A DNA stretch of 64,000 nucleotides, taken from Roseovarius pelagicus (GTDB lineage Bacteria; Pseudomonadota; Alphaproteobacteria; Rhodobacterales; Rhodobacteraceae). This document shows positions 1-64,000 of the stretch, one piece after another. The first letter of the stretch is position 1, and each line of letters begins with the position of its first letter. Where the stretch lies: the NCBI RefSeq assembly GCF_025639885.1, contig NZ_CP106738.1, forward strand, positions 3,658,001 through 3,722,000. Direction: 5' to 3'. The position numbers were made by a program, and so were the translations under genes. The notes beneath the pieces are model-generated. The model had not been told where the DNA came from. It saw nothing but the letters and a program-made list of their open reading frames with translations, and did no database searches.

Positions 1-222
1 CTCACTGGACGCAAAGTCAAAGCCGGTGAGGTCTTTATATGCGGGGAAGCGGGCGACCTTCGTGTGGTAGGCGATAGACCGTACCTCGCGCTCGGCGATC
101 TCGGCCTTGAGCAGCTGTGACAGCATTGGTGTGGCAGCTTCGAACGCTGGCGCGCCCTGGGCGACCAAGTCTTCAATCGCATTTGCCATGCCGTACAGCT
201 TGAGACTGCGTAGCATGATCAC
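1..222 (-). CDS. istB: IS21-family helper ATPase IstB, 3' part cut by window edge
   Basis: This is the N-terminal part of an IstB transposition helper, which works with IstA as an AAA+ ATPase. About 74 codons are visible, and the rest, including the Walker motifs, lies left of the window. The visible start reads V-I-M-L-R-S-L-K-L-Y-G-M and continues with the IstB N-terminal pattern (LLKAEIAERE, then R-S-I-A-Y). A GTG at 222 sits 8 nt after a CAGGAG ribosome site; the ATG at 216 is an alternative. An ATG overlapping the istA stop (245-243) reaches a stop after eight codons, so it is not the start. The gene follows istA on the same strand, as in IS21 elements. Confidence 0.85.
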   Translation of the reverse strand, partial: MIMLRSLKLYGMANAIEDLVAQGAPAFEAATPMLSQLLKAEIAEREVRSIAYHTKVARFPAYKDLTGFDFASSE

Positions 223-241
223 GATAGAAGCTCCTGCTGGG

Positions 242-1771
242 TCATGACGCATGGCGCTTCTCCTTAGTCTGTCGCAACCCGTCATAGCGATCGACGTTGG
301 CCTCTGGCGTTGACTGCAATGCCAGTGCGTCCGGCGGATCGACCTCGGGGTGATCTGTCGGTCTGCGGTCGATCAATCGATGCAACAGGTTCAGGATGTG
401 CGTCTTGGTGGGGACGCCCGCTTCAAGTGCCAGCTCCACTGCGCACAAAACGTCATCTTCGTTGTGCTGAAGGACCAGAGACAGAATGTCGACCATCTCT
501 CGGTCACCGCCTTCTTTACGCAGCATGTGATCCTGAAGTTGCCGGAAGGCATCCGGCATCTCCGTGAACGGCGCACCATTGCGTAAGGCACCTGGTTTGC
601 GTTGGATGACAGCGAGATAGTGACGCCAGTCATAGATGACCTTGCCGGGCTTGCGATGAGACCGCTCGATGATCCGCGCATGCTCGCAAACCGTTTGCCC
701 TTCAGCGACCATGACCAGCCGTTCGGGATAGACATGCAAACTGACACGTCGGTTCGCAAAGCTGGCGGGAACGCTGTAGCGATTGCGTTCGAACGTGATC
801 AGGCATGTGGGTGACACACGCTTACTATGTTCGATAAAGCCATCGAATGCCGGCGGCAGTGCCATCAGCGTGGGCTTCTCGGCCTCCCACACGTCAGCGA
901 TGGACCCCGGCAAAGCCTTGTGCGGTGTCTCTGCCCAAAGGGCGATACAGCGATCTTCAAGCCATTGGTTCAGCTCTGCCTGATCGGCAAAGACTGGCAT
1001 GACCTGCCACATGCGGTTGCGCGCATCCTGCACGTTCTTCTCAACCTGGCCTTTCTCCCAACCTGCGGCTGGATTGCAGAACTCGGGCTCAAACACGTAG
1101 TGGCTGGCCATAGCCTTGAAGCGTGCATTGACGTCCCGCTGCTTGCCTTTGCCCACACGATCAACGGCGGTCTTCATATTGTCATAGATCCCGCGACCAG
1201 GCACGCCGCCGAAGACGCGGAATGCATGCCAGTGGGCGTCAAACAGCATCTCGTGCGTTTGCAGCGGGTAGGCCCGCACCAAGAAAGCCCGGCTGTGTGA
1301 CAGTTTGATATGCGCGACCTGAAGTTTGACGCGCTCACCACCGATGTTGGCCCTGTCCTCGCTCCAATCGAATTGGAAGGCTTCGCCGGGCGCGAACACC
1401 AAAGGCACATAGGTGCCGCGCCCCGTCGTCTGTTCCGCTCGATGCCGATCTTCACGCCATGCCCGGGCGAAAGCTGCCACGCGTTCATAGGAACCATTAT
1501 ATCCCAGCTTCACCAGATCAGCATGCATTTGCTTCACTGTCCGCCGCTCTTTGCGTGACTTCCGCGTCTGGATTAAAAGCCAGGCTGACAGCCGATCCGC
1601 GTAGGGGTCCAGCTTGCTTGGACGCTTGGGCGTCTTGAACCTCGGCTCCACCGCACCTTCACGCAGATACTTCTTGATCGTGTTCCGAGACAAACCCGTC
1701 CGCCGGGCAATCTCCCTGATTGGCATTTTGTCACGCAATGCCCAGCGTCGAATGACACTCAAAAATCCCAT
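242..1771 (-). CDS. istA: IS21-family transposase IstA
   Basis: DDE transposase of an IS21-type element, about 509 residues and apparently intact. The N-terminus carries a helix-turn-helix (residues about 15-36, [19 protein letters not shown]). The integrase core shows the acidic triad: D135 in FQFDWSED, D197 in GIYDNMK, and E244 in KGQVEKNV. I start at ATG 1771 because a GGAG site lies 8 nt upstream; the longer reading from 1822 runs into the terminal repeat. istB follows directly downstream. The paired terminal repeats at 1825-1879 mark the outer end, and the element has entered an IS630 transposase gene. Confidence 0.9.
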
Positions 1772-1824
1772 GTCGATCACTCCAAATCCCCCCAACCAAA
1801 ACCGTCGGGGAAGTGTGTTCACAT

Positions 1825-1879
1825 GGGTCAGTTCTCAGTGACAATTTATGGGGCTACCGGGTCAGTTCTCAGTGACAAT
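1825..1879. repeat. Paired terminal repeats at the istA-side end of the IS21 element
   Basis: A 21-bp sequence beginning GGGTCAGTTCTCAGTG occurs twice in the same direction, at 1825-1845 and 1859-1879. Read from the outside inward the element begins TGTCACTGAGAACTGACCC. IS21 elements characteristically carry multiple copies of the transposase-binding terminal repeat at each end, starting with TGT. The outer copy abuts the IS630 remnant, so this is the boundary of the insertion. The other end lies outside the window. Confidence 0.75.
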
Positions 1880-2112
1880 CAACAGCCGCTGATGCCATGC
1901 GCGCGATCGGCGCATGGTTTCTGTTCTTGCCGCCCTACAGCCCCGATCTCAATCCCATCGAAATGGCCTTCGCAAAGCTCAAGGCTCTTATCCGAAGGGC
2001 GGCCGCCCGGAGCTACGACGATCTCTGGCGCGCCGTAGGACACGTCTGTGATCTTTTCACTGACGAGGAATGCTACAATTTCTTCAGGGTCGCAGGATAT
2101 GAAACCAATTGA
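1880..2112 (+). pseudogene. IS630-family transposase, C-terminal remnant
   Basis: The open frame contains FLPPYSPDLNPIE, the hallmark of the third acidic residue region of the DDE_3 domain in IS630/Tc1-like transposases, followed by a normal-looking C-terminus ending at 2112. Everything upstream has been replaced by the IS21 end at about 1879, leaving roughly 77 codons in frame with the repeat edge. It cannot make a working transposase. The tail after the stop may hold the old IS630 terminal repeat, but I could not define it. Confidence 0.8.
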
Positions 2113-2360
2113 ACGCAACACGCTCTAGTGAATTGATTGTAAGTATTTAGAACAGCATGACATTTTCGAATCCGCAGCTAAACACTTCGATGCCAGTGAC
2201 ATTCGGGGGAAGGAACATAAATCGAACTCGACACTTCTACTGCCCCACGCTCGGCACAAGCTTTTGGAGATCATCTGGCACTATCGCTTCCAGCGGTTGA
2301 GAAGCGTCTTCGTCGTGAAGTGGTCCGGTAAAACTGGGCAGCCTGCTAAGATGTATCCGA

Positions 2361-3008
2361 CAATGACACAGAATACACAAATGACGAAGAGACGCAGTTT
2401 TTCGGACAAGTTCAAAGCCACCGTTGCGCTGGAAGCGCTGCGAGGTGACAAGACGGCGCAAGAGATTGCAGCAAACACAAACCCACCCGACGAAGGTTAC
2501 GACATGGAAACGGCAAGCGATTGATTGACTGACTGGCGTGTTTTCCGACTAGGTCAGAAAGGCTGGAAACAATGAGGCCGAAGCCAAAGAACTGCGCGCC
2601 AAAACCGGGAAGCTGGCGGTCGAAAACGATTTTTTATGACAAGGGCTGAAGCGATGAGCGCGTCAGAACGCAAAGCGATGATCCGCAAAGATCATGCCGA
2701 TCTGAGCCTGACCAAGCAATGCAAGCCGCTAAAGAGCAGCCGGTCATCGCTGTATTACGCGCCGGTTGGAGTGAATGCTGAAACGCTGAAGCTGATGAAT
2801 GAGATCGACAGGGTATTCACCAAATATCCGTTCTTTGGCAGCCGCCAGATCGCAGCATTTTTGCCCAGAAACGGGTTCCATGCGGGCCGTCACCGCGTGC
2901 GTCGACTGACGAGTGTCATGGGGCGTCAAGCCATCTACAAAGGTCGAAACACCAGCAAGAAGCATCCCCAGCACCCGGTCTATCCTTACCTGCTGAGGAA
3001 ATTGTCGA
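2361..3008 (+). pseudogene. IS3-family transposase orfA/orfB, degraded and truncated
   Basis: At 2361-2477 the OrfA start is recognisable (KRRSFSDKFKATVALEALRG, then TAQEIAA). It then loses the family pattern, regains the OrfA C-terminus at 2568-2634 in another frame (EAKELRAKTGKLAVENDFL), and meets a stop. OrfB begins near 2654 (MSASERKAMI) and shows the N-terminal HTH_21-like region, including YPFFGSRQI, but ends near [11 protein letters not shown] at about 3008. The catalytic DDE integrase domain is missing. Immediately after the break comes sequence belonging to an IS21-type istB. The 2113-2360 stretch before it shows no gene I can identify. Confidence 0.75.
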
Positions 3009-3029
3009 TCAGCCTCAGGAGACCCAACC

Positions 3030-3758
3030 ATGGAAAGATCACAAGTGCTGGACGCGATGAGCCAGCTGAAACTCTACGGCATGAAGGCCGCCTACGATGA
3101 GATCATCACCACAGGGGTGAAGCGGCAGCACGAACCGCAGCAGATCGTCGGTGATCTTCTGAACGTCGAGATCAGCGAGAAGCAGGCCCGGTCGATCAAA
3201 TACCAGATGACAATTGCCAAGCTTCCCCTCGCAAAGGAGGTCGACGAGTTCAGCTTCGAGGACACGCCTGTCAACGAAACGCTGGTGCGCGATCTGGCCT
3301 CCGGCGAGTGCCCTGAGCATCAACGCAACGTCGTGCTGATCGGTGGCACAGGGACCGGCAAATCCCACCTTGCCGTGAGCATCGCCCGGGCGTGCATCCG
3401 GCGCGGCAAACGGGGACGCTTCATATACGTCGTGGTCTTGGAGAACAAGCTCGATGCGGAGGCCCGTGCCGACCGCCAAGGGCGAACCGCCGATCTCCTC
3501 TGCCGTCTCGACTTCCTGATCCTCGCCGCGCTTGGCTACCTCCCCTTCGCCCAGACCGGCGGCCAGTTGCTGTTCCACCTCATCAGCCGCCTTTACGAGC
3601 GCACCTCGGTCATCGTGACCACCAACCTCGACTTCGGTGAATGGCCTTCCGTCTTTGGCGACGCCAAGATGACCACTGCGCTCCTCGACCGCCTTACCCA
3701 CCATTGTGAGATCGTCGAAACCGGCAACGAAAGCTGGCGCTTCAAGACCAGGGAATAA
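3030..3758 (+). CDS. istB: IS21-family IstB-like ATPase with altered Walker B; probably inactive orphan
   Basis: A 242-residue IstB homologue with a clear Walker A (GGTGTGKS, residues 105-112) and the family C-terminus ([13 protein letters not shown], then [16 protein letters not shown]). It differs in sequence from the istB at the left edge, so it belongs to a second IS21-type element. The Walker B region normally reads as a hydrophobic strand followed by Asp-Glu before LGYLPF; here it reads [12 protein letters not shown], so both acidic residues are alanine. The region just before it ([15 protein letters not shown]) also looks unlike the family. No istA remains upstream: an IS3 remnant is joined about 20 nt before the start. 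ATP hydrolysis is therefore unlikely (inference). Confidence 0.8.
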
Positions 3759-3774
3759 TCGAACTCCCGCTGGC

Positions 3775-3884
3775 CCGATACGGCTGCGCTGTGTGGTGGC
3801 TACACCGCATCGGGCCAGCTACCCGAGGGCGCAGCAAGGGGTCATTTTTGGACGCCGATAGAGGGTCAAGATTGCGTGCCGATT
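3775..3884 (+). repeat. Probable right end of the second IS21-type element
   Basis: Sequence after the istB stop contains GGGTCATTTTTGGACGCCGA, followed shortly by GGGTCAAGATTGCGTGCCGA. The two have related repeat-like starts and similar GCCGA ends, as expected for tandem terminal repeats of IS21 ends. Coding similarity to the primase pseudogene resumes right after about 3884. A segment with inverted arms (GGCCCGAT and ATCGGGCC, about 3773-3820) lies just before. The exact tip is not defined. Confidence 0.5.
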
Positions 3885-4563
3885 ACCGTCGGCGTGTCGC
3901 TGCAACCACTTTCCTGCATTCCCAGACCGAACGGCATCCTACAGATGTCGCGGGCCGGCACGGGGCGCGTCTGGCCGTAGCTTCCGAGCGTCCCCGAGGC
4001 AAGACGTGGGACGAGTCGACGATCAAGGCCCTCAGAGGCGGTGATCGGTTGACCGCGCGGTTCATGCGGCAGGATTTCTTCGACTTCAACCCGCAGATGA
4101 CCGTGATGATTGCCGGTAATACGCAGCCGTCGTTTCGTGGAGGCGATGAGGCGATCCGCAGTCTGGTCGTCCTGATACCGTTCTCGGTCACCATCCCTGC
4201 GGGACGCCGTGATCGGACATTGCCGGACAAGCTGGCGGCCGAAGGTCCGGCCGTCCTGCGATGATGCATTGACGGGGCGTTATTGTGACAAAGTGAGGGT
4301 TTGAACGTGCCCCCTCCATTGCGAAAGCGTCGGCGGCGTATCTTGACGAGGAGGATACCGCGGGTCAGTTCCTGCAAGACGAAGCTGATGCGGACCCGCA
4401 TGCGTTCGTCGCCTCAGAGGTCCTGATCTTTCGGTTCAACAGCTGGTCTGAGCGCCAAGGCCTCGGCACCTGGACCCAGCGCACGCTGATCAAGGAGTTG
4501 CGGCAGCGGGGCTTCCCGGATGCCCGCAACAAGAAGGCAGCGTGGTCTGCGCGGCCTGAAACT
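3885..4563 (+). pseudogene. Phage/plasmid P4-type primase-helicase, C-terminal pseudogene
   Basis: The frame at 3885-4261 matches the D5/P4-type helicase C-terminus: FLHSQTERHPTD, GARL, STIKALRGGDRLTARFMRQD, and MTVMIAGNTQP. After LR at 4261 two expected tryptophans of the R-W-x-I-D-G..L-W-Q stretch are TGA stops (4262-4264 and 4286-4288). A frameshift near 4310-4318 moves the remaining similarity (YLDEEDTAGQFLQDE, then FNSWSERQGLGTWTQRTL) to another frame up to about 4563. The N-terminus was removed by the IS21-type end. This is a remnant of a phage or integrative plasmid. Confidence 0.8.
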
Positions 4564-4726
4564 GCGACTGGGGTGACAATGGTGACAAAAAGCAGACTAT
4601 CCTACGTTTGCGCGTTTTCGGTCTCTCTATACGGGGGATTATGGGGAAGCTGTCACTTTTTGTCACCGTCGTCGATTGGCCGGGTGGTGACAACCATCCG
4701 TTCTATCGCTTCGAGCGTGCTGATCG

Positions 4727-4867
4727 CTATTGATATTTCCAATAGGTTTGTTCCGTCACGCCGATCTGCCTGATAGCGTCAATCGGGAGAAGGCCTTGCC
4801 CCATCAGAACTTCAATCGGCCGCAATTTCACGACGATCTCTTTGGGCTTGGGTATCTTGATGATCAT
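4727..4867 (-). pseudogene. IS3-family orfA N-terminal fragment
   Basis: A 46-codon frame starting MIIKIPKPKEIVVKLR and continuing LMGQGLLPIDAIRQIGVTEQ resembles the start of an IS3-type OrfA, helix-turn-helix included. It stops at TAG (4727-4729) right after T-Y-W-K-Y-Q, where family members continue for about 40 more residues. No orfB follows. It is a dead scrap abutting the primase pseudogene. Confidence 0.7.
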
Positions 4868-5041
4868 CTATGGTCCTCCTCTGTCCAAATTATAGGGGCG
4901 GAGCACTTCTTTGGGGGAGGTTCATTGCGCCGGATGCTGGCGATCGCTGTCACCTAATATGAACCCAATGAAAAACCAAATCCGAGGCGAGCAAAACGCG
5001 CTCAATTCTCAAAATTGCCCTGACGACGGTTGGAAATAATT

Positions 5042-5060
5042 CAGGTTTCAAAAAAACCTG
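5042..5060. terminator. Short stem-loop downstream of the lacI-type gene
   Basis: CAGGTTT (5042-5048) pairs with AAACCTG (5054-5060) around a five-base loop. On the minus strand it lies 15 nt beyond the stop of the LacI-type gene. The stem is short and the U tract weak, so termination is plausible rather than certain. Confidence 0.45.
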
Positions 5061-5074
5061 TTTACATATGGGCC

Positions 5075-6136
5075 CTATGATTGACGTGGTGGACCGCAAC
5101 TTCCCCTCTCAAGAAGCTCCACGGGGAAGAGATACTTGTTTCCAGTCGCCAACTGTTCACGCTGAACGGTGATGTGTTGTGGAATCGTGCTGTCTGAGGT
5201 GCAAATCATTTGCGCGGCGAATTTGGCCATCTCCCGAATTGGCAACTCGATCGTTGTTAACCCTCGTCCCCAGAGCCGATGCCAATCTGGATCGTCGTAG
5301 CTGACAAGCGAGATGTCTTCTGGGGCCGAAAGGCCAAATTCCTGGATCACCTGCAGTACACCTAGAGCAATTTGGGAGCTACCGATGACCAAGGCGGTCG
5401 GAGGATCTGCCGTGCCAAGGAGTTCCTTGGCGGCGACATAGGCATTCGCGGGGCGCGGTGGTATGAGACGGCTGAGCGACCGGGCGTTTTCAGTTTCTGC
5501 GATGGCGCGAAGATAGCCTTCAAGCCGGCTAGTGCCGGTGCTGAGCGTCTCCGCGCCACCGCCGAGATAGGCAACGTGGCGATGGCCGAGAGATAGCAGG
5601 TGCCGAGTCGAAAGATAGGTCGCATCGGCATCTTGCGCGGCGACGAGATCGGCATTTACATCAGGGTGAGAGCGCACTAACTGGACCGCCCGCATATTCG
5701 CGAGCAACACAGATGTTTCTGGCATCAAATTTTCAACGGGTGTGATCACGATACCGCGTGCGCGGGCCCGGCTAAGTTCCAGAACCTGACGATGCTCTTC
5801 CTCGGGGTCGTCTTCCGAAATCGCAAGGACCAGCTGCAGCCCCTGTGCCGAAACAGTCTCGGCCAATGCCTTGGCCATCGCACTGTAAAAGTGGTTTTGG
5901 ACATCGGGTAAGATAAAGCCAACGAGATTGGAGTCCTCGCCGCGCATGACGCGGGCGGCGGTGTCAGGCGCATAACCCATCTCGGCTGCTGCTTCACGTA
6001 TCCGGTCTTTGGTAGATCCGCTTATCTGGGGAGAGTCGCGAAGCGCACGAGATACAGTTGCGTGAGAAATGCCCAGCGTTTGAGCAATGTCCTTGATCGT
6101 AACGCGTCTTGGTGAGCCGGTGGTTCTTTCCTTCAT
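5075..6136 (-). CDS. LacI-family transcriptional regulator of the adjacent TTT operon
   Basis: A 353-residue LacI/GalR-type repressor. The N-terminal helix-turn-helix with hinge helix is at residues 12-40 (TIKDIAQTLGISHATVSRAL), followed by a periplasmic-binding-protein-like effector domain (about 65-340). It is divergent from the TTT transport operon, and a perfect 16-bp palindrome typical of LacI operators lies between them. From context it most likely represses uptake and breakdown of an organic acid, with that acid or a product as inducer. Effector identity cannot be read from the sequence. The start at 6136 is followed directly by the basic N-terminus usual in this family. Confidence 0.9.
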   Translation of the reverse strand: MKERTTGSPRRVTIKDIAQTLGISHATVSRALRDSPQISGSTKDRIREAAAEMGYAPDTAARVMRGEDSNLVGFILPDVQNHFYSAMAKALAETVSAQGLQLVLAISEDDPEEEHRQVLELSRARARGIVITPVENLMPETSVLLANMRAVQLVRSHPDVNADLVAAQDADATYLSTRHLLSLGHRHVAYLGGGAETLSTGTSRLEGYLRAIAETENARSLSRLIPPRPANAYVAAKELLGTADPPTALVIGSSQIALGVLQVIQEFGLSAPEDISLVSYDDPDWHRLWGRGLTTIELPIREMAKFAAQMICTSDSTIPQHITVQREQLATGNKYLFPVELLERGSCGPPRQS

Positions 6137-6185
6137 CAGACTCCTTTCTCACTTCCGGGCATTCTGATCCACACCTAAAGCAATC

Positions 6186-6214
6186 TTGACATATTAAATT
6201 CTTTATCACTAAAT
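6186..6214 (+). promoter_or_regulatory. Candidate promoter of the TTT-tarD-leuCD operon
   Basis: TTGACA (6186-6191) is followed after 17 nt by CTAAAT (6209-6214), a good -35 and a weak -10 for the housekeeping sigma factor. The palindromic operator starts 7 nt after the -10, where a bound repressor would block initiation. The promoter lies about 100 nt before the first gene. This is inference from pattern only. Confidence 0.5.
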
Positions 6215-6220
6215 GCATTT

Positions 6221-6236
6221 ATGCACACGTGTGCAT
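6221..6236. promoter_or_regulatory. Perfect 16-bp LacI-type operator
   Basis: ATGCACACGTGTGCAT is identical to its reverse complement and has the central CG usual for LacI/GalR operators. It sits in the divergent region between the lacI-type gene and the first transport gene, overlapping the expected transcription start. Confidence 0.75.
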
Positions 6237-6316
6237 AGCGTGAAAACAGTTATTTTATTCGGCCGGGTCGGGCTGGCTGCGCGGAATGACATGGGATGAT
6301 TTGGGAGGAGAACCAC

Positions 6317-7294
6317 ATGAAAGCCTTGAAGACGTTTGCCGTAGGTGCGGCGATGGCCATAATCGCGATGTCGGGATCGGCCGTCGCTGACACATGGCCT
6401 ACAAAGAACATAACGATGATCGTGCCGTTTGGCGCAGGCGGTTCGATTGACCGTTTCGCACGCGGGCTCGCTCAGCACTGGGAAAGCCGTTTGGATGGTG
6501 TATCGATCATCGTCGAAAATCGGTCCGGGGCAAGCGGACTCCTCGGGGCAAAGACATTCTTGAGCATGCCCGATGACGGTCATACCATGTTCGTAGGAAT
6601 TCAGCCGACGCTCAGCATGAATATCGCTGTTCAAAATGCGGATTTCAGCCTCGATGATTTCGCTTTCGTGAATTTTGAACAACGCGATTTTGGAGATGTG
6701 GTTGTCAGCGCAAATTCTCGTTTCGACACCATCCAGCAGTTTGTGGATGAGGCGCGTGCCAATCCCAACACTCTTTCACTTGCGATGATTCTCGGTGGCG
6801 GTACCTCGTTGTTTGGGCTGGCGTTGATACAGGAGCTGGACCTCAATGTGCGCGTGGTCACCTTTGACAGCGGCGGCGCGCTGCGGACCAACATGCTTGG
6901 CGATCACAGCGACGCCACGATTTCTGGGGCTTATGGCGACCTTTCTCTTGGTGACCAGGTCAAAGTGCTCGCGGTCGCATCTCCTGAGCCGTTTCCAGGT
7001 CTCGAAGGCGCTGTGCCAGCGTCAGAGGCATTTCCTGGTCTCGATATCCCGCAGATCGGCGATAGTCGTTTCGTCGCGGTGCACGGAACATTCGCGCAAG
7101 AGAATCCCGAGGCATTCGACCTGCTTGTCGAAAGCTATAAGGCAACCTTCGAAAGCGAAGAGTATCAGGCGTATCTCAAATCGTCCGGCACTGACATCAT
7201 CTCGGGCTACTACGGGCCTGAGGTCTCGACCGAACAGGCGAAAGCCATGTCCGGCGTTGTTGAGCGCTTCAAAGATGTGCTTACCAACAACTGA
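6317..7294 (+). CDS. Tripartite tricarboxylate transporter substrate-binding protein (TctC family)
   Basis: A 325-residue periplasmic solute-binding protein of the TctC/Bug type. A signal peptide spans about residues 1-24, with cleavage expected after AVA before DTWPTK. The mature start shows the family pattern (ITMIVPFGAGGSIDRFAR), in which the loop after the first strand binds a carboxylate. I start at ATG 6317, which has GGGAGGAG a few bases upstream; the reading from 6296 adds six residues before a clean signal peptide. It is followed by the TctB and TctA membrane genes, completing a TTT system that usually imports di- or tricarboxylates. The neighbouring enzymes suggest a hydroxydicarboxylate. 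Confidence 0.9.
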   Translation: MKALKTFAVGAAMAIIAMSGSAVADTWPTKNITMIVPFGAGGSIDRFARGLAQHWESRLDGVSIIVENRSGASGLLGAKTFLSMPDDGHTMFVGIQPTLSMNIAVQNADFSLDDFAFVNFEQRDFGDVVVSANSRFDTIQQFVDEARANPNTLSLAMILGGGTSLFGLALIQELDLNVRVVTFDSGGALRTNMLGDHSDATISGAYGDLSLGDQVKVLAVASPEPFPGLEGAVPASEAFPGLDIPQIGDSRFVAVHGTFAQENPEAFDLLVESYKATFESEEYQAYLKSSGTDIISGYYGPEVSTEQAKAMSGVVERFKDVLTNN

Positions 7295-7335
7295 TACGGC
7301 GTGCCGGGTGCCGGCTCTTTAGCAAGAGGTTCACT

Positions 7336-7827
7336 GTGCCAATGTCTAAACTTAACAGCCCTTGGGGGCGGTTCTTTGGAGAGCTGATCGTTCCAGTGCT
7401 CCTTTTGAGTTACGCGAGTCACTACTACGTGAGCGTAAGGCAGCTACCGCGCCCAGAGACAAACCTTTTGCTAATCGGACCAGTCTACTGGGTTCTCGTG
7501 ATCTGCTCCCTGATCTTCGTAGGGGGGCGTTTGCGGACGGCGCTGCGGGATACCGTGGCGCCGGAGGCTGACATTTCAACAAGCCTGCCGAAGCTAGACC
7601 TTTGGAAATCTACAGCCTTCATCGTCCTGACCGGTTTTTGCATCTGGGCAATTCCGGTTTTAGGCTTCGTGATTGCCACGCTGACCTACACCTTTTTGCT
7701 ACTTCTTGCGCTCGGCGTCCGATCGAGGCCGATACTTGTGCTCGTTCCTGTGGTGCAAGTCGGTCTGCTTTGGGTCGGGATGGAATATTACCTGAATCTT
7801 CGTCTTCCCTCCGGTCTGTTCTTTTGA
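7336..7827 (+). CDS. TTT small membrane subunit (TctB family)
   Basis: A 163-residue protein with about four hydrophobic segments, the size and layout of TctB subunits. It has a GTG start at 7336 with AAGAGG six bases upstream; ATG at 7342 is possible. It lies between the binding-protein gene and tctA, as is standard for these transporters. TctB sequences are poorly conserved, so the assignment relies on size, membrane segments and position. Confidence 0.85.
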   Translation: MPMSKLNSPWGRFFGELIVPVLLLSYASHYYVSVRQLPRPETNLLLIGPVYWVLVICSLIFVGGRLRTALRDTVAPEADISTSLPKLDLWKSTAFIVLTGFCIWAIPVLGFVIATLTYTFLLLLALGVRSRPILVLVPVVQVGLLWVGMEYYLNLRLPSGLFF

Positions 7828-7869
7828 CGCGGCGCCGCGTCATGCAGATACTTTCACAATAGGTCCGAA

Positions 7870-9405
7870 ATGCTCGAATTCAGTTCCATCGCCGCCGGAG
7901 CCTCGCTGCTCATGGAATGGCATCTTTTGCTCATGCTGCTTCTCGGCCTGTTGTTCGGCATCGTCACTGGTGCCATTCCTGGTTTCAGTACGCCCTTGGC
8001 AATCAGCGTGATGCTGCCGCTGACCTTTCCCATGACGCCAATCGCCGCGATCGTCTTTCTTACGGCGGTCTATGCGGGCGGGAATTTCGGCGCATCGGTA
8101 TCTGCCATCTTGCTGAATATTCCCGGCTCGCCACAAGCGATCATGACCGGATTGGATGGTTATCCAATGACCCGAAAGGGGAGGGGCTACGAAGCACTTG
8201 GCATGTCGGTCGCAGCATCGGCCACGGGCAACCTTGTGGGATCCTTTTTCCTGATCCTTGTGATGCCTCTCATTGTGATGCTGGCGCTGAAATTCGGACC
8301 GCCCGAGTTGTTTCTGGTCGGTGTGCTTGGCCTGACTATCATAGCATCGCTCGACGACAATTTCCTCAAGGCCATAATGGCGGGTATGTTCGGCGTGCTG
8401 GTAAGTACCACCGGGATGTCGTCGACTGGCGCAATCCGGGGCACCTTCGGATATTTCGAACTGATGGACGGAATTTCTATCATTCCTGCCCTGATCGGCT
8501 TGATCGGGTTTTCTGAACTGTTCTACATGCTTCAAAAGTCTCGAGTGATCGACAGCGATAGTGTTTCTACGACACTCAGGGGTTCGGCCTGGGCGCAGCT
8601 TGCCAAAGGGTACCGCACCGCGTTCCGGTTTCCGGTAACGCTCATGCGGTCATGCGGGCTGGGTGTTGTTATCGGTGCATTGCCTGGGGCAGGGGCTACG
8701 ATTGCGAGTGTCGTAAGCTACAACGAAGCCAAGCGAGCCTCTGCGACGCCCGAGGAGTTTGGCAAGGGCGCCCCCGAAGGGGTGATTAGCGCTGAATCGG
8801 CCAATAACGCATCCGAAGGCGGTGCGCTTGCGCTTATGCTCGCCCTCGGCATTCCAGGTGGACTTGCGACGGCGGTGTTGATCGGGGCTCTCATGCTTCA
8901 AGGGCTTATCCCAGGGCCTCGCCTGTTCATGGAAGAGCCGGAACTCGTCTACGGTGTAATGCTGGCGCAGTTCGTTACTTCGGTTTGCCTAATGGGCGTG
9001 GGCCTGTTTGTCAGCTTCTGGGCCGGGCGAATCGTTAAAATCCCGACCCAGGTCCTGATCCCCATGATCTCGGTGTTTTCCATCGCGGGTACCTATGCAG
9101 TGCATTTGCTGATGTTCGACGTGGTACTCATGGCGATTTTCGCGGTGCTTGGCATCATTCTGAGACGGTTCAACTATCCGTTGATCGCCGTGGTCCTTGG
9201 AATCGTCTTGGGGCCGATCCTCGATGCCGAACTGCTGCGGACATATCAGACGTTCGATGGAATCGGGCTCTCGGTGTTCATCGGCCGCCCCGTGTCACTG
9301 GTGCTCATCGCTTTGCTTCTATTCAGCTTGGCTACCGCGGTCTTTCGGGCATGGAGTGGTCGCAAACGCGCTCAGATTGAAAACCATGGAGAAACGAAAC
9401 AATGA
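7870..9405 (+). CDS. TTT large membrane subunit (TctA family)
   Basis: A 511-residue polytopic membrane protein, the usual TctA length, with the two family signature repeats: GAIPGFSTPLAISVMLPLTF near residue 38 and GALPGAGATIASVVSYNEA near residue 275. It forms the translocation channel with TctB and receives substrate from the periplasmic TctC. Its stop overlaps the start of the next gene (ATGA, 9402-9405), so transport and catabolic genes are translationally coupled. Confidence 0.92.
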   Translation: MLEFSSIAAGASLLMEWHLLLMLLLGLLFGIVTGAIPGFSTPLAISVMLPLTFPMTPIAAIVFLTAVYAGGNFGASVSAILLNIPGSPQAIMTGLDGYPMTRKGRGYEALGMSVAASATGNLVGSFFLILVMPLIVMLALKFGPPELFLVGVLGLTIIASLDDNFLKAIMAGMFGVLVSTTGMSSTGAIRGTFGYFELMDGISIIPALIGLIGFSELFYMLQKSRVIDSDSVSTTLRGSAWAQLAKGYRTAFRFPVTLMRSCGLGVVIGALPGAGATIASVVSYNEAKRASATPEEFGKGAPEGVISAESANNASEGGALALMLALGIPGGLATAVLIGALMLQGLIPGPRLFMEEPELVYGVMLAQFVTSVCLMGVGLFVSFWAGRIVKIPTQVLIPMISVFSIAGTYAVHLLMFDVVLMAIFAVLGIILRRFNYPLIAVVLGIVLGPILDAELLRTYQTFDGIGLSVFIGRPVSLVLIALLLFSLATAVFRAWSGRKRAQIENHGETKQ

Positions 9406-10337
9406 AAATTGCAATAATCGGGTGCGGCGCAATGGGCTCTGTCTATGCTGGACTGCTGGCCGATGCAGGTAACGAGGTGCTGGTGATTGATCGGTGGGCA
9501 GCGCATGTCGCCGCCATAAACAGTGACGGGCTGACCGTGGACGGTGCCAGTGGTCATCGCAACGTAAAGGTACGCGCCTTTGAATTGGCACCAGCGGGAG
9601 AAACCGTCGATCTCATGATTGTCGCGGTCAAGTCGGCGGTGGCAGGCGCTGCGGTCCGGTCAGTCGCGTCGCTTGTCGGGCCGGAAACATTGATCCAGAC
9701 GATTCAGAACGGTTTGGGCGCTGCGGATGATGTTGCCGAGTCGGTATCCGCTGATAGGCTGATCGTAGGGATCGCCGGTGGTTTCGGGGCTTCTCTGCAA
9801 GGGCCCGGGAAAGCCCATCACAACGGGATGCATGTCATCCGCTTTGGTGCTTATGCGGGCCTAAGCGACGCCGCAGTTGAGCGTATCGTAAACGTTTGGA
9901 ACGATGCGGGCTTCACGACCGAAGCTGCGCAAGACATCCTGGCAATGCAGTGGGACAAGCTGATTTGTAACGTGGCATATAGCGCGCCATGCGCCCTGAC
10001 AGGGATGACGGTTGGCGAGGCGATGGATGATCCTGAACTTGGCCCTCTCAGCCGGGCAGCCGCCATTGAAGCGGCTGAAACTGCTCTCGCTCGCTCCATC
10101 GCGATCGACATTCCCGACCCGGTCGCTCATGTCCGTGCGTTTGCCGCTCGTATGCCTGCGGCCAAGCCATCGATGCTACTGGATCATGAAGCCGGACGAC
10201 TAAGCGAGATCGATTACATCAACGGCGCGATCCCTCGTGAAGCAGCCAAGGCGGGAACTTCGGCTCCCGTGAATGAAATGCTGGCTCGACTGGTGAGGAT
10301 CAAGGAACGCTCGCTTGGTTCCGGGCCAAAAGATTAA
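9402..10337 (+). CDS. Ketopantoate reductase-like 2-hydroxyacid dehydrogenase (ApbA/PanE family)
   Basis: A 311-residue protein with an N-terminal Rossmann fold (IIGCGAMG, residues 5-12), the conserved Q-N-G-L-G-A loop, and the C-terminal helical domain starting near CNVAYSAPCALTG. Family members reduce 2-ketopantoate with NADPH, but many act on other 2-keto/2-hydroxy acids. Position between a TTT transporter and a tartrate-dehydratase-like enzyme argues for oxidation or reduction of the imported acid or its product rather than pantothenate synthesis. It overlaps tctA by 4 nt. Confidence 0.85.
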   Translation: MKIAIIGCGAMGSVYAGLLADAGNEVLVIDRWAAHVAAINSDGLTVDGASGHRNVKVRAFELAPAGETVDLMIVAVKSAVAGAAVRSVASLVGPETLIQTIQNGLGAADDVAESVSADRLIVGIAGGFGASLQGPGKAHHNGMHVIRFGAYAGLSDAAVERIVNVWNDAGFTTEAAQDILAMQWDKLICNVAYSAPCALTGMTVGEAMDDPELGPLSRAAAIEAAETALARSIAIDIPDPVAHVRAFAARMPAAKPSMLLDHEAGRLSEIDYINGAIPREAAKAGTSAPVNEMLARLVRIKERSLGSGPKD

Positions 10338-10352
10338 GGCAGGAGTTGTTGA

Positions 10353-11519
10353 GTGAAAATTCTTGATATCGTAACCCAGAGCGTCAAGCTCGAAGGTGCC
10401 ATTTCCAATGCCGTGGTTTCCTTCGATGACCATGACGTTTCGCTAGTCGCAGTAATCAGCGATGTCGTGCGCGATGGCAAACCTGTCGTTGGCATCGGGT
10501 TTAATTCTATCGGACGATACGCGCAGCGTGGCATCCTGATGGACCGTATCCGGCCTCGTATTCTGGGTGCACCACCTACCAGCCTGCTGAACGAAAACGA
10601 AACGGCATTTGATCCCGCCAAGGTGTTTGCGGTGGCGATGAAGAATGAAAAGCCAGGGGGGCACGGGGACCGGGCTTCGGCCGTAGGTGCGCTTGAGTTG
10701 GCATTCTGGGATCTCAATGCCAAGCTTCAACAATGCCCCGCTTATGTGCTGATTGCCGAAGCTGCGGGGCGACCGGTCGATGATACACGGGTGCCTGTCT
10801 ACGCGGCAGGCGGGTACTATTACCCGGACGGAGCGAGCCGCACGCTTCGCGACGAGTTGCAGAGCTATCTCGACCTTGGTTTCGACGCGTTCAAAATCAA
10901 GATCGGCGGCGCAAGTGAAGCCGACGACATGACCCGGATAGATGAGGCGCTAACGCTCTGCGCAGACGGATCGCGGCTTGCTGTGGACGCAAATGGTCGT
11001 TTCAGCTTGCCACAGGGCCTCGCGTTCGGGCAGCGTATCGAGCCCTATAGCCTGCGATGGTACGAGGAGATTGGTGATCCTTTGGATTTCGCTATGAATC
11101 AGGCGATGGCGCACTGGTATGACGGTGCGATTGCTACGGGCGAAAATCTGTTTTCCTATCAGGATGTGCGCAACTTACTTAATTTCGGCGGGATGCGAGC
11201 GGGGTGGGATATCTTTCAAATGGATGCTGGGCTGAGCTACGGCCTGACTGAGTATTTGCGGATTATTGACTTGCTCGAACGGAACGGCTTCAGCCGCAAA
11301 CAAGTATTCCCTCATGGCGGCCACCTGATCAACCTCCACATCGTTGCCGGGATGGGACTTGGCGGATGCGAAGCATACCCGGGCGTGTTCAAGCCATTTG
11401 GCGGATATCCCGCGTCTTGTCCGGTCGTGGAAGGTACCGTGCGACCCAGCGACGCGCCGGGCTTCGGTCTGGAGGAAAAGCCCGATATCGCGGCGGCTAT
11501 CGGTGCGTTGCTGACATGA
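10353..11519 (+). CDS. D-tartrate dehydratase-like enolase-superfamily enzyme (TarD type)
   Basis: A 388-residue member of the mandelate racemase group. It closely follows, from memory, the Bradyrhizobium D-tartrate dehydratase: NEKPGGHG near residue 98, VYAAGGYYYP near 149, and LSYGLTEY near 294. Catalytic positions are all present: K181-I-K183, metal ligands D212 (AVDANGRF), E238/E239 (YEEIGD) and E264 (TGENLFS), and the general base H321 (FPHGGH). The expected reaction is dehydration of a 2,3-dihydroxy acid to a 2-keto acid, oxaloacetate from D-tartrate. GTG start at 10353. The gene overlaps the leuC-type gene by ATGA. Confidence 0.85.
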   Translation: MKILDIVTQSVKLEGAISNAVVSFDDHDVSLVAVISDVVRDGKPVVGIGFNSIGRYAQRGILMDRIRPRILGAPPTSLLNENETAFDPAKVFAVAMKNEKPGGHGDRASAVGALELAFWDLNAKLQQCPAYVLIAEAAGRPVDDTRVPVYAAGGYYYPDGASRTLRDELQSYLDLGFDAFKIKIGGASEADDMTRIDEALTLCADGSRLAVDANGRFSLPQGLAFGQRIEPYSLRWYEEIGDPLDFAMNQAMAHWYDGAIATGENLFSYQDVRNLLNFGGMRAGWDIFQMDAGLSYGLTEYLRIIDLLERNGFSRKQVFPHGGHLINLHIVAGMGLGGCEAYPGVFKPFGGYPASCPVVEGTVRPSDAPGFGLEEKPDIAAAIGALLT

Positions 11520-12928
11520 TTGGAACGCTCTACGAAAAGGTCTTTGATGCCCATGTCGTGCGCGAGATCGCAGAGAACCAGTTCCAACTGGCTGTAGATG
11601 TACATTTGGTTAACGAGGTCAGCAGCCCTCAGGCATTTGAGGAGCTGTTGCGGCGTGGGCTGCCTGTTGCGCATCCGGAGCGTACATTCGCAAGCGCGGA
11701 TCATTCGATATCTACCGGTGGCGATGTGACACTCTTCGATGATGCCATGTGCGAAGCACAGGTTGATATGCTGGGCAAGAATGCGTTGGACAACCGCTTA
11801 ACCTATTTTGATCCGATGCAAGGACTGCACGGTATTCTGCACGTTGTTGCGCCAGAAAATGGCCTGACCCAGCCGGGCATGGTGATCGCCTGCGGTGATA
11901 GTCATACGTCGACACATGGGGCTTTCGGAGCGATAGCATTCGGCATCGGTACGTCGCAGGTGCGCGACGTTCTTGCTAGCCAGACGCTGATCGTGGACAA
12001 ATTGCGTGTGCGTCGTATCATCGTGGAAGGTACACTGGCCCCGGGCGTCTTTGCTAAGGATGTCGCCCTGCATGTTATTCACTGGCTCGGGGCAAAGGGA
12101 GGCTTGGGCTTCGCCTATGAATTTGGCGGCGACGCAGTTTCAGCCATGTCGATGGAAGAGCGCATGACACTCTGCAACATGGCGGTCGAAGGCGGGGCAC
12201 GCTGCGGATATGTTAATCCGGACGCCATTACACTGGACTATCTACGCGGACGGGCATTCGCACCGAAAGGCGCTGAATGGGATGAAGCGGCGACGCGCTG
12301 GCTGTCTTGGGCCTCAAGCCCTGATGCGATGTGGGACGATGAGGTTATCTTTCGTGCAGACGACATAGCACCGATCGTGACATGGGGGACGTCACCTGAT
12401 CAATCAGTCCCAGTTGGCGCGCCCTTACCGGATCCCGGTGTGGCGGGCGGGGATGCCGAGGATTTGCGCGATGCCATGATTTTCATGGGCGGAGAACCCG
12501 GTCGTCCGGTGGTCGGTACGCCGATTGACTTGGCTTTCATCGGGTCCTGCACAAACGGACGGCTATCCGACCTAGAGGCGGTAGCCAATTTCCTGCGTAG
12601 AACAGGTGGGTGTGTCAAGGAAGGCGTGCGCGCTTTAATCGTGCCAGGATCGCGAGAGGTTCGCGAAGCCGTGATCGCGCAGAATCTGGATCAGTTGTTT
12701 GCGGAGCGGGGATTTGAGTTGCGAGACGCCGGTTGTTCTCTCTGCTGCGGTATGAATGCAGATCGGCTGGTGGGGCGGCAAGTCTGCGCGTCGTCGTCAA
12801 ACCGAAATTTTCGCGGTCGTCAGGGGTCGCCCGAAGGGCGCACCTATCTGATGTCACCTGTCATGGTTGCTGCTGCGGCGATCGAAGGAAAAATCATCGA
12901 CGCCCGCGCGCTGGAGAATTTGGCGTGA
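11516..12928 (+). CDS. Aconitase-family dehydratase large subunit (LeuC-like), catabolic paralogue
   Basis: A 470-residue homologue of the isopropylmalate isomerase large subunit. The three [4Fe-4S] cysteines are C345 (GSCTNGR), C407 and C410 (GCSLCCGMN). I start at ATG 11516, overlapping the tarD-like stop; the longer frame from 11366 lies inside that gene. It is paired with a LeuD-like subunit and embedded in a LacI-controlled uptake operon. It is therefore more likely a (de)hydratase for a malate-type acid, such as 2-methylmalate/citraconate or dimethylmalate, than leucine biosynthesis. That substrate range is inference. Because it needs an iron-sulfur cluster it will be oxygen- and iron-sensitive. 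Confidence 0.85.
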   Translation: MIGTLYEKVFDAHVVREIAENQFQLAVDVHLVNEVSSPQAFEELLRRGLPVAHPERTFASADHSISTGGDVTLFDDAMCEAQVDMLGKNALDNRLTYFDPMQGLHGILHVVAPENGLTQPGMVIACGDSHTSTHGAFGAIAFGIGTSQVRDVLASQTLIVDKLRVRRIIVEGTLAPGVFAKDVALHVIHWLGAKGGLGFAYEFGGDAVSAMSMEERMTLCNMAVEGGARCGYVNPDAITLDYLRGRAFAPKGAEWDEAATRWLSWASSPDAMWDDEVIFRADDIAPIVTWGTSPDQSVPVGAPLPDPGVAGGDAEDLRDAMIFMGGEPGRPVVGTPIDLAFIGSCTNGRLSDLEAVANFLRRTGGCVKEGVRALIVPGSREVREAVIAQNLDQLFAERGFELRDAGCSLCCGMNADRLVGRQVCASSSNRNFRGRQGSPEGRTYLMSPVMVAAAAIEGKIIDARALENLA

Positions 12929-13512
12929 GCATATTAATCGAACGAGTCTCCGGTCGCGGGCTACCTCTTGCTGGCAATGACATTGATACGGATCAAATCA
13001 TCGAGTCCCGATATCTGCGAATGACCACATTCGAGGGAATTGAGGCTCACCTATTTGAAAGTTTGAGGCAGGCCAGCACACACCCGTTTGACGACTCTCG
13101 CTTTGCCGGTGCATCAGTGCTGATCGTTGGACGAAACTTCGGTTGTGGGTCATCCAGAGAACATGCTCCTCAGGCGCTTTATCGCTATGGCATCCGCGCA
13201 ATAGTGGGGGAATCTTTTGGAGAGATCTTCGCAGGAAATTGCCTTGCGATCGGAATTCCGTGTCTTTCGCTCACTTCGCAAAATTGTAGAATGCTTATGA
13301 ACATATGCTTGGCTCATCCGGAGAGGCCGTTCGACATCGATATTCGCGATGGCATAATCTGCACATATACTCAACGGTTCGAATTCGACTTGCCTCCGGG
13401 GCGACGGGAGCGGTTACTAAATGGCTCGTGGGATGCGTTGCAGGTTCTTCTTTCAGAGAAAACTCTGATAGAAGAGAAGCTTATGTATCTACCTCAAGTT
13501 TTGCGACGCTAG
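12925..13512 (+). CDS. Aconitase-family dehydratase small subunit (LeuD-like)
   Basis: A 195-residue swivel-domain subunit. It shows NDIDTDQIIESRYLR near residue 18 and the substrate-loop motif GRNFGCGSSREHAPQAL near residue 70. The start is GTG 12925, overlapping the large-subunit stop (GTGA); the longer frame from 12733 is within the large subunit. It completes the heterodimeric hydro-lyase with the preceding gene and is the last gene of the LacI-controlled operon. A stem-loop follows at 13592. Confidence 0.88.
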   Translation: MSILIERVSGRGLPLAGNDIDTDQIIESRYLRMTTFEGIEAHLFESLRQASTHPFDDSRFAGASVLIVGRNFGCGSSREHAPQALYRYGIRAIVGESFGEIFAGNCLAIGIPCLSLTSQNCRMLMNICLAHPERPFDIDIRDGIICTYTQRFEFDLPPGRRERLLNGSWDALQVLLSEKTLIEEKLMYLPQVLRR

Positions 13513-13591
13513 GTGTTCATTCCCGGTATCTTGTGGGTCAGATTGAAGATGAAGCGACCCGGCTTAGAAATCCAGATTTTGCAAATGTACT

Positions 13592-13622
13592 CTTAAGGCG
13601 TGAGGCATCCAAGTGCCTTAAG
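13592..13622. terminator. Inverted repeat after the leuD-like gene
   Basis: CTTAAGGC (13592-13599) and GCCTTAAG (13615-13622) form an 8-bp stem 80 nt after the leuD-like stop. There is no U run, so it may be a processing or stability hairpin, or a coincidence. The stretch 13513-13875 otherwise contains no gene I can support. Confidence 0.35.
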
Positions 13623-13875
13623 ACGGCAGGCCAAATCGTAGGCTGAGTAAGACAGCAGCATGTGCGACGGCGTGACCAGCGGCGAATCTGTTGAATCCTC
13701 ACCCGCATATTAGTCCTTCGCACACGATGCCGCGGATACCTGCTCTGGTTTGGTGTGCGGTACACGGGATGATCAACGAGGGCGACTCGGCTCAGGATCC
13801 GCTTTAGCACCGAGTTGCATGCAGTAAGTGCAAGCGATCCAGCGCTGGCGATTTTTCAGTGCACAGGGCGGGGGC

Positions 13876-14394
13876 ATGGCAGTAACGTCCCACAATCAGA
13901 CGGCAGGCTATGACGCGATCGGTGCGCGGTCGGTCGATATGTGCCTGGTCGCGAACCTCGTGCCCCACGCGCGCAATGCCCGGACCCACAACCAAGCGCA
14001 GGTGGCCAAGATCGCGGGCTCGATCCGGGAGTTCGGGTTCAACAACCCGGTACTGGTGGACGCCGAGAGTGGTATCATTGCGGGGCACGGTCGGGTGCTA
14101 AAGACGCCCAGCGACTACGTGCAGCAGTCGCCTTGGCTCTCAGTCGCCAACAAACAGATGGAATTGATTGCGCGCTACATGGATGACCTAGGGTTGACGC
14201 CGGTTACGCGGGCTCGCCTCGACATCCGTCAGAACAGTTTCGTGGATCAGGTGACGATAATCAAGTTTGCAGCCGTGTATACCGACAAGGACGGCATGCG
14301 CTGCGAGCGGCCTCTGGCATTCGTTCATGCGCAGGGTCGAAGAGAGAAAACAGAAGCTGAAACAATCACCTATGAACCGGATGAGTGCCTTTGA
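13876..14394 (+). pseudogene. In-frame fusion of a ParB-domain start and a phage terminase small-subunit end
   Basis: A 172-codon frame. Residues 15-72 resemble the ParB N-terminal domain found in phage-borne ParB/DNA-methylase proteins: VPHARNARTHNQAQVAKIAG, then ESGIIAGHGRV. At about residue 75 it switches to SPWLSVANKQMELIARYMDDLGLTPVTRARL, which resembles the C-terminus of P27-type terminase small subunits. The rest, to 14394, matches nothing I recognise. Such a join is best explained by a deletion inside a former prophage that removed everything between the two genes. AGGGCGGGG precedes the ATG. Confidence 0.6.
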
Positions 14395-14457
14395 TCGCAC
14401 CAATCCGGCGCGGATCCGTGTACACAACTGCCAAACCCACGTTACGCAGGTTTGTAC

Positions 14458-14550
14458 ATGTCCGATCCAGCTCCGAAGTTCGTTGCCTATGAGCGGGTCT
14501 CGACAGTCTGGCAGGGGGGACCGGTTCAAAAAACCTCAACGGATGCCTGA
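14458..14550 (+). pseudogene. N-terminal scrap of a serine recombinase
   Basis: The frame MSDPAPKFVAYERVSTVWQG resembles the first strand and nucleophile region (Y-x-R-V-S-T, with the catalytic serine) of resolvase/invertase-type recombinases. It stops after 30 codons. It probably belongs to the same decayed mobile element as the ParB/terminase fusion just upstream. The following 260 nt up to the PrpD-family gene are AT-rich and hold no other recognisable gene. Confidence 0.5.
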
Positions 14551-14809
14551 CCAAATGCCGGGGGACCGTGTGGAACAACATACGAGGCAGGAATCTGCTC
14601 AAGTTTCTAGATTAGAAATCATTCTCAATGATAAAAATAATCTATCAATTTGTCCAAATTTATTGAGTTTGATTTTCAGGCCTGCCTCTCGCAACAGTAC
14701 ACTGACAGAAGCGTTTCCGGCTTAGATAGTGGCGCGCCCACAGCTCGAAAAGCTTCAGAAGGTCATTGAATTTTGAAATGAGCATGATCAAGCAGAGGGG
14801 CAGCAGGAA

Positions 14810-16165
14810 ATGAATTCGGACAGATGTATGACCATGCGATTTGCAGAATGGATCACGACATTGCCGAACGACAATCTACCGCATGAAGTGATCGCGCGCG
14901 CCACAGACTGCATCCTCGACATCATTGGTTGTTCGCTGGTTGGTTTTAATGCGCCGGGAACGACAAGTGCACGGGCGGCGGCCGAACTGAATTTTCGCGG
15001 CGGAGATGCACCAGTTTACTTTAGCGACCGATCTATGGGCGCAACCGGGGCTGCCTTTGCCAATTCGGCGGCGGCTTCGATGCTAGATCTCGACGACGGG
15101 CATCGATTGGCGATGGGGCACCCCGGCGCGGCAGTCGTTCCGGTGGCGTTGGCAATTGCGTCCGAGATTGGCGCCAGTAATGCGGAACTCTTAGCTGCGA
15201 TTGTTATCGGCTATGAAATCTCGGTTCGGCTCGGCGCAGGGGAAATCAGAAAGTCGCATCATACCGGAAACTGGACCACCTTTGGTGCAGTCGCGACCGC
15301 CGCTAGGCTGCGGGGCTTGAACAAGGAACAGATTGCTCATGCTCTCGCCATCGCCGCATATCATGGACCGCGCTTGCGCAGCTTGACGGAAAGCGCCGAA
15401 ATGGGCTCTCATGTGAAGGAATCCATCCCCTGGTCGGTTGTGACCGGAATGATTGCGACTGATCTTGCTCGCGCGGGTTTTACCGGCAGCCGTGATGCGC
15501 TCGATTTGCCGGATCGGTTCGATTCCAAAGTGGCGCTTGACGGCCTCGGAACGGAATTTCACATCAACGGCGTTTATTTCAAACGATTTTCGACCTGTCG
15601 TTGGACGCATACTTCCGTCGACGGGCTCATGCAGCTTATGCAGGAGCGGCAGGTGTCCGCCAATGAAATCCAGGCGATCGAAGTCATGACGTTCCGCGAG
15701 GCTGTGTCACTGAATAACCGGGCAAGCCCACCCAGTCTGGAGAGCGCGCAGTATAGCCTCCCTTTCAGTCTAGGCGTAGCGGCGACATTGGGGCATGACC
15801 ATCTGTCGCCTATGACCGTTGACGTTCTTCACCACAAAGCGGCGGTCGAGCTTGCACGCAAGGTCAAAGTCATTCACTCGACGGAGATGGACTCCTATCT
15901 GCCGTTGCGGACACCGGCACGTGTGCGGGTATGCGCCAGAGGGGAATGGGTGGAAAAGCTGGTGATTGATGCGTGGGGCGACAGCGGAAGCTCTACCGCG
16001 CGCGCGGATTTGCGCGCCAAATTCCAAAGCCTCGCCAGCAAGACGTTGAACCCGCCTGCGATAGAGGCCATCATTGCTGCTGTGGGCGAGGTGCACCTTC
16101 GCGGGGTTAGACCGCTTAACCAGGCACTGACCAATCCGGAGGTATTGAATGAAGCTTGGCGATGA
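14810..16165 (+). CDS. MmgE/PrpD-family protein
   Basis: A 451-residue member of the MmgE/PrpD family, which includes 2-methylcitrate dehydratase, cis-aconitate decarboxylase and immunoresponsive-gene-like enzymes. The family pattern is visible from the N-terminus (DCILDIIGCSLVG near residue 33; LDLDDGHRLAMGHPGAAVVP near 96; YEISVRLG near 140) to the C-terminal sandwich domain. The start has AGGA upstream; ATG 14828 is an alternative. The gene overlaps a LysR gene at its end, so both are probably one transcript. Substrate is not determinable; the neighbourhood of organic-acid operons fits a small carboxylic acid dehydratase or isomerase. Confidence 0.85.
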   Translation: MNSDRCMTMRFAEWITTLPNDNLPHEVIARATDCILDIIGCSLVGFNAPGTTSARAAAELNFRGGDAPVYFSDRSMGATGAAFANSAAASMLDLDDGHRLAMGHPGAAVVPVALAIASEIGASNAELLAAIVIGYEISVRLGAGEIRKSHHTGNWTTFGAVATAARLRGLNKEQIAHALAIAAYHGPRLRSLTESAEMGSHVKESIPWSVVTGMIATDLARAGFTGSRDALDLPDRFDSKVALDGLGTEFHINGVYFKRFSTCRWTHTSVDGLMQLMQERQVSANEIQAIEVMTFREAVSLNNRASPPSLESAQYSLPFSLGVAATLGHDHLSPMTVDVLHHKAAVELARKVKVIHSTEMDSYLPLRTPARVRVCARGEWVEKLVIDAWGDSGSSTARADLRAKFQSLASKTLNPPAIEAIIAAVGEVHLRGVRPLNQALTNPEVLNEAWR

Positions 16166-17067
16166 CATTTGACCAGATTAGGAGCTTTTACCTAGTGGCT
16201 GTGTTGGGCACCTATGCCAAGGCAGCCGAACATTTGAATGCGACACAGCCTACTATTTCTGCACGTATCGTAGCTCTCGAGGGTCGGCTCGGCGTCAAGT
16301 TGTTCGACCGGTCCGGCCACCGCGTCGCCCTGACACCCGAAGGCCGTAGTTTTCTTCGGAGCGCGGAAAAGCTACTGGATATTCAGGCCGATGTTTTCAG
16401 ACGCTTTGACAAACCGGGAATCCGTGGCATCGTACGTATTGGCGCGTCGGATACTATGGCCGTGACATGGATACCGTCGTTCATTGCGGAGTTGAGGGCG
16501 GCGAACCCGAATGCGGAATTCGAACTGCATATCGGTCCGTCCTATCGACTGCACGAAGAATTGCTGGCACGCAAGATTGACATAGCCTTCATCGTCGGCC
16601 CCATTGCTAGCCCCGAACTGATAAGTCATCCCTTGTGCCGTTGCCCCCTAGTATTCACCGCTGCGCCGTCACTGGGTTTGCATCTCAGGCGGATTGTGTC
16701 GGCTGACATCGAGAAGATGGATATTTTTACCTTCGAGCGGATGACGCGCCCGCATCAGGAACTGGTGCGCGTCCTTCGCACAAAGAACCTGTCACCGCGT
16801 ATACATCCGGTCAACTCCCTGCAAACTGTGGTTCTGATGGTCAAGAAGGGCCTAGGTGTCGGAGTTGTCCCTTTTGGTGCGGTCGAAGAGGACGTTGCTG
16901 ACGGCAATCTTGCCGTGCTCAACACCGATTTCAGTCTTAGCGATACCCCCTTCATTATCTGCTATCCGTCGGGGCCAGACTCACACGCGGTGGAAACCTT
17001 GGCGCAGCATGTCAAGGAATTTCTCAAGGCGCGCGGATCGTCCGATTCAATAAGAATTATTGATTGA
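16162..17067 (+). CDS. LysR-family transcriptional regulator
   Basis: About 301 residues with the N-terminal winged helix (FDQIRSFYLVAVLGTYAKAAEHLNATQPTIS pattern, residues about 4-60) and a two-lobed effector domain. ATG 16162 overlaps the PrpD-family stop (ATGA); TTG 16156 is an alternative. LysR genes are usually divergent from their targets, but this one is co-directional with and coupled to its upstream neighbour, so expression would feed back on itself if it controls the PrpD gene. It could equally control the hyu operon that starts 165 nt downstream. Confidence 0.88.
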   Translation: MTFDQIRSFYLVAVLGTYAKAAEHLNATQPTISARIVALEGRLGVKLFDRSGHRVALTPEGRSFLRSAEKLLDIQADVFRRFDKPGIRGIVRIGASDTMAVTWIPSFIAELRAANPNAEFELHIGPSYRLHEELLARKIDIAFIVGPIASPELISHPLCRCPLVFTAAPSLGLHLRRIVSADIEKMDIFTFERMTRPHQELVRVLRTKNLSPRIHPVNSLQTVVLMVKKGLGVGVVPFGAVEEDVADGNLAVLNTDFSLSDTPFIICYPSGPDSHAVETLAQHVKEFLKARGSSDSIRIID

Positions 17068-17232
17068 GTCTTAGTCAATTTTTTAATTTGATTTGATGTT
17101 CCCCTCATTCGTATCGTTGATCGAAACGGCAAGGCATCCGGTTTGGTCATCACCAGCTGCATGCCGTCATCTTAACTGGCAGTGACGGTCTGTGACCGGG
17201 CACGCAAAGAAATAAGACGGAGATAGCCCGCC

Positions 17233-19314
17233 ATGGGATCAGTTCGAATTGGTGTAGATATCGGTGGCACGTTCACTGATGTGACGGTTCTGGATGAGAG
17301 GGAGGGTGATGTTACCATTGCCAAGGTCCCGAGCCGCAGGAGCGATCCGGCTGGCGCGTTGCTCGATGGGGTCACGACAGGCCTGGAGGCGGCGGGTGTC
17401 GATCCTGCAGATGTGAGTCTTCTGGTACACGGCACCACGATCGTCACCAACGCGGTTCTGGAAAACAAGCTGCCAAAAACCGCGCTGATCACCACCGAGG
17501 GTTTCCGCGATGTTCTCGAAATCGGGCGCCATTTTCGCCCCGATATGTACGACCTGCAACAGGACCGTGCCGCCCCTGTCATCCCGCGCAACCGTCGCTA
17601 TGGCCTGGCCGAGCGCACCGCCGCAGATGGTGAGGTTCTGGTGCGTCCCGAACAAGGCGAGTTCCGCAAACTGCTGGACAGCATCAAGGCCGATAACGTC
17701 GAAGCCGTCGCGATTTGCTTTCTGAACTCCTACGTCAATCCCGAGAACGAGGCGCAGGTCCTTAAGTGGTTGACCGATGAATTGCAGGATGTGGCAGTTT
17801 CGGCATCCCACGACGTCTGCCGCGAAATGCGCGAGTTCGAGCGGATCAGTACCGTATCGGTTAACACTGCCGCGATGCCTCTGGTGGCAAAATACCTCAG
17901 CGAGATCGCGCCGAACATCCACAAGGTGCTGCCGAATGCCAAGATCCTGCTGATGCAGTCCAATGGCGGATCGCTGACGGTTGATGCGGCCAAGGCGTTC
18001 CCGGCGCGTATCCTGACCTCCGGCCCGGCGGGAGGGGCGCTGGCCGTACAACGGATGAGCAAGGCCACCAAATACCCCAACCTTCTGGGAGTGGATATGG
18101 GCGGCACCAGCACAGATATCTGCCTGATCCAGAACGGCGAAGTGACCATGACGACCGAGGCCGAAGTGGCCGACCGTCCGATCAAGCTGCCGATGATCGA
18201 TATCAACACGATCGGCGCGGGTGCCGGCAGCATCGCCTGGCTGGACGAAGCCAACGGCTTGCATGTCGGCCCGCACAGCGCCGGATCCGATCCGGGGCCG
18301 GTCGCCTACAAGAAGGGCGGGACGGAACCCACGGTCACGGACGCGAACATCGTTCTGGGTCGTCTACTGCCGCAGTATTTCGCCAGTGGCCGGATTGCCC
18401 TTGACATCGAAGCCTCGCGTCAGGCGATCAAGGAAAAGATTGGCGATCCGCTGGGCATGACCATCGAAGAAGCCGCGCAAGGTATCATTCGCATTGCCAA
18501 CGCCAACATGGAGCGCGCGGTACGTGTGTCTTCGGCGGAAAAGGGCTTTGATCCGCGAATGATCACCATGGTTGCCTTCGGTGGCGCCGGTCCGATGCAT
18601 GCCGCCGCTCTGGGGCGCGCGGCGGGGATGCCCACGGTTCTGATCCCGGGTCAGCCCGGCGTGTTCTCCGCTGTCGGTCTGGTGATGGCCGATATCCGGC
18701 ACGACTTCGTGCAGACTAAGATCATGCGCGGTGCCGAGATAACGCCGGACGCCTTGAAAGGGGTCTATTCGGGCCTGGAAACACTGGGGCGCGAAGCGCT
18801 CGAAGCCGATGCGGTGCCCGCAGACAAGCAGGACATCACACGTACCGCCGATCTGCGCTATGTGGGCCAGGCCTATGAAATCAATGTGACCCTGCCCGAA
18901 GGCGAAATCGACGATGCGCTGATCAAGAACATCTTCGACAAGTTCCACGCACAGCACAATCAGCTCTATGCTCATTGCCATCCGCACAAGATAATCGAGT
19001 TTGTTAGCGGGCGTCTGACGGCCACCGGTTCTATGTCCGCGCCGCCAATGCGCAAATACGACTCGCCCGGTGACAAGGCCTCGGGCGCGCCGAAAACCGA
19101 CGGCACGCATCCGATCTATTTCGAGGAAGCCGGGGCTTACGTCGATGTCCCGATCTATGCCCGCGAGAACCTGCCTCCGGGCTCCGAGATCGAGGGGCCC
19201 GCGGTTGTTGTCCAGCTCGATACCACCATCATCATTCATCCCGGTCAGGCAGCTACCGTCGATGACCATGCCAACCTGCTGATCGCTACGGGGGAAACAC
19301 CTTATGCGCGTTGA
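17233..19314 (+). CDS. hyuA: Hydantoinase/oxoprolinase subunit A (HyuA family)
   Basis: A 693-residue subunit of the ATP-dependent hydantoinase/oxoprolinase family. The N-terminal phosphate-binding motif (GVDIGGTFTDVTVLD, residues 7-21), the second actin-fold phosphate loop (LLGVDMGGTSTDICLI near 287), and the FGGAGPMHA motif near 452 are all present, and the length is typical. The pair with HyuB catalyses ATP-driven ring opening of hydantoin-like or 5-oxoproline-like lactams. A GGAG-like site precedes ATG 17233. The next gene overlaps by 11 nt. With an enolase-superfamily enzyme and a TRAP transporter following, the operon probably takes up and opens a cyclic amide. Confidence 0.9.
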   Translation: MGSVRIGVDIGGTFTDVTVLDEREGDVTIAKVPSRRSDPAGALLDGVTTGLEAAGVDPADVSLLVHGTTIVTNAVLENKLPKTALITTEGFRDVLEIGRHFRPDMYDLQQDRAAPVIPRNRRYGLAERTAADGEVLVRPEQGEFRKLLDSIKADNVEAVAICFLNSYVNPENEAQVLKWLTDELQDVAVSASHDVCREMREFERISTVSVNTAAMPLVAKYLSEIAPNIHKVLPNAKILLMQSNGGSLTVDAAKAFPARILTSGPAGGALAVQRMSKATKYPNLLGVDMGGTSTDICLIQNGEVTMTTEAEVADRPIKLPMIDINTIGAGAGSIAWLDEANGLHVGPHSAGSDPGPVAYKKGGTEPTVTDANIVLGRLLPQYFASGRIALDIEASRQAIKEKIGDPLGMTIEEAAQGIIRIANANMERAVRVSSAEKGFDPRMITMVAFGGAGPMHAAALGRAAGMPTVLIPGQPGVFSAVGLVMADIRHDFVQTKIMRGAEITPDALKGVYSGLETLGREALEADAVPADKQDITRTADLRYVGQAYEINVTLPEGEIDDALIKNIFDKFHAQHNQLYAHCHPHKIIEFVSGRLTATGSMSAPPMRKYDSPGDKASGAPKTDGTHPIYFEEAGAYVDVPIYARENLPPGSEIEGPAVVVQLDTTIIIHPGQAATVDDHANLLIATGETPYAR

Positions 19315-20980
19315 TCCAATTACATTCGAAGTCGTTAGCAATGCCCTTGTCGGGGTGGCCGAGCAAATGGCTGCGACGATCCTCAGAACGTCCTATTCCA
19401 CCGTTGTGCGTGAAATGCTGGACTATTCGACAGCGGTATTCGATCCCAACGGGCATATCATCGCCCAGTCCTGCCGGATCCCGATCCACCTGAACTCGAT
19501 GTCGCGTTCCTTGCGCACGACACTGGACGGGATAATTCCAATCGAGGAATGGGACGAAGGTGACATCATCATCACCAACGATCCCTATCTGGGCGGGCAG
19601 CACCTTCCCGACGTGCAGACCTTCATGCCGGTCTACGCTGATGGCAAGATCGTCGCGATCTGCGGCACGCTCGACCACCATCTGGATGTTGGCGGCATGC
19701 GTCCCGGCTCTTACGCTGGTGACGCCGTCGAAATCTTCCAGGAAGGGTTCCGCATTCCACCGATCAAGCTGCACGAGAAGGGCGAGCCGAATGAGCGCTT
19801 CCTTGCGGTCTTTGACGCCAACGTGCGTCAGCCGGATCAGACCGGTGGCGATCTGCGCGCCCAGGCCGCCGCGCTGAGCATCGGCCGCGACGGGGTTCTG
19901 GAACTGGTCGAGCGTTACGGCGTGGAAACCTTCGAGAATTGCCTGCTTGATGCCATCGACACCTCCGAAACCCGGATGCGCGCGAAAATCCGCGAACTGC
20001 CCGAAGGGGACTATTACGGCGAATATCAGGTTGATGACGATGGCGTCACGGACGAGCGGATCACCGTCAAGGTTAAGCTGACGATCAAGGATGGCGGTAT
20101 CCACCTGGATTTCACCGGCACCGACAAACAGCGGCGCGCTCCGACCAATGCGACGATCTCGTCTTGTGAATCGGCCTCGTATTTCGCGATCCTGTCGATC
20201 CTCGATCCGACGATCCCGTCGAATTTCGGCCTGTACAAGCCGATCACGATCACCGCGCCCGAAGGCACGGTCGTCAACGCGCAATCGCCTGCACCCGTGG
20301 TGGGGCGCAACACGATCACCCATACGATTGTCGGTGCGATCATGAAGGCACTGGCCGACGTGGTGCCTGACCGGGTGACTGCGGGGTATTATGCTAACTC
20401 CAACGTGCATATCCTTGCCGGCGACGGCACGGGCGAGCACGCGCCGTGGATTCTCTTTGACATCGAAGTGGGCGGCGGGGGCGCACGCCGCACCAAGGAC
20501 GGTGTCGATTGCTGGTCGCAGGGCGTCCACAACCTGGCGAACACGCCCATCGAGATGATCGAAGTCATGTATCCGCTGCAATTCACCTGCTACGAGTTCC
20601 TGCCCGATACCGGCGGGGCTGGGCGTACCCGTGGTGGTCTGGGTGTGCGGCGCGATATCAAGTTCCTCGACAAGAGCGGCACACTGGAAACCCAATTTGA
20701 CAAGTTCAAGGTGGAGCCCTTTGGGCTGGAGGGTGGCAAACCCGGCGCCGTGGGCAAGCTGTTTCTCAATCCTGACAGCAACGCCCCTAAATCGCTGCGT
20801 TCGAAAACCAACAACCAGCGGCTCGAGCGGAACGACATCTTTTCGATGTTCACGCAGGGTGGCGGTGGCTACGGTCCGGCAGCCGAGCGCAACAAGGACG
20901 ACATCTTGCGCGATATCGTCGAGGGCAAGCTGACGCCCGAACGGGCCAAAGCCGACTACGGTGTGGAGGTGAGTGTCTGA
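19304..20980 (+). CDS. hyuB: Hydantoinase/oxoprolinase subunit B (HyuB family)
   Basis: A 558-residue partner of HyuA, of normal length, starting RVDPITFEVVSNALVGVAEQM. Family motifs include TNDPYLGGQHLPD near residue 88, HHLDVGGMRPGS near 125, and the glycine-rich PDTGGAGRTRGGLGV near 430. It supplies the other half of the active complex. It overlaps hyuA by 11 nt and the following enolase-superfamily gene by TGATG, so the three are translationally coupled. Confidence 0.9.
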   Translation: MRVDPITFEVVSNALVGVAEQMAATILRTSYSTVVREMLDYSTAVFDPNGHIIAQSCRIPIHLNSMSRSLRTTLDGIIPIEEWDEGDIIITNDPYLGGQHLPDVQTFMPVYADGKIVAICGTLDHHLDVGGMRPGSYAGDAVEIFQEGFRIPPIKLHEKGEPNERFLAVFDANVRQPDQTGGDLRAQAAALSIGRDGVLELVERYGVETFENCLLDAIDTSETRMRAKIRELPEGDYYGEYQVDDDGVTDERITVKVKLTIKDGGIHLDFTGTDKQRRAPTNATISSCESASYFAILSILDPTIPSNFGLYKPITITAPEGTVVNAQSPAPVVGRNTITHTIVGAIMKALADVVPDRVTAGYYANSNVHILAGDGTGEHAPWILFDIEVGGGGARRTKDGVDCWSQGVHNLANTPIEMIEVMYPLQFTCYEFLPDTGGAGRTRGGLGVRRDIKFLDKSGTLETQFDKFKVEPFGLEGGKPGAVGKLFLNPDSNAPKSLRSKTNNQRLERNDIFSMFTQGGGGYGPAAERNKDDILRDIVEGKLTPERAKADYGVEVSV

Positions 20981-22143
20981 TGAAAATCACAGGCCTGATC
21001 CCACACACCATCCAGTTGCCCGGAAGGTCGGATTACAAGTGGCGTTCGCTCGAGGTGCCGATCGGGCGCTACGTAATCCTGCAAATTGAGACTGACGACG
21101 GGATCACCGGCTTAGGCGAAGCGCCGGCGATCCTGACATGGGGTGGTGAAAACCAGCGCTATTCCGGCGAAGACCCGGAGATTGTCACGCATCTGACCAA
21201 CAACCTGATCGCGCCAAAGTTGATCGGCACCGATCCGACGGACATCAAGGGCGTGCTGGCCACGATGGACGAGTTTGTCCGTGGCTTCTCCTATACTAAG
21301 GCGATGGTGGAAAGCGCGCTGCTGGACATTACCGGTAAATCGGCGGGTCTTCCGGTTTACCAACTGCTTGGCGGGGCTGCCCGCAAGGTGATCCCGGTTT
21401 GCCATTCGGTCGGTATCGCGCCGCCGGATCAGGCTGCCGAAACCGCGTTGCGGGTGGTCGAGGACGGGATCAAATACCTCCAGATCAAGGTGCCGGGCGA
21501 CCCGACCACCGATCTGGCCATTGTCAAAGCGATCCGCAAGGCGGTCGGTGACGACATCGTCATGCATCCCGATATCAACCGCGGCTACAAGGACGCCAAG
21601 ACGGCGATCAACAGCACGCGTGCGATGGTTGCCGAGGCCGGTGTCTGGGCGGTCGAGCAACCCGTCGAGGGTGGCGACATGATGGCCCGCATAACGGCTG
21701 CGCTGGATGTCCCGGTGATTGTCGACGAAGGTTGCTGGACGCCATTTGATGCGATGGAGATCGCGCGGCGCAACTCGGCGGATATCCTGTCGATCTACTT
21801 CACCAAGGCCGGTGGGCTGATCCGTTCGATGGAAATCGGCGCAATCGGTCGCGCGGCGGGGATGCCGATGAATGTCAACGGCTCGCTGGAAGGGGGCGTT
21901 GGCAATGCCGCCAACCTCCATCTGTCGGCCGCATTGGAAGGCCAGGTCCTGCCGGGTGTGATCTCGATCAACACGCTGGAGGGGCGCGAACAGACCAAGG
22001 TGGGTGGAGTGTTCTATGTCGACGACGTGATCTCCGAACCTTTCGCTTACAAGGACGGATGCCTGACAGTGCCGGATACCCCTGGCCTTGGGGTGGAACT
22101 CGATATGGACAAGATGAACAAATACCGGCTTTCCATGACCTGA
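20980..22143 (+). CDS. Mandelate racemase/muconate lactonizing enzyme-family protein with altered first catalytic lysine
   Basis: A 387-residue enolase-superfamily enzyme. Expected metal ligands are D198 (HPDINRGY), E226 (VEQPVE) and D249 or E250 (VDEGCW). The end-of-strand lysine K276 (YFTKAGG) places it in the muconate-lactonizing group. The usual K-x-K on the second barrel strand is Q168-I-K170, so the first lysine is glutamine while the catalytic acid/base lysine is kept. Coupling to hyuAB suggests epimerisation, dehydration or cycloisomerisation of the hydantoinase substrate or product. It differs from the TarD-like enzyme at 10353, so substrates differ too. Confidence 0.85.
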   Translation: MKITGLIPHTIQLPGRSDYKWRSLEVPIGRYVILQIETDDGITGLGEAPAILTWGGENQRYSGEDPEIVTHLTNNLIAPKLIGTDPTDIKGVLATMDEFVRGFSYTKAMVESALLDITGKSAGLPVYQLLGGAARKVIPVCHSVGIAPPDQAAETALRVVEDGIKYLQIKVPGDPTTDLAIVKAIRKAVGDDIVMHPDINRGYKDAKTAINSTRAMVAEAGVWAVEQPVEGGDMMARITAALDVPVIVDEGCWTPFDAMEIARRNSADILSIYFTKAGGLIRSMEIGAIGRAAGMPMNVNGSLEGGVGNAANLHLSAALEGQVLPGVISINTLEGREQTKVGGVFYVDDVISEPFAYKDGCLTVPDTPGLGVELDMDKMNKYRLSMT

Positions 22144-22188
22144 GTTCAGACGATTGAAACTAAAGTATAATCAGCAGGGAGAAACACG

Positions 22189-23250
22189 ATGAAACTGAAA
22201 AAAATCTTTGGCGGCGCTTTGACCGCATGCGTGATGTCATATTCAGCTTACGCCGAAGAACTGACGCCGAGATCACTCACCTATGTCGGCAGCTGGAGTG
22301 GGCTGCTGAACTTTAAAGCGTATGAGAATCCGTTCTGGAAAGAGCGGATCGCGAAATCTTCGGATGGCAAATGGGATGTAAGCATCACCACGTTCGACCA
22401 GATGGGCCTCAACGGATCGGAACTGTTCCGAATGCTGTCGAAGGGGACCTTCAGTGTCGCAACGACTGACGTAGCCTACATCCTGTCCAGCGCACCGGAG
22501 CTGGGTGGCTCGAACCTTCCGATGTTGATCGCAGATCAAGAAATGGCGGAAGATGTGATGGATGTATATCGCGATACGCTTGACAATATCTTGTTCGAAA
22601 GATTCGCTGGCGCCAAGCTGTTAGGAACTTCGCATTTCCCTCAACAGGGTTTGTTTTGTCGCGATGAGTTAACAGGGATGAGCGATCTTGAAGGGCGCAA
22701 GATCCGCGCGACCGGACGCAGTGTCGCGCAATTTTTGGATGCCATCGGCGCGGAAGGTGTCACAATTTCCTTCGCTGAGGTACCGGGTGCTTTGCAGCGC
22801 GGCACGATCGATTGTGCCTTTACCGGTACGTTGTCAGGATATCAGGCGGGTTGGTACGAAGTTGCGGATTACCTGTACCCACTGCCGGTTGCGGGATGGG
22901 ACTTTATCATTACCGCAATGAACGGAGCCGAATGGGAGGCTCTCTCCCCAGAAGAACAGCAATGGCTACTTGCAGAAGTTCGCGATCATTATGAGGATCA
23001 GGCTTGGAATGGCGCTGCGGACGCATATGAAGATGGGATCACCTGCCTGACCGGTATGGGGATATGCGAAGATGGCGCAGCTGCGAACATGACGTTGGTC
23101 GAGGTGACAGACGAGGACGTCCAAGCTGCCCGTAAGATCGCAATCGAGCAAATCTTGCCGAAGTGGGCCAGTACTGTTGACGCTGAAACCGTTGCAAGTT
23201 GGAATGAAACCATCGGTAAGGTGACTGGTGTGAATATCACAGAAGAATAA
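22189..23250 (+). CDS. TRAP transporter substrate-binding protein (DctP family)
   Basis: A 353-residue periplasmic protein with a signal peptide (about residues 1-22, cleavage near AYA before EELTPR). It has the DctP-fold signature region: DLEGRKIRATGR near 167, including the arginine that binds substrate carboxylate, followed by FAEVPGALQRGTIDCAFTG near 190. AGGGAG precedes the ATG. It captures a carboxylate for the DctQ/DctM membrane subunits encoded next and is probably expressed with hyuAB. A stem-loop after its stop may raise its level over the membrane subunits. Confidence 0.9.
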   Translation: MKLKKIFGGALTACVMSYSAYAEELTPRSLTYVGSWSGLLNFKAYENPFWKERIAKSSDGKWDVSITTFDQMGLNGSELFRMLSKGTFSVATTDVAYILSSAPELGGSNLPMLIADQEMAEDVMDVYRDTLDNILFERFAGAKLLGTSHFPQQGLFCRDELTGMSDLEGRKIRATGRSVAQFLDAIGAEGVTISFAEVPGALQRGTIDCAFTGTLSGYQAGWYEVADYLYPLPVAGWDFIITAMNGAEWEALSPEEQQWLLAEVRDHYEDQAWNGAADAYEDGITCLTGMGICEDGAAANMTLVEVTDEDVQAARKIAIEQILPKWASTVDAETVASWNETIGKVTGVNITEE

Positions 23251-23265
23251 TCGCAGGGCCAATTG

Positions 23266-23307
23266 GCGGAAGTGGCAACACTGACTAGAGTGTCTCGTCG
23301 CTTCCGC
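23266..23307 (+). promoter_or_regulatory. Stem-loop between dctP-type and dctQ-type genes
   Basis: GCGGAAG (23266-23272) pairs with CTTCCGC (23301-23307), and inside it ACACT (23278-23282) pairs with AGTGT (23289-23293). It lies 16 nt after the binding-protein stop and has no U run. Such structures commonly protect the binding-protein message and lower downstream expression. Confidence 0.5.
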
Positions 23308-23368
23308 TTGCCATCAATGGTCATGGCCGGTCGGGAATAGAGTATTCGATGATGAGGGGAAGCTAAAG

Positions 23369-23923
23369 TTGGACAAGGTTGTGAGCTATTTAGATCGCGT
23401 CTTGGAGATAATGAGGGTTGTTTCCCTGTACCTTTCAAGGTTGGCTGGTTTCGCTGTGTTGCTGGTGGTGGCAATGGTCACCACCGAGGTTGTTTCCAGA
23501 AGTCTAGTCGGCCGGTCCATTGGTTTTTCCACGGAAATCTCCGGATATATCTTGGCGTTATGTGTCACCTGGCCATTGGCGCATGTACTGCATCGCAAAG
23601 GACATATCAGAATCGATGTCGTCTACACTCTTGTCCCGCAATTTGTCAAAGCTTTGCTGGATATTTTTGCGCTCATCATTGTTGCCGGCATTTCATACCT
23701 GCTGGTGAATGCCAGCATGGATCTGGTGGCGGTGACTTACGTACAGGGTGACATCGCCAATACGACGCTTGAGACGCCGTTGTGGTTTCCTCAAGTGATG
23801 TGGGCGTTCGGGTTTGCCTGGTTCGGGATGAACGTCGCCGTCCTTATGCTTCGGGCGATTATCCATCTCTTGGCAGGGAATTACGATAAGATAAACTACC
23901 TGATTGGCTTCGAAGAAAATTAG
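23369..23923 (+). CDS. TRAP transporter small membrane subunit (DctQ family)
   Basis: A 184-residue protein with four hydrophobic segments and the DctQ pattern VVSRSLVGRSIGFSTEISGYIL near residue 40. The start is probably TTG 23369, nine bases after GAGGGG; the next ATG at 23409 would delete part of the first cytoplasmic helix. It partners the DctM channel subunit encoded downstream. Confidence 0.87.
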   Translation: MDKVVSYLDRVLEIMRVVSLYLSRLAGFAVLLVVAMVTTEVVSRSLVGRSIGFSTEISGYILALCVTWPLAHVLHRKGHIRIDVVYTLVPQFVKALLDIFALIIVAGISYLLVNASMDLVAVTYVQGDIANTTLETPLWFPQVMWAFGFAWFGMNVAVLMLRAIIHLLAGNYDKINYLIGFEEN

Positions 23924-23997
23924 ATCAGGACGGATAGTGTACCGCTTCCCTAAAACCAGCATCTGACAACAGGTGGCATCGCGATAGGAATGGAAAT

Positions 23998-25281
23998 ATG
24001 ATTGGGTTAACTGTTTTGGGGATGTTCATCCTGCTAGCGATGAGCGTGGCAGTTGCGGCATCCATCTTGACACTGGGGTTTTTCACCGGAGCATTTTTTT
24101 CACCATTTCCATTGCATTCGGCTCTGGGCGATGTGCTTTGGTCTGCGTCAGACAGTTTCCTACTAATTGCTATCCCGCTGTTTGTGCTGATCGGTGAAAT
24201 TTTGGTGCGTACAGGGCTGGCGAAGAACATGTATGCGGCGATGGAGGCATGGCTGTCCTGGCTACCGGGTGGATTGCTTCATGCGAACCTGGGTACGGCT
24301 ACACTATTCTCGGCAACTTCTGGATCCAGCGTTGCGACTGCCGCTATTGTAAGTTCGGTCGCCATGCCTCAAGCAAAACCGCTGGGTTATGGTCAACAGC
24401 TGTTTGCAGGTTCGATTGCCGCTGGCGGGACATTGGGCATCATTATTCCGCCCTCGATCAGCCTTATCATCTACGGATTTCTAACGCAGACATCGGTGCC
24501 AAAACTTTTTGCTGCAGGCCTGATCCCGGGGTTGATGCTCGCCAGCATGTTCGTATTGGGGACAATTTCCATATGCATTTTCCGCCCTGAAATGGGGGGG
24601 CCACGGCGCCAGTACGATCTGATGACACGACTCCGCGCGCTGGTTCACCTAATTCCGGTGCTGATCCTGTTTTCCCTAATTGTGGGTTCGATATACGCGG
24701 GTTGGGCGACCCCCACCGAAGGTGCGGCACTGGGGGTGCTGGGGGCTCTGACGATCGCGGCCGCTATGCGTATGCTGACCATCCGCATCATTATCGAAGC
24801 GCTGGACAGCACGATGCGCACCTCGGGCATGATCCTGATCATCGTCGTTTCGGCATATTATCTCAACTTCGTTCTTGCCGCGGCAGGTATCAACAAAGAT
24901 ATTGAGAATCTGATCCAAGGCGCCAACTTCGGGCCTTACCAGACGTTATTCATGGTTATCCTAGTCTATTTTCTACTTGGTTTGTTCATTGAGACCATTT
25001 CCCTGCTAGTGTTGACGGTTCCTATCGTGTTTCCGATTGTGATGGCGCAGGGATTTGACCCGATTTGGTTCGGGATCATTGCAATCCTGATGATCGAGAT
25101 GGCTTTGATAACGCCGCCCGTGGGGCTCAACCTTTTTGTCGTTCAAGGCGCGCGCAAAGACGGGCCGTTCATCGATGTGATTATCGGAATAATCCCTTAC
25201 ATAGTGATTATGATGATAGCGATCGTGTTCGTAATTATATTTCCAGGAATTGCGACATTCTTGCCGGACTTGCTAAATTAG
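23998..25281 (+). CDS. TRAP transporter large membrane subunit (DctM family)
   Basis: A 427-residue polytopic protein of standard DctM length. Typical features are the FLLIAIPLFVLIGEIL segment near residue 58, GSSVATAAIVSSVAMP near 107, and GGTLGIIIPPSISLIIYG near 141. It carries out sodium-coupled import of the substrate delivered by DctP. It is the last gene of the hyu/enolase/TRAP group; no strong terminator follows. Confidence 0.92.
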   Translation: MIGLTVLGMFILLAMSVAVAASILTLGFFTGAFFSPFPLHSALGDVLWSASDSFLLIAIPLFVLIGEILVRTGLAKNMYAAMEAWLSWLPGGLLHANLGTATLFSATSGSSVATAAIVSSVAMPQAKPLGYGQQLFAGSIAAGGTLGIIIPPSISLIIYGFLTQTSVPKLFAAGLIPGLMLASMFVLGTISICIFRPEMGGPRRQYDLMTRLRALVHLIPVLILFSLIVGSIYAGWATPTEGAALGVLGALTIAAAMRMLTIRIIIEALDSTMRTSGMILIIVVSAYYLNFVLAAAGINKDIENLIQGANFGPYQTLFMVILVYFLLGLFIETISLLVLTVPIVFPIVMAQGFDPIWFGIIAILMIEMALITPPVGLNLFVVQGARKDGPFIDVIIGIIPYIVIMMIAIVFVIIFPGIATFLPDLLN

Positions 25282-25644
25282 ACCAGTATGTTGTGGAGAT
25301 ATTCAATGTCGCGCACTTCATTCGCCATGAATATTTCCTCCATCCAAAATTAGAAAATTTGCAGAACGGTTTCCGAAAGTCCGTACATATTTACAACTTG
25401 GTCGAACGTGACCCAGACCCAGACCCTTGATCCGGGCCGTTTGTATATAGAATCCGGTCCTGTTTTTTTCTCGTGATTAGGTTGCGGTCAAGGGTTGCTG
25501 AACGCGTGCGGCATTGACAGCAGCCAAAAAAACGCACCGGTTCTGGTTGAGCTGTTTCAGTCACATATTTGCGTCAGAGTTACGCAAGAAGCGGGTCCGA
25601 CATCTACGCTCTTACTCCAATTGGCAGTGCCATAGTAACGAGGT

Positions 25645-25716
25645 TTCGTGAAGATTTACGGCGAGGGGCACCATCTCTGGCGGGCCGTGGATTTCAAAGG
25701 CAGCTGTGCTGAAAGT
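25645..25716 (+). pseudogene. IS6-family transposase scrap (catalytic-core fragment)
   Basis: The frame F-V-K-I-Y-G-E-G-H-H-L-W-R-A-V-D-F-K-G resembles the first catalytic region of IS6-type transposases (V-K-I-N-G-x-x-x-Y-L-W-R-A-V-D), which carries an essential aspartate. Similarity fades on both sides. It is a separate piece from the N-terminal IS6-like scrap at 34600, and could come from the same kind of element. Confidence 0.55.
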
Positions 25717-25860
25717 ACGAGTTGGATCTACGTCGCGTTTGCAGCGAATGAGATTTGTAACGATATCCCAGCAAAATAGTTTCAATGACGTAGATGGTGG
25801 AGAACCTTCGCCCCCGGTCTCGTCCCCTCCGCCAGACCAGCATTTTTACAGTGTGATCGG

Positions 25861-25885
25861 GTCGCCTTTGGCGGCTTTTTTCTTT
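25861..25885 (+). terminator. Terminator-like hairpin
   Basis: GTCGCC (25861-25866) pairs with GGCGGC (25870-25875, one G-T pair) around a TTT loop and is followed by a T-rich run. It reads as a plus-strand factor-independent terminator, but no intact gene lies directly upstream. It may belong to a lost gene. Confidence 0.5.
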
Positions 25886-26450
25886 GTTGATATGGCTGTC
25901 ACGCGTCTGGTGCTTTGCCATGAGGTCCTTCCGACGATGCCATGTTTGATCTGGTGGCGTTCCGTGGCGCAGTGGCCATGACCTTGGCGGCGAACGCCCG
26001 GGCGGCGTGCTGCTGTCGACCCTGCCGGCTGACGGTGTGACTGTGCAAGACTACTCGCGCGCGAGCCAGCTTGAACGCTGACGCCTGCAGGATCCAAAGC
26101 TGCATCCCGGTATGCTCGCCGCCGAGCGCAGCACCGCCTTGCGCATCGCGACGCAACGCCGACGACGCAGCGGCAGATGCATGTGACCAGTGTCAATGAC
26201 ACGAAGATCAGGTTAGAAACGTCCGTCCCGATCGAATGCGACTACGATGTTTGCAGAAATTCGCGCCGTCCATTCTTCCATGCACAGCCATTTTACCTAG
26301 GAACGCCGTCTTTATTCACGTGACAATCTCAAATTGAATCGTGCCGCGCCTCTCGTTTTGAGTAGCGGCAGCTTTGTTCAGCCCAGGCTCCGGCATTTGG
26401 TGGGAAGCTGAGACTGGTTCGAATTCGTCTGACACCGCCTGCCAATCGCT

Positions 26451-28088
26451 TTAAGGTACCCCGACGGCCAGTCCGTCGCGTTGTGGGTCCGCCCCACCCT
26501 CAACTACGTCGGGCCACATGGTCAGCCCGTGCACCCCGGCGAAAGCATAGGACAGGGGCGAGCGGCGCACCTCGTATCCCAAATCAACCAGTGCCGCCTC
26601 CGTCATGGGCGAAATGCGGTTTGAGATGTCGATAACGTTAGAAGTCGCCACCATGCGCGGTGCCATCACAGCCTCTTGGATGCCCATGCCCCAATCCAGC
26701 GCGTTCACGACCACCTGAAATACAGCAGGCCCAATCCAAGATGCACCCGGTGCGCCGAGCGTCATCACAGGCGTGTCGCCCTCGAAGATGATCGACGGGC
26801 ACATAGACGATGTGCGCCGTTTTCCGGGAACGATGGACTGCACATGACCGGGTCGCGGGTCGAAGGTGCTCATAGCGCCGTTCATCATAAAGCCTGTGTT
26901 TGCCGCGATGAAACCCGACGGATTGCCCAGTGTATGGGTCATCGACACGACCATGCCGTTTGCATCCACGCAGGACACATGGGTCGTGTGCTTGGATTCC
27001 AGATGGCCAGAGCGGCCTGACTTGACCTTTTGACCACTGCGGATAAATGCCGCGCAATCTGCCAGATGTGCGTCCGACAACAGCTTGTCCGTTGGCACAT
27101 CCAGAAACCGCGGATCTCCGACCAAGTTATCGCGGTCGCGCACGGCGGTCTTCATCACTTCTGCCATCAGCCGAAGGTACTCGGGTGAGTTGTATTCCAT
27201 TTCACTTAGATCGAACTGCTCAAGCAGTTTCAACGCCAGCGCGAGATACACGCCACCCCCCGGGGCAGGAACAGTCGACACGCGCCGTCCGCGATACTGG
27301 ATATTCAGTGGCTCCATCTCGTCGGCGTGGCAGTCAGTCAGATCCTCCTTGGTCAGGATGCCGCCGTTCTTGGCCAGCTCGGCCACCAGATGATCGCCAA
27401 GCGGTCCGTTGAAAAACACATCCACGCCTTCGCGGGCGATCAGATCGAGGGTTTGCGCCAGATCGGGGTTCGTGATTGTCGCCCCCATCTTCTTGGGTGC
27501 CCCGTCCTCGTCCATGTAAATGCGGCGGCCGTCTTCTGTCAGCAACAGTTTCTCGCTGTAATTCATGCGGCCGTATTTTCGCTCGTTCTGGGTGAAAACC
27601 GTATTGTTATGAGGGCGCACGAGCCAGCCATCCCTTGCGGCGGCGATGGCGGGGGCGATCAGATCGGCCCAATCCCGGCTGCCATAAGTTGCATGCGCCT
27701 TGCGAAATAGATCCAGAATGGGCGGTGGCGTGACGGCGGTCGCGCCGGTCTCGTTCACGAAACCCTTGGTGATATGGCCAAACCCGTCCGAGGTTTCGCC
27801 GATATACAGATCTTCCCACATGGTGTCGGTCGCGGCCTTGGGACAACCACCCAGACCGCTCCAGATCGTCTGGCGGCCGGTCGCGGGGTCGTAGACGTTC
27901 ATCAGGCCAAAGCCGCCGATGCCGCACATCAGTGGGTCGACGACGCCCTGCACGAAGGCGCAGGTCAGGACCGCGTCCATGGCGTTGCCGCCATTGGCCA
28001 GCACTGCCGCACCTGCGTGGACCGCTTCGGGCTGGGGGGCGACAATCATCGCGTTCGAGCGAGGCATGCGGCGAACGGGTCTGGGCAT
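26451..28088 (-). CDS. ggt: Gamma-glutamyltransferase (T3 peptidase family)
   Basis: A 545-residue proenzyme of the Ntn-hydrolase fold. The self-cleavage site is H367/T368 in KHTTHVSCVDANG; T368 becomes the N-terminal nucleophile of the small subunit. N-terminal family patterns are seen (AGAAVLANGGNAMDAVL near 25, MCGIGGFG near 52). No clear signal peptide is visible, so it is probably cytoplasmic. It hydrolyses or transfers gamma-glutamyl groups from glutathione and related amides. It is the last gene of an operon with a dipeptide-type ABC transporter, 22 nt after the ATPase gene, so imported gamma-glutamyl peptides are the likely substrates. Confidence 0.92.
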   Translation of the reverse strand: MPRPVRRMPRSNAMIVAPQPEAVHAGAAVLANGGNAMDAVLTCAFVQGVVDPLMCGIGGFGLMNVYDPATGRQTIWSGLGGCPKAATDTMWEDLYIGETSDGFGHITKGFVNETGATAVTPPPILDLFRKAHATYGSRDWADLIAPAIAAARDGWLVRPHNNTVFTQNERKYGRMNYSEKLLLTEDGRRIYMDEDGAPKKMGATITNPDLAQTLDLIAREGVDVFFNGPLGDHLVAELAKNGGILTKEDLTDCHADEMEPLNIQYRGRRVSTVPAPGGGVYLALALKLLEQFDLSEMEYNSPEYLRLMAEVMKTAVRDRDNLVGDPRFLDVPTDKLLSDAHLADCAAFIRSGQKVKSGRSGHLESKHTTHVSCVDANGMVVSMTHTLGNPSGFIAANTGFMMNGAMSTFDPRPGHVQSIVPGKRRTSSMCPSIIFEGDTPVMTLGAPGASWIGPAVFQVVVNALDWGMGIQEAVMAPRMVATSNVIDISNRISPMTEAALVDLGYEVRRSPLSYAFAGVHGLTMWPDVVEGGADPQRDGLAVGVP

Positions 28089-28110
28089 ATTATTTCCTTC
28101 TCTGATCTGC

Positions 28111-29829
28111 TTAGCGTGCTTGCAAACGCGCGCCAGACGTGAATTTAGGCATCATTTTCAGTAGGTGGCGGGTGTAGTCATGTTGAGGGTCATCAAACAG
28201 CGCGTCGGTGTCGGCTTCTTCACAGACGCGCCCGTTCTGCATCACGAAAACACGATCACTGACTTGACGGATCACGGCCAGATCGTGGCTGATGAACATC
28301 AGGGTGAGGTTACGCTCGTCCCTGAGATCCTTGAGCAGATTCATGATGGTGGCCTGCACCGAAACATCCAGGGCCGAGGTCGGCTCGTCACAGATCAGCA
28401 CGGCGGGCTGCATGACCAGCGCGCGCGCGATACAGATCCGCTGACGCTGGCCGCCTGAAAACTGGTGAGGCAGTTTGCCTGCGTCCTCTTCCTTCATGCC
28501 GACACGAATGAGGGTGTCGCGGGCGATTTCGCGAGCCTCGTCGCGGCTGGCCATGCGGTTGACCAACAGAGGCTCGATCAATGCGGCGCTAATGCGTTGA
28601 CGCGGATCCAGCGAGGCGAACGGATCCTGAAAGATCATCTGTGCCTTGACCCGCGTGCGCTTCAGTGCCGGGTTGCTGGCCAATTCCGTGACCTCATGGC
28701 CCATCAATTTAATTGTGCCGGAATCGATAGGCTGCAATCCGCAGATCGCGCGCGCCAACGTGGATTTCCCACTGCCGCTTTCGCCGACGATGCCGATAGA
28801 GCTGCCTGCATTGACTGTTAGCGAGACATCATCCGCCGCCTTCATATAGCTGCGGTTATGCGCCAGAATGGCATTCTTAATCATAAAGGTGATCGTGACA
28901 TTCTGCGCGTCAATCACGGGGCCATCGGCTGTGATGCGTTCCGCTGGCTGCACGGGGAGGGCGGTCGGGACCAGTGCTGTGTCGTCCAGCATCACGAACC
29001 GGTCCATCCGCTTGTCGATCCGCGGCACTGCGCTGATCAACGCTTTGGTATAGGTCTGTTCGGGGCGGGCCAACACGTCGCGCGTCGCCCCGTGCTCAAT
29101 CAGCCTGCCATGGCGCATGACGGCGACGCGGTCGGTGATTTCCTCGATCACCGCCATGTCATGGGTGATTAGGATCACGCCTGCGCCATGCTCGATTGCC
29201 AGCCGTTTCAGCAGGCCCAGAATTTCCGACTGGATCGACACGTCCAGTGCCGTTGTCGGCTCGTCCGCGATCAACAGTTGCGGATCGCCAGCCAGGGCAA
29301 TGGCGATGACGATACGTTGGCGCATTCCACCGGAAAACTGGTGGGGATACTGACGCATCCGGTCCTCGGGTTGGGAGATGCCGACCTCCTCTAGCAACTG
29401 CAATGCACGCGTGCGCGCAGCGCTGCCCTTCAACCCTTTGCTCAGTTGAATGGCACGCATCAATTGCCATCCCACTGTCTTGACCGGAAACAACGCACTC
29501 AGCGAGTCCTGAAAAATCATGCCGATATGTTTGCCGCGCACGCTGCACATCTGTGCCTGGCTCAGCGCGGCCAGATCGCCGGAATTGCGCAGTAGGATGC
29601 GCCCGCCGGTGACAGCACCGGGAAAGTCAATTAGCCGCGCAACTGCGTTGCCGACGGTTGATTTACCCGCCCCGGATTCGCCGACAAGGCCCAGAATCTC
29701 GCCCGGGTTCACGTCCAGCGTCACATCGTCGACGGCTGTGAAACTGCCACTCGTCAGCGCGTATTCGATCTTGAGATTCTCGATCGAAACAATCGGCTCT
29801 GCTCTGGTTTGCGGGTTCGCGAAGCTCAT
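28111..29829 (-). CDS. Fused dipeptide/oligopeptide ABC ATPase (DppD-DppF type)
   Basis: A 572-residue protein with two complete ABC cassettes. The first has Walker [10 protein letters not shown] near residue 54 and signature FSGGMRQR near 165. The second has GESGSGKST near 345 and FSGGQRQR near 457. In many systems these are separate DppD and DppF proteins; here they are one chain. It powers peptide import with the two permeases upstream. It overlaps the dppC-type gene by 4 nt. Confidence 0.92.
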
Positions 29830-30716
29830 CGCTGCAACCTCGGATCGGTGATATCACGCAAATGGTCCGCGATCAGATTAAGGCTGAGGACCGTCACCAA
29901 CAGGGCCAGCCCAGGAAAGATCGAGATCCAGTATTCACCGTTCAGCAAATAGTTGAACCCCGCGGAAATCAGATAGCCCAGCGATGGTTCTGTCACTGGC
30001 AGGCCAACACCGAGGAAGGACAGCGTCGCCTCCAGCGCGATGGCATGCGCAAACTCGACCGTGACAATCACTGTGACGGGCGACAGGCAGTTGGGCAGGA
30101 TGTGGTTTAGCAGGATGCGTGTGTGTGAAAATCCCATCAGGCGACCTGCCTGCACATATTCCTTCTCCCGCTCGATCAGGCAGGAGGACCGGACCGTACG
30201 CGCGAAATAGACCCACTGCACCGTCACTAGAGCCAGAATGATATTGCCCACGCCGCGCCCCAGAACGGCCAGCAGGATGATGGCGATCAAGATCGACGGT
30301 ACGGACAGTTGCAAATCAACAATGCGCATGATTACCGCATCGACCCAACCTCGAGCATACCCGGCGATCAGCCCCAAGGCGGTGCCAAGGACAAGTGCGA
30401 TGGTGCTGGCGGTGACGCCGATGCAAATACTGGTGCGCAGTCCGTAGATAATCGCGCTGGTCATGTCACGGCCCTGCCCATCGGTGCCCAGCCAATAGGT
30501 GTAGCCGTCAATCCCCTCGGACCCCGGCGGCAGGCGGTTGTCCAGCAGGTTGATGGATGCCAGATCATAAGGGTTCTGCGGTGTCAGCCACGGCCCGATC
30601 AGCGCGATACCGGCAGTCAGCAGGAACAATCCCAGACCGGTCAGCGCCAGCGGGCTGGCGGCGAACAGGATCAGGAAACGGCGCAGACCGCTGGGCTGAG
30701 TGGCAGGCGCCATCAT
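29826..30716 (-). CDS. Dipeptide-type ABC permease (DppC family)
   Basis: A 296-residue inner-membrane permease with an N-terminal segment, about six hydrophobic spans, and the DppC pattern [20 protein letters not shown] near residue 76. The EAA-loop region ([18 protein letters not shown] near 234) contacts the ATPase. It overlaps its neighbours by 4 nt on each side and pairs with the DppB-type subunit. Confidence 0.92.
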
Positions 30717-31678
30717 TTCAACCTCACGCGCGGGTCAAGCAGCGAATAGATGATATCGACCGCAAGGTTAATGAACATAAACAGCACGGTGGACAGCATC
30801 ATGTAGGCCACGACCATCGGGCGATCCAGCTGGTTGATGGATTCGATGATCAGCTTACCCATGCCGGGCCATGAAAATACCGACTCCGTTACAACTGCAA
30901 AGGCGATCAGTGTGCCGAAGTAAATTCCCACCACCGTCACCAGAGGCATAGAGATATAACGCAGCACATAGCGCGTCACGATCCCGCTACGGGTGTTGCC
31001 CTGCGCGCGAGCAAAGCGTGCGAAATCCAGACTCATCGCCTCGATCACTCCGGACCGCGTCAGTCGTCCGAGAATTGCCATAGGCAAGAGGGACAGGCTG
31101 AGCGCAGGCAGGACCAGATGGCGCAGCCCGTCCAGCGTCAGGAATGACAGGCCGACGCCGAACACCTCAACGGTATCGCCGCGCCCTGACGCGGGCAGTA
31201 CGCCCAGATTGACGGCAAAGAACAGGATCAACAGGATACCGATCCAGAAAGTCGGCAGGCTGAGCCCCAAAACTGAGCCAATCAGCAAGGCCCGATCTGC
31301 TAGCCCGCCGGGCTTCATCCCGGCGATCACGCCAAAGGGAATACCGATCACAATGGCCAACAACATCGATGCCGAAGCCAGTTCCAACGTGGCGGGCAGA
31401 CGTTCCAGAATGACCTTCAACGCGCTTTCGCGGAAGACAAACGAAATGCCCAGATCTCCCTGCACAGCGTTGGTGAGAAAAGCGAAATATTGAATATAAA
31501 GTGGACGATCCAGCCCTAGCGCCTGCCGCGCGGCTTCGCGCGTTTCGGTGGTGGCGTCGGGCGGGACCAGCAGCGACATCGGATCGCCGATGGCATAGAC
31601 GCCGACGAAAACCAGCATCGAGGCAACCAGCACCATAAGCAGGCCCTGTAATAGTCGGCGAAATAGAAATAGGGTCAT
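30713..31678 (-). CDS. Dipeptide-type ABC permease (DppB family)
   Basis: A 321-residue inner-membrane permease beginning with the DppB pattern (FLFRRLLQGLLMVLVASMLVF). It carries GLDRPLYIQYFAFL near residue 53 and the EAA-loop region RARFARAQG-like near 218, seen here as LDFARFARAQGNTR. It forms the translocation path with the DppC-type subunit. It is separated from the binding-protein gene by a strong stem-loop. Confidence 0.92.
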   Translation of the reverse strand: MTLFLFRRLLQGLLMVLVASMLVFVGVYAIGDPMSLLVPPDATTETREAARQALGLDRPLYIQYFAFLTNAVQGDLGISFVFRESALKVILERLPATLELASASMLLAIVIGIPFGVIAGMKPGGLADRALLIGSVLGLSLPTFWIGILLILFFAVNLGVLPASGRGDTVEVFGVGLSFLTLDGLRHLVLPALSLSLLPMAILGRLTRSGVIEAMSLDFARFARAQGNTRSGIVTRYVLRYISMPLVTVVGIYFGTLIAFAVVTESVFSWPGMGKLIIESINQLDRPMVVAYMMLSTVLFMFINLAVDIIYSLLDPRVRLK

Positions 31679-31705
31679 GGATGCTGTCTCTTACTAGGGC
31701 GCAGA

Positions 31706-31739
31706 ACGGCCCGGCGTCATGTCTGAAGCGCCGGGCCGT
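31706..31739 (-). promoter_or_regulatory. Strong 11-bp stem-loop between binding-protein and permease genes
   Basis: ACGGCCCGGCG (31706-31716) and CGCCGGGCCGT (31729-31739) are perfect complements around a 12-nt loop. The hairpin begins 9 nt after the binding-protein stop on the minus strand and lacks a U tract. It probably stabilises the binding-protein message and reduces read-through into dppBC, as known for other ABC operons. Confidence 0.7.
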
Positions 31740-31747
31740 ATCGTTGT

Positions 31748-33313
31748 TTACTCTTTGCGCAGGCTTAGCGCGTTGGTGTTCTCGTCCATCTGGGGGGTAT
31801 AGGTCAGCCCCTTACGGGTAGCCGCTATCACGTTGTTAACATGCATCGGCAGGAACGCGTGTTCTGCGACGGCGATCGTCATCACCTCCTGCAGCAACTT
31901 GATGCGTTCGGCCTCATCGACGGTTGATGCTGCCTTATCGATCAGCACGTCCAAATCCGCGTTAGAGAACGAGCGGTTGTTGCTGCCGCGCCCGTGTTCC
32001 TTGTTCGGCGTGCCGACAACCGACTTCAGGAACGAGATTGAGTCGCCCGCCGTGTTCCCCCATGCCAGATAATGTGCAGGAAAATCACCGGCCAACATCT
32101 TCTTGAAATAGACCGCTTTGGGCGAAGTATCGACGGTGACATCCATGCCGATCCTGCTCCACATCTGACCGATGGCCTGACACAGTGCCGCGTCGTTGAC
32201 ATAGCGATCATTCGGGCACCCCAGCGTCAGGGAAAAGCCGTCGGGATATCCTGCCTCGGCAAGAAGAGCCTTGGCACGCTCGACGTCATAGCCGGGCAAT
32301 GGAATGTCCGGCGCAAATCCAGTCAATCCCTCGGGTACGCCCTGACTGATCGAAGCGGCGAACCCGTCCATGATGCGGTCCACGATCAGATCGCGGCTAA
32401 TCGCAAGGCTGAGGGCCTCGCGCACGCGGATGTCAGCATAGGGGTTCTCCGTCAGAGGCGCACCATCCGCCCCAAATGTTAGAGGCGGCACCTCCGAGGT
32501 GCTGTCGAACTGCAGAAAATGCGCGCGCCCCGAGTTGGCCACGGTGACGGTGACGTTGTCGCGATCCATCAAGCGCTGTGCATCCAGTGGCGGGATGTTG
32601 TCAACCATGTCGAGATCGCCAGCCTCTAGTGCGGCAACGCGCGTGGCGGGGTTAGTCATCGTGCGCAGAACAACACGCTCAAAGGCCGACTTGGTGTCCC
32701 AATAGGCGTCGTTACGATCCAGAACTAGCCGATCTCCACGCTGCCAATCGACGTATTTGAATGGCCCGGTACCGATGGCGGCATCGCCTGAGTTGAACTG
32801 TGCCGAGGTGACATCCTTGTCCAATTGGTTGGAAATGATGGAAATCTGGGCCATCCGTTTGGCAACGTCGGGCGTCACGACGTTGGTTTTCATAAGAATT
32901 GTGTGTGGATCGACGATTTCGATGTCTATGATTGGCGCAACGTATTGCGCGGCCAGACCATCATGCCCTGGCACGGTTCCCAGTCGCTCCAGCGTGAAGA
33001 CGACGTCATTGGCGTCAAAATCGCTGCCATCATGGAATGTGACGTCCTCGCGCAGCTTGAATTCCCATGTCAGATCGTCGATGGGGCGATAGGCAGTGGC
33101 CAGATCCAGCACCACTTGGTTGTTACTGTCCACCTTGACCAACGAGCCATAGATGTGGCGATAAATTCCCACATCTGAGGTTAGCAGGCTAAGCTGTGGG
33201 TCCAATGTGGAGGGCGCGATCGCTACGCCAATAGTGGCGGTTTCAGCGGATACCATCCCCGCCATTGTGGTCAACGTGACCGCCGTGGCAGTTGCAAGAT
33301 TTTTTAGTCGCAT
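31748..33313 (-). CDS. Peptide-type ABC substrate-binding protein (SBP family 5)
   Basis: A 521-residue periplasmic protein with a signal peptide (about residues 1-23, cleavage after VSA before ETATIG). The family-5 pattern is present, including LDLATAYRPIDDLTWEFKLR near residue 69 and VREALSLAISRDLIVDRI near 297. It delivers substrate to the DppBC-type permease. Being first in the operon and followed by a hairpin, it is expected at higher levels than the membrane parts. Gamma-glutamyltransferase at the operon end points to glutathione or gamma-glutamyl peptides, but the exact ligand is unknown. Confidence 0.92.
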   Translation of the reverse strand: MRLKNLATATAVTLTTMAGMVSAETATIGVAIAPSTLDPQLSLLTSDVGIYRHIYGSLVKVDSNNQVVLDLATAYRPIDDLTWEFKLREDVTFHDGSDFDANDVVFTLERLGTVPGHDGLAAQYVAPIIDIEIVDPHTILMKTNVVTPDVAKRMAQISIISNQLDKDVTSAQFNSGDAAIGTGPFKYVDWQRGDRLVLDRNDAYWDTKSAFERVVLRTMTNPATRVAALEAGDLDMVDNIPPLDAQRLMDRDNVTVTVANSGRAHFLQFDSTSEVPPLTFGADGAPLTENPYADIRVREALSLAISRDLIVDRIMDGFAASISQGVPEGLTGFAPDIPLPGYDVERAKALLAEAGYPDGFSLTLGCPNDRYVNDAALCQAIGQMWSRIGMDVTVDTSPKAVYFKKMLAGDFPAHYLAWGNTAGDSISFLKSVVGTPNKEHGRGSNNRSFSNADLDVLIDKAASTVDEAERIKLLQEVMTIAVAEHAFLPMHVNNVIAATRKGLTYTPQMDENTNALSLRKE

Positions 33314-33485
33314 ATGCTTTATCTTTCCTTATGGGCCCCACTGTGTCCAGCACCTGAACGGTTATGCAGAGGCGCACAGCGTTTTAGGAGCGGGGCAAGA
33401 GAGCGGTTTCGGTTCTCGCTTGTGGCTAGCTTAAGCTGCGTCCTGAGTAGGGACTAATTCTAACACTTTCCTAAGTGGTTAAACT

Positions 33486-33502
33486 CATTCACAATTGGAA
33501 TG
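33486..33502. promoter_or_regulatory. 17-bp inverted repeat upstream of lysR, candidate LysR operator
   Basis: CATTC-ACAATTG-GAATG is a near-complete palindrome (arms 33486-33490 and 33498-33502) and fits the interrupted-dyad form used by LysR proteins. It ends 18 nt before the lysR ATG in the region divergent from the peptide-transport operon, where LysR regulators usually bind. Confidence 0.5.
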
Positions 33503-33520
33503 ACACGTCAGGAGAGTGTG

Positions 33521-34426
33521 ATGAACATTGACCCGCGCCTTTTGCGCATCTTTGTCGCGGTGATGCATCGCGGGTCGGTGACCCGCGCGGCGGAACAATT
33601 AAATACGTCACAACCCAGCGTTAGCAAGGCATTGAAACGTCTAGAAGAATTGGTGGGGTTCTGCCTGTTCAAACCGCAGGGTCGCAGCATACAACCGACA
33701 GCAAAAGCGCAGTTATTGCTGGAATCCGCCATGCGGGTCGAACGAGAGCTGGAGGAAATAGACCACCGGATCATGGAAATCAGGCACGGGCGCATGCAAG
33801 GGTTACGCATTGCTGTGACTCCTGCAATCGCCGCCGCACTATTACCGCGTGCCATCATCGAATTTCGCAAAACCTATCCAGACACCACCTTGGAAATCGA
33901 ACTGTGGAGACGAGAATTGATCCTTTCCGAGCTGGACGCAGGGCGGGTGGAGATCGGGCTGTTGTATTCCACTACGCAAAGCGTACCCGCTGGTTTTCGG
34001 ATCGTGGCCGAGGCACCGACATTGTGCGTTCTGCCCAAAGGCCATCCTTTATGTGCAAAAGCCGTCGTCACTGCCGCCGATCTTTACGGGCACAAGCTGT
34101 TGATTTATCATAACTCTCTTGATTTTGCTGACCGTCTCTGGAGCGTTCTCAAAACCATCGATCCTGAACCCGAGATCGTTATCGAAGCCAACCAAGGTGC
34201 GTTTCTGCGCGATCTCGTGATAAACGGTATCGGGATCAGCCTGTTGGATGGGTTTACGGTTATGGACGCCGATATGAGGGGGCTTGTGACCCGTCCCTTC
34301 CTGCCTGCCATGCCCTTTTATCTGGCCATTGCGGACCAAGAACCGCGATTAACCGCGCAAGGACGTGAATTCATCCGCATTATCAGCGCGATCGCGGTTC
34401 AATTGCAGATGGACCTGCAGCAGTAA
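33521..34426 (+). CDS. LysR-family regulator divergent from the peptide ABC/ggt operon
   Basis: A 301-residue LysR protein. The winged helix covers residues about 4-62 (LRIFVAVMHRGSVTRAAEQL, then SQPSVSKALKRLE), followed by the substrate-binding-like effector domain. I start at ATG 33521, which has AGGAGAG 5 nt upstream; the frame from 33500 adds seven residues without a better ribosome site. Divergent placement 207 nt from the binding-protein gene makes that operon the likely target, with an imported peptide or amino acid as effector. Confidence 0.9.
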   Translation: MNIDPRLLRIFVAVMHRGSVTRAAEQLNTSQPSVSKALKRLEELVGFCLFKPQGRSIQPTAKAQLLLESAMRVERELEEIDHRIMEIRHGRMQGLRIAVTPAIAAALLPRAIIEFRKTYPDTTLEIELWRRELILSELDAGRVEIGLLYSTTQSVPAGFRIVAEAPTLCVLPKGHPLCAKAVVTAADLYGHKLLIYHNSLDFADRLWSVLKTIDPEPEIVIEANQGAFLRDLVINGIGISLLDGFTVMDADMRGLVTRPFLPAMPFYLAIADQEPRLTAQGREFIRIISAIAVQLQMDLQQ

Positions 34427-34599
34427 ACTGCGGTTGAGGTGGGGTGGGCGTCGCATCATGCCGTCAAACTGCGGCATTGAAATCCGGTTCGCCATGACAT
34501 GTGTCGTCGGGGCAGTGTTAGAGAAAATCTGCTTGAGACGGGCAGGCGGTCGCGGAGCGTTTGAGGGTAACAAAGCACAATCTGTTCAACGATTTCAAG

Positions 34600-34782
34600 A
34601 CGCTGGTTGCAGTCATCCCGTTTGCGGTTGTTGTGCTCTTTGTGCGGTTTCCGCGTACGCTTCGCAAAGTGAATGATCTGTTGCACGAACGCGGTATAGA
34701 GATCAGCCACGAACCCCTTCGGATTTCGCGGAATAGATTTGGCCCGTTGTTTGCACGGGACATTCGCTGGAAGGGTGTCTAA
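34600..34782 (+). pseudogene. IS6-family transposase scrap (N-terminal region)
   Basis: The frame VRFPRTLRKVNDLLHERGIEISHE, then NRFGPLFARDIRWKGV, resembles the region before the catalytic core of IS6-type transposases (R-x-L-x-D-V-x-D-L-L-x-E-R-G-I and N-R-F-G-P). It lacks the catalytic domain and ends at a stop at 34782, 21 nt before the dnaE2 stop. The rest of 34427-34802 shows nothing further. Confidence 0.65.
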
Positions 34783-34802
34783 CAAATGTCCGCCATGCAA
34801 CA

Positions 34803-37800
34803 TCAATGGAAATCGCGGCTTGGAAATAGCCTTTTGGCTTGTTCGCGAGGATGTGTCGCCCGAGGAGGAGATTTTCGCGGGCGTGGTGTGTCGTCTGCTT
34901 GTGGAAGTGTTTCTCCGAGAACGTCGTCCCTTGGGTGCCCGAGGTCGGACAATTTGTGCGACATATCTTCGATCTGTTGCGCGATCAGATGTACTACACG
35001 GTCTTCGCGCTGCAAATATCCACTCACCTTCAAAAGCCGTCCGCCCATGACAATGCGGCGAAACTGTTTGTAGACCGTTCTCCAAACAACAATATTGGAC
35101 ACGCCAGTTTCATCTTCGAGGGTGAGGAAAATGACCCCCGAAGCTGTGCCGGGGCGTTGGCGGGTTATGACAAGACCGCAGACGCTGACGTGTCCGAGCG
35201 GGGCGGTTACAAGTTTATCATGTGGGGTGATCCCCGGAACTGCGGGGCGTAAAAGCTCCATTGGGTGGGCGCGTAAAGACAGACGTGTTGCGACATAGTC
35301 TTCGACAATTTCTTCACCTAATTGCATGGTCGGGAGTGTCACTTTCGGTTCGGTGATATGTTCTCCATCAATCGGATCATTAAACAGCGGTAGCGGCATT
35401 TGATTGCGAATGGCTTTGACCTGCCAAAGCGCTTCGCGGCGGGTCAGGCTGGCGTCGGTAAAGGCATCAGCCTCGGCCAAGCGTTCCATCACAGTCGGTT
35501 TTATGCCTGCGCGCAACCATAGGCTTTCAGGATCACTATACCCATTGCCGCGCGCTGCTACGATCCAGTTCGCATCCTCTTCTTTGAAACCTTTGATCTG
35601 CCGAAATCCAAGGCGTAATGCCAAAGCACCATCCGCGCGCCGCTCAAGAGTATTATCCCATGCGCTGTTGTTCATACAAATAGGCCGTATCTCGACCTGA
35701 TGTTCGCGGGCATCGCGCACCAACTGTGCCGGAGCGTAAAACCCCATCGGCTGGGAATTTAGTAAAGCGCAGGTGAAAATTGCAGGGTGGTGGCATTTCA
35801 GCCAAGACGACACATAGGTCAACATAGCAAAAGCAGCAGCGTGGCTTTCAGGGAAACCATAGTCGGCAAAACCTTCGATTTGACTGAAACATCGCTCGGC
35901 AATCTCTGGGCTATAGCCGTTCTTCAACATTCCTGCGGTGAACTTGTCGCGGAATTTTCCAATCGTTCCCATCCTACGGAACGAAGCGATAGACCGACGC
36001 AGATGGTCAGCTTCTTCGGGGGTGAAGCCCGCGCCAACAACAGAAATTTGCATTGCTTGCTCTTGGAACAGGGGTACACCCAGAGTGCGTTTCGTAACCT
36101 CTTCTAAGGCGGGGCCAAAGGGGTCTGGTTTTTCCAAACCTTGCCGTCGTCTGATATAGGGTTGCACCATGCCGCCCTGAATAGGGCCGGGACGTACGAT
36201 GGCGACTTCTATGACGAGATCATAGAATGTCTTAGGCTTCATGCGGGGTAAGAAATTCATCTGTGCCCGGCTTTCCACCTGAAACACACCAACCGCATCC
36301 GCAGCACAGAGCATATCATAGGTGGCGGTATTCTCTTGTGGGACTGTGTCAAGCGTGAAGCATTGTTTCTCGTGGGTCTGCAACAAATCAAACGCTTTGC
36401 GGATACAACTCAGCATCCCCAGACCCAAGATGTCGATCTTGAGGATACCCAGGGCATCAATGTCATCCTTATCCCACTCGATCACAGTACGATTTTCCAT
36501 GGCCGCGTTTTCAATGGGACAAAGTTCATCCAACCTGCTCTTGGTAATGACAAACCCGCCGACATGTTGGGACAAATGACGCGGAAATCCGATCAGTTCT
36601 CCGATCAAATGGATCGTTTGGACAAGACGTTTGTCATTCAGGTTTAGGCCAAGCTCTTTAATCCTTTCAGGATCAGCACCTTTGTTAGACTGACCCCAAA
36701 TCTGACCAGACAGGTTTGACGTAATATCGTCGCTGAGTCCCATCACCTTCCCAACTTCACGGATTGCCGCCCGAGATCGAAAATGAATAACGGTTGCACA
36801 AAGCCCGGCCCGTTCACGGCCGTATTTGTGGTAAATCCACTGGATGACCTCTTCGCGGCGTTCGTGTTCAAAATCGACATCGATATCTGGCGGCTCGCCT
36901 CGGTATTTCGAGATAAAACGTTCAAACACCATCGTAATCATATCCGGGCTGACATCGGTGATCCCTAACAGGTAGCAGATGATTGAGTTTGCCGCTGATC
37001 CCCGGCCTTGGCACAAAATGTCTTGGGATCGTGCGTATTGTACGATGTCGTGAACCGTCAGGAAGTAAGCGGAGAAGTCTAAATCAGCGATGAGCCTGAG
37101 TTCTTTGGCGAGAAGATCATGCACACGTTGCGATGCCCCATTGGGATAGCGGTGGTTCACGCCTTCCTTTGCCAAACGCTCCAACCGTTGTTGTGGTGGC
37201 TCTGCATCCGAAACTTCGTCAGGGTATTCATAAGACAACTCACTCAGGCAAAAACTGCATCTTGTCGCAATATCCTGTGTGCGTTGGATGGCGGCCGGAT
37301 GATGACGAAAGAGGCGCGCCATATCCGTGTACCCTTTGAGGCGACGTTCTGCATTTGGTAGGGCGCGCGTCCCGATTATGTCGATTGTGATATTCTCGCG
37401 CATGCAGGTCAGCACATCGGCTAATTGCCGACGATTGCCGCGGTGCATCAACACATCGCCCACAGCGACCATTGGTGTGCAACAGTGCTGTGCCAATGCT
37501 GCGCAATCATTCAGATAGGCTTGGTCTGATCCATCATAACGCGGTGCCGCTCCTAAAAACACATGCCCTGGAAAGCGCTGTTGTACATCCGCTATCACAC
37601 GGCGACAGCGATGAAGCGGGCCTTGAGGCAACGCGATAAAAATCATTCCACGCCCCCCATCTAACAGGTCTTTGACATCGAGATGGCATTGCCCTTTTTC
37701 AGCCCGCCGTTTCCCTAGAGTAAGTAATCGGGTCAGCCTTTGATACGCCGCACGATTCTGAGGCAAGACGATCCAATCAACAGGGCTGTCTCGCAACACC

Positions 37801-38117
37801 AACCGGCATCCCACAATGAGCTTTGGTAATGTTACAGTGGCAGGACGGAGGATGCGCTCGGGGTTGCCGTTCTCTTGGCGTGAACTGCTGTCTGTTCTGT
37901 GGCGCGATCTGACTTTGATATCCTTCTCCGCTTCGGCTTTAAGGGTTTTAAGAGCACTATAGGCCCGCACAACACCAGCCAGCGAATTTCGGTCTGTTAT
38001 CGCAACGGCTGATAATCCCAGCTCAGCGGCGCGGGTTACGATTTCTTCGGGATGTGACGCGCCGGTGAGAAACGTAAAGTTCGTTGTCACGCAAAGTTCG
38101 GCATAGCCCGCCATCAT
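34803..38117 (-). CDS. dnaE2: Error-prone DNA polymerase DnaE2
   Basis: About 1104 residues, a C-family polymerase of the DnaE2 (ImuC) type. The N-terminal PHP domain starts AELCVTTNFTFLTGASHPEE. The polymerase core has catalytic aspartates in PPDIDVDFEHER near residue 420, and the C-terminal OB-fold region (VSVCGLVITRQRPGTASG) is present. It performs mutagenic lesion bypass together with ImuB, which tethers it to the sliding clamp. I start at ATG 38117, overlapping the imuB stop (ATGA) after AGGGGG; the frame extending to 38204 lies inside imuB. It is the last gene of imuA-imuB-dnaE2. Confidence 0.95.
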   Translation of the reverse strand: MMAGYAELCVTTNFTFLTGASHPEEIVTRAAELGLSAVAITDRNSLAGVVRAYSALKTLKAEAEKDIKVRSRHRTDSSSRQENGNPERILRPATVTLPKLIVGCRLVLRDSPVDWIVLPQNRAAYQRLTRLLTLGKRRAEKGQCHLDVKDLLDGGRGMIFIALPQGPLHRCRRVIADVQQRFPGHVFLGAAPRYDGSDQAYLNDCAALAQHCCTPMVAVGDVLMHRGNRRQLADVLTCMRENITIDIIGTRALPNAERRLKGYTDMARLFRHHPAAIQRTQDIATRCSFCLSELSYEYPDEVSDAEPPQQRLERLAKEGVNHRYPNGASQRVHDLLAKELRLIADLDFSAYFLTVHDIVQYARSQDILCQGRGSAANSIICYLLGITDVSPDMITMVFERFISKYRGEPPDIDVDFEHERREEVIQWIYHKYGRERAGLCATVIHFRSRAAIREVGKVMGLSDDITSNLSGQIWGQSNKGADPERIKELGLNLNDKRLVQTIHLIGELIGFPRHLSQHVGGFVITKSRLDELCPIENAAMENRTVIEWDKDDIDALGILKIDILGLGMLSCIRKAFDLLQTHEKQCFTLDTVPQENTATYDMLCAADAVGVFQVESRAQMNFLPRMKPKTFYDLVIEVAIVRPGPIQGGMVQPYIRRRQGLEKPDPFGPALEEVTKRTLGVPLFQEQAMQISVVGAGFTPEEADHLRRSIASFRRMGTIGKFRDKFTAGMLKNGYSPEIAERCFSQIEGFADYGFPESHAAAFAMLTYVSSWLKCHHPAIFTCALLNSQPMGFYAPAQLVRDAREHQVEIRPICMNNSAWDNTLERRADGALALRLGFRQIKGFKEEDANWIVAARGNGYSDPESLWLRAGIKPTVMERLAEADAFTDASLTRREALWQVKAIRNQMPLPLFNDPIDGEHITEPKVTLPTMQLGEEIVEDYVATRLSLRAHPMELLRPAVPGITPHDKLVTAPLGHVSVCGLVITRQRPGTASGVIFLTLEDETGVSNIVVWRTVYKQFRRIVMGGRLLKVSGYLQREDRVVHLIAQQIEDMSHKLSDLGHPRDDVLGETLPQADDTPRPRKSPPRATHPREQAKRLFPSRDFH

Positions 38118-39592
38118 GCGAATTCCCCCTGTACGAACCAGCCTGGGTTTTGTGGTGTGTAGAAAAGCCAAAGCCTGCGACCTTCCTTGGTATCCACCTT
38201 CCAATAATCCCGTACACCCGACCGCCAGTTTTCATCTGACATCCACCATTCCGGCGCGATCCGTTCCGGCCCTGTTGCGCGCCCTGTCGTGAGTGACATG
38301 CGTCGCCAACGAAAATGAGTCGGCGGCGAGGCCCCATGACCGGAAACCTTTTCCGGCGGAAAAAGACAGAGGGGGCGAGGTCGGATGAGATGCCAAGCGT
38401 TGTCAGGATCCGAATATGCAGCCGGAGCAATAATAAAACTGCGTTCTGGGATGTGACTATCTGCTGGCAGAAACCTCTGAATATTCTCCAGCCCGATACG
38501 GATTCCGAGGCGTGTGATAAGGTCGTCTAAGCCGTCTTGATGTTTAGTGCTTGTCGCGTTCAGCTGTTGCGCAGGCAGAGGTTCAACCTGCGTTGCTTCC
38601 AGTCGTATTTGATCAATACCGAAAGCGGCCTCAATCTTACCGATACCGCGCTCAAACAGGGGTAATATTCTGCGGGCATCCCGCAAAGGCTGTGCCAATC
38701 GGAGTTCGACCTGTTGATATTCTCCGTCCACTCGGCGTAGCGATAGGCACAGCACACGGGCACCAGTCTCATTTGTTTTCAGGGAGACGCATAACCGATC
38801 TAGCAACCGCGCAGTGCCCGCCATGACATCATCCACTAGGCCGATTGGGTCAGGCAGCGTAAGGCGCACCCCGTAATGAGGCGGCACCTCAAGCGGAGAG
38901 ACCTGTTCGGGTTGCTGGCCTAAAGCCTGATCCAACCGCATCAACAGATCGGTTCCAAATCGTCGTGCCAAAGGCGCGCGGGCTGCTGATGCCAAATCAC
39001 CCACGGTCCGCAGGCCAAGCCGCTGCAATGCTTGATCCGTTTGAATATCCAGCCGTAATGCCGCGACTGGAAGCCTGCTGAGGGCATTTAGCGTGTCTTG
39101 TGGTGCCGCCGCGCCCTCTTTGAAATGGGCTAGCGCCCAGGCAGCGCCGCGTGTATCTGCGGCTCCAATTTTGGCAAACAGGCCTGCATGACGAAGGCGC
39201 TGGCGCATATCCGCCAACATGTCGGTTTCCCCCCCGAACAGATGCGCGGCCCCTGTAATGTCCAATATCAAACCATCATCTTGTTCGAGGCCAACCCAAG
39301 GGCAATACCGTGTGGCCCAGCGGCTTAGGCTGAGCAGGAAACGTTGAGAGGCATGAAGATCAACGGGTGCACTTATTAAATCCGAGCAATAGGCCTGCGC
39401 ATCGGAATAGGACATTCCCCGATGCAACCCTTGTTTTTCGGCGGCGGCGTTGAGGCAATGAAGACGGTTCGTATTCTTTTGGTGGATCGTGAGCGCAAAG
39501 GGCCCGCTGACAGGGCGCGCGCGTAGAACCCGATCACTTGCCAGTCTCGGAAACCATATTGATACGACGCGACGATGATGACCACCGAACAT
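38114..39592 (-). CDS. imuB: Y-family polymerase-like protein ImuB
   Basis: About 492 residues related to DinB-type polymerases, beginning RVVSIWFPRLASDRVLR. ImuB proteins lack the full catalytic acid set and act as the hub that binds DnaE2 and the beta clamp. The C-terminus carries a WWM-type segment followed by R-D-Y-W-K-V, resembling the conserved tail of this family. The proposed start at ATG 39592 overlaps the end of imuA by 59 nt; no better start was found. The frame reaching 39700 is within imuA. Confidence 0.88.
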   Translation of the reverse strand: MFGGHHRRVVSIWFPRLASDRVLRARPVSGPFALTIHQKNTNRLHCLNAAAEKQGLHRGMSYSDAQAYCSDLISAPVDLHASQRFLLSLSRWATRYCPWVGLEQDDGLILDITGAAHLFGGETDMLADMRQRLRHAGLFAKIGAADTRGAAWALAHFKEGAAAPQDTLNALSRLPVAALRLDIQTDQALQRLGLRTVGDLASAARAPLARRFGTDLLMRLDQALGQQPEQVSPLEVPPHYGVRLTLPDPIGLVDDVMAGTARLLDRLCVSLKTNETGARVLCLSLRRVDGEYQQVELRLAQPLRDARRILPLFERGIGKIEAAFGIDQIRLEATQVEPLPAQQLNATSTKHQDGLDDLITRLGIRIGLENIQRFLPADSHIPERSFIIAPAAYSDPDNAWHLIRPRPLCLFPPEKVSGHGASPPTHFRWRRMSLTTGRATGPERIAPEWWMSDENWRSGVRDYWKVDTKEGRRLWLFYTPQNPGWFVQGEFA

Positions 39593-40088
39593 TCCAGACA
39601 CCCAGTGTTCCTGATTTGTTCCTAATAAGTTCCCATCGTTGAAGAGTCGAGTCTTGGGGATCAAACACCGGGTAACAATGCCACCGTGTTTCGGCAGCAT
39701 TGCTGCCCATGCCCTCAGATATCAAGGCGATCCCCATTGCCTTTCCGGCCTGTGCAGCCAGTTGCAAACGACGACCTGCCGTCAGGTTAAGCGGCGTTCT
39801 CAGCTCCATGATAACAACAGAGATCGCGCCGGAGCGCAGCGCCTCTTCGGCGACAGCCAATGTCTCTACTTGTTCTTTTGTGGATGCGATTATGAGGTTC
39901 TCCGGATGAAGAACATCAATCACTCCGAGCGGATTCAATTGCTCTACACGCCAATGTTCTTTCACCCAAAATACCGTGCCTTGCGTTTTTGCGGCATACA
40001 TCGCAGCAAAGGACATCGCGCTTGGTCCGTACACCTCATGCACGCGATCAGGCTTAAGCGGGTAAATGTTATGTTTATCGTGCATCAT
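39534..40088 (-). CDS. imuA: ImuA, SOS mutagenesis accessory protein (RecA-like)
   Basis: About 184 residues with the alphaproteobacterial ImuA pattern: LKPDRVHEVYGPSAMSFAAMYA near the N-terminus, GTVFWVKEHW, and the C-terminal KSGTLGVWNVRW. It is a RecA/SulA-like partner of ImuB in damage-induced mutagenesis. Start ATG 40088 (or 40085); the frame extending to 40328 runs through non-conserved sequence. A GTTC-N7-GTTC LexA box, expected for this operon in alphaproteobacteria, was not found nearby. TTGATC and TATAAC-like hexamers occur upstream at about 40105-40125. Confidence 0.85.
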   Translation of the reverse strand: MMHDKHNIYPLKPDRVHEVYGPSAMSFAAMYAAKTQGTVFWVKEHWRVEQLNPLGVIDVLHPENLIIASTKEQVETLAVAEEALRSGAISVVIMELRTPLNLTAGRRLQLAAQAGKAMGIALISEGMGSNAAETRWHCYPVFDPQDSTLQRWELIRNKSGTLGVWNVRWSSSSRRINMVSETGK

Positions 40089-40727
40089 ATCGCTGAAACA
40101 GCATAAAGTTATATAAGAGATCAAGAGAAGAGGGGGCGTTGATGGGCCACGCAGCGGACGGCTTCTTTCCGCCCGTAGTGTCGAAGACTGAATGGTGCAC
40201 ATATGCCGTTTGGTCACTGGTTCAACCTGCCAGAGTGGCGTAACCGGCCAGTTTTGTAGAAATGCACCATGCAAAGTTTGAACCGTTCCTGCAACGATGA
40301 TGGCGAAATGCCAGCCAGCAGAGAACACTGGTCTGACGAAACCGTTGCAGAGGCCGCCCGTTCAAGGAAGCTCGTAGAACCGCGTGAGAGGCCTGCGATA
40401 GAGAAGAACCTCTCCAGCTTGTCCTGAAGCACCAGCGATGCGCGGCTCTACACGGGCCTCAAGCATGGTGGCCATGTTGATGTGTCCGATTGCAAAACCA
40501 TGAAAAAGCTTGGGCGATCCACGGCAGCAAGAACGGCAGATCGGGGGATCGCATTGGATTGCAGCTATAGTGATATTCCTGATCTTAATCGGGTGTTTCA
40601 CCCACGATACGAAAAGACGCGCGCAGAATGCAGGACCCGCAGTTCTGGCTGACATTCACGCCGTCAATGCCCAGAACCCGAGTGATGCTAAGACTGTGCA
40701 GAGATGATCGGCGCGCCGCTGCATTGG
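40089..40727. other. 0.64-kb region without a supported gene
   Basis: Short frames exist on both strands (for example 40362-40655 minus), but none shows a family I recognise, a ribosome site or a consistent codon pattern. It holds one copy of a 14-bp sequence, ATGCAAAGTTTGAA (40269-40282), that recurs at 41009-41022 just upstream of the haem-protein gene. It is probably decayed sequence plus the imuA promoter. Confidence 0.5.
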
Positions 40728-40961
40728 TCAGCGATCCTTCCAGTGGTTATTGGCCTGCGCAATTGTCTGGAAATGCACGGCGACGACTGATGATGCTGCA
40801 ATCAGAGCATTAGCGTCATGTTCGTAATCTGCGCGTATTTTTGCACGCACGTCGCCATCCGGCTGTGTCATCTTAACGGCGACACGAGAGAGCTTGACCG
40901 CCAACTCGTAGCCTTCTTGCGGCGTTTGCGTGACCAGCGTGGGTAACCAAGTCTCTGACAT
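40728..40961 (-). CDS. Hexameric tyrosine-coordinated haem protein (HTHP)
   Basis: A 77-residue protein that matches, from memory and nearly residue for residue, the haem protein crystallised from Silicibacter pomeroyi: start SETWLPTLVT, then AVKLSR, DANALIA and a W-K-D end. That protein forms a ring of six small helical subunits, each holding a haem through a tyrosine. The ligand corresponds here to Y46 counting Met, Y45 after Met removal, in R-A-D-Y-E. Weak peroxidase and catalase activities have been reported for it. GGAAGGAAA precedes ATG 40961. It lies downstream of a histidine-rich exported protein on the same strand, with a large inverted repeat between them. Confidence 0.88.
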   Translation of the reverse strand: MSETWLPTLVTQTPQEGYELAVKLSRVAVKMTQPDGDVRAKIRADYEHDANALIAASSVVAVHFQTIAQANNHWKDR

Positions 40962-41040
40962 GGGGATTTCCTTCCTGTAGGGGGGCGTGCTGTAATTCCG
41001 AGAATTAGATGCAAAGTTTGAAGCGCATGATACTGTCTTC

Positions 41041-41083
41041 GCTGTTTCGTGAAAAGCTGCACAGCAGAGTTTCACGAAACAGC
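41041..41083. promoter_or_regulatory. 14-bp inverted repeat between the His-rich gene and the haem-protein gene
   Basis: GCTGTTTCGTGAAA (41041-41054) and TTTCACGAAACAGC (41070-41083) are exact complements with a 15-nt spacer. Each arm also contains a smaller palindrome of the form TTTC-NN-GAAA. There is no U run on either side. It could be a transcript hairpin separating two genes of one operon, or a double operator in front of the haem-protein gene. Confidence 0.6.
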
Positions 41084-41105
41084 TATGGGGCCGCGTTTCA
41101 AGACG

Positions 41106-41852
41106 TCAATCGACCCGACCAGGCAGAGACAGATCGCCGGATGCGACGTCAAACACATCGGTAACACAAGCCAGAGGCGCGTGGAGATCAGCATTGACAC
41201 GCAGGGCGGCAGTCACGCCATCATAGGACGCGGTGTCGATCTGTTCTGCGTCTGCCGCCGCCAGAACGACGTTGATGGAAATCTGAGGTCCATCGAATGT
41301 CGGCGTGTAACCGGGGCTGTCCAGAAACATGGGAACGCCGGGCCAGGTGGCGGGCATTTTTGGTGTTTCGCCCTCTGGGATGTCACGTACGGCCAGCGTG
41401 CCTGGCCCGCAATCGTGGTTTTCCACCAGAACGACCCAATGACTGTGCCAGTGGGCACCATCGTTGCCGGTGTCGCCGTCAATGTTCTCGTCATAAAGAG
41501 GCGTGTCGTCAAAATCAGGGTGGTTGGTGGCCGCAAGCGCGAGAATGCCGGTGTCACCTTCAAAACCGACGGTCGCTGGATCGAGTGTTGTTGGCCAAAC
41601 ATACGCCCAGATCGACGAGCCGGCAAAGTCTCCGGTTGCTTCGGGTGTTGCCGTTCCAGCCGCGCCATTTGCCGTCATGTGAAAGGTGATTACCCGTCCT
41701 TCGCGATGGACATGCGCCTTGAGAATGTCAAAGGCAGCAACGGTTTGTGTATTCTCGTCCGAGATCACTGCCCCCGCGTGGCTGTGGGTGCCATCGGCGA
41801 GTGCGAAGGTTCCTGCACAGCAGGCAGCGCCGATCATCAAATATTTCATCAT
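41106..41852 (-). CDS. Histidine-rich exported protein of unknown function
   Basis: About 248 residues with a signal peptide (residues 1-19, cleavage near ALA before DGTHSHAG). The mature protein is rich in histidine and acidic residues: THSHAG, AHVHREG, and a dense HWHSHWVVLVENHDCG segment that could bind a metal. I do not recognise a named family. ATG 41852 follows AGGAGA by 7 nt; the frame reaching 42023 reads back across the promoter region. It is divergent from a MarR-type gene and upstream of the tyrosine-haem protein, suggesting joint control and perhaps a role in periplasmic metal, haem or peroxide handling (inference). Confidence 0.75.
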   Translation of the reverse strand: MMKYLMIGAACCAGTFALADGTHSHAGAVISDENTQTVAAFDILKAHVHREGRVITFHMTANGAAGTATPEATGDFAGSSIWAYVWPTTLDPATVGFEGDTGILALAATNHPDFDDTPLYDENIDGDTGNDGAHWHSHWVVLVENHDCGPGTLAVRDIPEGETPKMPATWPGVPMFLDSPGYTPTFDGPQISINVVLAAADAEQIDTASYDGVTAALRVNADLHAPLACVTDVFDVASGDLSLPGRVD

Positions 41853-41883
41853 TTTTCCATCTCCTGTTGAAATCATGCGGTGA

Positions 41884-41912
41884 TTAATAGTAGCGAGTCG
41901 ATAATATTGCAA
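41884..41912 (-). promoter_or_regulatory. Candidate promoter of the His-rich gene, sharing its -35 with marR
   Basis: On the minus strand TTGCAA (41912-41907) is followed by exactly 17 nt and TATTAA (41889-41884). The predicted start is about 25 nt before ATG 41852, leaving room for the AGGAGA ribosome site. TTGCAA is its own reverse complement, so the same six bases serve the plus-strand promoter. Confidence 0.6.
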
Positions 41913-41931
41913 TAAAAATATCGACTCGCTA
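41891..41931. promoter_or_regulatory. 13-bp inverted repeat, candidate MarR operator
   Basis: TAGCGAGTCGATA (41891-41903) and TATCGACTCGCTA (41919-41931) are exact complements separated by 15 nt. One arm lies in the -35/-10 spacer of each divergent promoter, and the midpoint coincides with the shared -35 box. A dimer on each arm, or one bridging both, would silence both genes together. Confidence 0.7.
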
Positions 41932-41935
41932 TAAT
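41907..41935 (+). promoter_or_regulatory. Candidate marR promoter giving a leaderless transcript
   Basis: TTGCAA (41907-41912), a 17-nt spacer and a consensus TATAAT (41930-41935). Transcription would start near 41941-41943, at the ATG itself, so the message would have no leader. The GAGGG touching the ATG is too close to act as a ribosome site. Confidence 0.6.
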
Positions 41936-41940
41936 GAGGG

Positions 41941-42483
41941 ATGGGAAAAACAGACCAGATACGTGCCTTGATCACCCGGCTAGGGCGACTGGATGCGGCG
42001 GACGGTTGGGGGGACGACCTCAATCCGGCGCAGCGCAGCGCGTTGGACTATCTGTCGCGGGCGAATGAGCTGTCGCGTTCGCCGTCTCATGTGGCAGAGT
42101 ATCTGGGAACGACCCGTGGAACGGCTTCCCAGACGCTGAAGGCATTACTGCGCAAAGGTTTTGTGACTGAAATACGATCAGAAAGCGATCGACGGTCGAT
42201 CCAATATGATGTGGCCGAAGCAGGGCATACCGCCCTCTTAACCAAGTCTCGCCTGTTGCTGGCACTTAGCGAAATGCCAGATAGTGAACTTAGCGAAGTA
42301 CATTCAATCTTGGCGAAAACCTTGGAAGTGGCGGCTGACAGGAATGGGTTCCGACCGTTCGGAATATGTCAGACATGCCGCTATTTTGCACCAAGGCAGG
42401 GCGGTGGCCATTGCAAGCTGCTGAACATCGCGCTTGCAGCATCGGAAACAAAGAAGATCTGCCACGAACATTCCGTAGAGTGA
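41941..42483 (+). CDS. MarR-family regulator with a C-terminal four-cysteine motif
   Basis: A 180-residue protein. Residues 25-110 form a MarR-type winged helix (LNPAQRSALDYL, SPSHVAEYLGTTRGTASQTLKALLRKGFV, and the wing S-E-S-D-R-R-S). The C-terminal 40 residues carry C143, C146, C158 and C174 (C-x2-C-x11-C-x15-C), a pattern suited to zinc, an iron-sulfur cluster or haem-linked redox sensing and unusual for classic MarR proteins. It is divergent from the histidine-rich/haem-protein genes with overlapping promoters and a strong dyad, so it probably represses both directions. The signal is unknown. Confidence 0.85.
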   Translation: MGKTDQIRALITRLGRLDAADGWGDDLNPAQRSALDYLSRANELSRSPSHVAEYLGTTRGTASQTLKALLRKGFVTEIRSESDRRSIQYDVAEAGHTALLTKSRLLLALSEMPDSELSEVHSILAKTLEVAADRNGFRPFGICQTCRYFAPRQGGGHCKLLNIALAASETKKICHEHSVE

Positions 42484-42574
42484 TGGGCCGGAGTGGGGCT
42501 GGGCCCACTTGAGGGCGTCACGCACTTGTTCGTTCCGCACTTGCGTAGGGACAATCGTTGTTACAGCCGATGCA

Positions 42575-43807
42575 TCACGCGCTCAGCGCGTCGCGGATCG
42601 CAGTGACAGCGGCAAGCATGTCGACGGTGAAGCTTTCAATCAGGTAATCCGGCCAACTGGACAGTTTTACCGCCATGAAATCTGTTTCAGGATCGAGATA
42701 GATCAGTTGGCCAAAGACACCCCGGGCCATGAAGTCGCGCCGTTTGGCATCGTGTATCCACCACTGACGGCTATAGGCGCCATTCGGCGATGCAATGGTG
42801 TATGGTGCGCCAAACACGTCAGGGTCGCCCGTGCGGCTGTCTTCGACCCATGTTTCGGGGACAACCTGCACATCGCCAACACGGCCACCACTCAGCATCA
42901 TCAGACCAAAGCGCGCGTAGTCGCGCAGCGTTGCATTGAACCCACCATCAGCGAGCGCAGTACCTGCGCTGTCGACGGTAAAGAATCCGTCACGTTCGCA
43001 TCCCAGCCGCGACCAGATGCGCTCTGACAGCAAGGTGGCGAGAGATTGTCCGCTGACACGTTCCAACACCCAAGCCAGCAAGTCAGTCTCGATCGAGCGG
43101 TACTTGAACGCCTCGCCGTGGTCGCGTTCTTGCGGCAAAGTCAGTATCACGTCGCGGATCGTTGGCACGATCTCACCATAGGCAGGCGGACGCCAGCCGC
43201 TGGCAATGTCTATCTGCGTCATGTCAGATCCGGCCATGCCGTAGTCTTCGGTAAAGCGCACACCAGAGCGCATGTCGAGCACTTGGTTCAGCGTTGCCGT
43301 CGCGTATCCACATTGCGCAAGTTCAGGCACGATATCGGCCAGTGGGGCGTCCAGATCAACTTTGCCTTCGCCGTGCAGCACACCTACCAAAGCGCCGACG
43401 ATGGATTTGCCCACGGATTGCGAGAGATGCGGGGTCTGGCGACGCATGTCGTTGAAGTAGCTTTCAGTTATCACATGGCCTCGGTGCATGATCAGAAAAC
43501 CGTCAGTATAGCTGCTGGTCAACCAGTCGCGGACCGATTTTGTGCTGCCGTCCTGGGCAGTAAACGTAATGGTATCCAGGTCCTGTAGATCGCTGTGGAA
43601 CGGGCGCACCGGTGCTGTTCCGCGCCAGACATCGGCCGTCGGAAAGAGGCTGCGCATGTTCTGAAATGACCAGCGGTTAAACGGGGCCAAGTCCCAGTTT
43701 TCCAGCGTGGGGCGTTTTTCCGGAGGCGGGGGGAAACCACGCATGATGCCCAGATCGCGCGCGCTGCGCGGGTTTTGCTGCGTCCGTGCGAGGGCGGGGG
43801 GGGGCAT
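42575..43807 (-). CDS. Serine hydrolase of the class C beta-lactamase fold
   Basis: A 410-residue enzyme of the beta-lactamase/DD-peptidase-like family. The nucleophile motif S-x-x-K is SVGK (about residue 130) within LSQSVGKSIVGALVG. A Y-x-S motif follows at KYRSIE, placed like the catalytic tyrosine. No signal peptide is evident, so it is probably cytoplasmic, similar to 6-aminohexanoate-dimer hydrolases and esterases. AAGGA lies 8-9 nt before ATG 43807; M22 (43744) is an alternative. It is 81 nt downstream of the polyamine-type binding-protein gene, so it may hydrolyse an amide or ester brought in by that transporter. Confidence 0.82.
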   Translation of the reverse strand: MPPPALARTQQNPRSARDLGIMRGFPPPPEKRPTLENWDLAPFNRWSFQNMRSLFPTADVWRGTAPVRPFHSDLQDLDTITFTAQDGSTKSVRDWLTSSYTDGFLIMHRGHVITESYFNDMRRQTPHLSQSVGKSIVGALVGVLHGEGKVDLDAPLADIVPELAQCGYATATLNQVLDMRSGVRFTEDYGMAGSDMTQIDIASGWRPPAYGEIVPTIRDVILTLPQERDHGEAFKYRSIETDLLAWVLERVSGQSLATLLSERIWSRLGCERDGFFTVDSAGTALADGGFNATLRDYARFGLMMLSGGRVGDVQVVPETWVEDSRTGDPDVFGAPYTIASPNGAYSRQWWIHDAKRRDFMARGVFGQLIYLDPETDFMAVKLSSWPDYLIESFTVDMLAAVTAIRDALSA

Positions 43808-43848
43808 TTGCGCATTCCTTGGTTCATCGGTAGGGCGTCAGTCGGAAA

Positions 43849-43878
43849 GGGGGCGGGGCAATTGACGGCCCCGCCCCC
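43849..43878 (-). terminator. Strong stem-loop between potD-type and hydrolase genes
   Basis: GGGGGCGGGGC (43849-43859) and GCCCCGCCCCC (43868-43878) are exact complements around an 8-nt loop, 10 nt after the binding-protein stop on the minus strand. Only a short TTT follows the stem. It either ends the transporter message or dampens read-through into the hydrolase gene. Confidence 0.6.
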
Positions 43879-43888
43879 AGCAGAAACG

Positions 43889-44920
43889 TTACTGCTTCAG
43901 CTTGGTCCAGATCTTGTTGTACATGTCCGTCACTTCCTGCGAGCAGGGTTTGACGAAATCGGGCGTAGGTGCATCCGCAGGCATGACAATCTCAGGCGCG
44001 CTCAGCATTTCTTCGTCCATGAACTCTTCGCTGCCTTTGATGCCGTTGGCATAGCGGGCAAAGTTCGAAATCAGCGCGGCGTTTTCAGGCGCCATGATGA
44101 AGTTCACGAAGAGTTTCGCGTTGTCCATGTTGGGTGCGTCCTTGAGCACGGCAACGTTGTCCATCCAGCCGGTAAAGCCTTCGACCGGATAGGCGTATTG
44201 CAGCGTTGGACGCTGGGCACGGGCACGCATCGCGGCCCCGTTCCAGTTCTGGCTGAGATCGACGTCGTTCGATGTCAGTTTCTCGATGGTGGAATAATCC
44301 ATAGTGCGCCAGTGCTGCTTGGCATTGATCAACAGTTCGGTCACATCACGCAGCTCATCAGTGTTAGAGTTGCAGCGATCATAGCCCTTGTAGCGCAGAC
44401 CGGCGTTGATCACGTCATGCATGTCGTTCAGCATGTTGATCCGGCCTTTTAGCTCTTCTGGTGGTTCAAACATCAGAGCCAGCGTATTGATATCGCCGCC
44501 AAATACCTCGGTATCGACCGTGAAAGAGGTCGTGCCCCATTGCCATGGCACCGAGTAGCTCCGGCCCGGATCCCACCAGACATCAACCCATTTCGGGTCC
44601 ATGTTGCCAAAGTTTTCCATCTCGTTCGGTTTGATTTCGGCCAGCATTCCCTGTTCGATCATGATCTTCACAGTTGAATCGCCGGGAACAACGATGTCAT
44701 AGCCGGTGTTGCCCTCACGGACTTTGGCCAGCATCGTTTCGTTCGAATCGTAGCCGTCCAGATTGACTTCTACATCGTACTTTTCTTCGAACTTCTCGAT
44801 CAGTTCTGGGTTGGTATAGTTGCCCCAGTTATAGATGTTCAGCTCGCCTTCGGCGAGAGCCGGCGTTGCGAGCATGAAGCTCGCCGCGACCAGCGCGGGT
44901 ATGGAACGTTTGAGTGTCAT
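43889..44920 (-). CDS. Polyamine-type ABC substrate-binding protein (PotD/PotF family)
   Basis: A 343-residue periplasmic binding protein with a signal peptide (about residues 1-23, cleavage after ALA before EGELNIYNWG). The PotD pattern is clear: LNIYNWGNYTNPELIEKFEE, YDIVVPGDSTV near 80, and WMDNVAVLKDAPN near 254. I start at ATG 44920, which has AGGAGG 8 nt upstream; the longer frame to 45310 lies in the permease gene. The ligand may be a polyamine or another amine or amide. Confidence 0.9.
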   Translation of the reverse strand: MTLKRSIPALVAASFMLATPALAEGELNIYNWGNYTNPELIEKFEEKYDVEVNLDGYDSNETMLAKVREGNTGYDIVVPGDSTVKIMIEQGMLAEIKPNEMENFGNMDPKWVDVWWDPGRSYSVPWQWGTTSFTVDTEVFGGDINTLALMFEPPEELKGRINMLNDMHDVINAGLRYKGYDRCNSNTDELRDVTELLINAKQHWRTMDYSTIEKLTSNDVDLSQNWNGAAMRARAQRPTLQYAYPVEGFTGWMDNVAVLKDAPNMDNAKLFVNFIMAPENAALISNFARYANGIKGSEEFMDEEMLSAPEIVMPADAPTPDFVKPCSQEVTDMYNKIWTKLKQ

Positions 44921-44952
44921 TGACTTACCTCCTGTTGATTGTCGTCTGGTTA

Positions 44953-45765
44953 TTATTTCTTTTTGTTGCCGAGTAGGAAGAACGCGGAAACCAGCACGAT
45001 CGACAGCAGCAAGAGCAGTGTCGATACGGCGTTGATCTCGGGCGTGATGCCACGGCGGATCTGGCCGAGGATATAGACCGGCAGCGTCGTTTCGCCGGGG
45101 CCTGCAACCATCAGCGTGATGATCACGTCGTCCAGCGATACGACAAAAGCCAGCATGCCGCCCGCCACGATACCGGGGGCTAAGAGCGGCAGAGTCACTT
45201 TGCGGAATACCTGAATGGGCGTGGCATAAAGGTCTGCGGCGGCCTGCTCCAGCGTCAGGTTCATATCCTCCAGCCGCGCCCGGATGGGCATATATGCGAA
45301 CGGGATGCAAAAAACGGTGTGCGCCAGCATCAGATAGCCGATTCCGGTCACGCCGGTCAGTTGCTTGATAATCGAAAAGAACGACAGTGTGGCGACCGCG
45401 GTTACGATTTCCGGGATCATCAATGGCTGGTTGATGATCGCATATGCCGCCATCTGTCCCTTGAAGGGAGGCGTGCGGGTGGTGGCAAGAGCCGCCATCG
45501 TGGCAAATGTCGTGGCGAACAACGTCGAAACCGCCGCCACCTGAAGCGACACCACGGTGGCGTTGCGGATGCCTTCGTTATCAAACGCTGCCGCGTACCA
45601 GCGCAGGCTGAATTCAGTCCACCGTACCACGGATCGGTTGTCATTGAACGAAAACACGATCAGCACAACGATGGGTGCGTACAGGAAAAAAATGCAGAAC
45701 CAGGCGAGGAAATCGAAACCCGGTTGCTTGCGCAGATCCTTCATTTTGCGAGCGCGTTCAGCCAT
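44953..45765 (-). CDS. Polyamine-type ABC permease (PotC family)
   Basis: A 270-residue permease with about six membrane spans and the family EAA loop (MNLTLEQAAADLYATPIQVFRKVTLPLL pattern near residue 170). The N-terminal span FFLYAPIVVLIVFSFNDNRS is typical of PotC. It overlaps the PotB-type gene by 8 nt and precedes the binding-protein gene by 32 nt. Confidence 0.9.
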   Translation of the reverse strand: MAERARKMKDLRKQPGFDFLAWFCIFFLYAPIVVLIVFSFNDNRSVVRWTEFSLRWYAAAFDNEGIRNATVVSLQVAAVSTLFATTFATMAALATTRTPPFKGQMAAYAIINQPLMIPEIVTAVATLSFFSIIKQLTGVTGIGYLMLAHTVFCIPFAYMPIRARLEDMNLTLEQAAADLYATPIQVFRKVTLPLLAPGIVAGGMLAFVVSLDDVIITLMVAGPGETTLPVYILGQIRRGITPEINAVSTLLLLLSIVLVSAFFLLGNKKK

Positions 45766-46708
45766 GACCTTTGGCCTCCTTGCCAGCGTAGCGGACGTAG
45801 ATGATCAGCGACAGCATCACCACCACCATCAGGATCAGGGCGGCCGCAGACCCAAAGGGCCAGTTGCGCGATCCGCCAAACTGTAGCGCGATCAGATTGC
45901 CGATCATCAACTCCTTGCCACCGCCCAGCAACTCGGGGGTGATGTAGGCACCAAGGCCGGGAATGAAGACGAGGATGCAGCCCGCAACGATGCCGGGTTT
46001 GGCCATCGGAACAATCACATGACGCAACACCTGAAAACGTGTGGCGTATAGGTCGTAAGCGGCCTCGACCAACCGGAAATCGAGCTTTTCCAGCGATGCA
46101 TAGAGCGGCAGCACCATGAAGGGCAGATAGCTGTAGATCAGGCCGAGGAATACCGCGAGATCGGTATAGAGGATCGTCAGCGGCTGGTCGATCAGGCCAA
46201 TGCTCTGAAGGCTGAGGTTGATGATACCCTCGTCCCGGATGATCAGCAGAACAGCATAGGTGCGGATCAGCAGGTTTGTCCAAAAGGGCAGTGTGATCAG
46301 GAACAGCCAGAAATTGCGCTGTGATGGCGGTTTGCTGGCGATGAAATACGCGGTCGGAAATCCGATTAGCAATGCCCCGACAGTGGCTACGAAGGCCAGT
46401 CCGATGGAACGGCCATAGATACTGAGATAAGTGGAAGAGAAACTGAGCGTATCATCAAAGATGTCACGTTCGAACAGGAACTGCACATAGGCGTTAGTGG
46501 AAAATTCCCACGTTACCCCGCCATATACGCCCGGGCTGAGAAACGAATAGATCAACGTGATTGTGAGTGGGAATAATCCGAACACACCGATTACAATCAA
46601 CGTTGGCGACAGCAACTGCCGGCGACGGCGGCGCGTATCGGCATCAACCCGACGTTTGGCATCTTCAAGCCGCGTGTCGGCGCCCATATTTTGTGCGGCG
46701 TCGGTCAA
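45758..46708 (-). CDS. Polyamine-type ABC permease (PotB family)
   Basis: A 316-residue permease. It contains the PotB pattern [24 protein letters not shown] near residue 150 and the EAA loop [26 protein letters not shown] near 210. The first 30 residues are charged and cytoplasmic. It overlaps the ATPase gene by 4 nt and the PotC-type gene by 8 nt. Confidence 0.9.
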
Positions 46709-47811
46709 TCTACCAGCACCTGTACCCGGTCAGGCAGTATCAGCCCGACTTCGTGCCCATCGGACCGTACCTCGCCTGATGTGCGCACGATGACTTCTGC
46801 TCCGCCTTTCAACGCGACATGCACGTTGCTGCCCGCACCGAAATAAACGACGTTTGTCACGGTGCCGGTTAGTTTGGCAGCCTTGTCCCCGGCATCGGTC
46901 AGCAGCATGTTCTCGGGGCGGATCGCGACAGATACGGTGCCCGCAGCCACGTCCGGCTCCGGCAGATCAGCGGGCAGGGTGGCACCGCCAGGTAATGTGA
47001 CGCGCCCCGCTAGTCCATCGACCTGATCAAGTGTCACTTCGAAGATGTTGATATCACCGATAAAGTCCGCGACGAACCTGCGCGCGGGCTGATTATAGAT
47101 TTCTTTTGGACGGCCGACCTGAAGGATGTGACCCGCCTTCATAACCGCGATGCGGTCTGACATGGTCAGCGCCTCTTCTTGGTCGTGGGTGACAAAGACG
47201 AACGTGATCCCGGTTTCGCTTTGGAGACGCTTCAATTCGATCTGCATTTCTTTGCGCAGCTTCAGGTCAAGCGCGGATAGCGGCTCATCCAGCAACAGCA
47301 CCTTGGGGCGCGGGGCCAACGCGCGGGCGAGGGCCACACGTTGCTGCTGTCCGCCAGACAACTGATCGGTTTGCCGGTTGGCTAGATGCTCCATCTGCAC
47401 CAGCCCCAGCATTTCCTCGGTGGCTTGTTTGATCTCGGATTTCGAGCGGCCCTGCATCTCCAGACCAAAGCCGATGTTGCGCGCGACGGTCATGTGGGGA
47501 AACAGTGCGTAGTTCTGAAATACGGTGTTCACCGGACGTTTGTAGGGGGGCAGGTGGCCGATCTCTTGACCATCAAGCAGGATATTGCCTCGTGTCGGCA
47601 GGTCGAACCCGGCGATCAGACGCAAGAGAGTCGTCTTACCGCAGCCGGAGGGCCCCAGCAGCGTAAAGAATTCATTCTCGCGAATGTTGACCGATACATC
47701 GTCTAGTGCGTGCACCTTCGTGTCACCCTGACCAAATGTCTTGGTAACGTTCTCGGCCAGAATCATATTCGCAACCGATTTCTTCGACATGTCTGCCGTG
47801 TCTCGCGCCAT
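46705..47811 (-). CDS. Polyamine-type ABC transporter ATPase (PotA family)
   Basis: About 368 residues. Walker [12 protein letters not shown] lies near residue 48, signature [15 protein letters not shown] near 148, Walker [12 protein letters not shown] just after, and a C-terminal TOBE domain ([12 protein letters not shown] near 305). I chose ATG 47811 because GGGGG lies 6 nt upstream; 47838 and 47817 are also in frame. It is first in the transporter operon. The palindrome TACCCC-ATC-GGGGATA lies about 90-105 nt upstream and may be the LuxR site. Confidence 0.88.
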
Positions 47812-47900
47812 GCGCATCCCCCAGTTAGCGTGTAGCATGCCGGTCTCGTGCCGGGCTTTGCTGGTAGTTCAGCCTAAGCGGCGGCGGCGCTCTGCGTAAA

Positions 47901-47916
47901 TACCCCATCGGGGATA
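47901..47916. promoter_or_regulatory. Palindrome upstream of potA, candidate LuxR operator copy 1
   Basis: TACCCCATCGGGGATA has arms of CCCC and GGGG with TA on both flanks. A sibling with the same TA-n-CCC-N3-GGG-n-TA layout occurs at 48897-48914 on the far side of the luxR gene. Its position upstream of the transporter operon fits an activator site. Confidence 0.5.
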
Positions 47917-48021
47917 GGGTCGGAATTTTGGTGATCCACACGCTGATGCGGTCTGATTTTCAGGCACATGAATTATTCTATCTGACGGAGATATGGTCGT
48001 TTTCAGCGCCCGGAGTGCAAG

Positions 48022-48867
48022 CTAGGCTCGCCGTGTAAGTGAGCCTAGAAACATCGAAAAAAGCTCACTTTGCGCGGATATGTTCAGTTTTCTGTAAAAA
48101 TTCCGCCGGTGGATTTTCACGGTTCCCGGGCTAACGCCGATGCGCTGGGCGATGGATTTTGATGAATGCCCCTTGAGGATGAGAATTGCGATCTGACGTT
48201 CACGATCGGTCAGCGTCTCCGCGCCGAATCGGGCCATGGCGGTTTCGATCTCTTGCTGCGCGATGGCGGGATCAGAGACGGGTTCGGGCGCGGGGCGGCC
48301 TGCGGCAAAGTGGCGGCGGTTGATCGCGGCAAACACTGGCAAAATGCGCCGCGTACGATCCATATCCCGCTGCGAGAAGCGCGGGCTATCCTCGGTTCGC
48401 CCGACTGAGTAGAACAGATGCTGCCCGCTCGGCAGATCAATGAAAATGGCCGCTTCGTCACGCAATCGGATCGAACTGTAATAAGTTTCGTAATAGCTGG
48501 AATGCTGAAAACGATCTGGGGCTACATCTCGCAAACGCAGCGCATCACAAGGCTGCTGCTCCGTATAGGCGACGTAGAATGGGTCGAGCAGATAAGCACC
48601 ATCCAGATACCGGTCGACGACATCCGCCCGTCGTTCGGCGCGCACATCATCATAGACATGTTCCGGTGAACGGGTCCCATTGAGCCGGGTTAACAGGCAC
48701 CCCTGATACATCATCGCGCTGCCCAGATAGTCCAGCGCGCGCAGGACGAAATCGGCGCGGCCAATGCTTGCTATGGCACGCGCCAGAATTTCTTCTGGTG
48801 TGGAGTCACTTGCGCGGGTGCGTTCAGTCATTGCGGGTCTCGTGCCACGGTCGTGGGACATCGACAA
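48022..48867 (-). CDS. LuxR-family regulator
   Basis: A 281-residue protein with an unassigned sensing domain (about residues 25-195; aromatic stretch YYETYYSSIRLRDEAAIFIDLPSG near 130) and a C-terminal LuxR helix-turn-helix (LTDRERQIAILILKGHSSKSIAQRIGVS, then VKIHRRNFYRKL, residues 220-275). The start may be ATG 48867 or M13 (48831); no strong ribosome site separates them. No luxI-type gene is near, so if it senses a small molecule it is more likely a substrate of the flanking transporter and amidohydrolase. Similar palindromes lie on both sides of the gene. Confidence 0.85.
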   Translation of the reverse strand: MSMSHDRGTRPAMTERTRASDSTPEEILARAIASIGRADFVLRALDYLGSAMMYQGCLLTRLNGTRSPEHVYDDVRAERRADVVDRYLDGAYLLDPFYVAYTEQQPCDALRLRDVAPDRFQHSSYYETYYSSIRLRDEAAIFIDLPSGQHLFYSVGRTEDSPRFSQRDMDRTRRILPVFAAINRRHFAAGRPAPEPVSDPAIAQQEIETAMARFGAETLTDRERQIAILILKGHSSKSIAQRIGVSPGTVKIHRRNFYRKLNISAQSELFSMFLGSLTRRA

Positions 48868-48896
48868 ACCCGTGGCAACAGGTTTGCGCGATGAAA

Positions 48897-48914
48897 ACTA
48901 GACCCGAAGGGGTA
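48897..48914. promoter_or_regulatory. Palindrome between luxR and the amidohydrolase gene, candidate LuxR operator copy 2
   Basis: CTAGACCCGAAGGGGTAT has arms ACCC and GGGG(T) around GAA. Read on the other strand, ATACCCCTTCGGGT mirrors ATACCCCATCGGGG at 47900. It sits 30 nt upstream of luxR and about 87 nt upstream of the amidohydrolase start. Confidence 0.5.
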
Positions 48915-49000
48915 TTGTCCGGGCCGCTATTCTGTCTCAGTCTAAGGCTGAATAAAGGGTATTAGAAGGGGGCAGATTGCCCTCGAGAGGGGATGCAGAG

Positions 49001-50668
49001 ATGGCGCAGCAAGCCGATATGGTAATTTTGAACGGCAAGGTCCTGACGATGGACGACGATGTGCCCCGAGCTGAGGCCGTGGCCATCGCGGATGGGTTAA
49101 TCCTGGCTGTTGGAAATACGTCTGATATCCGCGCGCTGGCGGGGCCGGGAACGCAGGTTGTGGATGCGGGGGGGGCGACAGTGCTGCCGGGGTTCATCGA
49201 CAGCCATGTGCATCTTTTCCAAGGATCGGCATCGCTCGAGTTCATGTCACTTGAGGGTGTTCAGGGGCGCGCCGCATTGGAGCGCGCAGTCCACAGCTAC
49301 GCCGCGAACAACCCGAACGAGCCGTTGATCCTTGGGATGGGCACGAACTATGGCATTCTGGATGGAGCAGAGCCAACACGACACGATCTGGATGCCATCC
49401 TGTCTGACCGCCCCTTGGCACTGCTTGCGCCCGATATTCATACTGTCTGGGCCAATACGATGGCGCTGGACCGCGCGGGCATCCTGCATGGTGCGAAAGT
49501 GGCGGAAGGCAGCACAATCGTGATGGGTGACGACGGTCTGGCGACGGGACTGTTGTTGGAAACCGGCGCGTTCGGCCCTGTGATCAAGCTCAGTAAAACC
49601 GGCGGGCGGGACATGTTGGGATATGTTACCGGCAATGATCCAGAGCCACCCGCGACCGAAGCCGAGCGCGCCATGGACCGTGCCTTGATTACCCGTGGCC
49701 TAAATCATGCGGCATCCAAGGGCGTGACCACGATGCACAACATGGACGGCAATTTCTACCAGTTGGAACTGTTGACCGAGATCGACGCCGCGGGTGATTT
49801 GGCCGCCCGTATGCAAGTGCCCTTTCATCTGAAAAACTTTGACCCGCTGGATCGTCTGGAAGAAGCCGCCGAGATGCGCCGCAAGTATACCGGCGACCGG
49901 GTATGGTCAGGCGCGGTCAAGATGTTCATGGACGGGGTGATCGACGCGCGGACTGCACTGATGATACGGGGCTATCCGGATGCGCCCGACGTGACCGGTG
50001 ATGCGGTGTTCGAGCCAGAGCATTTCAACGAAGCCTGCCGCCGGATCGACGCGCTGGGCCTGCAGATATGTGTGCATGCCATTGGCGATCTGGCAGTGCG
50101 CCGCACACTGGATGGCTATCAATTCGCGCGTGAAGCCAACGGTGCGCGCGACAGCCGCCATCGGATTGAACATATAGAAGTGATCACACCCGAGGATATA
50201 CCGCGCATTTCGGCGTTGGGGGCCGTGGCGTCGATGCAACCGCTGCATTCGGCGCTGGGCGGGCATTTTCCACCGATTCCGCAGGGCACGATCCTGCATG
50301 ATGATCAATACCCTTATGCCTTTGCGTGGCAGCGCATCCGTGACAGCGGCGCGCCTTTGACGTTTTCCACCGATTGGCCGGTGGTGCCGGTCGACGTGAT
50401 GCCCAGCATTCAGGCCGCCGTGGCGCCGATTAACCCCGGCGCACCATGGGATGTGCGACCACAGTCGCTGATGGATACGCTGGCCAGCTACACGCGTGCC
50501 AATGCTTGGGTGGAGTTCAGCGAAGGCCGCAAGGGACAGCTGATTGCTGGGCAACTGGGGGATGTGGTGGTGATGGATCGCGATATCGAAGCGATGGACC
50601 CCAGCACATTGGGCACCGCAAAACCGGTCCTGACGGTGTGTGGTGGGCGGGTAACCTACAGCGCGTGA
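49001..50668 (+). CDS. Amidohydrolase family 3 protein (YtcJ-like)
   Basis: A 555-residue metal-dependent hydrolase. The start shows the urease-type beta-sandwich and first metal motif (GGATVLPGFIDSHVHLF, residues about 55-71). Later motifs are HAIGDLAVRRTLDGY near 354, HRIEHIEVITPEDIPR near 384, and FSTDWPVVPVD near 455. Family members split amide or ester bonds in varied small molecules. I start at ATG 49001, ten bases after GAGAGGGG; the reading from 48977 begins at TTG. It is divergent from luxR with a shared palindrome, so co-regulation with the polyamine-type transporter is likely. Confidence 0.87.
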   Translation: MAQQADMVILNGKVLTMDDDVPRAEAVAIADGLILAVGNTSDIRALAGPGTQVVDAGGATVLPGFIDSHVHLFQGSASLEFMSLEGVQGRAALERAVHSYAANNPNEPLILGMGTNYGILDGAEPTRHDLDAILSDRPLALLAPDIHTVWANTMALDRAGILHGAKVAEGSTIVMGDDGLATGLLLETGAFGPVIKLSKTGGRDMLGYVTGNDPEPPATEAERAMDRALITRGLNHAASKGVTTMHNMDGNFYQLELLTEIDAAGDLAARMQVPFHLKNFDPLDRLEEAAEMRRKYTGDRVWSGAVKMFMDGVIDARTALMIRGYPDAPDVTGDAVFEPEHFNEACRRIDALGLQICVHAIGDLAVRRTLDGYQFAREANGARDSRHRIEHIEVITPEDIPRISALGAVASMQPLHSALGGHFPPIPQGTILHDDQYPYAFAWQRIRDSGAPLTFSTDWPVVPVDVMPSIQAAVAPINPGAPWDVRPQSLMDTLASYTRANAWVEFSEGRKGQLIAGQLGDVVVMDRDIEAMDPSTLGTAKPVLTVCGGRVTYSA

Positions 50669-50688
50669 CGCCAAGGCGTGAACGGCGG

Positions 50689-51351
50689 TTACTCTACAGG
50701 CACGCGTGCAAAGAACAGCAGGTTGTTGGCCGGCATATCTTCGACAGCCTTTAGTTCGAACCCAAGTGTGCTGAGCCAGGTGCGGATGTCGCCCGCGTCC
50801 TTGTATCCGATCTCTGGGTCACTGGCGCGCAGGCTGGCATGAAACCGGGTGTCAGCCTCGGATGTCGTGTTGCCATCGCGCAGGAACGGCCCATAGAGTG
50901 CCAGAATACCACCGGGAAAGAGCGCAGCGCGTGCCTCGGTCAGCAACACCAGTGTTTCGGGTTCGGAAATCAGGTGTAGCAGGTTGGCCAGCACAATCAG
51001 GTTGTACTGTCCAACCGTTGTGCCCCAACCCGGAGTTGTCGCGTCGAGCGTCAGTGCAGGATGCAGATTGGGCAGGGACGCCGCCTGCGCGTAGGCGTCG
51101 ATGCTGATGCGGCGGTCCGGGTCAATTTCAGATGGGTGCCAGTCAAGGCCGGGCAGGGTGGTCGCCAGTCGTACGGCATGTTGACCAGTCCCGCTGGCAA
51201 TTTCCAACGCTCTGCCGGTTGGCGGTACGTGCCGGGACAATGCATTTGCGATGGCGTCGGCATTGCGTTCTGCCGACGGCGCGAAGAGGCGACCTTCACC
51301 AGCATCTTGTGCGATCGATGCTGTCGGGGGCAATTGGTTACGTTTGGGCAT
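50689..51351 (-). CDS. SAM-dependent methyltransferase-like protein (DUF938)
   Basis: About 220 residues of the DUF938 type. It has the family start FAPSAERNADAIANAL, a Rossmann SAM-binding motif (ALEIASGTGQHAVRLA near 50), IVLANLLHLI near 108, and the characteristic end IGYKDAGDIRTWL, then DMPANNLLFFARV. Substrate is unknown for this family. ATG 51351 has AAGG 9 nt upstream and is preferred over 51378. It is convergent with the amidohydrolase gene, 20 nt apart. Confidence 0.87.
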   Translation of the reverse strand: MPKRNQLPPTASIAQDAGEGRLFAPSAERNADAIANALSRHVPPTGRALEIASGTGQHAVRLATTLPGLDWHPSEIDPDRRISIDAYAQAASLPNLHPALTLDATTPGWGTTVGQYNLIVLANLLHLISEPETLVLLTEARAALFPGGILALYGPFLRDGNTTSEADTRFHASLRASDPEIGYKDAGDIRTWLSTLGFELKAVEDMPANNLLFFARVPVE

Positions 51352-51521
51352 GTAATGAACCTTCGGGTGGGGTATCAAATCAATCCGCGCAATATAGCGA
51401 TCAGAAGAGACCTATTGCCGTCGGTAGTGTGGCAATGAGGCGCGATACACAAGGCCATCGGCCTAGGGTCGTGATAAATGAAGCCCTGTGAGACGCGTCC
51501 CATTCATTTTCTGGAAAAGGA

Positions 51522-51872
51522 TCATGTGTCGATATCATGATGAAAATGAAAGAGATTCCCGTACAAATCGCGCGCCGTGAATTGGCGCAAGCCCCAAGGT
51601 TTATCTGCTATCGGGTCGATGATGTCCGCGCCACGACCTGTCAGTGCGGCATAGGTTTGGTCCACATCCGCAGCGTAAATCCAGAATGTAGCGGGGTGGA
51701 TCGGCCCGTCAGACTGACGCATGAAAATCGCGCAATCACCATGCGAGACGGCTCCGATACGTCCTTCGGCATGATACCACGCGATGTCAAAGCCGAAATG
51801 TGCGTGGTAATAGTGCTGCGCCACCTCGACATCGGCGACCGGCAATTCGGGGGTGGGAGGGTAGATAATCAT
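51522..51872 (-). CDS. Glyoxalase/bleomycin-resistance/dioxygenase-fold protein
   Basis: A 116-residue VOC-superfamily protein: LPVADVEVAQHYYHAHFGFDIAWY at the start, a GAVSHGDCAIFMR strand in the middle, and an ending in DLYGNLFHFHHDI. Single-domain members act as dimers in metal-dependent chemistry or drug binding. The function cannot be specified from sequence. It is a monocistronic gene between the DUF938 and desaturase genes. Confidence 0.82.
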   Translation of the reverse strand: MIIYPPTPELPVADVEVAQHYYHAHFGFDIAWYHAEGRIGAVSHGDCAIFMRQSDGPIHPATFWIYAADVDQTYAALTGRGADIIDPIADKPWGLRQFTARDLYGNLFHFHHDIDT

Positions 51873-51970
51873 CGCAAATTGTTTGCTCTGCGCCTAGAAA
51901 GGCAGCCGATCATCGCCCTGCCAATCGCGCAAGCCTAGACTGGATGTTGCATCGGGATCAACGGTGCAGA

Positions 51971-53017
51971 TCAGGCGGCGGTTTCGGTGCGGCGCGCGAT
52001 CCATTCCTGCGAGAACGACAGCAGTCGCTTGGTCTTTTCATCCCATAGGTGCAAGCGCGCACTGGCGATACTCTCTTTAATCGTCAGTCGATTGCCATCG
52101 GCCAGTTCGGCATGATCGCGCAAAACTTCGGGCAATCGGTAGAACGGGATGCGGCTATAGAGGTGGTGCACGTGATGAATGCCTATGTTCGCGGTGAACC
52201 AGTTCAATACACCGGGCAGCACATAGTGCGAGCTGCCGTGCAGTGCCGCATCGTGTAGTTTCCAGCGTTCGTCTTCGTCCCAGTATGTCGTTTCAAACTG
52301 GTGCTGTACGTAAAACAGCCAGACGCCGGCAGTTGCCGCCAGCAGGGTTGACGGCAAAAAGATCAGCAACACTGGCATGATCCCACCGAAATACACGATT
52401 GTGGTCAGGGCGGCGATGATCGCGGCATTCGTGCTCATCGCGCTGACCCAATACCGGGCATTGGCCATCAACCCCAGCGGCAGGCGGTTCTGCAATAAGA
52501 ACAGATAACCCGGCCCAAGGCCGAACAGGATGATAGGATGCCGGTAAAGACGGTATTTCAGACGTTGGAACCACGTCATTTGCCGGTACTCATCAACGGT
52601 CAGCGTATGAACGTCGCCCATGCCGCGCTTGTCCAGATTGCCCGCGCTGCTGTGATGGACGGAATGGGTGTGCCGCCAGACGTCATAGGGGGTCAGGGTG
52701 AATACACCGATAGCCCTACCCAGCCAATCGCTGACTGATCTGTTGTGGAAGAATGCGCCGTGACCGCAATCATGCTGGATGGCAAACAGGCGCAGCAAAA
52801 AACCGGCATTCAAAACTGACAGTGCAAAAGTCAGCACATAGCTGTAGGATAATGCCCACCAGGCAAGAGCCCAGAGCAGAACAAAAGGGACGATGGTAAC
52901 CCCCAGTTCGAACGCGCTCCGGAATTCTCGGGGTTCGCGGTAAGCCGCTAGAATTCTGACCCAATCGCGCGCTGCGCGTGGCGCCTGTTTTGTCTGGACG
53001 TCCAAGGTGTCTATCAT
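51971..53017 (-). CDS. Membrane fatty acid desaturase
   Basis: A 348-residue membrane protein with the three histidine boxes of di-iron desaturases: HDCGH (residues 82-86), HTHSVHH (116-122), and HHVHH (near 275). Hydrophobic spans lie around 40-75 and 190-230. It inserts a double bond into acyl chains using oxygen and electron donors, probably to tune membrane fluidity. Close relatives are often annotated as omega-6 type desaturases; regiospecificity cannot be told here. It appears monocistronic. Confidence 0.9.
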   Translation of the reverse strand: MIDTLDVQTKQAPRAARDWVRILAAYREPREFRSAFELGVTIVPFVLLWALAWWALSYSYVLTFALSVLNAGFLLRLFAIQHDCGHGAFFHNRSVSDWLGRAIGVFTLTPYDVWRHTHSVHHSSAGNLDKRGMGDVHTLTVDEYRQMTWFQRLKYRLYRHPIILFGLGPGYLFLLQNRLPLGLMANARYWVSAMSTNAAIIAALTTIVYFGGIMPVLLIFLPSTLLAATAGVWLFYVQHQFETTYWDEDERWKLHDAALHGSSHYVLPGVLNWFTANIGIHHVHHLYSRIPFYRLPEVLRDHAELADGNRLTIKESIASARLHLWDEKTKRLLSFSQEWIARRTETAA

Positions 53018-53221
53018 TCTGCTTCTTTTTTGTTGTTTCTATGTTGTTTTGCGAAAAACCGACAGCCAGACAGTTCGACGAACATCACATGCGCCCGGAT
53101 AAACCACCTGCCGTACATAGCAAGCTGTAAGTTCGGGTTGGGCCGAGAAAACAGGCAATCAGCCGCTCATTGGGGCGATTTTGATCCATACGAGTGTTTT
53201 GGTTACAGTTGCAGGCATGAC

Positions 53222-53249
53222 AAAGGCTCCACGGTGCGGTGGGGCCTTT
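53222..53249 (-). terminator. Terminator of the purine/BMP operon
   Basis: AAAGGC-T-CCAC (53222-53232) pairs with GTGG-G-GCCTTT (53239-53249), an 11-bp stem with one G-T pair and a 6-nt loop. It lies 19 nt past the binding-protein stop on the minus strand and ends in TTT. It is a convincing end for the xdh-ABC transcript. Confidence 0.7.
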
Positions 53250-53267
53250 GCTAGGATCATCCGTTTC

Positions 53268-54341
53268 TTATTGAGGGATATCGCCTTCGATACCTTCGAC
53301 GTAGAAGTTCATGCCCAGCAAGGTGCCGTCATCGGCGGTTTCACCCTCCTTCAGCCAGACAGAGCCATCCTGCTTGTTGATCGGCCCGGTAAAGGGGTGG
53401 TGTTCGCCAGACGCTATGGCGTCTTTCAGAGCGAGAGCTTCTTCCTTCACGTCCGCAGGCACTTTGTCGGTGATTTCACCGATGCCGACCATGCCCGGAC
53501 CGATACCGTCCCAAGTTTGCACGCTTTCCCAAGTGCCATCCATGACGGCGCGGGTGCGGTCGATGTAGTAGGGAGACCAGTTGTCGATGATCGAGCTGAC
53601 ACGCGGGCCATCCTTGTATTCAGCCATATCAGATGCCTGACCAAAGCCGATCACGTTGCCCGCTTCTTCGGCGGCGGCCAGCGGCGCAGTACTATCGGTA
53701 TGTTGTAGGATCACGTCCGCACCCTGTTCGATCAGCACCTTGGCGGCGTCCGCTTCCTTGGCCGGGTTGAACCATTCAAAGACCCAGACGATCTTGAACT
53801 CGACGTCAGGGTTGACCTTTTTGGCATGGATGTAGGCCGAGTTGATGCCACGGATCACTTCGGGGATCGGGACCGAACCGATGTAGCCGATGACATTGGA
53901 TTTGGTCATCTTACCCGCGATATGTCCCTGAACTGCGCGGCCTTCGTAAAAACGGGCTGAATAGGTCGACACGTTCGGTGCTGTTTTGTAACCGGTCGCG
54001 TGTTCGAATTTCACGTTCGGGAATTTTTTAGCAACGTTGATCGTCGGGTCCATGTAACCGAAGGAGGTGGTAAAGATCAGATCGGCGCCTTTCAGGGCCA
54101 TCTGGGTCATAACCCGTTCGCTGTCGGGTCCTTCGGCGACGCTCTCGACATAGACGGTTTCCACCTTGTCGCCGAATTCCTTCTCAATCGCCAGTCGTCC
54201 TTGATTGTGTTCATAGGTCCAGCCGCCGTCACCTACCGGCCCGACAAACACGAACCCAACCTTGGTTTTCTCTTCGGCAATGGCAGTCCCAGCCAGCCCG
54301 AGTGCCAGTGCGGCCCCTGTCAGTAATTTGGTGAATTTCAT
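53268..54341 (-). CDS. BMP-family ABC substrate-binding protein, nucleoside/purine type
   Basis: A 357-residue periplasmic protein with a signal peptide (about residues 1-22, cleavage after AIA before EEKTKV). It has the Bmp/PnrA pattern: VGFVFVGPVGDGGWTYEHNQGR, IFTTSFGYMDP near 92, and QHTDSTAPLAAAEE near 220. Members bind nucleosides or purine bases. Location downstream of xanthine dehydrogenase genes points to xanthine, hypoxanthine or a related purine. It is the last gene of the operon. Confidence 0.9.
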   Translation of the reverse strand: MKFTKLLTGAALALGLAGTAIAEEKTKVGFVFVGPVGDGGWTYEHNQGRLAIEKEFGDKVETVYVESVAEGPDSERVMTQMALKGADLIFTTSFGYMDPTINVAKKFPNVKFEHATGYKTAPNVSTYSARFYEGRAVQGHIAGKMTKSNVIGYIGSVPIPEVIRGINSAYIHAKKVNPDVEFKIVWVFEWFNPAKEADAAKVLIEQGADVILQHTDSTAPLAAAEEAGNVIGFGQASDMAEYKDGPRVSSIIDNWSPYYIDRTRAVMDGTWESVQTWDGIGPGMVGIGEITDKVPADVKEEALALKDAIASGEHHPFTGPINKQDGSVWLKEGETADDGTLLGMNFYVEGIEGDIPQ

Positions 54342-54370
54342 TTGAGTTCCCCCTGTTATTATGGTCTGCC

Positions 54371-55291
54371 TCAGCTTGAGGCGTGGAAAATTCGTCCCAG
54401 TGATCCGGGCGCCCTGCTGCGATCCGCGGATAGAATGACCAGCACCAGGATCGTGATCAGATAAGGTGACATGGAAAGGTATTCGACAGGAATATCAACC
54501 CCTGCGGCCTGCAAGTTCAACTGCAACACCGTGACGCCACCGAAGAGATAGGCACCCAGCAGCACACGCCCGGCCTTCCACGACGCGAACACAACCAGCG
54601 CCAGTGCGATCCAGCCGGCGCCTGCAGTCATCCCTTCGGTCCATTGCGGCACGCGGATAAGGCTGATGTATGCCCCACCAAGCCCGGCACAGGCCCCACC
54701 AAAGAGGATCGCGACGATGCGCACCCGCACCACCTTGTACCCCAGCGCATGCGCCGCATCGTGGTTCTCACCAACTGCCCGCAGGATCAGCCCCGCGCGG
54801 GTGTATTTCAGCAGCGCCCAGACAGCGAATGTCAGCGCAATACCAAAATAAACCATCCAGTCATGCCCAAAGAGGATTGGTCCCAGTACTGGAATATCGC
54901 CCAACAGCGGAATGTCCAGTTTGGCCGTCGAGGGCGGTTTCACCCCGACGTAGGATTGCCCCAAGAGTGCGCTCAGGCCCAGACCGAACAGCGTGAGGGC
55001 CAGCCCGGAGGCCACCTGATTGGCCAATGCGAATTGCGTGAGACCGGCAAAGAGCAGCGACAAGAGCGCGCCGCCGACCGCAGCACCGGCAAATCCCAGC
55101 ACCGGTGATCCGGTCTCGACAGCGATGGCAAAGCCGCAGATCGCGCCGGTGATCATCATACCCTCGACCCCGAGGTTCAGCACGCCCGCCCGCTCGACCA
55201 CCAACTCGCCCAAGGCCGCCAAAAGGATCGGAGTCGCGGCCACCATGAGCGAGGCCAGCAACAGAATTGGGTTGATTGAAGAAAGGTCCAT
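54371..55291 (-). CDS. Nucleoside-type ABC permease, second subunit
   Basis: A 306-residue permease of the BPD_transp_2 type (NupQ/YufQ-like) with 8-9 hydrophobic spans. It carries the pattern ALGELVVERAGVLNLGVEGMM near residue 25 and RAVGENHDAAHALGY near 172, the segment that contacts the ATPase. Its start overlaps the stop of the first permease by 1 nt. A small hairpin overlaps its end. Confidence 0.9.
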   Translation of the reverse strand: MDLSSINPILLLASLMVAATPILLAALGELVVERAGVLNLGVEGMMITGAICGFAIAVETGSPVLGFAGAAVGGALLSLLFAGLTQFALANQVASGLALTLFGLGLSALLGQSYVGVKPPSTAKLDIPLLGDIPVLGPILFGHDWMVYFGIALTFAVWALLKYTRAGLILRAVGENHDAAHALGYKVVRVRIVAILFGGACAGLGGAYISLIRVPQWTEGMTAGAGWIALALVVFASWKAGRVLLGAYLFGGVTVLQLNLQAAGVDIPVEYLSMSPYLITILVLVILSADRSRAPGSLGRIFHASS

Positions 55292-56373
55292 TATGCTACC
55301 TCCGCCCGTCGCATCCGCAGCCGAAACTGCACCAGCACATCGACGGCAAGCAGGAAAAACAGCAGCATGCCTTGAAACAACTGGATCGCGGCAGCAGGCA
55401 GTTGCAGGTTCGACTGCGCGATTTCACCGCCGATATACGTAAGCGCCATCAACAGCCCCGCCAACATGATGCCCACCGGATGCAACCGTCCCAAAAAGGC
55501 GACGATAATCGCGGTAAACCCATAGCCTACGTTAAAATCAATGCTGACCTGCCCGGATGGTCCGGCGACTTCGAACATTCCCGCCAAACCTGCCAATGCG
55601 CCGGATGTGCCAAGGCAAAACAGGATCAGCCGATTGGGCCGCACCCCGGCAAACCGTGCAGCACGCGGGGCCTGTCCAGTCAGCCGGATATGATAGCCTA
55701 GGATATGACGATTCAGCAGGATATAGGCAAAAATCACGGCGATCAGCGCAGCGGCGACGCCCCAATGCAGACCGCTGCCCGTGATCAACTCAGCATTATG
55801 GGCCGCCTCGTATTGCTGCAAATTTCGGCTGCCGGGAAATCCCATGCCCTCGGGGTTGCGCATCAGGCCCAGCGACATCGCGGCTAATAGCTGCTCGGCC
55901 ACATAAACCAGCATTAGCGACACGAGGATTTCGTTGGTGCCGAACTTCACCCGCAGCAGGGCGGGGATCATTCCCCATGCCCATCCACCAAACGCCCCAG
56001 CGACGATCATCGCCGGAAAGATCAGCACATTCTGCGACGGATAGGCGGCGAGTGCCACGCCAGCGCCGCAGAGCGCGCCCAGTATATACTGCCCCTCGGC
56101 ACCGATGTTCCAGATACCGGCCCGAAAGCCCAGACTGAGCCCGATGGCGATCAGAATGAGCGGCGCTGCTTTCACCAGCAATTGTGGGCGATAGTAAAAT
56201 GCGAATTCGCCGAACAATGGCTCCCAGAAAATCGTCGCAATCGCTTCACCGGGGGCTTTGCCCAATGCCGCAAAGAGGGCTCCACCTGCGATCATGGTGA
56301 TGACCACCGCCACAACAGGGGTCAGATACACCCACATCTTTGACGGCTGAGGCCGTCGTTCCAGCCTCAGCAT
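55291..56373 (-). CDS. Nucleoside-type ABC permease, first subunit
   Basis: A 360-residue permease of the BPD_transp_2 type (NupP/YufP-like). It has the pattern GLSLGFRAGIWNIGAEGQYILG near residue 78 and IRLTGQAPRAARFAGV near 230. It forms the heteromeric channel with the next gene product. It lies 51 nt after the ATPase gene. Confidence 0.9.
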   Translation of the reverse strand: MLRLERRPQPSKMWVYLTPVVAVVITMIAGGALFAALGKAPGEAIATIFWEPLFGEFAFYYRPQLLVKAAPLILIAIGLSLGFRAGIWNIGAEGQYILGALCGAGVALAAYPSQNVLIFPAMIVAGAFGGWAWGMIPALLRVKFGTNEILVSLMLVYVAEQLLAAMSLGLMRNPEGMGFPGSRNLQQYEAAHNAELITGSGLHWGVAAALIAVIFAYILLNRHILGYHIRLTGQAPRAARFAGVRPNRLILFCLGTSGALAGLAGMFEVAGPSGQVSIDFNVGYGFTAIIVAFLGRLHPVGIMLAGLLMALTYIGGEIAQSNLQLPAAAIQLFQGMLLFFLLAVDVLVQFRLRMRRAEVA

Positions 56374-56424
56374 GAGCCGCCTCCTGATCGTTCAATGCTT
56401 TGAAAAAATTCAAATTCCATGGCC

Positions 56425-57942
56425 TCAGACATGGGCTACCTCCATGCCATGCGCGCCACCCATCATAAGGCCAATCTCATCCACGCTTAGGCCCTGTGCC
56501 GGACGTATCTCGGACAGACGGCCCTCGTTCAGGGCACCGAACCGGTCAGAAATTTCCATCAATTCATCCAGATCTTGGGAAATACAGATCACAGCTGTTC
56601 CATTTGCGGCCAAATCCAATAGCGCCTGTCGGATGGCTGCGGCTGCGGCGGCATCGACGCCCCATGTGGGTTGATTGACCACCAACACTTCGGGGCGCTG
56701 CATGACTTCGCGACCGATGACAAATTTTTGCAGGTTCCCGCCTGATAATGCCCTTGCCGCCACATCGGGGCCAGGGGTGCGAACGTCGAACGCCTCGATG
56801 ATACGGCGCGCAAAGGCTTCTGCCGCAGACCAACGCAGGAAACCGCGCTGCATCAGCTGTTCGCGTTCAGCCCCCGTCAGCAGAGCGTTCTCTGTCAGGC
56901 TCATGTCTGGTGCTGCAGCGTGCCCCAACCGTTCTTCCGGCGCGGTCAGCAACCCCATCTTGCGGCGCGGTCCGGGCCCAAGGCGACCGATCGGTTGCCC
57001 CATGAATTGAACGGCGTCGGCATTGCTGCGCATCTCACCCGATAACACGGCCAGAAGTTCATCCTGCCCGTTGCCCGCGACACCACCCAGCCCCAGGATC
57101 TCGCCTTGTCTGACGCTAAGGGTGATCCCTTTCAACGATGTGCCAAAGGCGCTGGATGATACCGCGGTCAGATCCTTTAGCTCCAACGCTACCTCACCCA
57201 GATCGCGCCCTGCGCGCTCAGGCGCGGCAAAGGCGCTGCCAACCATAAGCTCCGCCATATCGCGGGCACTGGTGTCGCGCGGGATGCAGGTGCCGACGTT
57301 CTTGCCCAGTCGCAAGATCGTGGCGTGATCACATAGTGTGCGAATTTCCTCCAATTTATGAGAGATATAGAGGATCGCCACCCCTTCGGAAGTGAGCTTG
57401 CGCAGGGTCTCGAACAGGATGTCCACCTCCTGTGGTGTCAGCACCGAGGTTGGCTCATCCATGATCAACAGGCGCGGATCTTGCAGCAGGCAGCGGATGA
57501 TCTCGACCCGCTGGCGCTCTCCGGCAGACAGTTCGCCCACCGTCCGCGCTGGATCCAGCGGCAAGCCGTAGGTTGTGGATACTTCGCGAATTCGTGTCGC
57601 CAAATCCCCCATAGGGGGCGGATTTTCCATCCCCAACGCCACGTTCTCGGCGACGTTCAGCGCATCGAAAAGCGAGAAGTGCTGAAACACCATCGCCACT
57701 CCGGCGGCGCGCGCCGCGCTCGGCTCGGTTGGGGCGAATGCTTCGCCATGCAGGACCATCTGCCCGCTGTCGGGACGTACCAAACCATATATCATCTTAA
57801 CCAACGTAGACTTGCCTGCGCCGTTCTCGCCCAGCAGGGCGTGGACTTCGCCGGGCTGGACCTCGAACGATACGTTGTCGTTGGCGACGACACCGGGGTA
57901 GGCTTTGGTCAGCCCGGAAAGGCTCAGCAGTGGAGAGGTCAT
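56425..57942 (-). CDS. Nucleoside-type ABC ATPase with two cassettes
   Basis: A 505-residue double ABC ATPase of the sugar/nucleoside (NupO/YufO-like) type. The first cassette is canonical (Walker A GENGAGKSTL near 38, signature LSAGERQRVEI near 138, Walker B LIMDEPTSVLTPQ). The second is degenerate: GVAGNGQDE replaces Walker A near 293, and the LSGGNLQKFVIGRE signature lies near 396. Asymmetric cassettes are usual in this subfamily. It overlaps xdhC by 4 nt, tying transport to purine oxidation. Confidence 0.92.
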   Translation of the reverse strand: MTSPLLSLSGLTKAYPGVVANDNVSFEVQPGEVHALLGENGAGKSTLVKMIYGLVRPDSGQMVLHGEAFAPTEPSAARAAGVAMVFQHFSLFDALNVAENVALGMENPPPMGDLATRIREVSTTYGLPLDPARTVGELSAGERQRVEIIRCLLQDPRLLIMDEPTSVLTPQEVDILFETLRKLTSEGVAILYISHKLEEIRTLCDHATILRLGKNVGTCIPRDTSARDMAELMVGSAFAAPERAGRDLGEVALELKDLTAVSSSAFGTSLKGITLSVRQGEILGLGGVAGNGQDELLAVLSGEMRSNADAVQFMGQPIGRLGPGPRRKMGLLTAPEERLGHAAAPDMSLTENALLTGAEREQLMQRGFLRWSAAEAFARRIIEAFDVRTPGPDVAARALSGGNLQKFVIGREVMQRPEVLVVNQPTWGVDAAAAAAIRQALLDLAANGTAVICISQDLDELMEISDRFGALNEGRLSEIRPAQGLSVDEIGLMMGGAHGMEVAHV

Positions 57943-58694
57943 GCAGGTGTCCTTTCGCGCAGCAGCGCGGCAATGGTGCTCCGGGCGATGGTGTCGGGAC
58001 GCTTGTCCAGCGACTTATCACCAATCGGGCAGGTAATCTGTGTGGGATCAAGCCCTGCTTCGATCAGACGTTTGGAAAATCGCGCCCATTTGGTAGCAGA
58101 ACCGATCACACCACAAGACGCAAAGCCGTGCCGCAAGAGCGCCGCGCAAAGCGCAAGGTCGATCTCGTGGCTGTAGGTAAAGATCAGGTGATGCGCCTCG
58201 CGTGGCGCGTGAGCCGCCAGCCGTGGCATGTCAGCAGCAGGGATCGTCCTGACATGGTTCGCGATATGCGCGGGAAAACGGTCCGCGCTGCTGTCCACCC
58301 AGATGATTCTGGACTCATTCGGTGGGCAGGCCCGGACAACTGCGCGCCCCACATGGCCAGCGCCCCATATCCACAGGGCACGCAGGGGCGCATGGTGTGA
58401 ATGAATGACCTGCGGGTGAGGGTCGTCAGTGTCAATTCGGCGCTCTTCGCGCGTGAAGTTCAATGTCACCACCCCACCGCAACACTGCCCAAGCCCGGGT
58501 CCAAGCGGGATGGTCTGCGCCCGGTCAGTCGCTCCTTCAATCATAATGCGTCGGGCTGTTGCAATTGCCAGAAACTCTAACGCGCCGCCACCGATCGTCC
58601 CTTCGATGCTTGATGCTGTCACCTTCATGGCGGTTCCGACGTTACGCGGAGCCGACCCGCGCGTTGCCGTGATTTCTACGTAGATCGCGCTCAT
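57939..58694 (-). CDS. xdhC: Xanthine dehydrogenase maturation factor XdhC
   Basis: A 251-residue XdhC/CoxI-type protein. The N-terminal part carries EITATRGSAPRNVGTAM and GTIGGGALE, followed by GPGLGQCCGGVV, whose cysteines are conserved in XdhC. The C-terminal Rossmann-like part starts ALWIWGAGHVGRAVV. In Rhodobacter it binds molybdenum cofactor, promotes its sulfuration and inserts it into XdhB. It overlaps xdhB and the ABC ATPase gene by 4 nt each. Confidence 0.92.
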   Translation of the reverse strand: MSAIYVEITATRGSAPRNVGTAMKVTASSIEGTIGGGALEFLAIATARRIMIEGATDRAQTIPLGPGLGQCCGGVVTLNFTREERRIDTDDPHPQVIHSHHAPLRALWIWGAGHVGRAVVRACPPNESRIIWVDSSADRFPAHIANHVRTIPAADMPRLAAHAPREAHHLIFTYSHEIDLALCAALLRHGFASCGVIGSATKWARFSKRLIEAGLDPTQITCPIGDKSLDKRPDTIARSTIAALLRERTPA

Positions 58695-61147
58695 CCACGC
58701 ACCCTCTGGATGGCTGCGAGCAACCGTTCGGGTGTTGCCGGGCTGTCGAGCGCAGGATAGCCCCGCCCGCAGGCTGCCACGGCATCCGACAATGCCAGAA
58801 ACGCCGAGATGCCCAACATCAGCGGTGGTTCCCCCACTGCCTTGGAGCGATAAATCGTCTCTTCGCGGTTCTCACCCTCCCAGAGCGCCACGTTGAATAC
58901 AACAGGACGATCCCCGCAGGCCGGTATCTTGTAGGTTGATGGTGCATGAGTGCGCAACCGACCCGCATCGTCCCAGACCAGTTCCTCGGTCGTCAGCCAA
59001 CCTGCGCCCTGCACGTAGCCGCCTTCGATCTGGCCGATATCCAATGCGGGGTTCAGGCTGGCACCCGCGTCATGCACGATATCTGCACGCAGGATGCGGT
59101 TCTCTCCGGTCAGCGTGTCCAGCACTACTTCGGTCAGCGCGGCACCATAGGCAAAGTAGAAGAACGGACGTCCCGTGCCCTTGATCCGGTCCCAAGCCAG
59201 CTTGGGTGTGGCGTAAAACCCGGTGGAGGACAGGCTGATGCGGTGCTCGTAGGTCAGTTGCGCGGCGGCAGCAAAACTGAGGCACTCAGTCCCCAAGCGT
59301 ACCTCGCCACCTTCGAACCGCACGCTATCCTTTGCAGCCTGATAGTAGTCCGCCAAAAAACCGGCCATCCGTTCGCGGATCGTATCGCAGGCCGCCTTGA
59401 CGGCCATGCCGTTCAAATCACTGCCCGATGATGCCGCGGTCGCCGAGGTGTTGGGCACTTTGCCGGTGTCGGTGGCGGTGATGCGCACGCTGGGCATGTC
59501 AATGCCGAACGCAGTGGCAGCGACCTGCGCCACTTTCTGAAACAAGCCCTGACCCATCTCTGTACCGCCATGATTGATCTGCACGGAACCATCGGCATAG
59601 ACATGCACCAATGCCCCCGCCTGATTGAGATGGGTCAGGGTAAAGGATATGCCGAATTTGACCGGGCTGAAGGCCAGTCCCTTTTTCAATATCGGATTGG
59701 TGGCATTCCATTCTGCAACTGCCGCGCGGCGCGCGGTGTAATCCGCACTACTCAAAAGCTTGTCTGTCATCCCGTTCAGAATGAAATCCTCGACCTCCTG
59801 ACCATAGGGCGTCGTTTGCGCATTTTCCGGCACTTCAGGGGCGGGGCCTGACGGGACGCTACTCACCGCTCCACGAGATGTCAGATCCACATCGCTGGGC
59901 ACTTCTTCGTCCAACTTCTGGCCAGAAGCGCCCTCTGGAGGAGCGTTGCAATCCTGCTTGGTATCAACTTGGGGGACAGGCCGCCCTCCCGCATCTCCGG
60001 CGTCCATATCTGCGTAATAGTTGACGCGCCGGACGTCCGCCGGGTCGCGGCCCAGAGCATGCGCAATGTGGTCCATCACCCGCTCAATCCCCACCATCCC
60101 TTGCGGACCGCCAAAGCCGCGAAAGGCCGTTGCGCTCTGCGTATTGGTGCGCAATCGGTGGCTCTCAATCCGTGCGTTGGGCAGTAGGTAGGCGTTATCG
60201 GAATGTAGCATCGCGCGATCTGCAACCGGTAAGCTGAGGTCCAGCGCCCAGCCGCAGCGGGCATACTGCGTGAATTCAACGCCCGTTATGCGGCCAGTGT
60301 CGTCAAACCCCGCACGATAGATGATGCGGAAATCGTGCCGTTTGCCGGTGATCATCATGTCGTCATCGCGGTCATAGCGCATCTTGCAGGGGCGTCCGGT
60401 GCGATCTGCCGCCAGCGCGCAGGCGACGGCCAATGCATTGCCCTGACTTTCCTTGCCGCCAAACCCGCCACCCATGCGCCGGGTTTCGACCCGCACATTG
60501 TGCATCGGCACATTGAGGGCATGGGCCACCTTGTGCTGGATCTCTGTCGGGTGCTGCGTCGAGGAATGCACCAGCATGTCGCCGCCTTCCTGCGGTATTG
60601 CCAGTGCGGCTTGACCTTCAAGGTAGAAATGTTCCTGCCCGCCGATCTCCATGCTACCTTCGATCCGGTGCACAGCGGCATCTATAGCTGTCGCGGCATC
60701 CCCTTTCTGGTAGATACGCGGTCCTTCCTCGAACCGACTGTTTGCGGCAATGGCGTCATCAATACTGAGGATCGCGCGGCGCGCATCAATCTCGACGCTG
60801 GCCAGCCGCGCGGCCTTTCGCGCTGCCAGATGGCTGCGCGCGATCACTAGGAAAATGGGCTGGCCTATGTAATGCACTTCGCCGAGTGCCAGTAACGGTT
60901 CGTCATGGGCCGAGGGTGAAACGTCAGCACCGTTCGGCAGGTCATCGGCGGTCAACACGTCAACCACGCCATTGGCCGCACGTACCGCAGACACATCCAG
61001 CGCGGTTATGGTGCCAAATGCCACGTCGCTCAGCCCAAAGCACAGGTGCAGGGTGCCGGAGGCTGTCGGGATGTCGTCTACATACCGCGCGCGTCCCGTC
61101 ACGTGTAATGGTGCAGCGTCATGGGGCAAGGATTGGCGCACGGTCAT
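58691..61147 (-). CDS. xdhB: Xanthine dehydrogenase molybdenum subunit XdhB, with an unusual insertion
   Basis: An 818-residue molybdopterin-binding subunit, longer than typical XdhB (about 770-780). Expected motifs include [14 protein letters not shown] near 172, [11 protein letters not shown] near 226, RGFGGPQGM near 345, and the C-terminal GEPPLMLG with the catalytic glutamate near 765. Between VRRVNYYAD and [11 protein letters not shown] (residues about 380-442) lies an extra low-complexity, proline- and acid-rich stretch of about 60 residues with no family counterpart. It is coupled to xdhA and xdhC by 4-nt overlaps. The enzyme oxidises hypoxanthine and xanthine to urate. Confidence 0.92.
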
Positions 61148-62505
61148 ACGCGCACCTCCAGAACCGAAGTCGCAATGCCTTCATCCTCGTGGAAGTACCG
61201 CAACAGCAGGTTTTGCGCCGTTTGCAGACGATACCCGGCAGAGGCGCGCATGTCGCTGAGCGGTGCAAAATCGCGGGCAAATGCAGGCAGAGCAGTCGTT
61301 ACCGTTTCCATAGTCCAAGGCGCGTCCGTCAGCGCCGCCTCGACATCGGTCGCACGCTTGGGCACGCCGGCCATGCCGCCAAAGGCGATCCGTGCCGCTG
61401 CTACAGTGCCATTCTCCACAGTGATGTTGAAACAACCGCACACTGCTGAAATATCCTGATCGAACCGCTTTGACAGTTTGTAACAACGCAGCCGATCGGG
61501 CTGACGTGGAAAGCTAACCGCTTCGACGAATTCCGACGCGCGCAAGTCCTGTTTACCGTAGTCAACAAAGAAGTCTTCTAGCGCAATGTCGCGCCGGTCA
61601 TCCCCTCGCCGAAGATGCAGCCGGGCCTCTAACGCAATGAGCGCGGGTGGCCCATCACCAATGGGCGATCCATTGGCGATGTTGCCGCCGATTGTTGCGG
61701 CGCTGCGCACCTGAACCGATCCATAACGGCGGATCATCTCGGCAAAGGACGCGTGATAGGGGGCAATGGCGTGTCTCAGGTCCTCAACCGTTACGCCTGC
61801 ACCGATGTGGATCGTGTCGTCGCCTACAGCGATCTGCTGCAAGTCGGTGCAGCGATGCAGGAATGCCGCTGGTGCGATGTCTTTCAGCGATTTGGTGACC
61901 CAGAGGCCGACATCTGTCGCCCCGGCGACAAGTGTGGTTTCCGGCGCATCAATCAACAGTGCAGCCAGCGCGTCGCTGCTCTCTGGCAGGGCTGGCACCG
62001 TGTCGGTGGCCTGTGATGGGGCTGTCTTCATCCAAGTGGGAACGGGTTGGACTGCCGCCGCTTCGGCGGCGCGCACGATTGGCGCGTAACCGGTGCAACG
62101 GCATAGGTTGCCGGCCAATGCCGTGTTATAATCTGTTGTCTGGCTCAGATGCGCCGCAGCCATCGCAACCACAAAGCCGGGCGTACAGAACCCGCATTGT
62201 GACCCGTGAAGGTCGACCATCGCTTGCTGCACCGGGTGCGGCTGTCCTTCGGGGCCGTTGATCCCCTCGATGGTGCGGATCGACTTGCCGTGCAGTTGCG
62301 GCAGCAGCAGAATGCACGCGTTGAGCGGGCGCGTTCCAGCATCGTCTGTAATCAGCACCGTACACGCACCGCAATCGCCCTCATTGCAGCCTTCCTTGGT
62401 TCCGGTCAGCCCGCGAACCTCGCGCAGCCAGTCCAGCGTGGTGTCGTCCGGGGACACACCATCCAGCACGACCGCCTCTCCGTTCAGGTGGAACGAAATT
62501 TGCAT
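61144..62505 (-). CDS. xdhA: Xanthine dehydrogenase iron-sulfur/FAD subunit XdhA
   Basis: A 453-residue subunit. The N-terminal plant-type [2Fe-2S] cysteines are in [13 protein letters not shown] (residues 39-51). The second cluster is in [11 protein letters not shown] (near 103) and [10 protein letters not shown] (near 134). The FAD domain follows ([13 protein letters not shown] near 194; [20 protein letters not shown] near 270). It passes electrons from the molybdenum centre in XdhB to NAD. It is first in the xdhABC-ABC operon; a 9-bp hairpin lies in its leader. Confidence 0.93.
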
Positions 62506-62542
62506 TCTATATTGCCCGCCGCGTTACCTCCGCCCTTTTGGT

Positions 62543-62571
62543 GCCCACCTCGATGCGGCATAGAGGTGGGC
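62543..62571 (-). promoter_or_regulatory. Hairpin in the xdhA upstream region
   Basis: GCCCACCTC (62543-62551) pairs with GAGGTGGGC (62563-62571), a 9-bp stem with an 11-nt loop, about 38 nt upstream of the xdhA start. It could be an operator or leader structure for purine control. The rest of 62572-62824 shows no gene and no promoter I would defend. Confidence 0.4.
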
Positions 62572-62824
62572 GGGATTCTAAGTCAAAGGCTACGCGGCAG
62601 TGGGACGACTTGGCAAGAGGGCAGAGGTGGCAGGCATTGTTACAGGCAACGTGTTTCCGGTCGTGAAAGGAAATGTTGCAACCCCCTATGTTTATGCGGC
62701 TTTTTCTCTTGACGTTCGGTCATCTTATTGGATTTCAGGCAAGTCCTTCTTGCCCGGTGCGAGAATGTTGGATGTGGGCAATCCGACGCTGGCACGCGCG
62801 CCAGCACTGCCATAGACTGACAGC

Positions 62825-64000
62825 ATGAACAAAGCACCGCGATTCATCCATCTGAGAGTTCACACCGAATATTCGCTGCTCGAAGGCGCGGTACGGCTAA
62901 AGAAGTTGCCGGATATGTGCGTGGATGCCGGGCTGCCCGCAGTGGCGGTGACTGATACCAACAACATGTTCGCAGCGTTGGAGTTCGCCGTAGGGGCACA
63001 GGCGGCGGGCATTCAGCCGATCATGGGGTGTCAGGTGGATCTGGCCTATGTCGCTGTCATCCCCGGCGAGCGCGCCAAAGCCCCCGCGCCGATCGTTTTG
63101 TTGGCTCAGAACGAGATCGGGTATGAAAACCTGATGAAGCTCAATTCATGTCTTTACCTGCGCGGCGACGGGGAACTGCCCCATGTCACCCCCGAGGAAT
63201 TGGCACAGCATTCGGATGGGATCATTTGTCTTACGGGCGGATCGGATGGTCCGGTTGGCAGGCTGTTGCAGGCAGGCCAGCGTCCGGCTGCCGAGACGTT
63301 GATGGGGCAATTCGCGGCCGCGTTTGCGGATCGGCTCTATGTCGAGTTGCAACGCCATCCGGGCGAGGGAGGTGCGCCGGAAGCGGAACGCCTGACCGAG
63401 CGGGGCCATATCGAGATGGCATATGCGATGGGCCTGCCGCTGGTGGCGACCAACGACGTCTATTTCCCCAAGGCCAAGATGTACGAGGCGCATGATGCAA
63501 TGCTCTGTATTGCGGAAGGCACATATGTAGACCAATCGGCCCCACGCCGTCGCCTGACTGCTCAGCATTACTTCAAAACACCACAGGAGATGGCGGCACT
63601 TTTCTCGGATTTGCCTGAGGCACTGGAGAACACCGTCGAAATCGCACAGCGTTGCGCCTTTGGTGCGTATCGGCGCGATCCGATCCTGCCAAAGTTTGCC
63701 GATAACGAGGTCGAAGAATTGCGTCGGCAATCCAAAGAGGGACTCGCCGAACGGCTAAAGGTGATCCCTCATGCCACAACCGTGGAAGAGTATGACAAAC
63801 GGCTCGAATTCGAACTGGGCATCATCGAGAAGATGGGCTTTCCGGGGTATTTTCTTATCGTGGCCGATTTTATCAAATGGGCCAAAGACCGTGATATCCC
63901 CGTGGGACCGGGGCGCGGGTCGGGGGCGGGATCGCTGGTCGCCTATGCGCTGACGATTACCGACCTTGATCCGCTGCGCTACAGTTTGCTGTTCGAGAGG
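62825..64000 (+). CDS. dnaE: DNA polymerase III alpha subunit, 5' part, runs off window
   Basis: The first 392 codons of a C-family replicative polymerase. The PHP domain starts [18 protein letters not shown] and continues [15 protein letters not shown] and [12 protein letters not shown]. The visible end reaches the polymerase core at [19 protein letters not shown], the palm-entry motif. The sequence is clearly different from DnaE2 at 34803 and fits housekeeping DnaE1. The frame is open to the last base. The start ATG 62825 has only a weak ribosome site (GACTGACAGC). Confidence 0.93.

Follow-up and report, generated by a model that had tools for sequence, protein, structure and literature searches.

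A conserved MarR-PER gene pair with a predicted twin operator and an optional hexameric tyrosine-coordinated haem protein: a possible stress-response module in Roseovarius pelagicus and other bacteria

The hexameric tyrosine-coordinated haem protein (HTHP) was reportedly described in 2007. In the passages available, a paper on this protein names a tyrosine and an arginine, both unnumbered, ascribes to it an intrinsic peroxidatic activity and terms its specific activity, 3 U/mg, low (PMC4813847). The passages at hand of a further paper, PMC1274295, make no mention of Silicibacter. By title, the listed papers naming HTHP deal mostly with electrochemistry, imprinting and assembly or are reviews, together with one Flavobacterium genome report. 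Among the papers listed in our search of the open-access literature, none dealt with the physiology of HTHP or with the gene cluster considered here.

The regulator of this cluster is best compared with OhrR, SarZ/MgrA and AbfR. In OhrR the reactive sensing cysteine is N-terminal. The regulator found in the window (the whole stretch of 64,000 nucleotides of Roseovarius pelagicus DNA that was analysed; Table 1) shares with these proteins the MarR wing-helix core, a divergent gene, palindromes in the intervening gap and possibly cysteine-based sensing; unlike in them, its cysteines are confined to a C-terminal tail with the spacing C-x2-C-x11-C-x15-C. It scored 50 bits with PF12802, both MarR profiles being above their Pfam cut-offs, and it has a MarR winged-helix domain and the MarR fold (model pLDDT 90.4). 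C143, C146, C158 and C174 are its only cysteines and were invariant across 120 aligned sequences, which bears out the divergent MarR protein with a four-cysteine tail (hereafter Cys4-MarR) proposed in a sequence-only reading of this DNA. As no cysteine precedes C143, the regulator lacks an N-terminal reactive cysteine of the OhrR type. No Ohr/OsmC partner was seen beside it: neither flanking partner in the window matched OsmC in Pfam, and the recurrent neighbours that could be named in its relatives are MOSC, redoxin and HTHP genes. None of the 42 solved sequences from a profile search matched beyond profile position 140, and the fold matches cover mostly residues 1-138, a few of them (3nqo, 9fa0, 9ff4 and 2fxa) ending at 170-174, so that the tail was barely probed by the fold search. 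The tail, to which no solved relative was found by sequence, is a candidate sensor.

Table 1. Positions of the genes and predicted elements of the MarR-PER-HTHP locus within the window.
Feature	Position	Strand	Description
HTHP	40728..40961	-	77-aa homologue of the hexameric tyrosine-coordinated haem protein; PF11534, 2oyy_A
Hairpin with a perfect 14-bp stem, PER-HTHP gap	41041..41083	-	arms at 41041 and 41070; no T-run
PER	41106..41852	-	248 aa, His-rich, predicted exported, unnamed family
WHSHW motif of PER, residues 135-139	41436..41450	-	candidate metal site with H111
Predicted PER -10, TATTAA	41884..41889	-	17 bp from the shared -35
Operator 1 (predicted), TAGCGAGTCGATA	41891..41903	.	within the PER promoter spacer; exact TAKCGASTCGMTA match
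TTGCAA, self-palindromic, predicted -35 common to both divergent promoters	41907..41912	.	
Operator 2 (predicted), TATCGACTCGCTA	41919..41931	.	in the marR spacer, touches the marR -10; exact consensus match
Predicted marR -10, TATAAT	41930..41935	+	promoter scan, 10/12 matches
MarR-family regulator with four-cysteine tail	41941..42483	+	180 aa; PF12802/PF01047 above cut-off
Cys4 tail, MarR residues 141-180	42361..42480	+	C143-x2-C146-x11-C158-x15-C174-x-E

The smallest protein of the locus had been taken for an HTHP of the Silicibacter type, and this identification held firmly. It scored 127.2 bits with PF11534 (cut-off 25; residues 4-75 against profile positions 1-72), matched the solved chain 2oyy_A over residues 1-76 (E 6.5e-34) and was 76.3% identical (tblastn) to the HTHP gene of R. 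pomeroyi DSS-3, the source of 2oyy. In 2oyy numbering, the tyrosine at position 46 is conserved in 71 of 72 HTHP alignment rows and Arg 26, 39 and 43 in 70, 64 and 71 of them; Tyr46 is probably the haem ligand.

The third protein, PER, is encoded in the same direction as HTHP and had been read as an exported, His-rich protein without a known family. In agreement with this, its start resembles a signal peptide by eye, no Pfam family matched and NCBIfam gave a chance-level match only. Among 8000 scored sequences at least 5545 homologues had E <= 1e-3, making PER a large family that is nameless in both collections. H111, H136 and H138, as well as W135 and W139 of the WHSHW motif, are identical in 207/207 alignment rows, and residues 121-131 form an Asp/Asn-rich loop. 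H111 and the WHSHW motif would thus be candidates for binding a metal, and PER may act as a ligand binder. The closest known systems considered also include CBM9-like haem-b domains (the gamma subunit of NXR, 7b04_O, and the cytochrome of cellobiose dehydrogenase, 1pl3).

Conserved linkage in other genomes, on which the proposal of a three-gene system depended, was found for two of the genes almost throughout and for the third in part. A survey of 292 Rhodobacterales genomes yielded 29 PER places, in 28 of which PER was adjacent to and divergent from Cys4-MarR; among 80 named PER loci, which are the best-kept relatives, the adjacency was present in 77, and all but one of the adjacent regulators had the Cys4 motif (76/77). 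Outside the order, Vibrio, Deinococcus and Bacteroidota carry the pair as well. Comparison across genomes thus shows Cys4-MarR and PER to be a conserved, mostly divergent pair. HTHP directly followed PER in 6 of the 29 Rhodobacterales places (six genera) and was present in 19 of the 80 loci; its linkage is real and, judging from gene order, it is an optional member of the module. A redoxin was found in 32/80 and a MOSC protein in 41/80 loci, and HTHP, redoxin and MOSC emerge from the comparison as recurrent partners of the pair. The idea that the three genes act together is borne out in part: a redox or reactive-species role fits these partners, and the trio is incomplete, since redoxin and MOSC belong to the wider module. 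R. pomeroyi DSS-3 illustrates this: the HTHP of known structure lies there in the same cluster as in the window, in the order MOSC-MarR/PER-HTHP-redoxin with PER and MarR back to back, and HTHP is followed by the redoxin, MOSC, a PDR/VanB reductase and DUF3088. The redoxin, two MOSC genes, the reductase and DUF3088 set the DSS-3 cluster apart from the window, where none of them lies beside the trio. The recurrence of the arrangement in many bacteria points to a common stress-defence switch.

The MarR-PER gap holds two 13-bp palindromes flanking the self-palindromic TTGCAA, the centres of the palindromes being 28 bp apart, a spacing kept in 48 of 77 relatives. At least two operator sites were present in 73/77 MarR-PER gaps, compared with 1/1571 control windows. 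The genome of the window has only two exact sites, both in this gap. A palindromic operator is predicted at the regulator's own divergent promoter. A wide MarR regulon in this genome was considered and rejected, because allowing one mismatch added no more than three sites. Each base of TTGCAA is kept in at least 47/48 aligned promoters, and in the PER -10 hexamer the T is kept in 46/48 and the A in 48/48, suggesting that TTGCAA can serve as the -35 element of both divergent promoters. This argument rests on conservation, since the promoter scan, which listed TTGCAA-17-TATAAT for marR and did not return the PER -10, was by itself near chance (2 found vs 1.1 in shuffles). As the marR ATG at 41941 comes just after its -10 element, the marR mRNA may be leaderless. 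The PER-HTHP gap of the window, 144 bp with a hairpin, compares with 34-79 bp in 17 of the 19 HTHP-containing loci, which makes co-transcription of PER and HTHP less certain here; the predicted folding energy of the complete gap is -40.2 kcal/mol (z -2.86). The hairpin was rejected as a terminator because it has no T-run, and it is absent from the list of terminator-like structures; Rfam gave nothing at gathering score in region 40000-43000.

NsrR-linked NO genes (NnrS, YtfE/RIC, Hmp, globins and cbb3) offer another point of comparison, for HTHP genes outside PER clusters often lie among them in Rhodobacterales; one PER cluster, in Hymenobacter, does so too. With a marker set of NsrR-like, globin, NnrS/NnrU, RIC-like and cbb3 genes, chosen after the loci were viewed, 16 of 28 such HTHP loci had a marker within 5.5 kb. 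On plasmid records, HTHP neighbours included ytfE, NnrS/DnrN/haemoglobin, nirK, and cbb3 with Rrf2; no marker was present in 6 of the 14 plasmid HTHP stretches examined, and outside Rhodobacterales 0/6 phylum-wide HTHP loci without PER had one (3.2-kb stretches). In the PER branch only 1 of the 29 Rhodobacterales loci, and none of the six with HTHP, had a marker within 5.5 kb, so that here the case for NO depends on the kinship of the HTHPs, on MOSC and on a single Bacteroidota plasmid, that of a Hymenobacter, in which PER-HTHP-MarR-MOSC is joined to hmpA, Rrf2, catalase and protoglobin. The window HTHP likewise has no NO marker, whether Rrf2/NsrR or NO-detoxification gene, within 5.5 kb; the NnrS gene of the genome lies about 97 kb away, and the cluster, unlike NsrR-linked NO loci, has a MarR and not an Rrf2 regulator. 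The MOSC neighbour of the relatives shares the MOSC and YiiM_3-alpha domains with YiiM, which reduces 6-N-hydroxylaminopurine according to the passages available of PMC3831636; unlike YiiM, it stays below the cut-off of the 6-hydroxyaminopurine reductase model (172 vs 294), and none lies next to the window trio.

Taken together, our data lead us to propose, with a probability of about 0.4, that the three genes make up the core of a stress module, autoregulated at its own locus, that guards against reactive nitrogen and oxygen species. A response to peroxide or organic peroxides without nitrogen species, in which HTHP would be a haem peroxidase, the redoxin a peroxiredoxin or thiol partner and Cys4-MarR a thiol peroxide sensor, appears somewhat unlikely: the peroxidatic activity of HTHP (PMC4813847, in part), a redoxin neighbour matching AhpC-TSA/Redoxin and the catalase beside PER-HTHP in Hymenobacter would suit it, but the specific activity is low, HTHP elsewhere in Rhodobacterales often lies among NO genes, MOSC lacks an obvious peroxide role and the regulator has no OhrR-type N-terminal cysteine. 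The module might instead sense and clear sulfite, persulfide or thiol-reactive compounds, given that some Ruegeria-type loci have SoxC (above its NCBIfam cut-off), a PatB-type C-S lyase (just below its own), GST and DUF3088 after PER, that the redoxin has CPGC and a Cys tail, and that GST and PatB end in a C-terminal CC. The sulfur genes at some PER loci also count against the module proposed above. Such loci are few (GST 7/80, PATB 6/80), with their own ArsR or PadR regulators, and none of these genes surrounds the HTHP-containing clusters shown, save DUF3088 in locus L211 and in DSS-3, so we regard this sulfur or electrophile response as improbable.

Still less weight is given to metal homeostasis, with PER as a periplasmic Cu/Zn binder and MarR as a Cys4 metalloregulator. 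The invariant histidines and Asp/Asn-rich loop of PER and the four invariant cysteines of MarR agree with it, but inspection by eye of the neighbour clusters occurring in at least 4 of the 80 loci revealed no conspicuous metal transporter. That HTHP reached the PER operon as a passenger, without working together with PER, seems very improbable. Its presence in a minority of PER loci is in line with this idea, as are its occurrence on 27 plasmid records and the whole-genome search of 41 PER genomes, 24 of which have HTHP, with only 9 of 25 HTHP places adjoining PER. Against it, HTHP occupies a constant slot after PER, a redoxin comes next in 14 of the 19 HTHP-containing loci across several families, and the adjacency recurs in Hymenobacter. 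Moreover, linkage to PER is not scattered at random over the HTHP tree, taking 7 changes compared with 20.3 after shuffling (0/500 shuffles). The grouping of the PER-linked HTHPs, mostly apart from the others and with weak support, also tells against the reactive-species reading, since they may differ in job from other HTHPs.

For the reactive-species module that we favour, gene comparison provides the members and the predicted operator; the inducer and the chemistry of PER are what we infer. A MarR dimer on each palindrome would shut both promoters, and the Cys4 tail would carry a metal or Fe-S centre whose damage by reactive nitrogen species (NO and its products) or peroxide would release the DNA. 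HTHP would then handle NO or peroxide at the haem held by its tyrosine, and PER would act in the periplasm through its conserved three-His site. In loci that have them, the redoxin might repair thiols and the MOSC protein might reduce N-oxygenated compounds. The more specific version, a stress system of at least three phyla in which a Cys4-centre MarR senses NO chemistry and through twin operators around one shared -35 element controls a new family of periplasmic metalloproteins, PER, and an NO- or peroxide-handling HTHP, is tentative and rather doubtful. If true, it would represent the first HTHP regulon and add a novel type of sensor to the MarR family. The presence of HTHP in a conserved MarR operon, together with the NO genes that often surround its relatives in Rhodobacterales, makes its role directly testable in DSS-3.

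The three genes that the sequence-only reading had set side by side in a compact cluster were all confirmed. The hexameric tyrosine-coordinated haem protein (HTHP), 77 aa long and encoded on the minus strand, scored 127 bits against Pfam family PF11534, and its residues 1-76 aligned with 2oyy_A, the solved R. pomeroyi protein; none of the open-access papers listed assigns it a role. The exported His-rich protein, which we call PER, is encoded on the same strand and has 248 aa, with a signal-like N-terminal stretch as judged by eye. PER matched no Pfam family and gave only a chance-level match in NCBIfam; a homology search returned at least 5545 relatives at E <= 1e-3 among 8000 scored. H111, H136 and H138 of PER were identical in all 207 rows; H224 was kept in 206, and C148 and C229 in 205. 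The plus-strand MarR protein (180 aa) combines a normal MarR core with a four-cysteine (Cys4) tail, and its only cysteines, C143, C146, C158 and C174, were invariant across 120 aligned sequences. Pseudohalocynthiibacter aestuariivivens RR4-35 carries a very close version of the cluster (PER 100%, MarR and HTHP 99%). In both, PER and HTHP are separated by 144 bp, compared with 151 bp at locus L156 and 34-79 bp at the remaining 17 of 19 loci. The gap in the window contains a hairpin with a perfect 14-bp stem, which may separate the expression of the two genes. Among the neighbours, the candidate mutasome cassette was assigned from a Pfam IMS match for ImuB, NCBIfam matches under the cut-off for the ImuA/SulA-like protein, and inspection by eye for DnaE2.

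Positions in the window of the cluster, its predicted regulatory elements and its neighbours
Feature	Position	Strand	Remarks
Candidate ImuA-ImuB-DnaE2 SOS mutasome cassette	34803-40328	-	directly downstream of HTHP
HTHP/PER/MarR three-gene cluster	40728-42483		
Hairpin	41041-41083		within the PER-HTHP gap
Predicted operator 1, TAGCGAGTCGATA	41891-41903		near-palindrome of the form TATCGA-S-TCGATA
TTGCAA	41907-41912		between the two near-palindromes; same sequence on both strands
Predicted operator 2, TATCGACTCGCTA	41919-41931		near-palindrome of the form TATCGA-S-TCGATA
Candidate polyamine-type ABC transporter genes with periplasmic binding protein	43889-47838	-	by eye

The linkage proposed for the three genes held for PER and MarR and, only in part, for HTHP. 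We surveyed 292 genomes of the order, searching separately for each component, and found HTHP in 34 genomes, the Cys-MarR profile (E <= 1e-20) at 51 places in 48 genomes, and PER at 29 places in 27. Adjacency being read by eye, a divergent Cys-MarR gene adjoined PER at 28 of the 29 places, with a gap of at most about 165 bp from the coordinates (the exception was genome G128), and HTHP directly followed PER in six genera (G000, G038, G119, G127, G219 and G282). The G119 copies appear decayed. Anywhere in the genome, HTHP was present in 12 of 27 genomes with PER vs 22 of 265 without it. MarR matches at E <= 1e-50 were PER-linked in 28 of 30 cases, and none of the 21 weaker matches was.

A scan of genome contigs yielded 579 confirmed PER relatives; the best 80, with named loci, were kept and are thus close kin by construction. 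Among these best 80 of 579, MarR adjoined PER divergently in 77 (71 under a stricter initial gene picking), and the Cys4 motif was present in 76 of the 77 regulators, the exception being L206, with an altered tail. HTHP was found at 19 of the 80 loci, a redoxin (AhpC-TSA/Redoxin) at 32, a MOSC protein with a YiiM_3-alpha domain at 41, and HTHP plus redoxin at 14; the commonest order was MOSC <- MarR, then divergently PER -> (HTHP ->) redoxin. Some PER loci also contained GST, PatB-type C-S lyase, SoxC, cytochrome c, DUF3088, PadR or ArsR genes. The PER-adjacent GST (L091, L093, L094, L100 and L101) and some of the PatB-type lyases end in a vicinal CC tail, and the ArsR/PadR regulators of the GST/PatB-carrying loci are Cys-rich; the GST, PatB, ArsR and PadR genes seem to make up a cassette of their own, for sulfur or soft metals. 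Decaying copies occur at L111, L196 and L082; at L111/L196 the HTHP tyrosine is replaced and the redoxin is split, and a decaying PER in G133 has two stops.

The 88-bp gap between marR and PER holds two predicted operators flanking a TTGCAA hexamer. This hexamer is 17 bp away from both TATAAT on the marR side and TATTAA on the PER side, so that it can serve as a shared -35 element of both divergent promoters. The marR mRNA may be leaderless, the ATG beginning 6 bp past the -10 hexamer. At least two sites (up to 2 mismatches) were present in 73 of 77 named gaps, but in only one of the 1571 control windows taken at those loci. Allowing up to 3 mismatches per site, 50 of the 77 gaps had a pair with a separation of 24-34 bp, which in 48 of these gaps was exactly 28 bp; in many of the remaining 27 the PER-side site lay farther from TTGCAA, as judged by eye, and L148 and L197 had no clear second site. 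In the genome of the window, the exact pattern occurred only at these two sites and with one mismatch at three more places, vs 30 places for a reversed control pattern. Since matches elsewhere are few, the regulator looks local.

Away from PER, HTHP of the order often sat with NO or cbb3 genes (NsrR-like Rrf2, bacterial globin, NnrS, NnrU, RIC-like or cbb3), a marker set picked only after the loci had been viewed. Around 28 HTHP genes of the order not beside PER, on stretches sometimes shortened by contig ends, at least one marker lay within 5.5 kb in 16, and DUF6522 in 13; none of the six PER-linked HTHP loci of the order had a marker within that distance. As base rates, both read by eye, of the 51 places at which the 34 HTHP genomes carry NnrS, 5 fell within 6 kb of HTHP, about 0.15 being expected from the length covered, and 13 of 28 DUF6522 places directly adjoined HTHP. 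This small family, noted among loci L118-L145 and plasmid loci L293, L295 and L296, may be a partner of HTHP; at a few of its other places it lies near NnrS. A second set of 41 named PER genomes, read by eye and overlapping the order survey by a few genomes, had HTHP at 25 places in 24; in 3.2-kb stretches, none of the nine adjoining PER had a marker and 7 of the other 16 did. A third, phylum-wide set contained HTHP in 9 of 398 genomes; of its seven stretches not already covered, one was a full redoxin-HTHP-PER-MarR cluster (L261), and the other six carried no marker. Of 27 plasmid records with HTHP, 14 were examined by non-random choice: seven had cbb3, Rrf2 with globin or ytfE, NnrS/DnrN, nirK or hmpA, one was the PER cluster of R. 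pomeroyi DSS-3, and six lacked markers. On the conjugative E. coli plasmid pRHB36-C07_3 (L264), an HTHP 58% identical and annotated as a peroxidase is encoded next to an HbpS-like haem protein.

PER-linked HTHPs clustered without forming one clean clade. A first tree of 48 rows required 3 label changes vs 15.7 when shuffled; a second, built without the long row L145, required 7 vs 20.3 (0 of 500 shuffles as low) and placed 21 of 24 PER-linked HTHPs in a weakly supported group of 25 (90/65), together with 2oyy, the window HTHP and three unlinked rows. The alignment is short (78 columns), and therefore the tree is rough. The gene of the solved protein itself lies within the same PER/MarR cluster, on the DSS-3 megaplasmid NC_006569.1: MOSC (SPO_RS20685) and MarR (20690) run leftward, and PER (20695), HTHP (20700), redoxin (20705), MOSC (20710), a PDR/VanB oxidoreductase (20715) and DUF3088 (20720) rightward. 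A cbb3-type oxidase subunit gene lies ~7 kb beyond.

Across the phylum, PER occurred in 15 of 398 genomes, at 18 places in all, of which four belonged to the same family as the window. The sequence retrieved around these 18 places included a MarR in 14 cases, and 13 of these 14 regulators carried the Cys4 motif. Eight PER-carrying plasmid stretches were examined from 87 records with a match. A Cys4-MarR gene next to or near PER, not always divergent, was found in Hymenobacter and Spirosoma (Bacteroidota), Deinococcus, Vibrio, Sinorhizobium, Phaeobacter and DSS-3; at the Lelliottia locus the annotated MarR is short and lacks the last two cysteines. The Hymenobacter order is hmpA, Rrf2, hypothetical, catalase, PER, HTHP, protoglobin, DUF2024, hypothetical, MarR, MOSC, and here the PER/MarR context and the NO-gene context of HTHP meet.

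As the trigger of the module we prefer NO. It is favored because HTHP relatives in the order sit with NO genes, because the Bacteroidota cluster includes hmpA and because MOSC-family proteins reduce N-oxygenated compounds (PMC3831636, PMC5372681). Against it, among the 29 PER loci of the order only one had a marker within 5.5 kb, and the phylum-wide HTHP stretches without PER had none. The chief alternative is peroxide, given the peroxidatic activity of HTHP (PMC4813847).

Together, sequence comparison establishes the module, its partners and its predicted twin operators. With NO as the preferred trigger, MarR would sit in the -35/-10 spacers and block both promoters, its Cys4 tail holding a metal or Fe-S center; reactive species would destroy this center, and HTHP, redoxin and MOSC would then clear or repair, with PER acting outside the membrane.
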